The notes beneath the pieces were generated by a model. That model was not told where the DNA came from and did no database searches. It was given only the letters and a program-made list of their open reading frames with translations. DNA of 35,467 nt, from positions 1 to 35,467 of the forward strand of contig JAFYYP010000043.1 in NCBI GenBank assembly GCA_017557505.1, read 5' to 3'. The position numbers were made by a program, and so were the translations under genes. Below, one piece after another: positions 1 to 35,467 of this stretch. Within the stretch, counting starts at the first letter, position 1. Each line of letters begins with the position of its first letter. Source of the stretch: Bacillota bacterium. GTDB lineage: Bacteria > Bacillota > Clostridia > Peptostreptococcales > Anaerovoracaceae.

Positions 1-199
1 CACGAAGATGTTCCGCCGCATCCTGGACCAGTACCGGGAGACGTTCGACGACCCCCTCGACAACGTGACGCTCGGTCCGCTGGGCCGTCCGGCGGAACCC
101 ATGGAAATGGCCAATATCGTGGCCTTCCTGTGTTCGGACGAGGCGTCGTACGTCAACGGGTCGAACTGGCTCGCCGACGGCGGCATGACCCTGGGATAA
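1..199 (+). CDS. SDR-family oxidoreductase, C-terminal fragment
   Basis: The window opens inside this gene. The reading frame is open from base 2 and ends at TAA 197-199, so the true start lies upstream, and the ATG at base 8 is probably internal. About 65 residues are visible. They carry the usual end of a classical short-chain dehydrogenase/reductase: a PLGRPAEPMEMANIVAFLCSD segment (helix after the active site), then SYVNGSNWLADGGM, which matches the conserved 'yvnGq.i.vDGG' terminal motif. The catalytic Tyr-x-x-x-Lys and the NAD(P)-binding glycines would lie outside the window, so substrate and cofactor cannot be named. The codon use is G+C rich, like the region from 10 kb onward and unlike the block that follows. 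Confidence 0.85.
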   Translation, partial: TKMFRRILDQYRETFDDPLDNVTLGPLGRPAEPMEMANIVAFLCSDEASYVNGSNWLADGGMTLG

Positions 200-214
200 A
201 TCGTTCCGTCCATT

Positions 215-243
215 TTGCCGCATATTACACTTTAATTTACAAA
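215..243 (+). promoter_or_regulatory. Possible promoter of the riboswitch transcript
   Basis: TTGCCG (215-220) and TACAAA (238-243) are 17 bases apart, and a start near base 250 would lie just in front of the riboswitch P1 strand. Both boxes are imperfect, so this is a weak call. Confidence 0.3.
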
Positions 244-252
244 GTGATACAC

Positions 253-430
253 TTTATGCAGAAATGAATCGCTTCTGTGTTCCGAAGCGATTCGGCCAAG
301 AGGGAAGCCGGTTCAAGTCTGGCGCAGTCCCGCCACTGTAAGCGAAGAGCGAAGGCAAAAGCCATTGGGAAAACCCGAGAAGGCGCCCGAGCGAAGACGC
401 GCAAGCCAGGAGACCTGCACAGGAGAGCAA
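253..430 (+). ncRNA. Cobalamin riboswitch
   Basis: The sequence follows the cobalamin-element consensus. It has the core AGGGAAGCCGGTTCAAGTC near 300-318, then GCGCAGTCCCGCCACTGTAA near 322-341. The B12 box AAGCCAGGAGACCTGC is at 403-418. A closing P1 stem can form between TGCAG (257-261) and CTGCA (415-419). An extra perfect 8-bp hairpin, AATCGCTT/AAGCGATT, sits at 267-274/285-292. Elements of this family sense adenosyl- or other cobalamins and normally repress B12 synthesis, transport or B12-alternative genes in cis. A terminator follows at 476-503, consistent with transcriptional control. No ORF follows on the + strand before the next gene cluster, which is oriented the opposite way. Confidence 0.92.
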
Positions 431-475
431 GCAACCGGCGCGGAAATCGGAAAGGCTTATCAACGCAGTAAATAC

Positions 476-503
476 GGGCTGTGGTTTTTTCCACAGCCCT
501 TTT
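476..503 (+). terminator. Intrinsic terminator, riboswitch expression platform
   Basis: A perfect 9-bp stem GGGCTGTGG/CCACAGCCC (476-484/491-499) with a T6 loop is followed by TTTT. It lies about 57 bases after the B12 box, where a cobalamin riboswitch would place its regulated terminator. Confidence 0.85.
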
Positions 504-519
504 CATTTGCTTTCCATCC

Positions 520-562
520 GCGGGGGTTTCGAACATGATCCAGACATGTTTGAGACCCCCGC
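520..562. repeat. Imperfect inverted repeat between riboswitch and convergent terminator
   Basis: Arms 520-537 and 545-562 pair at 16 of 18 positions around a 7-base loop. No T-run follows, so it is not a canonical terminator on this strand. A ribosome-binding-like AAAGGAGG follows near 599-606, but no start codon or ORF follows it. The whole 504-636 stretch holds nothing else I can name. Confidence 0.5.
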
Positions 563-636
563 TCCTTCATAAAAAACATCTTAAACATATATCTACAGAA
601 AAGGAGGAATAGGGGGTAGGAGAACGGTAATTTAAT

Positions 637-666
637 AAGCCCGCTTCTTTTCAGAAGCGGGCTTTT
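637..666. terminator. Terminator serving convergent transcription
   Basis: A 12-bp stem AAGCCCGCTTCT/AGAAGCGGGCTT (637-648/653-664) has a short T-run on the + side and an AT-rich tail on the - side. It lies just past the stop of the leftward SIS-domain gene and would also stop any read-through from the riboswitch. Confidence 0.75.
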
Positions 667-675
667 GGATTCCGG

Positions 676-1680
676 TCAATAATCCCACTGCCGGTAGTAC
701 CGGCGGATCTGCGTGGGATGGCAATTGATCTGCTCCATGTGCGCGTCGATCCTCGTCGTGATCGTGCGGGCCACAAGGTGTGAAATGCTTCCGCGGAACG
801 CAGGGCGGATGCCTGTCAGCGGGTAATCCTTCGTATCGATAAAGGTGTAGTTGGCGCAGACCTGCGGGAGGAAGCGCGCGACCCGCTCTGCAAGCGGACG
901 CTGCGAATCTTCTCCAAGGAACAGCGTCACCGGGGTGTCGCGGTCTATGATCTCCAGCGTGCCATGGAAGAATTCGCCGGCATGGATGGATTTGGACCGT
1001 CTCCAATGCTGCTCTTCCCAAAAGCACATAGCATAGGAATAGGTATGTCCGTACTGGTTGCCGCATCCGATGAAGTAATGCATGGAATCGTCATGGTGCT
1101 TTTCTGCAAAAGCGCGGGCAAAGCTGTCCGACAGTTTGCTCGTTTCTATGAGAGCATCTGCCAAATGAGCGTCCATTTCCCTGTAATAGTCTTCGTATTC
1201 GGGAAATTCGCCGTTATCGTACAGGAAGCGATCTGCAGCCATGAAAAATTTCAGCTGTTCGTTGGCAGGATATTGGATGCAGTAGTCGGAAAGCTCTGCC
1301 AGCGGCGTGTCCGGTGTATCCACGAAACCGAAGATCACAGCTCCTGCAGCCTTTGCCTTTCGTACGGACTCCACAACTTCGACGGTCGTTCCTGTTACGG
1401 ACGAGAAAATGATCACCGTACCTTCTCCTACACAGCGGTCTCCGGTCGTGTTGTATTGGGAGGACAGCAGCGAACTGACCCATATGACAGATCTCTCTTT
1501 CATGTGGACTTCCGCTTGCATCGCGGAAGCCCATGTGCCGCCAATGCCCAGAAAATAGAGATTGCGGAAACTCCGTTCGCAGAGTCCATCCACGATCTCT
1601 TCGATCTGCGGGCGCAGTGCCAGCGCGTTCTGGATGCTGTCTCTTTGCTTTTGTTCGTCAAACTTGATCATGTTTGTCAC
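676..1680 (-). CDS. FrlB-like SIS-domain sugar-phosphate deglycase/isomerase
   Basis: The 334-residue protein has two SIS (sugar isomerase) domains, at about residues 30-160 and 185-320. The first carries FLGIGGTWASA and a phosphate-binding FSSVTGTT segment. The second carries HAGEFFHGTLEII, the family's substrate-side Glu/His region. Length, this AGEF.HG.LEI signature and an RRYYRQWDY-type C-terminus resemble fructoselysine-6-phosphate deglycase (FrlB) and the related FraB. Those enzymes split a 6-phosphorylated Amadori compound into glucose 6-phosphate and a free amino acid in the cytosol. It overlaps the HAD gene upstream by 23 bases, so the two are translated together. No FrlD-type kinase lies in the window. 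GlmS-like isomerase or another SIS deglycase remains possible, and the exact substrate is inference. Confidence 0.75.
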   Translation of the reverse strand: MTNMIKFDEQKQRDSIQNALALRPQIEEIVDGLCERSFRNLYFLGIGGTWASAMQAEVHMKERSVIWVSSLLSSQYNTTGDRCVGEGTVIIFSSVTGTTVEVVESVRKAKAAGAVIFGFVDTPDTPLAELSDYCIQYPANEQLKFFMAADRFLYDNGEFPEYEDYYREMDAHLADALIETSKLSDSFARAFAEKHHDDSMHYFIGCGNQYGHTYSYAMCFWEEQHWRRSKSIHAGEFFHGTLEIIDRDTPVTLFLGEDSQRPLAERVARFLPQVCANYTFIDTKDYPLTGIRPAFRGSISHLVARTITTRIDAHMEQINCHPTQIRRYYRQWDY

Positions 1681-2488
1681 CTGCGACTTTCTGTTCTGCG
1701 TTCAGATTGAAGATGTCCCGGCACACGTCCAGCAGGGGGTCATGGTCGTGGTCTCGCTGCGTTACGTAATCAGCAGCGTCTTTCAACTCTTGAGCTGCAT
1801 CTGCCACTGCGATGCCGATTCCCGCGCCTTTGACCATTTCCATATCGTTCAGCCAGTTGCCCATGGTCACGATATCTTCTATTGGGATGTTCAGATGATC
1901 CGCCAGAATGCAGATTCCGTTCCACTTGCTGATGCCCCGCGGGGTGAGGTCGAAACAGCCAGGCTCGGAATTAAAATGATCCAGCGGCAGATCGTTTTCC
2001 CGGATATAGGCGAGGATCTCGTCGCTGTCCCGGGCAGTCATGAAACCTTCGATACGGTCCAGCGGCAGATCATCCGCCGTCCGGTACATGATTGGTTCCA
2101 CACCGGTGCGGCCGATGTATTCCTCTACACCGTCTGTCATAATGTTCAGGCAAAACCCTTCCGCGATGACCACGTAGAGCTGCCAGCCGTTTGCGTTACA
2201 GACGTTGATCAACCGACGGGTCGTCTGCGGATCCACAAACTTTTCGTAAAAGCGTTCCTTCGACGGGCGGTGCTCAATGATACTGCCCGTGTTCAGGATG
2301 ACGTAATCCGTGCAGTCGTACAGATATTGGAAGTTCACCATATCGTATTCCCGGCGGCCTGTAGCATAGCTTACGACATGTCCATGCGCACGCAGCATAT
2401 TGAGCGCGCGCATGCTTTCTTCGTGAAGTACGCCGTCAGAATCCAGGATCGTACCGTCCAGATCCATGGCGAGTAGTTTTTTTCCCAA
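1658..2488 (-). CDS. HAD-IIB (Cof-type) phosphatase
   Basis: Likely a cytosolic sugar-phosphate phosphatase. Motif I is AMDLDGTILDSDG, with the nucleophile and acid/base Asp pair in DLDGT. A Cof-type cap follows in the middle. The C-terminal motif reads MGNWLNDMEM, where the family usually has G-D-x-x-N-D, so the first metal-side Asp is Asn here. I prefer a TTG start at 2488: AAAGGAGA (complement of 2494-2501) lies 5 bases upstream, giving 276 residues beginning just before motif I. The longer ATG start at 2527 has no ribosome binding site and adds 13 residues without domain match. It lies upstream of the FrlB-like gene and overlaps it, so it probably trims a product or side-product of the same pathway. 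Confidence 0.8.
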   Translation of the reverse strand: MGKKLLAMDLDGTILDSDGVLHEESMRALNMLRAHGHVVSYATGRREYDMVNFQYLYDCTDYVILNTGSIIEHRPSKERFYEKFVDPQTTRRLINVCNANGWQLYVVIAEGFCLNIMTDGVEEYIGRTGVEPIMYRTADDLPLDRIEGFMTARDSDEILAYIRENDLPLDHFNSEPGCFDLTPRGISKWNGICILADHLNIPIEDIVTMGNWLNDMEMVKGAGIGIAVADAAQELKDAADYVTQRDHDHDPLLDVCRDIFNLNAEQKVAGDKHDQV

Positions 2489-2542
2489 AGAGGTCTCCTT
2501 TCCGCAAAGCCTGTGAAAAGCGGACATAACAGTACTCTTTTT

Positions 2543-2577
2543 TATAGTATACTATAGGGGGGAATTGACCCGTCAAT
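2543..2577. promoter_or_regulatory. Divergent control region with two palindromes
   Basis: A perfect 14-bp palindrome TATAGTATACTATA (2543-2556) contains TATACT on both strands, a good -10 box in either direction. Eight bases further on, ATTGAC-CC-GTCAAT (2564-2577) is a perfect 6+6 inverted repeat, and its TTGACG on the - strand lies 19 bases from the -10. The arrangement suits a shared, regulated promoter for the leftward deglycase/phosphatase pair and the rightward kinase. The binding protein is unknown; the AraC-type regulator at 4299 is the obvious candidate. Confidence 0.5.
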
Positions 2578-4309
2578 GGTAAAAAACTGTACATCTCAGA
2601 AAAGATTGTGTGGAATGGTACGCATGGAGAAGAACGTGAACGGACGGTATCAGGAAAAACTTCAGAATCAGTTTCTGCGGAGTACGATACTGCCCATTCT
2701 GATTTGTTTCGCGGTCTTTGCTGCGGTTCTGCTGGCTTACAGCGAGGGCTTTTCCCGTTATAGCCTGAATGCCAGAGCCGTGCAGGCGCGCGACCAGGCG
2801 GATGCGATCTATGAGTATTATGTTTCTTACCTGTCAGATAAAGATGCACAGGAGGATATTAAGAAGTTTTATGGCGGGGAGATCAGCGAGCGGCTGATGA
2901 CCTACGCATTCCGGATGCGCTGCGAAGAAGCGCCTGTGAAAGCGGATCTGCTGTTATTGAACAACCACGGCGAACAGGTCTATTACAGCGGCAGGAGCGA
3001 TGTGACCGCACTTCATCCTGAGTATTACCGGGAAACGATTTTTCAATACCGGCCCATAGACAGTTCCGTCCTCAGCCGTTTCTACTATTTTCTCGGGGAT
3101 GCCTCCTGGATTCTGAACGCAGTGATATTTGACGATTCCGGCGATTCGATAGGGCAGGCATTTATCCTTTTGGGCGAAGCGGATCTGGAGCTTGCTTTTC
3201 ACCAGTTCAGCTACGAGATCGTGTTGGCGGACAATGGCGGATTGGCTGCGATGACCACGAATCACGATCTGCTGGATCATCGACATCGCCTGCTCTTTGC
3301 GAACCGGTCCTCTTACTCGGGAGACGATTCGTCCTATCTGGTCCGGACCGTGCCTCTGACCCGTCTGGATGCCAGCGTTTCCGCGCTTTCCGAACGGCCG
3401 AACTGGAGAGGTTACATTCTGCCGTACCTCGGCGCGCTTGCCGTGATCTTGGGATTGATCGCCTATCAGTCGACCCGTTTTGGCAGGGATCTTGCGTTGG
3501 ACAGCGCCAGGTCGCTTGAAAAACTGCATTCGGAGATGGCATCTGTTCAGAGAGATCCGGAATTACGGATCTCCGTCGAATCAGACGACGAGTTCAGCGA
3601 TATCGCCGGCGGAATCAATCGCATGCTGGATCACGTGCAGGAACTGAACCAGAAGAGCCTTGCGCTGGAACGCAGCAGAAACGATCTGGCTAAAGCTCAG
3701 ATCAAAGCGCAGTTCCATCCGCATTTTATCTACAATACGCTTGAGAGCATACGGTTTGCCATCCTGATGGACGATGACAAAAGAGCCAGCGATATGTTGT
3801 TGGCGCTTACGAGTCTGCTGCGTTATTCGGTGGAACATAACGATTTCATCAGTCTCGAAGAGGATATGGAGCATATCAGGGAATATCTGGACATCATGCG
3901 CTTTCGCTACGGCAACCGCTTCCGTTATCAGTTTGAGATCGAAGAGGACACGAAATCTTATCTTATTCCGCCGCTGTTCGTACAGCCGTTGTTGGAGAAC
4001 AGTCTGAAGTACGGTTTCGCAGGTCAGGATACCCTTGAATTGTCAGTTCAGACGTGGCTGGATGGGGAGGAGCTCCACATTCGCATCAGCGACAATGGCA
4101 TCGGTATGACAGAAGAGGAACTGACACTGCAGCGACGCCTTCTGGAGGAAGGCCAGTTCGCGGAGGGTCATTTCGGTATCGGTCTGGTGGCTCGCAGCCT
4201 GAAACTGCAATACGGAGAAGACAGTACCGTCGTACTTGACAGTGAATACGGAAAAGGACTAACTGTGGAGCTTACGCTTAAGAAGAAGGTGGACGGCGAT
4301 GGGATATAA
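2576..4309 (+). CDS. YesM-type sensor histidine kinase
   Basis: A membrane sensor of 577 residues from this start. The ATGs at 2615 and 2624 are as likely, since none has a clear ribosome binding site and the first transmembrane helix only begins near residue 36. Layout: helix at about 36-56, an extracellular sensor of about 220 residues, helix at about 280-297, a HAMP-like linker, the His_kinase domain with QFHPHFIYNTLESIRF (phospho-accepting His383), then an ATPase domain with PPLFVQPLLENSLKYGF and DNGIGM. This is the HPK7/YesM architecture, which pairs with YesN-type AraC regulators and usually controls sugar or oligosaccharide uptake genes. It overlaps the next gene by 11 bases. Together with the downstream transporter it should sense the transported compound outside the cell. 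Confidence 0.9.
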   Translation: MVKNCTSQKRLCGMVRMEKNVNGRYQEKLQNQFLRSTILPILICFAVFAAVLLAYSEGFSRYSLNARAVQARDQADAIYEYYVSYLSDKDAQEDIKKFYGGEISERLMTYAFRMRCEEAPVKADLLLLNNHGEQVYYSGRSDVTALHPEYYRETIFQYRPIDSSVLSRFYYFLGDASWILNAVIFDDSGDSIGQAFILLGEADLELAFHQFSYEIVLADNGGLAAMTTNHDLLDHRHRLLFANRSSYSGDDSSYLVRTVPLTRLDASVSALSERPNWRGYILPYLGALAVILGLIAYQSTRFGRDLALDSARSLEKLHSEMASVQRDPELRISVESDDEFSDIAGGINRMLDHVQELNQKSLALERSRNDLAKAQIKAQFHPHFIYNTLESIRFAILMDDDKRASDMLLALTSLLRYSVEHNDFISLEEDMEHIREYLDIMRFRYGNRFRYQFEIEEDTKSYLIPPLFVQPLLENSLKYGFAGQDTLELSVQTWLDGEELHIRISDNGIGMTEEELTLQRRLLEEGQFAEGHFGIGLVARSLKLQYGEDSTVVLDSEYGKGLTVELTLKKKVDGDGI

Positions 4310-5102
4310 GATGTTGATCATTGAAGATGAGGTCATGATCCGCAAAGGGCTTGCACTTTTCACGGACTGGAAAGCTCACGGCATCACGGAGGTCCGGGAG
4401 GCATCCAATGGTGCGGAAGGGCTGGAAATGATCAAATCGTTTCAGCCGGATATCGTGATCACGGACATCTGCATGCCTATACGTTCGGGCTTAGAGATCA
4501 TTGAAGAGACGATGGTGGAGTACAAGTACATTCCCATCATCATCAGCGGCTATTCAGATTTCGAGTATGCGCAGCAGGCCATCGAGTATGGGGTCACAGC
4601 GTATTTGCTGAAGCCGGTGGATACGGATAAGCTGCTGGAAGCTGTGGAAAAGGCGAAGGAAGAACTGCATAAGCAGAGTCTGCTCGAGGATTATCAGACA
4701 TCTTGCAACAACTTCATCAACAGCGGGTTCTTCGTCGAGAAACCGCAGCAGCAGTACGGTCCGATCGTTACGCAGATGCTGGATTATGTCCATGATCATT
4801 ATTCTGAGAAAATCACGCTGGGAATCATCGCAGAACATCTGCATTACAGCGAGAACTTCATTCTGCGCCGCTTCAAGGAAGAGGTGAAGGCGAACTTCTC
4901 GGAGTATCTGTCGCAATACCGGATCAGCCGGGCGATGGATCTGATGCGCACGTCGGAAAACACACTGTCCGAGATCGCCGCCCTCTGCGGTTTCTCGGAG
5001 TACAAGTATTTTCGCATAGTGTTCACCCGTTACGTGGGATGCACGCCAAAAGACTTTCAGCGCCTCGTTAAAGAGGATAGATTTTTCGCCAAGAAGCAAT
5101 AA
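4299..5102 (+). CDS. YesN-type response regulator with AraC DNA-binding domain
   Basis: 267 residues: an N-terminal receiver with acidic pocket IIEDE, phospho-acceptor Asp56 in DIVITDICMP and the conserved Lys in LLKPVD. A linker follows, then a C-terminal AraC/XylS double helix-turn-helix from about residue 155, with LSEIAALCGFSEYKYFRIVFTRYVGCTPKDF. AAGGTGG lies a few bases ahead of the chosen ATG; the internal ATG four codons later would also preserve the domain. It is translationally coupled to the kinase upstream. It most likely activates the ABC transporter genes that start 109 bases downstream, and possibly the divergent deglycase operon. Confidence 0.92.
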   Translation: MGYKMLIIEDEVMIRKGLALFTDWKAHGITEVREASNGAEGLEMIKSFQPDIVITDICMPIRSGLEIIEETMVEYKYIPIIISGYSDFEYAQQAIEYGVTAYLLKPVDTDKLLEAVEKAKEELHKQSLLEDYQTSCNNFINSGFFVEKPQQQYGPIVTQMLDYVHDHYSEKITLGIIAEHLHYSENFILRRFKEEVKANFSEYLSQYRISRAMDLMRTSENTLSEIAALCGFSEYKYFRIVFTRYVGCTPKDFQRLVKEDRFFAKKQ

Positions 5103-5155
5103 AATTCCCTCTGGGTTTTTCTTCTGATTCTATATACTTTAAGGTAACAAAGTGT

Positions 5156-5177
5156 CCTCGGACGTCTGATCCCGAGG
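5156..5177 (+). promoter_or_regulatory. Hairpin in the leader of the transporter genes
   Basis: CCTCGG (5156-5161) pairs with CCGAGG (5172-5177) around a 10-base loop. No T-run follows, so this is a leader structure, not a terminator. A TATACT at 5133-5138 just upstream is a possible -10 box with no recognisable -35, as expected for an activator-dependent promoter. Confidence 0.4.
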
Positions 5178-5211
5178 TATCAAGAGTTGTTATTAAGGAG
5201 GAAACATTACC

Positions 5212-6267
5212 ATGAAGAAGTTTCTTGCAATCCTGCTGGCCATGATGCTGGTCTTCAGCCTTGCTGCCTGCTCTAGCGGCGGAAACGAACCCGCTCCGGC
5301 AGATACCGGCGACGGAGGCGCAGAAGAGGAAGCCAAGCTGGTCGTTTACACCGCAGCTTCCGACGAACAGCTCGACGTTATCGTTCCCCTCTATGAGGAA
5401 ATGTACGGCGTCGAAGTCGAAGTCATCTCCGCAGGCACCGGCGAAATGCTGGCCCGTGCAGACTCCGAAAAGGCTGACCCCTACGGCGACCTGTTCCTGG
5501 GCGGCGGCGAATCCAACTTCAACGCCTATTCCCACCTGTTCCAGCCGTACGTGAGCTCCGAGGATCCCAACCTGATTCCCGAGTTCCGCAACAATACCGG
5601 ATGGATCACCTATTACTATCTGGACTGCCCGACCTTGCTCTATAACAATGATCTGATCGGCGATATCGAGATCAAGGGTTACGAGGATCTGCTCCAGCCC
5701 GAACTGAAGGGAAAGATTGCGATGCCGGATCCGACCGCATCTTCCAGCGCCATCATGCATGTGCAGACCATCCTGACCGACTTCGGCGGTTTGAACGTCA
5801 ATAACGAACAGGGCTGGGATTACCTGACCAAGCTGTATGAGAACATGGACGGCAAGATGGCTTCCGGTTCCTCTGCTGCTTACAAGTCAGTCGTTGACGG
5901 TGAAAATACTGTCGCGCTCACCTATGAAGAAGCATCTGTCCGCCTGAAGAGCCAGGGGGCAAACGTTACCATCGTATACATGGAGGAAGGCACCGTCTTT
6001 ACCCCGACCACGCTGGGCATCTTCAAGGACTGCAAGCATCTCGAGAATGCCAAGAAGTTTGTCGACCTCGTTCTGAGTCAGGAAGTTCAGAACATCCTGT
6101 GCAAGGATCTGTGCCTGCGTCCCGTCCGCGATGACGTCGATTATCCCGACTACTTCGCATCCGTGGCAGACGTTTATACCGTCGTACTCGACCAGGATTA
6201 CATCAACGAGCATAATCCTGAGCTGATCGAGCGCTGCAAGGACATCCAGACCACTATTGGCTTCTAG
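5212..6267 (+). CDS. ABC transporter substrate-binding lipoprotein, iron(III)/phospho-sugar type
   Basis: 351 residues. It starts with a lipoprotein signal peptide ending in the lipobox LAAC (Cys20), then a short Asp/Glu-rich linker and a periplasmic-binding fold beginning at KLVVYTAASDEQ. The LVVYTA start, the Glu-Thr-Gly-like SAGTGEMLAR segment and the TYEEAS segment match the AfuA/FbpA class (family 1 extracellular solute-binding), which includes Fe3+ binders and, in AfuA itself, hexose-phosphate binders. The ribosome binding site AAGGAGG precedes it. A neighbouring ATPase, a fused permease, a YesMN pair and a sugar-phosphate deglycase favour an organic phosphate over iron, but that is inference. 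The protein would be anchored on the outer face of the membrane. Confidence 0.85.
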   Translation: MKKFLAILLAMMLVFSLAACSSGGNEPAPADTGDGGAEEEAKLVVYTAASDEQLDVIVPLYEEMYGVEVEVISAGTGEMLARADSEKADPYGDLFLGGGESNFNAYSHLFQPYVSSEDPNLIPEFRNNTGWITYYYLDCPTLLYNNDLIGDIEIKGYEDLLQPELKGKIAMPDPTASSSAIMHVQTILTDFGGLNVNNEQGWDYLTKLYENMDGKMASGSSAAYKSVVDGENTVALTYEEASVRLKSQGANVTIVYMEEGTVFTPTTLGIFKDCKHLENAKKFVDLVLSQEVQNILCKDLCLRPVRDDVDYPDYFASVADVYTVVLDQDYINEHNPELIERCKDIQTTIGF

Positions 6268-6305
6268 TTTGGCCAGAATTTTTCTTAACATTTCCAAGCA
6301 TATAA

Positions 6306-6341
6306 AGGACTTTGGCTGCTGCAAGAAGCAGCCAAAGTCCT
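6306..6341 (+). promoter_or_regulatory. Intercistronic stem-loop after the binding-protein gene
   Basis: A perfect 15-bp stem (6306-6320 with 6327-6341, loop GCAAGA) is followed by CTCACT and no T-run. It probably protects the upstream mRNA or thins transcription, so that the binding protein is made in excess over the ATPase and permease. Confidence 0.8.
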
Positions 6342-6383
6342 CTCACTATTCCATCGGAATTTCCGCTTTTACAGGGGAACGCT

Positions 6384-7451
6384 ATGAGCACGATTACCAT
6401 CAAAAATGCGCTGAAAAAATACGGCGATATCACTGTCATTGAAGGGCTCAATCTGGAGATCAAAGACGGAGAGCTGTTTACGTTGCTGGGACCATCCGGC
6501 TGTGGAAAAACAACGCTGCTGCGCATGATTGCCGGCTTCAACACGATCGAGGGCGGCGATTTCTATTTCAACGATGAGCGGATCAACGACAAGGATCCTG
6601 CTAAGCGGAATATCGGTATGGTGTTCCAGAACTACGCAGTCTTCCCGCACTTGACGGTGCGAAAGAACGTCGCGTTTGGCCTGAACAACCGTAAACTTGA
6701 TAAAAAGACCGTCACGGAAGAAACGGACCGCTTCCTGCGGATGATGAAGATCGACGAATATGCCGACCGTTTGCCGCAGAACCTGTCCGGCGGGCAGCAG
6801 CAGCGAGTGGCGTTGGCGAGAGCCCTTGCTGTAAAACCCGATGTGCTGTTGATGGACGAGCCTCTATCAAACCTGGACGCGAAACTGCGTCTGGAAATGC
6901 GCCAGGCGATCCGCAACATCCAACGGGATCTTGGCATTACGACCGTTTACGTCACGCATGATCAGGAAGAGGCTATGAGTATCTCCGATACGATCGCAGT
7001 TATGGATCACGGAGTCATCCAGCACCTTGGCGCGCCGAAGGAGATCTACCAACGTCCGGCTAACCTGTTCGTGTCGAATTTCATCGGCCGCAGCAACACG
7101 CTGGCCGGCCGTATGGAGAATGGCAGCCTGATTTTGGAAGGTTCCCGCTTTACGCACGAATTCTGGGTTAATATCCCGGACGGTCCTGTGAAGGCAGCCA
7201 TCCGTCCCGAAGAGTTCCTGATCTCCGCAGAAGTGCAGACCGGAATTCCGGGCACCGTTACCGATACGATCTATTTGGGCATGGACACGCACTATATGGT
7301 CAGGCTGGAGAGCGGTGAAGAAGTCCTCGTCATCCAGGAATCCACGCTGGCGGATAACTACCGGATGGGCGAACGCGTGTGGCTGACTCTCAACGAGCGG
7401 AAGATCAACATTTTCACGGAAGACGGCAATAGAAATTATCTGAGAGGATAA
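6384..7451 (+). CDS. ABC transporter ATP-binding protein (FbpC/PotA-like)
   Basis: 355 residues from the ATG at 6384, which follows AGGGGAAC; an earlier in-frame ATG at 6312 falls inside the stem-loop and adds no domain. Walker A GPSGCGKT is at 36-43, the Q-loop Gln near 82, the signature LSGGQQQ at 134-140, Walker B VLLMDEP with the catalytic Glu at 159, and a switch His in TVYVTHDQEE. The last 110 residues form a TOBE-like domain (PVKAAIRPEEF), typical of the CUT/Fe/spermidine importer ATPases. It energises import by the permease encoded 11 bases downstream. Confidence 0.92.
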   Translation: MSTITIKNALKKYGDITVIEGLNLEIKDGELFTLLGPSGCGKTTLLRMIAGFNTIEGGDFYFNDERINDKDPAKRNIGMVFQNYAVFPHLTVRKNVAFGLNNRKLDKKTVTEETDRFLRMMKIDEYADRLPQNLSGGQQQRVALARALAVKPDVLLMDEPLSNLDAKLRLEMRQAIRNIQRDLGITTVYVTHDQEEAMSISDTIAVMDHGVIQHLGAPKEIYQRPANLFVSNFIGRSNTLAGRMENGSLILEGSRFTHEFWVNIPDGPVKAAIRPEEFLISAEVQTGIPGTVTDTIYLGMDTHYMVRLESGEEVLVIQESTLADNYRMGERVWLTLNERKINIFTEDGNRNYLRG

Positions 7452-7462
7452 GGAGCGAAACC

Positions 7463-9115
7463 ATGACGAAGAAAACATTCAAAATGGACATATGGTTCGC
7501 CATAACGCTCGGCCTGCTGCTCCTGTATCTCGTCTTTCTGCTCTTCCCGATGGGGAATCTGTTCCGCATGGCCTTCTATGATGGCGAGAGTTTTACGCTG
7601 AAGTATTTCCAGACGTTTTTCACGAAGAAATACTACACGATGACCATCGCGAACAGCTTTAAGGTCTCCACGGCAGCTACGATCGTTTCCCTGATCGTCG
7701 GTGTGACCATGGGTTATCTGTATTCCGTATACGAGATCAAGTTGGCGAAAACCGTGCGCATGTGCATCGTCCTCGCGACTATGTCGGCGCCTTTCGTCGG
7801 GGCATACGCCTGGATCCTTCTGATGGGCCGCAACGGCGCGTTTACCGTCTTCCTGCAGAACCTGTTTCCTCAGGTCGAGATTCCCAGCATCTACGGTTTC
7901 GGCGGCATCCTGCTCGTTTTTACGACGCAGCTGTTCCCCCTGGTGTTTCTGTATATCACCGGTGCTATGAGCAAAATGGACAACTCGCTCATGGAGGCGT
8001 CCGTAAACATGGGGTGCAGTGGGGTCAACCGCTTCTTCAAGGTGATCGTCCCGCTGATCATGCCCAGCATCCTGGCCTCCGGTTTGTTGGTGTTCATCCG
8101 CGCGCTGTCCGACTTCGGTACGCCTTTGCTGCTGGGTGAAGGCTACCGTACCTTCCCGGTGACCCTGTACAACGAATTCGTCGGCGAGGTCTCCCAGAAC
8201 AAGGGATTTGCTTCCGCTATCGGCATTGTAGCGATCGCCATCACCTGCGCGATCTACATCGTGCAGAACATCGCGACGGTCAAGACGTCCTTTGCCATGA
8301 GCGCGCTCAATCCCGTGCCTAAGAAGAAGCCAAAAGGCCTTGCAGCATTCCTGGTCCATTTCTATATTTACCTCGTGACCGGTATCTCCATCCTGCCGCA
8401 GGTCTACGTTACGTACTGCTCGTTCCGCAATACGAGCGGCATGCTCTACATCGACGGCTATTCGCTGCAAAGTTATCGTGAGATGTTCGGAAAACTGCAC
8501 CGCAGCGTGGTGAACACCATCAAGATCCCCGTGATCTCCCTGGCGTTCATCCTGGTCTTTGCCGTACTGATCGCCTACATCTCCGTACGGCGCCGCAATG
8601 CGCTGACAAGTTCCGTGGACATGATCTCCATGATTCCGTACATCATCCCCGGCACAGTCGTCGGTATCGCGATGGTCACGAGCTTCAACAAGCCGCCGCT
8701 GATCCTGACCGCAACCACGACGATCATGGTCATCTCCCTCGTCATACGGCGTTTGCCCTATACGATCCGGGCGTCCGTCGCTACGTTGCAGCAGATCCCG
8801 CTGTCCATCGAAGAAGCGGCGATCTCGCTGGGAGCCAGCAAGCTGAAGACGTTTGCTCGTATCACGATCCCAATGATGTCTTCCGGCATCATTGCAGGCG
8901 CGATTTTGTCCTGGGTTACGCTGGTGACGGAGTTGTCGACCGCTATTTTCCTGTATACGGCTCGTACCCAGACGCTGACCGTTGCGATCTATACGCAGAT
9001 CGTCCGCGGACATTATGGTGTGGCTTCGGCAATGGCGACGTTGCTAACAGCAATCACCATCGTATCGATGATCCTGTTCAACATCGTCAGCCCGGAAGGG
9101 GACATCACATTGTAG
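7463..9115 (+). CDS. ABC transporter permease, two fused transmembrane domains
   Basis: 550 residues, an integral membrane protein made of two BPD_transp_1 halves. Each half has its own ATPase-coupling EAA loop: one near residue 180 (EASVNMGCSGVNRFFKVIVP), one near 455 (EEAAISLGASKLKTFARITI). The fused arrangement is that of FbpB/AfuB, in which one polypeptide replaces a permease dimer. AAGGAGCG lies just before the ATG. It completes the binding-protein/ATPase/permease importer and ends at the bidirectional terminator near 9128. Confidence 0.92.
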   Translation: MTKKTFKMDIWFAITLGLLLLYLVFLLFPMGNLFRMAFYDGESFTLKYFQTFFTKKYYTMTIANSFKVSTAATIVSLIVGVTMGYLYSVYEIKLAKTVRMCIVLATMSAPFVGAYAWILLMGRNGAFTVFLQNLFPQVEIPSIYGFGGILLVFTTQLFPLVFLYITGAMSKMDNSLMEASVNMGCSGVNRFFKVIVPLIMPSILASGLLVFIRALSDFGTPLLLGEGYRTFPVTLYNEFVGEVSQNKGFASAIGIVAIAITCAIYIVQNIATVKTSFAMSALNPVPKKKPKGLAAFLVHFYIYLVTGISILPQVYVTYCSFRNTSGMLYIDGYSLQSYREMFGKLHRSVVNTIKIPVISLAFILVFAVLIAYISVRRRNALTSSVDMISMIPYIIPGTVVGIAMVTSFNKPPLILTATTTIMVISLVIRRLPYTIRASVATLQQIPLSIEEAAISLGASKLKTFARITIPMMSSGIIAGAILSWVTLVTELSTAIFLYTARTQTLTVAIYTQIVRGHYGVASAMATLLTAITIVSMILFNIVSPEGDITL

Positions 9116-9127
9116 GCAAAAAAAGAA

Positions 9128-9161
9128 AGCGCTTCCGGACCATACCGGAAGCGCTCTTTTT
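9128..9161. terminator. Bidirectional intrinsic terminator
   Basis: An 11-bp perfect stem AGCGCTTCCGG/CCGGAAGCGCT (9128-9138/9145-9155) is followed by CTTTTT on the + strand and preceded by an A-rich run that gives a U-tract on the - strand. It separates the convergent permease and VOC genes. Confidence 0.9.
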
Positions 9162-9176
9162 GTGCAGAATAGACCG

Positions 9177-9962
9177 TTAGAGTCCGGATGCCACGCTGAC
9201 TTCGAGGATGTTGTCTTCGAAGGTGACGACGCGGCATTCACGGCCCTTTCCGTCTGCTGGCTCGTAGAAGAAGTGGTATCCGTTTTCATGGAAGCGGCGG
9301 ATGACCTCGTTCAGCTTTTCTCTGCTGTCGACGCGGATCGCCATATGGACGATACCTGTCCGGTTCCATTCCTTCGGCTGATCTGCAATTTCCGGCTTTG
9401 TCATGAGCTCGAGGCGTGCACCGTCGCCAATATCCATGATGTAGGAGTAGTACTTGTTTTCTTCTTCATTGTACTCTGCTGCCAACGTAGCGCCGAAATT
9501 GTCTTCAAAGAAGGATCTGGCAGCGTCCAAATCCTTGACGAACATGCCGATGTTGGCGATCACCGTCTTCGGCTTCTTTGGATTGTAGCTGACTTCCAGA
9601 ACGATATCTTCGAACGTCATGACGCGGCATTCGCCGCTGCCTTCTCCGGGCGCGGGTTCATAGAAGAAATGATAGCCGTTTTCATGGAAGCGGCGGATGA
9701 TCTCGTCCAGTTTTTCTCTGCTGGGCACGCGGATCGCGATATGCGCAAACCCCGTGCGGTTCGGATCTTTCGGGATATCCACGATCTCGGGCTTGGTCAT
9801 GAGCTCGAGGCGCGCGCCGTCGCCGACATTCATGATGTAGGAATAGTACTGGTTCTCTTCTTCATTATATTCAGCTGCCAGCGTTGCTCCGAAATAGTCT
9901 TCGAAAAACTGTCTCGCACCTTCCAGGTCTTTGACGAACAAACCTGCGATTGAAATATACAT
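9177..9962 (-). CDS. Two-domain VOC (glyoxalase/dioxygenase-fold) protein
   Basis: 261 residues built from two near-copies of one vicinal-oxygen-chelate domain (about 1-132 and 133-261). Both copies carry F.KDL..AR.FFED.FGATLAAEYNEEEN, DGARLELMTKPEI and RRFHENGYHFFYEPA. Tandem VOC domains normally form one metal-binding barrel pair. In each copy a His (FAHIAIRV, IVHMAIRV) and Glu residues (LELM, LEVS) are present as possible ligands, but the His usual on the first strand is replaced by Gly (IAGLFV, NIGMFV), so the metal site may be altered. AAAGGAGGATCCC precedes the ATG. The gene stands alone; lactoylglutathione-lyase, dioxygenase or binding functions cannot be told apart from sequence. Confidence 0.85.
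   Translation of the reverse strand: MYISIAGLFVKDLEGARQFFEDYFGATLAAEYNEEENQYYSYIMNVGDGARLELMTKPEIVDIPKDPNRTGFAHIAIRVPSREKLDEIIRRFHENGYHFFYEPAPGEGSGECRVMTFEDIVLEVSYNPKKPKTVIANIGMFVKDLDAARSFFEDNFGATLAAEYNEEENKYYSYIMDIGDGARLELMTKPEIADQPKEWNRTGIVHMAIRVDSREKLNEVIRRFHENGYHFFYEPADGKGRECRVVTFEDNILEVSVASGL
9177..9962. repeat. Tandem 396-bp duplication inside the VOC gene
   Basis: The same segment starting CCGTTTTCATGGAAGCGGCG occurs at 9280 and again at 9676, an offset of 396 bases (132 codons). Similarity covers the whole domain in protein and much of it in DNA, pointing to an internal duplication that is fairly recent or kept similar by conversion. Confidence 0.85.
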
Positions 9963-10031
9963 GGGATCCTCCTTTATTATTCTTCAAAAGGAACAGCGTT
10001 TCTGCGAAGTTTGCTGCCTCTCTCTAAATAT

Positions 10032-10065
10032 CTATTGTACAGGCAGAACGACGCAGATACAATAG
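10032..10065. promoter_or_regulatory. Mirror-image divergent promoters
   Basis: The 8-bp inverted repeat CTATTGTA (10032-10039) / TACAATAG (10058-10065) creates two superimposed promoters. On the + strand TTGTAC (10035-10040) is 17 bases from TACAAT (10058-10063). On the - strand TTGTAT (complement of 10057-10062) is 17 bases from TACAAT (complement of 10034-10039). Each -10 box lies on the other promoter's -35 box, so polymerase can occupy only one at a time. They would drive the C_GCAxxG_C_C gene and the VOC gene. Confidence 0.7.
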
Positions 10066-10113
10066 AATCGAAAAGGTATTCCTATACAGCGGGTTTGTTT
10101 AAGGAGAACAGCA

Positions 10114-10710
10114 ATGAAGGATTACGCATCGCTTCCGGCGGAAGAAAAAGAAGCCCTCGTCAAAAGGGCGATGGATGTCGCCTGGCACATCGAATACGAC
10201 TACGGCAACTGCATCCAGAGCGTGCTCTGCGGCCTGATGGAGGCGTTTCCCGACATGGGGCTGACCTCTGACATGGTCAAAGCGTCTTTCGGCCTGGCCG
10301 GCGGCGGATGCATCTCGCTGAAGGGCACCTGTGGCGCGCTGTGCGGCGCAGCCATGGCCATCAGCCTGTTCTACGGCCGTCCCATCGACGACCTGCCCGG
10401 TTACTACGACGACTGCCACGCGCTCATCCGTACCGTGTTCGATGCGTTCGAGGAAAAGTACGGCAGCGTGCTGTGCGCGGACGTGCTCGAACATAATCTC
10501 GGTAAAGCCTATGACTGGAAGATTGAAGAAGAGTTCCACGCGTACAACGACCACGACGGATCGGGCCACGACGCGAAGGTCGCGGCGTTCGTCACGGAGA
10601 CCGTTGCCCGCATGATCTTAGACGGAAAGCTCAAGCAGGACGGAAAACGCCCCGACGTGGATAACCCCTACTTCGTGCCTCCTGTTTACCGGGAGCGCGG
10701 TCTCGTATGA
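10114..10710 (+). CDS. C_GCAxxG_C_C family protein
   Basis: 198 residues, cytosolic, with the cysteine pattern that names the family: Cys33 and Cys39 (GNCIQSVLCG), Cys66, then GTCGALCGAA with Cys73 and Cys77, and further Cys101 and Cys121. The family is common in anaerobes and is thought to bind a metal or redox centre through these residues; its function is not established. The usual length is about 150, and here a C-terminal extension of roughly 60 residues includes a His/Asp-rich stretch (YNDHDGSGHD). AAGGAGAACAGCA precedes the ATG. It diverges from the VOC gene and ends at its own terminator. Confidence 0.8.
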   Translation: MKDYASLPAEEKEALVKRAMDVAWHIEYDYGNCIQSVLCGLMEAFPDMGLTSDMVKASFGLAGGGCISLKGTCGALCGAAMAISLFYGRPIDDLPGYYDDCHALIRTVFDAFEEKYGSVLCADVLEHNLGKAYDWKIEEEFHAYNDHDGSGHDAKVAAFVTETVARMILDGKLKQDGKRPDVDNPYFVPPVYRERGLV

Positions 10711-10730
10711 CAGCAGAATGAAGGAAAGCA

Positions 10731-10760
10731 GGCCTCCGGCACGGCATGCCGGAGGCCTTT
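10731..10760 (+). terminator. Intrinsic terminator
   Basis: An 11-bp perfect stem GGCCTCCGGCA/TGCCGGAGGCC (10731-10741/10747-10757) is followed by a short TTT. It ends the C_GCAxxG_C_C transcript just ahead of the next promoter. Confidence 0.75.
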
Positions 10761-10787
10761 GCTATTGAAGAGACGTTGTGATATAAT
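10759..10787 (+). promoter_or_regulatory. Strong promoter of the transketolase-to-ridA operon
   Basis: TTGCTA (10759-10764), 17 bases, then a consensus TATAAT (10782-10787) preceded by TG (10779-10780), making an extended -10. The start would fall near 10794, leaving a leader of about 66 bases before the AGGAGGT of the transketolase gene. No other promoter of this quality is visible until after 18340. Confidence 0.85.
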
Positions 10788-10859
10788 TAATTGGTTAAAG
10801 TTCCGTTAAAAAAGCGGCTACGGCCGTTCCGTACGATACATCACAGATAGGAGGTCAGA

Positions 10860-11771
10860 ATGGCAAAGAAATCCTACACCAACGAAGAGATCCAGCGGAC
10901 CGCGAACAAGATCCGTAAGCAGGTTCTCAAGTTTGCCATCGAAAGAGGCGGATGCTACATCACCCAGACGAATTCATCCGCAGAAGTGCTGGCAACGCTG
11001 TACCTGGACGTCATGAACCTCGGCGAGAGCGAAGGCGATCCCGACGGTATCCTGTTCCCCGGCGTTCCCGGCCCCGACAACATGGATTTTCCGAGAGGCA
11101 ACAGCTACAACGGTCCCACGAAGGCACCGTACGACAGGTTCTTCCTGTCCCCGGCCCACTACGCCTGCACGCTGTACTGCACACTGTTTGCAGTCGGCCG
11201 CGTCAGCGAGACCGGTATCGAACGCTTTAACAAAGACGGTTGGATCTTCGAACAGATCGGCGCGGAGCACTCCCCCGGTTTCGAGACCACGGCAGGGTCC
11301 CTGGCGCAGACCATCTCCGTTGCCTGCGGACACGCCCACGCGCGCAAGCTGAAGGGCGAAGAAGGCACGATCTGGTGCTTCATGTCCGACGGCGAGCTGG
11401 AAGAAGGACAGCTGTGGGAAGCCATCCAGGCAGCCGCGTTCTACAAGCTCGACAACTTCGTCCTCGTCTGCGACATCAACGGCCAGCAGATCGAAGGTCC
11501 GACGAAGGAGATCATGAACACGCAGCCCCTGTACGACCGCTTCACTGCGTTCGGCGCCAAGACCGTCGAGATCGACGGCCACGACATCCAGGCGATCAAG
11601 GATGCGTGCAGAACGCCCCATCCGGGTCAGCCGCTCGTCGTGCTGTGCGACACTAAACCGACCCACGGCATGCCGTTCCTCGATCACCGCACCGAGAGAC
11701 TGCACTTCGTGAACGTCAAGACACCTGAACAGATCGCGGAAGCCAAGGCTTTCTACGACAGCATGGAATAG
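10860..11771 (+). CDS. Transketolase, N-terminal (TPP-binding) subunit
   Basis: 303 residues, equal to the first half of a full-length transketolase. It carries the thiamine-diphosphate motif MSDGELEEGQLWEAIQ with the following VLVCDINGQQ (about residues 177-210), and the cofactor/substrate His segments SPAHYAC and AEHSPGFE. With the next gene it forms the active enzyme, which moves two-carbon ketol units between pentose, tetrose, hexose and triose phosphates in the cytosol. The AGGAGGT site is optimal. Split transketolases of this kind are common in Firmicutes and archaea. It is the first gene of a long operon. Confidence 0.93.
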   Translation: MAKKSYTNEEIQRTANKIRKQVLKFAIERGGCYITQTNSSAEVLATLYLDVMNLGESEGDPDGILFPGVPGPDNMDFPRGNSYNGPTKAPYDRFFLSPAHYACTLYCTLFAVGRVSETGIERFNKDGWIFEQIGAEHSPGFETTAGSLAQTISVACGHAHARKLKGEEGTIWCFMSDGELEEGQLWEAIQAAAFYKLDNFVLVCDINGQQIEGPTKEIMNTQPLYDRFTAFGAKTVEIDGHDIQAIKDACRTPHPGQPLVVLCDTKPTHGMPFLDHRTERLHFVNVKTPEQIAEAKAFYDSME

Positions 11772-11783
11772 GAGGAAAGCGCT

Positions 11784-12776
11784 ATGATCATGGAAACAAA
11801 CGTATACTCCAAGAGCATTACCGAATGGGGCGCCAAACATCCCGAGACCGTCGTGCTGTCCGCGGACCTGGGCACCTCCTGCGAGATCATGGAGTTCAAG
11901 AAGAATTATCCCGACCGTTATTTCTCCCTGGGCATCGCCGAGCAGAACATGATCGGCTGGGCCGCGGGTCTTGCCAGAGAAGGCTTCCTGCCTTACCTGC
12001 ATTCCTTCGGCGTTTTCCTGTACAGACGCGTTCTGGACCAGGTCGAGATGTCCGTGGCTTACGGCAACCTGCCGGTCGGCCTCGTGGGCTTCGTGCCCGG
12101 CCTGACCACGCCCGGCGGCGTATCGCACCAGTCCACCAACGACATCGGCACGCTGCGCTGCGTACCCAACATGCGCATCTACTCCATCGCAGACGCGACG
12201 GATATCGAGGGCTTCCTGCCCATGGCCTATGAAGCCGGGGGTCCGTTCTACGTACGCATGCTGCGCAAGTCCGTTCCCAGACTGTTCCCGGCAAACGAAC
12301 CCATCGAGTTCAACCACGCGAGGATCGCGGCGGAAGGCTCCGACGTGGCCCTCTTCACCGAGAACATCGCCACCGAAGAAGGCCTGAAGGCCGTCAAGGT
12401 GCTGCAGAACCACGGCGTATCCGTGCAGATGCTGTCCGTATCCACGCTCAAGCCGTTCACCGACCCGCAGGTCGTGGACGCTTTGAAGAAGGTCAAGTAC
12501 GGCGCGGTCACCTATGAGAACCACAACATCATCGGCGGCCTGGGCACCTGCGTTGCCGAAGTCATGGCAGAGAACGCGATCGCCAAGCCGCTCGTCAAGG
12601 TCGGCGTCAACGATCTGTACACCCACGGCGCGTCCAAGATGTTCCTGCTGAAGAAGTACGGCGTGGACGCCATGAGCTGCGTCAAGGCAGTCGAAAAGCT
12701 GATCGGCAAGGACCTCGGCATCGACGAATCCGAGATCGAGGCAGTCCGCTTCGAAGATTTCAACGGCGTCGCGTAA
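11784..12776 (+). CDS. Transketolase, C-terminal subunit
   Basis: 330 residues covering the pyrimidine-binding and C-terminal domains. The catalytic Glu region is SLGIAEQNMIGWAAGLA, followed by the GGVSHQSTNDIGTLR loop and a C-terminal transketolase domain from about residue 190. It starts 12 bases after the N-terminal subunit, behind AGGAGGAAAGCGCT. The two chains together match one single-chain transketolase. The same architecture occurs in 1-deoxyxylulose-5-phosphate synthase, but the short N-terminal partner and the lack of a DXS-type insertion favour transketolase. Confidence 0.92.
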   Translation: MIMETNVYSKSITEWGAKHPETVVLSADLGTSCEIMEFKKNYPDRYFSLGIAEQNMIGWAAGLAREGFLPYLHSFGVFLYRRVLDQVEMSVAYGNLPVGLVGFVPGLTTPGGVSHQSTNDIGTLRCVPNMRIYSIADATDIEGFLPMAYEAGGPFYVRMLRKSVPRLFPANEPIEFNHARIAAEGSDVALFTENIATEEGLKAVKVLQNHGVSVQMLSVSTLKPFTDPQVVDALKKVKYGAVTYENHNIIGGLGTCVAEVMAENAIAKPLVKVGVNDLYTHGASKMFLLKKYGVDAMSCVKAVEKLIGKDLGIDESEIEAVRFEDFNGVA

Positions 12777-12796
12777 GCGCATAAAGGAGATAACTA

Positions 12797-13477
12797 ATGT
12801 TCGAAGATACCAAAAAACAAATCATCAAAGCAGGTATGAGCCTGGACCGCTACGGTCTGATCGCCCTGTCCGGCGGCAACGTATCCGTCAGAATGCCCTC
12901 CGGCGAGATCCTCGTCACGCCGTCCGGCATGATCTATGAAGATCTGGTCCCCGACGACATCCTCGTCATGGACCTGCAGGGCAAGATCATCGAAGGAACG
13001 CGCAAACCCTCCTCCGACACCGAAGCCATCCTGTACATCTTCCAGAACATGCCCGAAGTCACCGCGGTCATCCACACGCATCAGCCGTACGCGACCGCCA
13101 TCGGCCTCGTTCAGGATGAATTCGAAGTCAACCTCACGACGCTGGCCAACGCCACGGCAGGCCCCGTCAAGGTGACCCCGTACAGCTCCGCCGGTTCCAT
13201 CGACATGGGCATCGACACCGTGAACTACATCGGCGACAGCCTGGCGATCATCATGGCGCATCACGGCGTCATGACCGTCGGCAAGGACAAGGGCTTAAAG
13301 CAGGCTCTGTACGCAGCCGTCTATCTCGAAGAGGCAGCGAAGTGCTATCTGGCCGCCAAAGCTTGCGGCAAGATGAAGCAGATGACGCCGGAGCAGATCC
13401 AGCAGTCCATCGACGTGTTCAAATTCTACGGCCAGGGCACTCCCACCATCCCCAAGGATCTGGTCAAGAGAGTCTAA
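12797..13477 (+). CDS. Class II aldolase / L-ribulose-5-phosphate 4-epimerase-like protein
   Basis: 226 residues, cytosolic, Zn-dependent fold. Zn ligands are visible as VIHTHQPY (His93, His95) and AHHGV (His155 or 156). The start MFEDTKKQIIKAGMSL, the KPSSDT motif (Asp74, where FucA-type aldolases have Glu) and FYGQ near the C-terminus resemble AraD-type epimerases more than FucA. The acidic residue that AraD uses in its THADYFYG segment is Asn here (TTLANATAG), however. It follows transketolase by 20 bases behind AAGGAGATAAC, so it probably feeds or drains the pentose phosphate pool. Substrate and reaction (epimerase or aldolase) are not settled. Confidence 0.8.
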   Translation: MFEDTKKQIIKAGMSLDRYGLIALSGGNVSVRMPSGEILVTPSGMIYEDLVPDDILVMDLQGKIIEGTRKPSSDTEAILYIFQNMPEVTAVIHTHQPYATAIGLVQDEFEVNLTTLANATAGPVKVTPYSSAGSIDMGIDTVNYIGDSLAIIMAHHGVMTVGKDKGLKQALYAAVYLEEAAKCYLAAKACGKMKQMTPEQIQQSIDVFKFYGQGTPTIPKDLVKRV

Positions 13478-13487
13478 GGAGGACCCT

Positions 13488-14195
13488 ATGAGCACCGAAA
13501 CCGGCAGAAAGATCCTCATCATCGAGGACGAGAAGCCGATCTCCGACATCATCAAGTTCAATCTCGTGAAAGAAGGCTACGAAGTCGAGACCGCGTACGA
13601 CGGCCAGGAAGGACTGGACAAGGCCCGCAGCTGCGGCGCCCAGCTCATCCTCCTGGACATCATGCTTCCGATCATGAGCGGGTTTGAGGTGTGCAAAAGG
13701 ATCCGCGAGACCAGCGAGATCCCCATCATCATGCTGACCGCCAAGGAAGAGGAAGCCGATAAGGTCCTCGGCCTGGAGCTCGGCGCGGACGACTACATCA
13801 CGAAGCCGTTCGGCATGCGGGAACTGCTGGCGCGCATCAAGGCGAATCTGCGCCGCACCGAACTTCTGGACAGCAAGGCGGAGGAGCCTGCGGACGTTCA
13901 GGAGTTCGGCAAGCTGCAGATCGACATGAACCGCTACGAAGTCCGCAAGGACGGACAGCCTCTGGATCTGACGCTCCGCGAATTCGAGCTGCTGAAGTAT
14001 CTGGCGACGAGAGACGACAAGGTCTTTTCCAGAGAACAGCTGCTGGAAGACGTCTGGGGCTATGAGTATTACGGCGATATCCGCACCGTGGACGTCACGG
14101 TGCGCCGCCTGCGGGAAAAGCTGGAGGATGACCCCGGCGATCCGAAATACATCATCACGAAACGCGGCATAGGCTATTACTTCAGCAAGCAGTGA
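13488..14195 (+). CDS. walR: WalR-like response regulator (OmpR/PhoB family)
   Basis: 235 residues. The receiver has IIEDE, phospho-acceptor Asp57 (LILLDIMLP), Thr84 and Lys106. A winged-helix DNA-binding domain covers about 135-233, with LTLREFELLKYLATR and DVTVRRLREKLEDDP. Sequence and pairing match the WalR/YycF group, which in low-GC Gram-positives controls cell-wall hydrolase and division genes and is often essential. It starts 10 bases after the aldolase-like gene behind AGGAGG. A PhoP-type regulator is the main alternative, since the usual walH/walI/walJ neighbours are absent. Confidence 0.85.
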   Translation: MSTETGRKILIIEDEKPISDIIKFNLVKEGYEVETAYDGQEGLDKARSCGAQLILLDIMLPIMSGFEVCKRIRETSEIPIIMLTAKEEEADKVLGLELGADDYITKPFGMRELLARIKANLRRTELLDSKAEEPADVQEFGKLQIDMNRYEVRKDGQPLDLTLREFELLKYLATRDDKVFSREQLLEDVWGYEYYGDIRTVDVTVRRLREKLEDDPGDPKYIITKRGIGYYFSKQ

Positions 14196-16009
14196 ATATC
14201 TTCCGGCGCGGCAGCGTACGGTGGAGAATAGCGCTGATCTACTTCATGCTGTTCTTCGTCGTCATGACGCTCGTGGCGGTCTTCCTCGTGAACCGCATCG
14301 AGCAGTACCAGCTGTCCTCTCTAAAAGAGAATATCGCCAAGACCATCAGCGAAAGCAACCTCCCGTCTTACCTGGGAGCCTATGATTCGCTGTCTTCCTA
14401 TGGGGAAGAGATCCAGGACGTCCTGGATTCCAGCTGGAGCAGCTTTACCGAAGAACTGTCGGTCGTGGACGGGAAGATGCAGATCTGCGCGTCCACGAAC
14501 GCGAACCTCGTGGGCAGGTCCGCCGCGGACGTGTTCGACGCGTCCATCATCGCGTCCTGCCTGCTCTCCGGCGATCCCGGAGAATCGGACGCCGTCCTGT
14601 CGGGCGGTATTCCGGTCAAGAATCTGTGCTACAGCATCCCGAATGCGAAGGACCCGGGCGTCATCTATGTCAGGGCGGACCTTTCGAGCATCCAGTCGTT
14701 CGTGTCGCAGAGCAAGGTGATCTTCATCCGGGTCATCCTGATCGCTCTGCTGGCGACCGTTATCCTGGGCTTTGCCCTTGCGGGCAGCATCACGCGGCCC
14801 ATCAACGACGTGACGGATACGGTACAGAAGATGTCTTCGGGCGACTTTTCCGAAGGCGTCACCGTCAACAGCGACGACGAGATCGGCCAGCTCGCGGACA
14901 TGTTCAACATGATGCGCGAAAAGCTGTCCGATACGCTGTCGGAGATCACGGGAGAAAAGAACAAGCTGTCCACGATCCTCGAATACATGGCGGACGGACT
15001 CGTCGCCATCGACCTGGACGGGGGCATCATCCACGTCAACCCTGCGGCCAGGGCGATCCTCGAATTGGATCCGGTGGACCCGCTGCCCAAAGACTACGAC
15101 GCTCTGATGGGCCACATCTCCGACAACATCGGCCTGGAGCGGATCAAGGGCAACTGCGAGATCCACGGGGCGCAGGACGTGTTCTCCTACGGCAGCAGCA
15201 TCTTCGCGATCCATTACGACCGGTTCAAGGATGAAGACGGCGAGGATATCGGCATCATCATCCTGATCCAGGACATCACCGAACGGCAAAAGCTCGAGGA
15301 CATGCAGCGCGATTTCGTGGCGAACGTGTCGCACGAGCTGAAGACGCCGCTCACGACCATCAAGAGCTATACCGAGACGCTGATGGACGGCGCCGTGGAA
15401 GATCCCGAGATGGCCAGGAGCTTCCTGGGCATCGTCGACAACGAGGCGGACCGCATGAACCGTCTCGTCAAGGACCTTCTGCAGCTGTCGAGGCTGGACC
15501 ACCGCCAGGAGCGCATGAACTTCCTGGAGGCCAACATCGTCTCGCTTGTCCGCCAGTGCATGGTGAAGGTCGAGATGACCGCCCAGCAGAAAGGGCACCA
15601 GCTGAACGCGCTGTTCGACGAGAAGATGAACATCCGCGTGCTGATGGACAAGGACCGCATGGAGCAGGTCATCCTGAACGTGCTGACCAACGCCATCAAG
15701 TACACGCCGGACGGCGGCCGGATCGACGTCGACATCGATTCGGACGGCAAATACGTGCAGATCATCGTTTCCGACAACGGCATCGGCATTTCCGAAGAAG
15801 AACTGCCCCGCATCTTCGAGCGCTTCTACCGGGTCGATAAGGCCCGCTCGCGCAAGATGGGCGGCACGGGATTGGGCCTTGCGATCACGAAGCAGATCGT
15901 GGAAGAGCACCAGGGCACCATCACGGCGGAAAGCACGCTGGGCAAAGGAACGAAATTCATCATTACCCTCCGGGTCGCCTCGCACAGGGGCACCCCGAAC
16001 ATCGATTAA
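14192..16009 (+). CDS. walK: WalK-like sensor histidine kinase
   Basis: 605 residues from a GTG start (14192) that overlaps the walR stop by 4 bases; the family length is about 610. Layout: transmembrane helix at 12-34, extracellular sensor of about 140 residues, helix at 176-198, HAMP (199-250), a PAS domain (about 255-365), HisKA with FVANVSHELKTPLTTIKSYTETL (phospho-acceptor His381), and an HATPase domain with NAIKYTPDGG, DNGIGI and GGTGLGLAI. The H-box and the TM-sensor-TM-HAMP-PAS order are those of WalK/YycG, a membrane sensor of cell-wall state. The C-terminus is ordinary, with no anchor. Confidence 0.88.
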   Translation: MNIFRRGSVRWRIALIYFMLFFVVMTLVAVFLVNRIEQYQLSSLKENIAKTISESNLPSYLGAYDSLSSYGEEIQDVLDSSWSSFTEELSVVDGKMQICASTNANLVGRSAADVFDASIIASCLLSGDPGESDAVLSGGIPVKNLCYSIPNAKDPGVIYVRADLSSIQSFVSQSKVIFIRVILIALLATVILGFALAGSITRPINDVTDTVQKMSSGDFSEGVTVNSDDEIGQLADMFNMMREKLSDTLSEITGEKNKLSTILEYMADGLVAIDLDGGIIHVNPAARAILELDPVDPLPKDYDALMGHISDNIGLERIKGNCEIHGAQDVFSYGSSIFAIHYDRFKDEDGEDIGIIILIQDITERQKLEDMQRDFVANVSHELKTPLTTIKSYTETLMDGAVEDPEMARSFLGIVDNEADRMNRLVKDLLQLSRLDHRQERMNFLEANIVSLVRQCMVKVEMTAQQKGHQLNALFDEKMNIRVLMDKDRMEQVILNVLTNAIKYTPDGGRIDVDIDSDGKYVQIIVSDNGIGISEEELPRIFERFYRVDKARSRKMGGTGLGLAITKQIVEEHQGTITAESTLGKGTKFIITLRVASHRGTPNID

Positions 16010-16017
16010 CCAGACGC

Positions 16018-16506
16018 ATGAAAGAAGAGAAGAAAGTCAGCAGCTTCACCTACGATCTTTTGGAGCGCGAAAGCCAGACGGAAGAACAGAAAGAGCGCCG
16101 CGAGATCCGCAGAAAGAAGCTGGAAGACAGAACAAAAGTAAAAGACGACCCTGCGAAGGAAAAGCGGGCGAAGAACCGCCGCCGGACGATACTGGTCCTT
16201 CTGATTGCTGTCGTGGTGATCGGCACGTTTACCGTGCGTTCCGTGCAGCGCATGATCGCGCTGACCCGGGAGAGGGCGATGGTGCAGGCGCAGCTCGAAG
16301 AGCTGGAGAAGCGCCGCAGCGAGCTCGAAAACGAGCTTCTGATGGTCAATTCCGACGAGTACGTCGAGCAGCAGGCCAGAAGCCAGCTGCATATGATCAA
16401 ACCGGGCGAAGTGCTGTACATCGTGCCCAGCAGCACGGAGTACACGCAGGCGGAGCCCGAAGAAGAACCGGCGGAAGAAGCGCCGGCCGAAGAGGCGAAG
16501 CCCTGA
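16018..16506 (+). CDS. Septum formation initiator, FtsB/DivIC-like
   Basis: 162 residues: a charged Lys/Arg/Glu cytoplasmic tail (1-55), one transmembrane helix (about 58-76), an extracellular coiled coil (about 82-112, rich in Glu/Leu) and the FtsB/DivIC motif DEYVEQQARSQLHMIKPGEVLYIV. It ends in a low-complexity Glu/Pro/Ala tail. FtsB/DivIC joins FtsL and FtsQ/DivIB at the division site and activates septal wall synthesis. It lies 8 bases after walK and its stop overlaps the next start (TGATG), so division and wall control share one message. The long acidic Pro/Ala tail is unusual. Confidence 0.88.
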   Translation: MKEEKKVSSFTYDLLERESQTEEQKERREIRRKKLEDRTKVKDDPAKEKRAKNRRRTILVLLIAVVVIGTFTVRSVQRMIALTRERAMVQAQLEELEKRRSELENELLMVNSDEYVEQQARSQLHMIKPGEVLYIVPSSTEYTQAEPEEEPAEEAPAEEAKP

Positions 16507-17084
16507 TGGAGAAGCTCTCCCTGAAGGAAGCCGTCGTCGTGGAAGGAAGGGACGACGAAGCCGCGGTGCTGCGCGCCGTCGACGCCGCCGTGATCCCGAC
16601 GCACGGCTGGGGATTTCCCGCCGAAGCGCTGGAGCGCATCCAGAGCGCTTATGAAAAACAGGGCATCATCATCCTGACGGACCCCGACCACGCGGGGGAA
16701 GAGTCCCGCAGAAGGCTCGCGGCGATGTTTCCGGACGCGAAGCACGCCTATCTGGCGCGGCCGGACGCTGTCAAAGAAAAAGACGGCCGGACGGTCGACG
16801 TCGGCGTGGAGAACGCTTCGCCCGAAGTCATCCGGGACGCGCTTTTGGCCGCCAGAGCGGAAACGCGCGAAAATGCTGCAGAGCCCGCCGTGACGCAGGC
16901 GGAGCTGATCGCGCTCGGCCTTGCGGGAGACGCCGGCAGCAAACGGCTGCGCCAGGTTCTCGGCAAAGAGCTGGGCATCGGCAGCTGCAACGCGAAGTCG
17001 CTTGCGAAGCGGCTGCAGGCGTTCGGGATCACGAGAGAGGAGTTCCTTGCCGCATGGCGCAGGATTTCACAAGAAAGCAGGTAG
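16506..17084 (+). CDS. rnmV: Ribonuclease M5 (toprim, 5S rRNA maturation)
   Basis: 192 residues, starting at the ATG that overlaps the upstream stop. The toprim domain shows EAVVVEGRDDEAAVLRA (catalytic Glu) and IILTDPDHAGEESRRRL (the DxD metal site). The C-terminal half contains KSLAKRLQAFGITREEF, as in the RNase M5 C-terminal domain. The enzyme makes mature 5S rRNA from its precursor in Firmicutes. Its pairing with rsmA, overlapping by 31 bases here, is one of the most conserved Firmicute gene pairs and supports the call. The open frame extends back into walK, but that part has no ribosome binding site or domain. Confidence 0.9.
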   Translation: MEKLSLKEAVVVEGRDDEAAVLRAVDAAVIPTHGWGFPAEALERIQSAYEKQGIIILTDPDHAGEESRRRLAAMFPDAKHAYLARPDAVKEKDGRTVDVGVENASPEVIRDALLAARAETRENAAEPAVTQAELIALGLAGDAGSKRLRQVLGKELGIGSCNAKSLAKRLQAFGITREEFLAAWRRISQESR

Positions 17085-17923
17085 AATCGATCGAGAGGCG
17101 CTACGACTTCAAGACGGCCAGGAGCCTCGGGCAGAACTTCGTGACGGACCCGTCCGTGACGGAACGCATCATCGAGGCGGCGGGTGCGGGTCCCAAAGAC
17201 CTCGTGATCGAGATCGGGCCGGGCCTCGGGGTCATCACCTCGAAGGCCGCGCAGCGCTGCGGCAAGCTCGTCGCCATCGAGATCGATAAAAAACTGCTGC
17301 CCATCCTCGCGGAGACCGTCGGCTGGCAGCCGAACGTCAAGATCATCAACGAGGACGTCCTGCAGGCGGATCTCGAAGCGATCGTCGCAGAGGAAAAGAC
17401 GCTGCCGGACGGGTCACAAGCCGAAAGCGTGCGCCTGATCGGCAACCTGCCGTATTACATCACGACGCCCATCCTGAACAAGCTCATGGCGCTGCCGGAG
17501 CTGTTCACCTCGCTTACCATCATGGTGCAGAAAGAGGTCGCCGAAAAGATGATGGCGGAGGCGGGTGCAAAAAATTACGGCGTTCTTTCGATCCATGTGC
17601 AGTATTTCTGCGAGATCGAATATATAATGGATGTACCGAAGGAAGTATTCCTTCCCCGTCCGAAAGTGGATTCCTCAGTGCTGACCCTGCACGTGAGGAA
17701 GGAAAGAGCGGTGCACGCGGAAGACGAAGCGCTGTTCTTCGAGACCGTAAAGGCGGGTTTTGCGCAGAGGCGCAAGACGCTGTCCAATTCGCTCGCGGGC
17801 GTGCGCGGCGCGGACAAAGCCAAGGTGCTCGCGGCGCTTGCCGGCGCAGGCATCGATCCGCAGAGACGCGCGGAAACGCTGTCTTTGGCGGAATTCGCGG
17901 AAGTGGCAAATCGCCTTATTTAA
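17054..17923 (+). CDS. rsmA: 16S rRNA dimethyladenosine transferase RsmA/KsgA
   Basis: 289 residues. The SAM-binding motif I is VIEIGPGLGVITSKAA, the acidic residue after strand 2 lies in VAIEIDKKL, and the catalytic NLPYYITTPIL is the hallmark NLPY motif. The C-terminal domain continues with FLPRPKVDSSVLTL and FAQRRKTLSNSL. It dimethylates two adjacent adenines in the 3' hairpin of 16S rRNA during small-subunit assembly. Loss in other bacteria gives kasugamycin resistance. It is translated from inside the rnmV coding region. Confidence 0.95.
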   Translation: MAQDFTRKQVESIERRYDFKTARSLGQNFVTDPSVTERIIEAAGAGPKDLVIEIGPGLGVITSKAAQRCGKLVAIEIDKKLLPILAETVGWQPNVKIINEDVLQADLEAIVAEEKTLPDGSQAESVRLIGNLPYYITTPILNKLMALPELFTSLTIMVQKEVAEKMMAEAGAKNYGVLSIHVQYFCEIEYIMDVPKEVFLPRPKVDSSVLTLHVRKERAVHAEDEALFFETVKAGFAQRRKTLSNSLAGVRGADKAKVLAALAGAGIDPQRRAETLSLAEFAEVANRLI

Positions 17924-17965
17924 GGCTTCTATATGAGAAAACAATTGAATTTGGAGGTGTTTCCC

Positions 17966-18340
17966 ATGATTCAGACAGTTGCAACCGAAAAGGCTCCCGG
18001 CGCCATCGGCCCCTACAGCCAGGCAAAGATCGTTAACGGCATGGTCTATACGTCCGGCCAGCTGGGCATGTTCCCCAACGGCACGCTGCCCGCAGGCATC
18101 CAGGCGCAGGCGCTCCAGTCCCTGACCAACATCAAGAACATTCTGGAAGCTGCCGGCACCAGCATGGACAAGGTCGTCAAGACCCTGGTCTTCATCAAGA
18201 ACATGGACGATTTCGGCAAGGTCAACGAGATCTACGGCACGTTCTTCAAGGAAGGTGCATATCCCGCAAGAAGCTGCGTGGAGATCGCCCGCCTGCCCAA
18301 GGACGCCCTCGTTGAGATCGAGGTCATCGCGGAGCTGTAA
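17966..18340 (+). CDS. ridA: RidA family enamine/imine deaminase
   Basis: 124 residues, the normal family length, starting at the ATG at 17966 behind TTGGAGGTGTTTCCC; an ATG 33 bases earlier lacks a good site. The family signature is complete: APGAIGPYSQAKIVNG, YTSGQLG, and a C-terminal ARSCVEIARLPKDALVEIE containing the catalytic Arg. RidA hydrolyses reactive enamine/imine intermediates released by PLP enzymes, which protects other PLP enzymes. That is useful in a cell with heavy amino-acid catabolism. It is the last gene before the terminator. Confidence 0.95.
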   Translation: MIQTVATEKAPGAIGPYSQAKIVNGMVYTSGQLGMFPNGTLPAGIQAQALQSLTNIKNILEAAGTSMDKVVKTLVFIKNMDDFGKVNEIYGTFFKEGAYPARSCVEIARLPKDALVEIEVIAEL

Positions 18341-18362
18341 GCTCAAAATTTCATAAGAAGCA

Positions 18363-18388
18363 AAACGGACCCTTTTGGGTCCGTTTTT
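18363..18388 (+). terminator. Intrinsic terminator after ridA
   Basis: A 10-bp stem AAACGGACCC/GGGTCCGTTT (18363-18372/18377-18386) with a T4 loop leads into a T-run. Confidence 0.9.
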
Positions 18389-18423
18389 GTGTTAATATAT
18401 GTCATATAAGGAGCAAGACATAT

Positions 18424-19191
18424 ATGAAGTATAAACTCATACGCCACGCGACGGCCAAACTGGACTTCGGCGGGACCTGCTTCCTGCTGGATCCGTGGTT
18501 CGCCGCGAAGGGCAAAGGGCTCTCGTATGCAGGAAAAGAAAACAGCCCGCTGGTCGACATGCCCTGCAAAATGTGGGAGGCGGAGAGCCGCGCGGACTGC
18601 GTGCTGCTGTCGCACCTGCATTCGGATCACTTCGACAAAGAGGCTGCAGACTTCCTCGACAAAGACAGGCCGCTGTTCTTCCCCTCCTGTGACGCAGAAG
18701 CGCCGCTGCTTACCGGGTTCACCGACCTGCGGCCCGTGGACGGCACGGGACTGTATAACGAAGTCGCTTTCGAGCACGTCCCCGGGCGCCACGGCCACTC
18801 CGGAGACGTCCTGGCAGATATGGGGGAATCCGGCGGCTACGTCTTCATGGCGGCGGGAGAACCTACCGTTTACTGGACCGGCGACACGGTCTGGTGTGAC
18901 GAGGTGAAAAAGACCATCGAGGTCTACCAGCCGCAGGTGATCATCGTGCACGGCGGCGGTGCTTTGTGGAACGGCGAAGAGATCACTATGGGGATAGAAG
19001 ACGTGCTTGCAGTCTGTAAAGCGGCGCCCGGCGCGAAGATCATCGCGGTCCACTTCGAGACGACGGACCATGCGAGCGTCACCCGTTCAGACCTGAGGGC
19101 TGCGGCGGATGCCGCCGGGGTCAGCAGAGATCAGCTGCTCATCCCAGCAGACGGAGAAGAGATCGTCATCATGCAGGAAACTGCGTTTTAA
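18424..19191 (+). CDS. Metallo-beta-lactamase-fold hydrolase, UlaG-like
   Basis: 255 residues, cytosolic. The di-metal motif HLHSDHFD places His64, His66, Asp68 and His69. Later ligands are likely in VPGRHGHSG, WTGDTVW and the HFETTDH segment. The early DPWF motif is typical of the UlaG-like/UPF0173 branch, which includes L-ascorbate-6-phosphate lactonase and many uncharacterised hydrolases. AAGGAGC lies about 10 bases ahead of the ATG. It starts a three-gene unit with the HD-domain protein and the permease-kinase. Substrate unknown. Confidence 0.85.
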   Translation: MKYKLIRHATAKLDFGGTCFLLDPWFAAKGKGLSYAGKENSPLVDMPCKMWEAESRADCVLLSHLHSDHFDKEAADFLDKDRPLFFPSCDAEAPLLTGFTDLRPVDGTGLYNEVAFEHVPGRHGHSGDVLADMGESGGYVFMAAGEPTVYWTGDTVWCDEVKKTIEVYQPQVIIVHGGGALWNGEEITMGIEDVLAVCKAAPGAKIIAVHFETTDHASVTRSDLRAAADAAGVSRDQLLIPADGEEIVIMQETAF

Positions 19192-19201
19192 GGAGGCTGA
19201 C

Positions 19202-19756
19202 ATGTTTACACCGACACTGGAAGAAGCAAGAAAACTGATGGAAGAACATAACCAGGAGGCATTCCACCGCCAGCACGCGGAGACGGTCTCCGGGGTCATG
19301 GGATATTTCGCGAAGGAATTCGACCCCGAGCGCGAGGAATTCTGGCGCTGCGTGGGCATGCTCCACGACCTGGACTACGAGGAGTTCCCCGAAGAGCACT
19401 GCGTCAAGGAAGAGCAGTGGCTGAAAGATATGGACTGCGACCCCGCCATGATCCACGCGATCTGCGCGCACGGCTGGGGCCTGACCGGCATCACCTGCCA
19501 GCCCGAGAGCCAGATGGAAAAGCTCCTGTTCGCCTCCGACGAACTGACCGGCTTGATCGGCGCGGCCGCGCTCATGCGGCCGTCGAAGTCCTGCGCGGAC
19601 ATGGAACTCAAATCCCTGAAGAAGAAGTATAAAGATAAGAAATTCGCAGCCGGCTGCAGCCGGGAAGTCATCCAGCAGGGCGCCGAAATGCTCGGCTGGG
19701 AGCTGGACGAGCTGCTGCAGAAGACGCTGGACGCGATGAAGAGCCTGGAAGGATAA
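19202..19756 (+). CDS. HD-domain phosphohydrolase-like protein
   Basis: 184 residues from the ATG at 19202, which follows AAGGAGGCTGAC; an upstream in-frame ATG lies inside the previous gene. It has the HD pattern: His in [11 protein letters not shown], the HD pair in [12 protein letters not shown] (His55-Asp56) and AICAHGWG further on, then a conserved Asp in [18 protein letters not shown]. This is the small HD-hydrolase type found across anaerobes with unproven substrate. It lies 10 bases after the UlaG-like gene and 7 bases before the permease-kinase fusion, so the three are probably co-expressed. Confidence 0.8.
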
Positions 19757-19763
19757 ACCCGAT

Positions 19764-22559
19764 ATGGATCACCTGATCGACAATAAAGCACTGGACCGGT
19801 ATCTCTCGCCCGTCGACGTCTGGGCGATGGCCTTCGGCTGCATGATCGGCTGGGGCGCCTTTGTGATGCCCGGAACGACGTTCCTGCCCGTCGCAGGGCC
19901 GGCCGGTACGATCCTGGCCCTTCTCATCGGCATGGCCGTGATGCTCATCATCGGCATGTGCACGTCTTATCTGATGCGTAAAAGCCCGCAGACGGGTGGT
20001 ATCTACTCATATACGAAAGAGGCGTTCGGACGCGATCACGCGTTCCTGTGTGCCTGGTTTTTATGCCTGTCGTATCTGACCGTCGTATTCCTGAACGGCA
20101 GCGCGCTGTTCGTGGTCATCCGCACGGTCTTCGGCGACGGCATCCAGACAGGTGCTTCGTACACGGTCGCGGGCAGCGAGATCTATCTGCGCGAGGTCGG
20201 TACGTCCATCCTGGCCCTTGCGGGCGTCGGGATCCTGTTCATCGCGGCAAAACCCGTGCTGCAGAAACTGCACACGATCCTGTCGCTCATCCTGGCCGCA
20301 GGCGTCGTCGCGACGGCTGTTCTCTGCCTGCCGCACCATCTGTCTTTCGGCGATCTGAATATGTACGGAACGCAGAACGTCGGTCCGGGCTTCGGTATCT
20401 TCACCCTCGTGATCCTGGCACCGTGGGCCTACGTCGGCTTCGAAGTCATCACGTTCGATACGGCTCACTTCAAATTCCCTGTGAAAAAAGCCGGCGTCAT
20501 CCTGCTCACGTCGGTGCTGCTCGCGGCTTTCGCGTACACCGCGATGACCCTCGTGAGCGTCACAGTCCATCCGGACGGCTTCGCCTCCTGGGGCGAATAC
20601 ATCGCTCATCTGAACGAACTCGGCGGCGTCGCATCCGTTCCCACGTTCTATGCGGCAAAGACCATCCTGGGCACAGGCGGCCTCGTGCTGATCGCGGTCT
20701 CGGCCTTTGCTGCCATCCTGACCGGCATCATCGGAGCCTACCGCGCCATGGTGCGCGTGCTGTCCACCATGGCCGAAGACCGCATTCTGTCCGATTTCTT
20801 CTCCAAAACGACGTACAGCATCCTGTTCATCATGCTGCTGTCCATCCTCATCTCGCTTTTAGGCCGCAACACGCTCATCTGGTTCGTGGACCTGACGGCC
20901 TTCGGCGCGATCGTCGCGTACGGCTATACCTGCGCGGCGGCAAGCAAGAGGGCGAAAGTCGAAAACGACGGAAAGATCGTTGTCCTCGGGCGTCTGGGCG
21001 CCTGCATCGCCGCCCTGTTCGCCATCGTGCAGCTCGTGCCGCATCTGGCGGCCATCGACGCGATGGGCAGCGAAGCGTTCCTTCTGTTGTCGCTTTGGTG
21101 CTTCCTTGGTTTCGTGTTCTACTGGCAGACGATCCGGCGCAGCACGCTGGCTGAGTACAGCGGCATGTCCACGTCAGGCACCGTCCTGTTCGCCCTGCTC
21201 GTGTACGCGGCGCTTCTGTGGGTCGCGAAACAGCTGTACGCCAAGGACGGCATGGAAGCGGTACGCACCGCGCTCGTGAAAGACGGCATCGTTTTGATGC
21301 TCATCATTTTCGTCGGTCTGGGGGTCATGCTGTATATCCAGAACGTCGTGCGCAAGAAGCACGAGGCGACGGAACGCGAAAAGATCCGCGCGGTCGAAGG
21401 AAGCCTCGCGAAGAGCCAGTTCCTGTTCAACATGTCGCACGACATCCGCACGCCCATGAACGCGATCATCGGCTACACGAACCTCGCGCGCGAAGAAGGA
21501 TCCCCGGAAGTCGTGAGGGAATACCTGGACAAGATCGATACTTCGAGCAAGCACCTGCTCGACCTGATCAACGATATCCTGGAGATGAGCCGCATCGAAA
21601 GCGGCAAGATAGAACTCTCCTATGAGCCGTACGACCTTTGCGCACTGTTCGAGGAGATCGGCCACCTGTTCGAAGAGCAGATGAAGCAAAAGGGCCTGAC
21701 GTTCGAGGTCCACGATTCGCAGGTCGCGGACCGTCTGGTCTGGTGCGATAAGAAAAACATTAACCGCGTGCTTCTGAACGTCATCAGCAACGCGTACAAG
21801 TTCACGCCCGAAGGCGGATCGATCACGGCGACCCTGTATGAGGCGGGAAGCGACAACGGCTACGGCTCTTACGAACTGCGCGTGCAGGATACCGGCATCG
21901 GCATGTCCAAGGAATTCGTGGAGAAGATGTTCAACGCGTTCGAGCGCGAGCGCACGTCCACGGTCAGCGGCATCGAAGGAACAGGTCTGGGCCTTGCCAT
22001 CACGAAGAAGCTCATCGATCTGATGGGCGGCACGATCGAGGTCGTCACCTCTCCGGGCAGCGGCACGCAGATGATCATGCGGCTGAAGCTGAAGCTCGCG
22101 ACCGAAGAAGACATGCCAAAGCCGACCGCTGAACAGGAGGAAGAGATCGATTTCTCGCAGAAGAAGCTGCTTCTCGTCGAGGATAATCTCGTGAACAAGG
22201 AGATCGCCCGCATGATCCTGGAGCAGAAGGGCTTTACGGTGGATACTGCGGAGAACGGGCAGGAGGCGGTGGACAAAGTCGCATCGTCCGAACCCGGCAC
22301 GTACGACGCCATCCTGATGGACATCCAGATGCCCGTCATGGACGGCTATACCGCAGCCAGGCACATCCGCGCGCTGGACGATCCTCGCCTGGCGAATATC
22401 CCGATCCTGGCCATGACCGCGAACGCGTTCCACGAAGACGTGCAGGCGGCACTGGACGCCGGCATGCAGGCGCACATCGCCAAACCCATCGATATCAACG
22501 TGCTGATGGACGAATTGAAGACCGCGCTGTCTTGCAATTCCAACGGCAGAGATATATAA
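19764..22559 (+). CDS. APC amino-acid permease fused to histidine kinase and receiver
   Basis: A single 931-residue frame. Residues 1-460 are an APC-superfamily permease with about 12 helices. TM1 carries the unwound substrate motif [17 protein letters not shown] (24-40), and TM2 is followed by [23 protein letters not shown] (67-89). Two further helices (about 470-490 and 507-527) lead into a short charged linker. The kinase follows: HisKA with [17 protein letters not shown] (phospho-acceptor His559), ATPase with Asn676, DTGIGM (709-714) and GTGLGL (739-744). The C-terminal receiver (801-920) has VEDN, Asp853 and Lys907. All kinase and receiver catalytic residues are intact and the frame has no break. 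It would sit in the membrane with the kinase inside, linking amino-acid binding or transport to phosphorelay. There is no PAS or HAMP, and no DNA-binding regulator adjoins it. Substrate and output are unknown. Confidence 0.92.
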
Positions 22560-22620
22560 TTAGATGTTATCAACAAAGACGATTCCGGTGTTTTAAGCCC
22601 GTCGGACGAAGGAGGAAAAC

Positions 22621-23907
22621 ATGTTAGATATCAAGTTTGTAAGAGCGAACCCCGAGGCGGTCAAAGAGAACATCCGCAAGAAGTTCCAGGATGAAAAGCT
22701 GCCCATGGTCGACGAAGTCATCGCGATGGACGAAGAGCTCAGAGCCGCCAAGACGAGAGGCGACGAACTGAGAGCCAACCGCAACGCCGTGTCCAAGCAG
22801 ATCGGCCAGCTCATGAAGGCCGGCAAGAAGGACGAGGCGGAAGAGGCCAAGAAGCAGGTCACCGAGATGGCAGACGAGCTGGCAGCCCTCGAAAAGAAGG
22901 AAGAAGAGCTGCAGGCCGAGATCACGCAGCGCATGATGGTCATCCCGCAGATGATCGACGATTCCGTGCCCATCGGCAAGGACGATTCCGAGAACGTCGA
23001 ACTCGAACGCTTCGGCGAGCCGGTCGTGCCCGAATGGGAAGTGCCGTACCACATCGACATCATGGAGATGTTCAACGGCGTGGATCTCGACAGCGCGCGC
23101 AGAACGTCCGGCAACGGCTTCTACTATCTGAAGGGCGACATCGCCAGACTGCACTCCAGCATCCTGTCCTATGCCCGCGACTTCATGATCAACAAGGGAT
23201 TCGAATACTTCATTCCTCCGTTCATGATCCACGGCGACGTCGTGAAGGGCGTCATGAGCTTCAAGGAAATGGAGAACATGATGTACAAGATCGAGGGGGA
23301 AGACCTGTACCTGATCGGTACGTCCGAACACTCCATGGTCGGCCGCTACATCGGTCAGATGCTCGAAAAGGATCAGCTGCCCCAGGCGCTGACCAGCTAC
23401 AGCCCCTGCTTCCGCAAGGAAGTCGGCGCGCACGGCATCGAGGAGAGAGGCGTGTACCGCATCCACCAGTTCGAGAAGCAGGAGATGGTCGTCATCTGCG
23501 AACCTGAGGATTCCCCGATGTGGTTCGATAAGCTCTGGAACAACACCGTCGAGTTCTTCCGCAGCCTGGATATCCCTGTACGCACGCTCGAGTGCTGCTC
23601 CGGCGACCTGGCAGACCTGAAGGTCAAGTCCCTGGACGTCGAAGCGTGGTCTCCGCGCCAGCAGAAGTACTTCGAGGTCGGCAGCTGCTCCAACCTGGGT
23701 GACGCGCAGGCCAGAAGACTGGGCATCCGCGTACGCGACAAGGAGAACGGCAACTACTTCGCTCACACGCTGAACAACACCGTCGTCGCGCCTCCCAGAA
23801 TGCTCATCGCGTTCCTGGAGAACCACTACAGACCCGACGGCACGGTCATCATTCCCGAAAAGCTGCAGCCCTACATGGGCGGTCAGAAACTGCTGACCAG
23901 AAAGTAA
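22621..23907 (+). CDS. serS: Seryl-tRNA synthetase
   Basis: 428 residues, standard length. The N-terminal antiparallel coiled-coil arm (about 28-105) contacts tRNA-Ser; the class II catalytic domain follows. Motif 2 is unusual: FRKEVGAHGIEERGVYRIHQ followed by FEK, where most bacterial enzymes have an FR.EAGSAGRDTRG.IR.HQF pattern. Motif 3 reads APPRMLIAFLENHYR in place of the common GRTLVAILENYQ. Both variants lean toward forms I associate with archaeal-type members of the same fold. It charges tRNA-Ser, and tRNA-Sec if present, in the cytosol. AAGGAGG precedes the ATG. No T-box is visible in the 61-base gap upstream. Confidence 0.92.
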   Translation: MLDIKFVRANPEAVKENIRKKFQDEKLPMVDEVIAMDEELRAAKTRGDELRANRNAVSKQIGQLMKAGKKDEAEEAKKQVTEMADELAALEKKEEELQAEITQRMMVIPQMIDDSVPIGKDDSENVELERFGEPVVPEWEVPYHIDIMEMFNGVDLDSARRTSGNGFYYLKGDIARLHSSILSYARDFMINKGFEYFIPPFMIHGDVVKGVMSFKEMENMMYKIEGEDLYLIGTSEHSMVGRYIGQMLEKDQLPQALTSYSPCFRKEVGAHGIEERGVYRIHQFEKQEMVVICEPEDSPMWFDKLWNNTVEFFRSLDIPVRTLECCSGDLADLKVKSLDVEAWSPRQQKYFEVGSCSNLGDAQARRLGIRVRDKENGNYFAHTLNNTVVAPPRMLIAFLENHYRPDGTVIIPEKLQPYMGGQKLLTRK

Positions 23908-23922
23908 GGCAGGCGGAAAGCC

Positions 23923-24831
23923 ATGTATAAGAACTTCGTCGAGCTGCTGGAAGCCAATCCGGTAGCCGGCAACAAGAAGGTGGCTGCGATCTGCGCCCAT
24001 GAGGACCACGTGATCGAAGCCATGATAGACGTGCATCAGCGCTACGACGTGCAGCCGACGCTGATCGGCCACGAGGACGAGATCCACATGCTGCTGGCAA
24101 AGCACAACTGCTTCGAGCAGTTCCGGATCATCCCGGCTGCAACGGACGAACAGGCGGTGCAGATCGCGATCGGCCTCGTCAAGGCCGGGGACTGCGACGT
24201 GCTCTTCAAGGGGCTCATCCAGACCGGCACGATGATGCGCGCCATCGTCAACCACGAGACGGGCATCTGCGAACGCGGGGTCATGAGCCACGTGGCGCTC
24301 ATGGAAGTGCCGGGGCTCAACCGGCTTTTAGCCGTGACCGACGCGGCGCTGCTCACGTATCCGGACGTAGAAAAGAAGATGGAAGAGGTGCGCAACGCGG
24401 TCAACCTGATGCACGCCATCGGCGTGCCCTGGCCGAAAGTTGCCCTGCTGGCCTGCGTCGAGGAGACGAATCCGAAGATGCCGGCCTGCGTGGACGCGGC
24501 GGAGATCAAGAAGCGCTGGGAGAAGGGCGAGATGCCCATGTGCATCGTGGAAGGCCCGATCTCGTACGACCTGGCCATGGTGCCGCAGGCGGCCGTTACG
24601 AAACGCTACATGAGTCCTGTCGCGGGCCAGGCGGACATTCTCGTCGCGCCGGACATCCAGGCGGGCAACCTGATGGTCAAGACCCTGATGTGCACGGCGA
24701 ACGCGGTGCTCGCGGGGCTGGTCATCGGCGCGAGCGTGCCCGTCATCCTGACGAGCCGTTCGGCTCCCGTCGTGGATAAATCGCTTTCCATCGCCATCGC
24801 GGCGGCGCTCGATCCCGCAGTGCTGCGCTAG
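23923..24831 (+). CDS. Phosphate butyryl/acetyltransferase family protein
   Basis: 302 residues, the length of phosphotransbutyrylase (Ptb). Family features include DVLFKGLIQTGTMMRAIVN, the following GVMSHVALMEVPG, and the C-terminal ADILVAPDIQAGNLMVKTL and GASVPVILTSRS segments. The reaction exchanges CoA for phosphate on butyryl-CoA or acetyl-CoA, giving the acyl phosphate used by an acyl kinase to make ATP. In a lysine fermenter this would suit the butyrate branch, but no kinase gene adjoins it. It follows serS by 15 bases with a weak ribosome site, so translation may depend partly on coupling. Confidence 0.85.
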   Translation: MYKNFVELLEANPVAGNKKVAAICAHEDHVIEAMIDVHQRYDVQPTLIGHEDEIHMLLAKHNCFEQFRIIPAATDEQAVQIAIGLVKAGDCDVLFKGLIQTGTMMRAIVNHETGICERGVMSHVALMEVPGLNRLLAVTDAALLTYPDVEKKMEEVRNAVNLMHAIGVPWPKVALLACVEETNPKMPACVDAAEIKKRWEKGEMPMCIVEGPISYDLAMVPQAAVTKRYMSPVAGQADILVAPDIQAGNLMVKTLMCTANAVLAGLVIGASVPVILTSRSAPVVDKSLSIAIAAALDPAVLR

Positions 24832-24839
24832 GAGGATCC

Positions 24840-25481
24840 ATGACTGTAAAGATCACACCTGCCGATAAGGTGTACAACTACATCAAGGAGCAGATCGTCA
24901 CCCGCAGGCTCTACCCGGGCAACCGCATCATCGAAGAGGACGTTGCGGAGGCTCTCGGGGTCAGTCGCACGCCCATCCGGGCGGCTCTGTCGCGCCTGGC
25001 GAACGTCGGCCTCGTGGAGCAGATCCCCAACCGGGGCAGCTACGTCTCGAAGCCGTCGGAAGAGGACTTCCGCAGCGTGTTCGAGGCGCGCAAGCTCCTG
25101 GAGACTGAAGCGTTCCGCAAGGCGCTGCACGCGCATACGGAAGGCACTGTCGAGCTGCTGAAAGAGAACCTTGCGAAGCAGGAGGCGCTGGAGGCCCGCT
25201 TCGATCTGAACGAATACGTCTCGCTCAACCGCACGTTCCACCTGCTGCTCACCCGCGACGCCGGCAACCCCTATTACGAGAAGTATCTCGACGAACTGTA
25301 CAACAAGCTCTCGACCTATCTTCTGTTCTGGGACACGTCCGCGGACAACAGCCGTTCGCTGGTACTTCATAAGCGCATGTTCGAAGCGTTCTGCGCAAAG
25401 GATGAGGAAGCCGGCATTGCAGCCTTGCTCGACGACATCGGGCTAGGCGAAGGCGACATCAAGAAATCCAGAGGCCTGTAA
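24840..25481 (+). CDS. GntR-family transcriptional regulator, FadR/FCD type
   Basis: 213 residues: an N-terminal winged helix-turn-helix with IIEEDVAEALGVSRTPIRAA (about 30-50) and a wing ending NRGSYVSKPS, then an all-helical FCD ligand domain from about residue 75. FCD regulators respond to organic or amino acids and normally control adjacent genes. It lies 8 bases after the Ptb-like gene behind AGGAGG. A perfect palindrome of the GntR type lies in the next intergenic region (25543-25552), in front of the racemase-like and alanine dehydrogenase genes, which are its likely targets. Confidence 0.9.
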   Translation: MTVKITPADKVYNYIKEQIVTRRLYPGNRIIEEDVAEALGVSRTPIRAALSRLANVGLVEQIPNRGSYVSKPSEEDFRSVFEARKLLETEAFRKALHAHTEGTVELLKENLAKQEALEARFDLNEYVSLNRTFHLLLTRDAGNPYYEKYLDELYNKLSTYLLFWDTSADNSRSLVLHKRMFEAFCAKDEEAGIAALLDDIGLGEGDIKKSRGL

Positions 25482-25489
25482 GGACTTAC

Positions 25490-25518
25490 AGCCCGTCGCA
25501 TCTACGGCGGGCTTTTTT
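25490..25518 (+). terminator. Intrinsic terminator
   Basis: Stem AGCCCGTCG/CGGCGGGCT (25490-25498/25505-25513, one G-T pair) followed by a six-T run ends the serS-ptb-gntR transcript. Confidence 0.88.
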
Positions 25519-25542
25519 GTACCCTTTTGGACGAGTCGCAAT

Positions 25543-25552
25543 TTGTATACAA
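25543..25552. promoter_or_regulatory. GntR-type operator palindrome
   Basis: TTGTATACAA is a perfect 10-bp palindrome with the GT...AC core favoured by FadR/FCD-type GntR proteins. A second imperfect copy, TTGTATTAAT, follows at 25555-25564. Both lie directly upstream of the promoter at 25568. Confidence 0.65.
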
Positions 25553-25567
25553 TTTTGTATTAATTTC

Positions 25568-25596
25568 TTGACTTTGCCCGTCCCGTGCTTCATCAT
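25568..25596 (+). promoter_or_regulatory. Promoter of the racemase/ald operon
   Basis: TTGACT (25568-25573), 17 bases, CATCAT (25591-25596). The -35 is near consensus and the -10 weak (4 of 6). Transcription would start near 25603, just before the AGAGGAGG site. Confidence 0.6.
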
Positions 25597-25634
25597 TAAA
25601 AGTGAGAGGAAAGAATATAAGAGGAGGTAAACAT

Positions 25635-26366
25635 ATGGAAATCGTGAAAATACCCAAGATCGGGATCCTTCGCTGGGAATCCGGACACGTCCCCGAAGGA
25701 TTGATGCAGCTGGAGCGGATGAACGGCAACAGCACGAATCCTGACTCCTATCCGTTTCCGGTCAAAATGGTGGAGGTGAAAGGAGCCAACACCGAGACCG
25801 TCATCATTCATCCCAGCCGCGAAGTGCTGGCCCGCATGATCGATACCGTCAAAGAGATGGAGAAAGAGGGCATCTGCGCGGTCACGACGAGCTGCGGCTT
25901 CAACGCGGTGTTCCAGAAAGAGCTGTCCGAAGCGGTGGACATCCCCGTGTTCACGTCGTCCATCCTGCAGGTCCCGTTCGCGCAGGCCATCATCGGCAAA
26001 GACGAGGAAGTGGGGATCATCACGGCGAATAAGGCTTCGCTGACCCGCGAGCACATGCGCGCCTGCAACATCACGGACGAGCACAACGTCTATGTCGTCG
26101 GCCTCGAAGACTGCAAGGAATGGCGCAAGATCTTCGACGAACCGGACAATCCGTTCGACATGGAAGCCGTCTCCAAGGAGATCCTCAGCGCGGTCGAAAA
26201 GGGCTTCGAAGAACACCCCAAAACGGCCATCATCGTTCTGGAGTGCACGGACCTGCCGCCGTACGCGCAGCAGATCCGCGAGAAGTTCGGCGTACCCGTG
26301 TTCGACATCAATTCCATGATCGGCTACGTCGCGATGTCGATCGGCCAGATCAAACTGTACGATTAA
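25635..26366 (+). CDS. Aspartate/glutamate racemase superfamily protein
   Basis: 243 residues, starting at 25635 behind AAGAGGAGGTAAACAT; an earlier in-frame ATG at 25602 lies in the leader. The two catalytic-type cysteines of the cofactor-independent racemase fold are present: Cys87 in AVTTSCGFNA and Cys204 in IIVLECTDLPPY. This supports a two-base proton-transfer racemase or a related Asp/Glu/hydantoin-type enzyme. It lies 18 bases ahead of alanine dehydrogenase, so it may convert a D- or L-amino acid for that pathway. The substrate cannot be read from the sequence. Confidence 0.8.
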   Translation: MEIVKIPKIGILRWESGHVPEGLMQLERMNGNSTNPDSYPFPVKMVEVKGANTETVIIHPSREVLARMIDTVKEMEKEGICAVTTSCGFNAVFQKELSEAVDIPVFTSSILQVPFAQAIIGKDEEVGIITANKASLTREHMRACNITDEHNVYVVGLEDCKEWRKIFDEPDNPFDMEAVSKEILSAVEKGFEEHPKTAIIVLECTDLPPYAQQIREKFGVPVFDINSMIGYVAMSIGQIKLYD

Positions 26367-26384
26367 TGACGAAAGGAGAACATT

Positions 26385-27500
26385 ATGGTTATCGGCGTAT
26401 TAAAGGAAATCAAGCCCAATGAATACAGAGTGGCGGCCATCCCCGCGACGGTCAAGGAGATCGTGGCCCACGGCCATACTGTCTACGTCCAGAGCGGCGC
26501 AGGCGTAGGCTCCGGCTACAGCGACGAGGAATACGAAGCTGCCGGCGCCATCGTGGCCGACAAGGACACCGTTTGGGAGAAGTCCCAGCTGTACTACAAG
26601 GTCAAGGAGTTCTTCCCCGAAGAATTCAAGTGGATCAAGGAAGACAAGATCATCTTCACCTACATCCATTCCAACGCGCATCCCGCAGAGACCGACGTAC
26701 TGCTCGATTCCAAGTGCACGGCCATCGCCTACGAGGACATCCCCGACAAGAACGGCATCTTCCCGCTGCTGCGTCCGATGTCCGAGATCGCAGGCAAGGG
26801 CGGCTTTATCGCAGCGCTCAACTTCATGCAGACCATCCACGGCGGCCCGGGCAAACTGCTGTGCAACGTGGCAGGCGTGCCGACTCCGATCATCACCTGC
26901 CTCGGCTGCGGCAACATCGGCACCGCCATCGCGGAAATGGCCAGTGCCTGGGGCCTGGACGTCCGCGTCCTCGACATCAACATCGACGTGATGCTCGAAG
27001 CGAAGAAGCACCTGCCCAACGTCCAGTTCATGTTCTCCAACCGCGAGAACCTCGAGAGATGCTTAAAGGAGACCGACGTGCTCTTCAACGGCACGCAGTG
27101 GGCGAAGGAACGCACGGACCACATCGTATACAGAGAAGACGTCCGCCTGATGAAGAAGGGCGCAATGATCGTGGACGTGGCCTGCGACGACCACGGAGCG
27201 ATCGAGACCACCGAGAGCACCACGCACACCGATCCGGTCTACTTCGAGGAAGGCATCATGCACTACTGCGTGGACAACATCCCGGCCGCCTTCGCGCAGA
27301 CCGCTTCCGTGACCCTGGCCAACGCCACGCTGCCCATGCTGCTGGCGATCGCCGACAAGGGCGTGAAGAAGGCCATTGAAGACGACCAGTATCTGCGCGC
27401 AGGCCTCACCTGCTGGGGCGGCTACCTGACCCTGAAGGAGACGGCTTTAAAGCAGAACAGACCCTGGACCGACGCGAACGAACTGATCAAGACCTGGTAA
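26385..27500 (+). CDS. ald: Alanine dehydrogenase family protein
   Basis: 371 residues, the usual length. Key positions of the family are in place: Arg15 (NEYRVAAIPA), Lys74 (YKVKEFFPEE), His95 (FTYIHSNAHP), a nucleotide-binding LGCGNIGTAIAEM (about 173-185), an Asp after VDVA (VDVACDDHG, 264-271) and HYCVDNIPAAFAQTAS. The family oxidatively deaminates L-alanine to pyruvate and ammonia with NAD+. GCGNIG in place of the usual GAGVVG, and CDDHG in place of the IDQGG loop, set it apart from the best-known members, so another small amino acid is possible. AAAGGAGAACATT precedes the ATG. Confidence 0.8.
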   Translation: MVIGVLKEIKPNEYRVAAIPATVKEIVAHGHTVYVQSGAGVGSGYSDEEYEAAGAIVADKDTVWEKSQLYYKVKEFFPEEFKWIKEDKIIFTYIHSNAHPAETDVLLDSKCTAIAYEDIPDKNGIFPLLRPMSEIAGKGGFIAALNFMQTIHGGPGKLLCNVAGVPTPIITCLGCGNIGTAIAEMASAWGLDVRVLDINIDVMLEAKKHLPNVQFMFSNRENLERCLKETDVLFNGTQWAKERTDHIVYREDVRLMKKGAMIVDVACDDHGAIETTESTTHTDPVYFEEGIMHYCVDNIPAAFAQTASVTLANATLPMLLAIADKGVKKAIEDDQYLRAGLTCWGGYLTLKETALKQNRPWTDANELIKTW

Positions 27501-27517
27501 AAGGCTGAAACACAGTA

Positions 27518-27551
27518 CCGGGGGCGCGCATCGCACGCCCCCGGCTTTTTT
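27518..27551 (+). terminator. Intrinsic terminator after ald
   Basis: A 9-bp G+C-only stem CCGGGGGCG/CGCCCCCGG (27518-27526/27536-27544) is followed by C and TTTTTT. Confidence 0.92.
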
Positions 27552-27552
27552 A

Positions 27553-27561
27553 TGCTATAAT
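27553..27561 (+). promoter_or_regulatory. Extended -10 promoter directly at the next start codon
   Basis: TGCTATAAT (27553-27561) is a consensus extended -10. The expected +1, about 7 bases on, is the A of the ATG at 27568, so the message would be leaderless. No -35 is visible, which an extended -10 can tolerate. Confidence 0.65.
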
Positions 27562-27567
27562 ACCCGT

Positions 27568-28020
27568 ATGAAATACCGCTGGATCTGGCTGTTTCCGGCC
27601 GTCTACTTTCCCTATCATTTCCTGATCGCCATGCGCATGCTGCGCAGCGGCAAGTTTGGCATGATGTACGAGAACGCGGCGCCTCCGGTGCTCGTCTCTT
27701 CGGGCATCGTGTGGCTGTGCGGAATGATCACGGCTATCGCGTGGGTCGCGATCTCTTTGCAGGAAAGGGATCCGGCGAAGGTCATGACGAGGACAGGCCG
27801 CATCGCGTTCTTCGCGCAGATCCCGGCTTACCTGGTCTATTTCCAGGCCTGTTTTATCTTTCCGTTCACGATCATGACCATCCCCATCAAAACGTTCTAC
27901 CTTCCCGTCTGCGGCCTGGCGCTCGTGCCTATCATTCTCTGCGCCGTCGCGGCTCTGGCAGCCCGCCGCAGGGAGAAGACGCAGACCATGCAGCAGGAGG
28001 ATCCCCATGCGCCTGAATAA
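27568..28020 (+). CDS. Small hydrophobic membrane protein, function unknown
   Basis: 150 residues with four likely transmembrane helices (about 5-23, 41-62, 79-103, 111-132) and a charged C-terminal tail (RRREKTQTMQQED). I recognise no family. There is no ribosome binding site before the ATG, and the preceding bases are a -10 box instead, so translation is probably leaderless. Its last 14 bases overlap the pseudouridine synthase gene, whose AGGAGG lies inside this coding region, so it acts as a translational lead-in for that gene. Confidence 0.75.
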   Translation: MKYRWIWLFPAVYFPYHFLIAMRMLRSGKFGMMYENAAPPVLVSSGIVWLCGMITAIAWVAISLQERDPAKVMTRTGRIAFFAQIPAYLVYFQACFIFPFTIMTIPIKTFYLPVCGLALVPIILCAVAALAARRREKTQTMQQEDPHAPE

Positions 28021-28714
28021 ATACATCGCCCAATCCGGCATCTGTTCCAGAAGAAAAGCGGACGAACTCACCCTCGCGGGAAAAGTGAAGATCAACGGAG
28101 CCGTTTGCAAGACGCCCGGCTACGACGTGGCCGAGGGCGATACCGTCGTCGTGGACGGAAAGCCCGTCGAAGCGCCGGAAAAGCCCGTGTATTACGCGCT
28201 CAATAAGCCTGCCGGCTTCATCACGACGACTTCGGACGAGAAAGACAGGCCGACGGTGCTGTCGCTCCTGACCGACGTTACGGCGCGGGTCTATCCCGTC
28301 GGACGTCTCGACGGCGCGACGAGAGGCCTGCTGCTCCTGACGAACGACGGAGACCTTTCGTATCACGTCTCCCATCCGTCCCAGAAGGTCTGGAAGACGT
28401 ATCTGGCAACGGTCGCGGGCTATCTGACCAAAGAAGAGCTGTGGGCGCTGCGCAACGGCGTCGACATCGGCGACAAGAAAAAGACGGCCTCCGCCTACGT
28501 GACCGTCAAGAAAGAAAAGAGCAACATGACCGTGCTCGAGATCAAGATCTGCGAAGGGCGCAACCGCCAGGTGCGGCGCATGTGCAAGGCCGTCGGTCAC
28601 ACCGTACTCGACCTGCAGCGCACGGCGATCGGAGAGATCAAGCTCGGAAGACTGCACGAGGGCACGTACCGCAGGCTCACGCAGCAGGAGATCGAATACC
28701 TGAAGAACTGTTAG
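28007..28714 (+). CDS. RsuA/RluB family pseudouridine synthase
   Basis: 235 residues. An N-terminal S4 RNA-binding domain (1-45, MRLNKYIAQSGICSRRKADE) is followed by the catalytic domain with KPAGFITTTSD and GRLDGATRGLLLLTNDGDL, in which Asp102 is the catalytic Asp. The family usually has GRLDxxTxGLLLLTNDG, so the motif is intact. RNRQVRRMCKAVGH-type sequence (EGRNRQVRRMCKAVGH) follows. These enzymes isomerise specific uridines in 16S or 23S rRNA; RluB is the commonest in Firmicutes, but the target cannot be fixed here. AGGAGGATCCCC precedes the ATG. Confidence 0.92.
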   Translation: MRLNKYIAQSGICSRRKADELTLAGKVKINGAVCKTPGYDVAEGDTVVVDGKPVEAPEKPVYYALNKPAGFITTTSDEKDRPTVLSLLTDVTARVYPVGRLDGATRGLLLLTNDGDLSYHVSHPSQKVWKTYLATVAGYLTKEELWALRNGVDIGDKKKTASAYVTVKKEKSNMTVLEIKICEGRNRQVRRMCKAVGHTVLDLQRTAIGEIKLGRLHEGTYRRLTQQEIEYLKNC

Positions 28715-28722
28715 AAACGCAA

Positions 28723-28753
28723 AACTCCCGGCCGGACGGCCGGGAGTTCTTTT
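28723..28753. terminator. Terminator between convergent genes
   Basis: An 11-bp perfect stem AACTCCCGGCC/GGCCGGGAGTT (28723-28733/28738-28748) is followed by CTTTTT on the + strand. It also lies just past the stop of the leftward kal gene. Confidence 0.9.
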
Positions 28754-28766
28754 TAGGGTCAATGCC

Positions 28767-29156
28767 TTACTTTCTCTTGCATTCCTTCGGGGTGACGCAG
28801 GTGCCGGAAGCTCTGCATACTACGATGGGCTCTTCGAGGAAGTCTGCCGCGGAAGCGGAGATGTCCTTGCGGGAAACGACGACCTTGCGGGCTTCGAAGA
28901 CCATGTGGCGGGACGTGTTGCCGATCTTGTCGATCTCACCGTAAGCTTCGATGTAGTCGCCGGCATAGGTGGGCGCCAGGAACTCCACGTTGTCGTATGC
29001 GCAGAACAGACCTTCGTCGCCGTCCAGCTTGATGAGCAGCTCGGTCGCGACGTCGCCGAATAGGTGCACCATGTGCGCGCCGTCGACGAGTTCGCCGCCG
29101 TAATGGGCATCCTTAGCGGACATTCTGAGTCTGATCGTAGATGTGATCTTTTCCAT
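28767..29156 (-). CDS. kal: 3-aminobutyryl-CoA ammonia-lyase
   Basis: 129 residues, hotdog fold, from the ATG whose reverse-strand leader reads AAGGAGGATTTACAA. Earlier in-frame ATGs have no such site. The central [20 protein letters not shown] and [20 protein letters not shown] segments and [18 protein letters not shown] match Kal of the lysine fermentation pathway. It removes ammonia from L-3-aminobutyryl-CoA to give crotonyl-CoA. The gene runs opposite to the rest of the lysine cluster and shares the intergenic control region 29157-29399 with kdd. Confidence 0.9.
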
Positions 29157-29241
29157 TTGTAAATCCTCCTTGTATTGAACAAATAAACGTTTATAACAAT
29201 TCCGCTGGCGATCCAACAAACCAGCCGGATGCGCCATAGAT

Positions 29242-29309
29242 AGTATACAGCATTTTGTGAAAAAAAACACAATTCCATTTACTTTTCGCCAAAAAATTGG
29301 TACTATACT
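29242..29309. promoter_or_regulatory. Divergent promoter region between kal and kdd
   Basis: On the - strand, TTGTGT (complement of 29267-29272) lies 19 bases from TATACT (complement of 29242-29247) and would drive kal. On the + strand, TATACT at 29304-29309 is the likely -10 for kdd, with no convincing -35, suggesting an activator. An A-rich tract (29260-29267) lies between. Confidence 0.45.
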
Positions 29310-29316
29310 ATGAGGA

Positions 29317-29366
29317 TAGACTAGGTGAAGTGGGCGCATTCTGCCCACCCCATAACATACAGTCTA
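29317..29366 (+). promoter_or_regulatory. Structured 5' leader of kdd
   Basis: Hairpin GTGGGC/GCCCAC (29330-29335/29343-29348) is enclosed by a second pairing TAGACT/AGTCTA (29317-29322/29361-29366). It fits no riboswitch family I know, and no terminator follows. Confidence 0.45.
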
Positions 29367-29399
29367 ACGGTTCAGTTTATTATAAGGAGGACAAAAGCT

Positions 29400-30467
29400 A
29401 TGCAGAAACATGCACCGAATCCGTACGGTACTTACAGAGTCATCTCCCCCAAGGGAGTGCTCCCCCAGCCGGCGGATGTTATCGACAACGACATGGAGAT
29501 CTGGGACAACGAAGTTCTGATCGACGTTCAGACCCTGAACATCGACTCCGCATCCTTCACCGAGATCGTTAAGCGCGTACTCGGCAAGAAGCCCGCGGAA
29601 GTCACCACCCAGGAAGAAATGGATGCTATCGGCGCGAAGATGAAGGAGATCGTCGCACACGCCGGTAAGCACAAGAACCCCTGGACCGGTTCCGGCGGCA
29701 TGCTGATGGGCACCATCGAGCAGGTCGGCGAGAACTACAAGGGCGACCTGAAGGTCGGCGACAAGATCGCGACCCTCGTATCTCTGTCCCTCACCCCGCT
29801 GAGAATCGACGAGATCATCGCCATGAGACCGGCCATCGACCAGGTCGACATCAAGGGTAAGGCCATCCTGTTCCAGTCCGGCATCTATGCAAAGCTGCCC
29901 GACGATATGCCCGCAGGCACCGCGCTGTCCGCTCTGGACGTCGCAGGCGCTCCCGCGCAGGCAGCCCGTCTGGTCCAGTCCGGCCAGAAGGTCCTGGTCA
30001 TCGGCGGTGGTGGCAAGTCCGGTCTGCTGTGCCTGTATGAAGCGAAGAAGAGAGCCGGCGTCACCGGTCTCGTCGTCTGCGCTGCAGGTTCCCAGAAGTC
30101 CGAAGACAGAGCAAGAGCTCTGGATCTGGCTGACGAATACTTCCACATGGATGCGACCGATGCAGTCGGCATGTACGAGAAGGCCATGGAACTGACCAAC
30201 GGCGAACTGTTCGACATCGTCATCAACTGCGTTTCCATCGAGAACACCGAAATGGCTTCCATCCTGTGCACCAAGGATCTGGGCACTGTTTACTTCTTCT
30301 CCATGGCCACCAGCTTCACCAAGGCTGCCCTGGGCGCTGAAGGCGTAGGCAAGGACGTCACCATGATCATGGGCAACGGCTATGCAAAGGGCCACGCCGA
30401 GATCACTCTGCAGGTGCTGAGAGAACACGAAGGCATCCGCAAGCTGTTCGAGGAAATGTACGCATAA
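29400..30467 (+). CDS. kdd: L-erythro-3,5-diaminohexanoate dehydrogenase
   Basis: 355 residues from the ATG at 29400 (TAAGGAGGACAAAAGCT upstream). The N-terminus HAPNPYGTYRVISPKGVLPQ and the nucleotide-binding VLVIGGGGKSGLLCLYEA (GGGG near 202-205) match Kdd, an NAD(P)-dependent enzyme. It oxidatively deaminates 3,5-diaminohexanoate to 5-amino-3-oxohexanoate, the third step of lysine fermentation. The usual partner Kce, which cleaves that product with acetyl-CoA, is not in the window. Codon use is strongly biased (frequent AGA for Arg), like kamA, which suggests high expression. Confidence 0.93.
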   Translation: MQKHAPNPYGTYRVISPKGVLPQPADVIDNDMEIWDNEVLIDVQTLNIDSASFTEIVKRVLGKKPAEVTTQEEMDAIGAKMKEIVAHAGKHKNPWTGSGGMLMGTIEQVGENYKGDLKVGDKIATLVSLSLTPLRIDEIIAMRPAIDQVDIKGKAILFQSGIYAKLPDDMPAGTALSALDVAGAPAQAARLVQSGQKVLVIGGGGKSGLLCLYEAKKRAGVTGLVVCAAGSQKSEDRARALDLADEYFHMDATDAVGMYEKAMELTNGELFDIVINCVSIENTEMASILCTKDLGTVYFFSMATSFTKAALGAEGVGKDVTMIMGNGYAKGHAEITLQVLREHEGIRKLFEEMYA

Positions 30468-30505
30468 TTTTTAGCAAACGCACATAGAATAAGGAGAAAA
30501 TTTTT

Positions 30506-31762
30506 ATGGCACGCTATTTTAAGGACATCGAACTGTGGAAGGATGTTACCGAAGAACAGTGGAACGACTGGCATTGGCAGGTAGCGAACAGAGTTTCCAC
30601 GGTTGAAGACCTCAAGAAAGTCGTCAACCTCACCGAGCAGGAAGAGGCTGATATCCGCGAAGTCGCCAAGAACTTCCGCATGGGCATCACCCCGTACTAT
30701 GCTTCCCTGATGGATCCGGACGATCCCCGCTGCCCCGTCAGAATGCAGGCTGTTCCCGTCATCGCTGAGAACCACAGAAGCGACGCCGACATGCTCGACC
30801 CGCTGCACGAGGACGAAGACTCCCCGGCTCCCGGCCTGACCCACAGATATCCGGACAGAGTCCTGTTCCTGATCACCGACCAGTGCTCCATGTACTGCAG
30901 ACACTGCACCAGAAGAAGACTGGCCGGCGAAACGGACGGCGCCCGTTCCATGGAAGATATCGACAAGTGCATCGAGTACATCCGCAACACTCCGGTGGTG
31001 CGCGACGTACTGCTCTCCGGCGGCGACGCTCTGCTGGTCGAAGATGACGTACTCGAATACATCATCTCCAACCTCAGAAAGATCCCCCACGTCGAGATCG
31101 TAAGAATCGGCTCCAGAACTCCCGTCGTATGCCCGATGCGTATTACGGAAGATCTGTGCAACATGCTGAAGAAGTATCATCCCATCTGGCTGAATACCCA
31201 CTTCAACAACCCGAAGGAAGTTACCGAAGATTCCAAGAGAGCCTGCGCAAGACTCGCTGACGCCGGTATCCCCCTCGGCAACCAGTCCGTACTGCTGCGC
31301 GGCGTCAACGACTGCCCGCACATCATGAGAGAACTGGTCCAGAAGCTGGTCGCCATGAGAGTCAGACCGTACTACATCTATCAGTGCGACCTGTCCCTCG
31401 GTATCGAGCACTTCAGAACCCCCGTTTCCGCAGGTATCGAGATCATCGAAGGTCTGCGCGGACACACTTCCGGCTACGCGGTTCCGACGTTCGTCATCGA
31501 CGCCCCGGGCGGCGGCGGCAAGACTCCTGTCATGCCGCAGTACGTCATCTCCCAGAGCCCCGGCAAGGTCGTTCTGCGCAACTATGAAGGCGTCATCACG
31601 ACCTACACCGAGCCGACCGATCTGCCGAAACTGCCCTGCACCTGCGATTACTGCACGGGCAAGAAGAAGTATGAGTACGAAGGCGTCGAAGGTCTCCACA
31701 GAGGCCAGAGACTGGCTATGGAGCCCCAGGATCTGCTCAGACACAGAAGAAACAAGAAGTAA
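30506..31762 (+). CDS. kamA: L-lysine 2,3-aminomutase
   Basis: 418 residues, family length. The radical-SAM cluster is bound by CSMYCRHC (Cys127, Cys131, Cys134). The PLP lysine is Lys339 in DAPGGGGKTP. Asp295 (YQCDLSLG) and Asp332 (VIDAPG) match the two aspartates that hold the substrate's amino group in the Clostridium subterminale enzyme. A C-terminal zinc-type CTCDYC is present. It converts L-lysine to L-beta-lysine, step one of fermentation, and needs SAM, a 4Fe-4S cluster and PLP. It lies 38 bases after kdd behind AAGGAGAAAA. Confidence 0.97.
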   Translation: MARYFKDIELWKDVTEEQWNDWHWQVANRVSTVEDLKKVVNLTEQEEADIREVAKNFRMGITPYYASLMDPDDPRCPVRMQAVPVIAENHRSDADMLDPLHEDEDSPAPGLTHRYPDRVLFLITDQCSMYCRHCTRRRLAGETDGARSMEDIDKCIEYIRNTPVVRDVLLSGGDALLVEDDVLEYIISNLRKIPHVEIVRIGSRTPVVCPMRITEDLCNMLKKYHPIWLNTHFNNPKEVTEDSKRACARLADAGIPLGNQSVLLRGVNDCPHIMRELVQKLVAMRVRPYYIYQCDLSLGIEHFRTPVSAGIEIIEGLRGHTSGYAVPTFVIDAPGGGGKTPVMPQYVISQSPGKVVLRNYEGVITTYTEPTDLPKLPCTCDYCTGKKKYEYEGVEGLHRGQRLAMEPQDLLRHRRNKK

Positions 31763-31791
31763 TTCTTCGCTTCAAGAACAACAACCATGCG

Positions 31792-31818
31792 AAGGGCGGA
31801 AAGGTGTTTTCCGCCCTT
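31792..31818 (+). terminator. Partial terminator / attenuator between kamA and kamB
   Basis: An 11-bp perfect stem AAGGGCGGAAA/TTTCCGCCCTT (31792-31802/31808-31818) is followed by TGTT, an incomplete T-run. It is likely to stop only part of the transcription. Confidence 0.7.
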
Positions 31819-31846
31819 TGTTATCCATTCAGCGTCAGGAGAAATT

Positions 31847-32881
31847 ATGGGCTTTGTCGCCGATATCCAAGCTAAATACAAGACCGTTTCCATCGTCGGC
31901 ATGGAGAAGAACGCGGGCAAGACGACCGCGCTCAACTATCTGCTGGAAGAAGCCTACGACGAAGGGCTGCGCATGGGCGTGACCTCGACAGGGCGCGACG
32001 GCGAGACGAGCGACCTCGTGTTCGAGACGGATAAGCCGAAAGTCTATCTGTTCGAGGATACGATCGTCACCATCCCCGAGCAGCTGTTCAGCCTGGCCGA
32101 GACGAGCCTCGAGATCCTAAAGCGCACGAGCTGCCGCACGGCGCTGGGCCAGGTCCTGCTGTGCCGCGTCGCCAGAAGCGGCTATGTGCAGATCGCAGGG
32201 CCCGGAAGCATCATGGAGCATAAGAAATTATGCGAGCAGATGTTCGAACAGGGCATCGACATGATCTTCATCGACGGTGCCATCGACCGCAAGTCCATCG
32301 CGGACCCCGCGACGTCGGACGCGATCATCCTGTCGACCGGCGCGGTCATCTCCCGGCGCATCAAGACGGTCATCGAGGAGACCGTGCACGTCGTGAGCGT
32401 GTACAACAGCCCGCTCGTCGAAGACGGAACGCTGCGCTCCATTCTGGAAAAGGAAGACCGCGACACGTTCCGCATCCTGACCATCGACAAAGATTACAAC
32501 GTCGCGCAGGTGCCCGTGAAAACGGCCCTCGGCGCAGGACCCAAGGTCAACGACGCCATCGACGAAGATACGTGCTGGGTGTTCATCCCCGGGGCGGTCA
32601 CGGAGCGCATCCTGGATCACATCGCGCCGGCCAAGCTCAAGCAGGTGACCATCGTGCTGCCAAACCCCACGAAGGTCTTCGTGAGCGCGACGCGCTGGCA
32701 GCAGCTGAAAAAAATGGGCCTGCACGTACAGGTGCTGGAGAACATCAAGGTGGCGGCGGTCACCGTCAACCCGTTCTCGCCGCACGGCTACAGCTTCGAC
32801 CGCGACGAGCTTCTGAAAGCCGTCAAAGACGCCCTGCCGGACATTCCCGTCGTCGACGTCAGAGTAGGAGGACTCGGATGA
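31847..32881 (+). CDS. kamB: KamB, lysine 5,6-aminomutase accessory P-loop protein
   Basis: 344 residues from the ATG at 31847 behind CAGGAGAAATT; a further upstream in-frame ATG lies before the hairpin loop. A P-loop GMEKNAGKT (18-26) opens the protein. It then has TSTGRDGE and MIFIDGAIDRKS segments. Position directly before the MutS-like kamC, with a 4-base overlap, is the standard lysine-cluster order. KamB and KamC have been proposed to act together as an ATP-dependent maintenance or reactivation pair for the AdoCbl enzyme KamDE. The protein is cytosolic. Biochemical detail is not readable from the sequence. Confidence 0.85.
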   Translation: MGFVADIQAKYKTVSIVGMEKNAGKTTALNYLLEEAYDEGLRMGVTSTGRDGETSDLVFETDKPKVYLFEDTIVTIPEQLFSLAETSLEILKRTSCRTALGQVLLCRVARSGYVQIAGPGSIMEHKKLCEQMFEQGIDMIFIDGAIDRKSIADPATSDAIILSTGAVISRRIKTVIEETVHVVSVYNSPLVEDGTLRSILEKEDRDTFRILTIDKDYNVAQVPVKTALGAGPKVNDAIDEDTCWVFIPGAVTERILDHIAPAKLKQVTIVLPNPTKVFVSATRWQQLKKMGLHVQVLENIKVAAVTVNPFSPHGYSFDRDELLKAVKDALPDIPVVDVRVGGLG

Positions 32882-34524
32882 GCACCACCTTCAAACCGCC
32901 TCTTTCCAAAACAACGACCCGCGCAGCCGTAGGTTTTTCCTACGTCTGGGACGAGATCGGCACGCATACGCCGTACGGAAACAAGCTGAAGAAGGCCTTC
33001 AAGCCCTACATGCCCGGCGAAGAGGACGCGCTGCGCGGCCACCTCACCGACATGGGTCTTCTGAGCGACCAGGTCTGTTCGGATGAGAAATCCGTCAACG
33101 CCATGCTCAACGAGCTGTGCGAACTCAAGGAGATCTCCGCTTCCGTCGCGAACAGCCCGTCTCAGGTCTTAAGCGTCCCCGAGCTCTTCAACATCAAGAG
33201 CTTCCTCGTGCACTCCCGCAGGGTGCGCAGCCTGCTTCGCGAAACGATAGGCAAGGTACCCAGGCGCTACCAGCTGCGCGATACCGATCCGCTCCTCGAC
33301 GCCATGGATCCGACCGGAGAATACATGGACACGTTCTTCGTGTACGACGCGTTTTCCGAAAAGCTGACGGCTTACCGCAACGAGAGCCGCGAGATCGAGC
33401 GGCAGGTGAGGAGGGTCAAGAAAGAGCTCCGCGAACAGCTGCAGCGCGCTCACGGCTTTTCGATGACCCCGAAATTCGAACTGTCCGTACCCCGCGCGAA
33501 CAAGGAACTGTTGGCACTCGCCGAAAGCCTGCCCGAGCTGACGCGCACGTCCGAAGACTACATGAACATCCTGTTCGAGATCAAGGCGAACGACGAGATC
33601 TTTGCGATGGAGAGCCGTCAGAGCGAACTGAACGGCCTGATCGAAGAAGAGGAGCTGGCAGTCTGCAAGCAATTGTCCCTGGAGATCGCCAAGCACGCTG
33701 AAGAGCTGAACGCGAACTGTGACGCGATCGGACGCCTGGACCTCGATATGGGCAAGTGCCTGTACGCAAAGGCGCACGACTGCCATGCGCCGGAAGTTAT
33801 CGACGCGCATACCATCCTGATCGAGGAGGGGCGCAACCTCCAGGTCGAGGATGCCCTAAAAGCGCAGAGCCGCAGCTATATCCCGGTCAGCATCGAACTT
33901 GCCGACGGGGTCACGGCCATCACCGGCGCGAACATGGGCGGCAAGACCATCTCCCTGAAGATGGTGACCCAGTGCTGCCTGATGATGCAGTACGCGCTGT
34001 ACGTGCCTGCCAAGCGCATGGAAGCAGGGCTTTCGAACTACATCCACGTGCTCATCGGCGACTCCCAGAACGTGCAGAGAGGTCTGTCCAGTTTCGGCAG
34101 CGAGATGGAAGAGCTGAAGGAAATGCTGGACAACGCCCAGGACCGCTCGCTCCTGATGATCGACGAGATTGCGTCGGGTACGAATCCCGCGGAAGGATTC
34201 GCCCTGACGAAGAGCTTCATGAAGTATTTCTCCAAGAAGCCCTACATCACGATCATTACGACGCATTTCGACCATGCGGCTTCGGGCGAAGAGGTGCACA
34301 ACCTGCAGGTGAAGGGCCTTTCCGGCGCGGATTTCGGCAAGCTCGCCAGAGAGCTGTCCACCGCGAACCGCCGCCAGAGGATCGAGATCCTCGGCAAATA
34401 CATGGATTACCGGCTCATCCCCGTCGATACCGTGGGCCAGGTGCCCCGCGACGCCTTAAATATCGCAAAAATCCTCGGGATTTACGACGAAATTATAGAC
34501 GAGGCCCGCACTTATTTGATATAA
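32878..34524 (+). CDS. kamC: KamC, MutS-like ATPase of the lysine cluster
   Basis: 548 residues, starting at the ATG that overlaps the kamB stop (ATGA). The N-terminal half is helical with coiled-coil character (about 160-290). The C-terminal half is a MutS-type ABC ATPase: Walker A ITGANMGGKTISL (350-357), signature-like SSFGSEMEELKE (404-415), Walker B LLMIDEIASGTNPAEG (425-440) and the H-loop TTHFDH. It lacks MutS mismatch-recognition and connector domains, so repair is unlikely. It is the presumed partner of KamB. Its last codons contain the extended -10 box for kamD. Confidence 0.88.
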   Translation: MSTTFKPPLSKTTTRAAVGFSYVWDEIGTHTPYGNKLKKAFKPYMPGEEDALRGHLTDMGLLSDQVCSDEKSVNAMLNELCELKEISASVANSPSQVLSVPELFNIKSFLVHSRRVRSLLRETIGKVPRRYQLRDTDPLLDAMDPTGEYMDTFFVYDAFSEKLTAYRNESREIERQVRRVKKELREQLQRAHGFSMTPKFELSVPRANKELLALAESLPELTRTSEDYMNILFEIKANDEIFAMESRQSELNGLIEEEELAVCKQLSLEIAKHAEELNANCDAIGRLDLDMGKCLYAKAHDCHAPEVIDAHTILIEEGRNLQVEDALKAQSRSYIPVSIELADGVTAITGANMGGKTISLKMVTQCCLMMQYALYVPAKRMEAGLSNYIHVLIGDSQNVQRGLSSFGSEMEELKEMLDNAQDRSLLMIDEIASGTNPAEGFALTKSFMKYFSKKPYITIITTHFDHAASGEEVHNLQVKGLSGADFGKLARELSTANRRQRIEILGKYMDYRLIPVDTVGQVPRDALNIAKILGIYDEIIDEARTYLI

Positions 34525-34525
34525 T
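34517..34525 (+). promoter_or_regulatory. Internal extended -10 promoter for kamD
   Basis: TGATATAAT (34517-34525) overlaps the kamC stop codon and is identical to the extended -10 in front of the transketolase operon (10779-10787). A start near 34532 would give a leader of about 41 bases. Confidence 0.65.
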
Positions 34526-34539
34526 ACAATGGTTGCATA

Positions 34540-34553
34540 GTTAAATATTTAAC
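34540..34553. promoter_or_regulatory. Perfect palindrome in the kamD leader
   Basis: GTTAAATATTTAAC is a perfect 14-bp palindrome a few bases after the predicted start, a classical operator position. The protein that would bind it is unknown. Confidence 0.55.
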
Positions 34554-34572
34554 ATATTGAAGGAGAAAAAGG

Positions 34573-35467
34573 ATGACAAGTAAACTGAATCTGGACCAAA
34601 ACGTCATCGCGAGCGCAAGAAACCATGCGAAGAACATTGCGGAAAGCATGCAGGAGTTCATCAACGCTCACACCACAGTCTCTACCGAAAGAACCGTTCT
34701 CAGACTTCTGGGCGTAGACGGCGTGGATGACGTCGAGAGACCTCTGCCCAACGTTCTTGTCGACGCGATCAAGGACGGTGGCGGTCTGCCCAAGGGTATT
34801 GCTTACTGGATCGGCAATGCCATCATCAAAACGGGAAAGAGTCCCCAGGAGATCGCGGAAGCTGTCTCTCTGGGCGAACTTGACATTATGAAGCTGGAGC
34901 CTGTCTCCATGGAAGAGGCCCGCAAGGCCATCGAGCCGTACGTTGAGGAATCTCTCGCGAAGATCCGCAAGCAGACGGCAAAGAGAGAAGAGTACCTGGC
35001 CACGATCGGCGAAGGAAAGAAGCCGTATCTGTACGTCATCGTTGCGACCGGCAACATCTATGAAGACGTCAACCAGGCAGAAGCTGCTGCCCGCCAGGGC
35101 GCAGACATCATCGCCGTTATCAGAACGACAGCCCAGTCCCTGCTGGACTACGTTCCCTACGGCGCCACCACCGAAGGTTTCGGCGGTACCTATGCAACCC
35201 AGGAAAACTTCCGCATCATGAGAGAAAGACTGGACAGAGTCGGCGAAGACATCGGCAGATACATCCGCCTGTGCAACTATTCCTCCGGCCTGTGCATGCC
35301 CGAGATCGCAGCCATGGGTGCGCTGGAACGTCTGGACGTCATGCTGAACGACGCCCTGTACGGCATCCTGTTCCGCGACATCAACATGCAGAGAACCATC
35401 GTTGACCAGTTCTTCTCCAGAGTCATCATCGGCTACTGCGGCATCATCTTCAACTCCGGCGAAGATA
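34573..35467 (+). CDS. kamD: Lysine 5,6-aminomutase, alpha subunit (5' part)
   Basis: Open from the ATG at 34573 (GAAGGAGAAAAAGG upstream) to the window edge, giving 298 residues without a stop. The start MTSKLNLDQNVIASARNHA, the TVSTERTVLRLLGVDGVD segment and YVPYGATTEGFGGTYATQEN match KamD, the TIM-barrel large subunit of the AdoCbl- and PLP-dependent mutase. It moves the terminal amino group of beta-lysine from C6 to C5. Cobalamin-binding and PLP-lysine residues are mainly in KamE, expected just downstream. The codon bias is strong, like kdd and kamA and unlike kamBC. Confidence 0.93.
   Translation, partial: MTSKLNLDQNVIASARNHAKNIAESMQEFINAHTTVSTERTVLRLLGVDGVDDVERPLPNVLVDAIKDGGGLPKGIAYWIGNAIIKTGKSPQEIAEAVSLGELDIMKLEPVSMEEARKAIEPYVEESLAKIRKQTAKREEYLATIGEGKKPYLYVIVATGNIYEDVNQAEAAARQGADIIAVIRTTAQSLLDYVPYGATTEGFGGTYATQENFRIMRERLDRVGEDIGRYIRLCNYSSGLCMPEIAAMGALERLDVMLNDALYGILFRDINMQRTIVDQFFSRVIIGYCGIIFNSGED

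Follow-up and report, generated by a model that had tools for sequence, protein, structure and literature searches.

In a window of 35,467 nucleotides, which is one entire contig (C29) of a draft genome (2.2 Mb, 56 contigs, 87% complete), we identified a single open frame that joins an amino-acid permease of the APC superfamily to a hybrid histidine kinase. The fusion is a member of a large, widespread and apparently undescribed family in gut bacteria. We propose, with a probability of about 0.58, that it is a transceptor that senses amino acids and signals through an Hpt phosphorelay to c-di-GMP enzymes, a reading in which ligand, transport and phosphotransfer are what we infer.

The fusion gene starts with ATG and runs stop-free through 931 codons. 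As the original prediction had it, permease, HisKA, ATPase and receiver follow one another in an unbroken frame; a Pfam search found all four domains, each above the Pfam cut-off (Table 1). By these domains and by its catalytic residues, the protein is a hybrid histidine kinase. The catalytic residues had been described as complete, and indeed His559, Asn672/676, Asp709-x-Gly711-x-Gly713, Gly739/741, Asp807, Asp853 and Lys907 are invariant in 61 of 61 aligned full-length fusions. Third-codon-position G+C is uniform along the gene (permease 0.82, linker 0.79, kinase 0.84, receiver 0.82). The membrane part is a CAT-like amino-acid permease module of the APC superfamily and is the only match to this permease in the host genome at E ≤ 0.001. 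At the same threshold, Pfam returned two AA_permease families only for this part and no SLC5 domain, which places the fusion outside the SLC5-STAC family. Hydropathy analysis, with peaks merged by eye, gave twelve helices for the permease and two more ahead of the kinase. The claim that two extra helices take the place of PAS or HAMP was borne out, as the hydropathy peaks were present and neither PAS nor HAMP matched the protein in Pfam at E ≤ 0.001. The interval between permease and HisKA, which holds the two hydrophobic helices, had no Pfam match.

Table 1 Features of the fusion gene and its neighbours in the window.
Feature	Positions	Strand	Basis
APC permease–hybrid histidine kinase fusion gene, 931 aa	19764..22559	+	One open frame; Pfam domains; same-frame relatives
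AA_permease_2 match, aa 14–421 (APC module)	19803..21026	+	Pfam 58.9 bits, cut-off 27
TM1 Gly29-Trp30-Gly31, putative unwound substrate-site motif by analogy with GkApcT	19848..19856	+	Invariant in 61 fusions; alignment to 5oqt
TM6 P-W-A-Y-V-G-F-E, aa 220–227	20421..20444	+	Aligned with GkApcT Phe231-Ala232-x-Ile234-x-x-Asp237
Added transmembrane helices 13 and 14, about aa 466–531	21159..21356	+	Hydropathy peaks at aa 470–488 and 507–525
HisKA, aa 549–614; phospho-acceptor His559 at 21438–21440	21408..21605	+	Pfam 76 bits; His invariant
HATPase_c, aa 662–777	21747..22094	+	Pfam 89.1 bits; N and G boxes invariant
Receiver (Response_reg), aa 803–918; phospho-acceptor Asp853 at 22320–22322	22170..22517	+	Pfam 87.1 bits; Asp invariant
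Metallo-beta-lactamase-fold hydrolase, neighbour	18424..19191	+	Pfam Lactamase_B_2; homologue directly behind the sister-genome fusion
Neighbouring gene earlier labelled HD	19202..19756	+	89% identical homologue near the sister-genome fusion

The closest solved relatives of the permease module are GkApcT (PDB 5oqt) and CAT1 (PDB 9uat), with profile E-values of 3.7e-21 and 1.6e-27, respectively. The TM1 G-x-G and TM6 aromatic-A-x-x-G-F motifs are present, and broken helices are predicted. GkApcT is reported to hold its ligand through TM1 together with TM6 residues Phe231, Ala232 and Ile234, and to lose function when Asp237 is changed to Ala (PMC5803215). These four TM6 residues align with Trp221, Ala222, Val224 and Glu227 of the fusion. 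Gly29-Trp30-Gly31, Pro220-Trp221-Ala222, Gly225-Phe226 and Tyr258 are invariant in the 61 full-length fusions, so the TM1 substrate motif is intact, as originally described, and loss of the substrate site is unsupported. Across a broader collection of 88 kinase fusions, 82 retain Ala222 (the other 6 have Met) and 86 retain Phe226 (the other 2 have Tyr).

Fused and solo proteins differ sharply in this part of TM6, and also at other positions. Of 32 solo permeases, 30 have Asp at position 227, where 87 of 105 fused ones have Glu and the remaining 18 Asp. Pro occupies position 230 in 30/32 solo versus 0/105 fused proteins, and Gln occupies position 231 in 31/32 versus 5/105. Conversely, Asp is found at position 91 in 105/105 fused versus 0/32 solo proteins, and at position 339 in 95/105 versus 1/32. 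Since the ligand-site motifs are conserved and the residues just beyond them differ, we conclude that the ligand site is kept and that the adjoining part of TM6 is specific to the fusions. Judged from these substitutions, such a TM6 would fit a receptor, without proving that transport is lost. Loss of a TM5 lysine was rejected as a mark of the receptor state because none of the 32 solo relatives has lysine there (1/105 fused); in addition, GkApcT and the fusion can be aligned in TM5 only to within about two positions.

The conserved TM1 and TM6 ligand motifs would also suit a working transporter with an attached kinase, whose main task would be amino-acid import, with the kinase reporting transport flux and not binding; this has been argued for CbrA. 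CbrA itself is reported to import histidine using the proton gradient (PMC13022988). However, TM6 of the fused proteins differs from that of solo permeases immediately after the site, and GkApcT is reported to be non-functional with Ala at the aligned Asp237 (PMC5803215). We therefore regard a protein that is chiefly a transporter as rather unlikely.

The surroundings of the fusion are best read beside those in a sister genome (G001). There, a GGDEF gene, a REC-GGDEF-EAL gene, an Hpt gene overlapping the one before it, a sensor-HK-REC-REC gene and the APC-HK-REC fusion lie in this order on one strand, and a metallo-hydrolase gene comes next. Homologues of the window's ‘HD’ gene and of serS (96% identical over 346 aa) follow further along. 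The shared metallo-hydrolase, ‘HD’ and serS homologues indicate that the fusion occupies the same neighbourhood in both genomes, whereas phosphorelay genes adjoin it in the sister only. No Hpt, REC-GGDEF-EAL or HK-REC-REC gene was found elsewhere on the fusion's own 35-kb contig. The receiver genes elsewhere in the window, of AraC type (4299–5102) and OmpR type (13488–14195), lie apart, each beside its own kinase, in agreement with the original statement that no DNA-binding response regulator adjoins the fusion.

Co-transcription with the ‘HD’ and metallo-hydrolase genes, judged from the short same-strand gaps alone (7 bp upstream and 61 bp downstream of the fusion gene), is plausible. The metallo-hydrolase assignment was confirmed by its Pfam match. 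For the other neighbour, neither Pfam nor NCBIfam returned a family at E ≤ 0.001, so its ‘HD’ identity found no support. Outside the sister genome, the loci compared held one metallo-hydrolase homologue, at a fusion locus, and two ‘HD’ homologues, one in a random control stretch and one at a solo-permease locus. These two genes may be components of the fusion's system.

The host genome nonetheless encodes a hybrid kinase, an Hpt protein and a REC-GGDEF-EAL protein, dispersed over contigs. On contig C30, a sensor-HK-REC-REC gene (1037 aa; 62.5% identity with its sister counterpart across 1009 aa) stands directly ahead of a REC-GGDEF-EAL-GGDEF gene, whose product has a degenerate first GGDEF, contains the EAL and DDFG motifs and carries an intact GGDEF at its end. 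The Hpt protein on contig C15 is the sole Hpt match in the host genome at E ≤ 0.001. This single Hpt match on another contig, and the clustering of Hpt with the fusion in the sister, agree with the earlier suggestion that the receiver or a phosphotransfer protein encoded at a distance may carry the output. Contig C20 carries a third hybrid kinase (PAS-PAS-HK-REC-REC), and contig C24 carries a REC-ANTAR gene next to which no kinase was found. Since the genome is 87% complete, additional Hpt or receiver proteins may be missed.

GGDEF matches in the host number three, namely the two domains of the C30 protein and a 160-aa protein encoded behind the genome's sole c-di-GMP-I riboswitch match. Such a riboswitch sits between an APC-GGDEF gene and a small GGDEF gene in two genomes (G002 and G005). 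No PilZ effector was matched in the host genome. Spo0A was set aside as a target, as Spo0A_C had no match in eight genomes of the host genus.

Scanning public genomes with the permease-plus-linker module yielded at least 520 relatives among at least 595 pattern matches, and the best 80 named loci were retained. Our main counts come from the 37 named kinase-fusion loci among these best 80 that have at least 13 kb of sequence. REC-GGDEF-EAL genes were present at 13 loci, Hpt genes at 9 and HK-REC-REC genes at 16; 21 loci had at least one of the three and 16 had none. An adjacent hybrid kinase on the same strand was found at 15 of the 37. Near and far relatives had at least one partner in 12/18 and 9/19 cases, respectively. 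None of 20 random 13.6-kb stretches, drawn from 13 family-carrying genomes (a genome set that differs from that of the named loci), had a partner gene, and neither did any of 20 solo-permease loci, two of which were shorter (8.2 and 7.5 kb). The comparison of 21/37 with 0/20 gives a Fisher p of 7e-6. When any hybrid kinase or GGDEF/EAL gene was also counted, the numbers were 25/37 for fusions, 2/20 for random stretches and 0/20 for solo permeases. With one row per 72%-identity cluster, partner genes lay near 14 of 22 fusions. All 72 named permease-kinase loci among the best 80, many of them cut by contig ends, gave 35 with at least one of the three partners in the stretch. Because the named-locus and genome-sample sets overlap in part, their counts were not summed.

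The partner proteins were examined by simple pattern tests. All 32 REC-GGDEF-EAL proteins have a degenerate GGDEF beside the EAL and contain the EAL and DDFG motifs, and 2 of 7 extra GGDEF domains in such proteins are intact. Of 31 Hpt domains, 27 show a motif of the H-x-[LFIV]-[KR] type.

These data suggest how the transceptor may work. An extracellular amino acid would bind, or pass, and shift the permease, and helices 13 and 14 would relay this movement to the kinase. Phosphate would then pass from His559 to Asp853, on to a free Hpt protein and finally to the receiver of a GGDEF-EAL protein. The conserved two-receiver hybrid-kinase partner probably feeds the same Hpt. Given the degenerate GGDEF and intact EAL across the family, the pathway would as a rule regulate how c-di-GMP is broken down. 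The C30 protein of the host may both degrade and make c-di-GMP, in view of its extra intact terminal GGDEF. Permease-GGDEF sister proteins would couple a similar signal directly to c-di-GMP synthesis.

Some observations weigh against this sensor-phosphorelay reading. The fusion's own 35-kb contig is without partners, as are the stretches of 16 of the 37 named loci; four of eight genus genomes are without the module at E ≤ 1e-20; and the REC-ANTAR protein is a possible alternative target. The kinase might signal elsewhere, through the orphan REC-ANTAR protein, its own receiver only or partner hybrid kinases, with the c-di-GMP neighbours incidental. That no kinase was found adjoining the REC-ANTAR gene on C24, that the host Hpt and GGDEF-EAL genes lie on contigs other than the fusion's, and that those 16 loci lack all three partners would agree with such a target. 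On the other hand, a single cluster in the sister genome contains all partners, the neighbourhood counts exceed both controls, the module is itself fused to c-di-GMP enzymes, and Spo0A_C, the other expected clostridial target, was not found in the eight genus genomes. An output elsewhere is thus improbable in our view.

The permease part could also serve as a membrane anchor or dimer scaffold only, with sensing left to another region, such as the loop that connects helices 13 and 14, or to the cytoplasmic side. In the alignment, this extracytoplasmic loop is indeed longer in some relatives, but it is short and poorly conserved in the fusion's closest relatives, and the TM1 and TM6 ligand-site motifs are among the most conserved permease columns. 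A pure anchor therefore seems a distinctly poor prospect, and the transceptor feeding a phosphorelay remains our preferred reading.

Nearly all of the retained relatives come from metagenome-assembled genomes, many of them labelled with ruminant gut sites. The organisms are labelled Clostridia, Oscillospiraceae, Lachnospiraceae, Selenomonadaceae and others, although such organism labels are unreliable. Each of the best 80 loci (of at least 520 relatives) was scored by its longest permease frame, and permease and kinase share one frame in 72. Of these, 61 are permease-HK-REC, 9 permease-HK (several cut or frame-broken) and 2 permease-HK-REC-REC. The other eight comprise one permease-GGDEF, one permease-GGDEF-REC-GGDEF-EAL, one permease-REC and five permease-only loci, one of the latter cut by a contig end. 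Although the window is a single contig from a 56-contig draft, an assembly or frame-join artefact is ruled out for practical purposes, since the survey across genomes showed the same module and kinase in one continuous frame in 72 of these 80 loci from separate assemblies, 61 aligned fusions keep the motifs and the sister genome has a full-length counterpart 79% identical over its length.

Among 296 genomes of the host's family, at least 26 have a frame of at least 700 aa matching the module, a count that excludes two permease-ATP-grasp frames and one long frame that is permease-only by Pfam, Pfam having been run on part of the frames. The module is rare in even samples of the class and the phylum, where frames of at least 700 aa (E ≤ 1e-80) occurred in 7 of 391 and 4 of 398 genomes, respectively. 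Four of the eight genomes in the host genus have a module match at E ≤ 1e-20, fused to a kinase in two and to GGDEF in two; the other four have none at this threshold, and some are just 75–79% complete.

The same module carries different outputs. It is fused to GGDEF at two loci within the host genus and, elsewhere, to GGDEF-REC-GGDEF-EAL (four loci, chains of 1327 to 1484 aa), to HK-REC-REC and to HD_5, which we take to resemble HD-GYP phosphodiesterases (two loci). In permease fusions, 18 of 19 GGDEF domains without a following EAL are intact by a simple pattern test. Thinning at 72% identity reduced 144 permease domains to 103, from which we built an unrooted tree by a quick method. One branch (SH-aLRT 100; quick-method support values need caution) unites 67 HK fusions, 16 GGDEF fusions, 2 HD_5 fusions and one kinase-less 14-helix row. 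All 16 solo permeases, one of them a very long row, and one ATP-grasp fusion fall outside it. The tree has seven label changes in all and, being unrooted, does not separate gain from loss.

No description of an APC-kinase, APC-GGDEF or APC-HD fusion was found in the titles and abstract openings of the open-licence papers listed, and no published family of the same architecture turned up there, in keeping with the original suggestion that an APC transporter-kinase is undescribed. The fusion is the APC counterpart of the SLC5 (CbrA-like) transporter-kinases. Like it, CbrA and the SLC5-STAC kinases are described as combining an amino-acid or solute transporter of LeuT-type fold and a histidine kinase in one chain (PMC13022988, PMC7096432, PMC5715377, PMC9100948), and a role in coupling nutrient sensing with signalling has been proposed for them; CbrA is termed a rare transceptor in a 2026 preprint (PMC13022988). 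CbrA is reported to combine an SLC5 transporter with STAC and PAS domains and to have CbrB as its DNA-binding partner, whereas the fusion has an APC transporter, two extra helices and a receiver, with Hpt and c-di-GMP enzymes as likely partners. As far as anatomy goes, the fusion would work like CbrA.

Other known systems share parts of this design. Ks-Amt5 of an anammox bacterium is likewise described as a transporter domain joined to a histidine kinase as sensor/transducer, but it belongs to an unrelated transporter family and its signal is ammonium (PMC5764959). LysP-CadC likewise involves an APC-superfamily amino-acid permease that gates signalling by a second protein, although the two are separate proteins acting in trans and the output is a kinase-free membrane transcription activator (PMC12764776). 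GkApcT and CAT1 (CAT-type SLC7) are presented as plain transporters (PMC5803215); GkApcT has a TM5 lysine and a TM6 Asp, whereas the fusion module has no TM5 lysine and a TM6 Glu. The 5TMR/S-component-fold receptors are similar in that a transporter-like membrane domain is modular with HK, REC, GGDEF and EAL, but their fold differs and the portion of that account drawn on here mentions no APC permease, although it does describe an NRAMP-like domain joined to the 5TMR sensor fold (PMC11109136).

The amino-acid permease fold may, perhaps once, have become a general integral-membrane ‘APC sensor’ that gut bacteria attach to hybrid kinases, diguanylate cyclases, GGDEF-EAL assemblies and HD_5, and through which amino acids, sensed in the binding site of a transporter, drive an entire c-di-GMP network; we give this proposal about even odds. 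If true, the ‘APC sensor’ would take its place beside the integral-membrane sensor domains known for these outputs, as their APC counterpart. Few bacterial transporter-kinase chains are known, and a family with a different transporter, matched solo permeases and swapped outputs is a natural experiment on the change from transporter to receptor. The differences between fused and solo proteins within and after TM6 point to residues worth testing. For gut Clostridia and their neighbours, the family offers a candidate amino-acid input to c-di-GMP.

The permease of this group also occurs unfused: at loci L048, L050 and L221, its gene adjoins one for a response regulator of the sigma-54 type and one for a histidine kinase that forms a protein of its own. 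These sets represent a split version of the permease–kinase fusion with a different output. Three members of the family retain the two extra helices, the chain stopping short of the kinase, and no kinase gene was found in the fetched stretches (L093, L095 and L096). Possibly, they have lost the kinase part.

Receiver-less permease–kinase fusions, arranged as tandem pairs, were observed at L259, L260, L266 and L267 (genomes G1044 and G723). In the two of these fusions that were checked, Pfam gave no HisKA match and a weak or moderate HATPase_c match. Interrupted reading frames in family members L056, L067, L081, L085, L107 and L117 may reflect genuine decay or sequencing error. Permeases of the same kind are also joined to an ATP-grasp domain; one such fusion (L242) was placed outside the branch uniting the kinase, GGDEF and HD_5 fusions in a permease-domain tree built with a quick method.

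Coordinates of features in the window and in fetched loci (local numbering)
Feature	Location	Strand	Match
Permease + ATPgrasp_ST, one chain	L242:4725-7508	-	
Same	L243:5083-7953	-	
c-di-GMP-I riboswitch immediately upstream of small GGDEF gene	L202:11957-12604 (window's genome)	-	
Same	L043:8618-9308	-	
Same	L044:4842-5533	+	
Two extra helices, no kinase	L093:3521-5194		
Same	L095:5968-7656		
Same	L096:5965-7677		
Cobalamin riboswitch	window 260-436	+	Rfam RF00174, 104 bits
Consecutive genes: HAMP-containing sensor kinase of the His_kinase family, response regulator of AraC type, solute-binding protein	window 2576-6267	+	

In two genomes, the c-di-GMP-I riboswitch and its small GGDEF gene adjoin the gene for a permease–GGDEF fusion. 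The riboswitch ahead of the small GGDEF gene could form a feedback loop.
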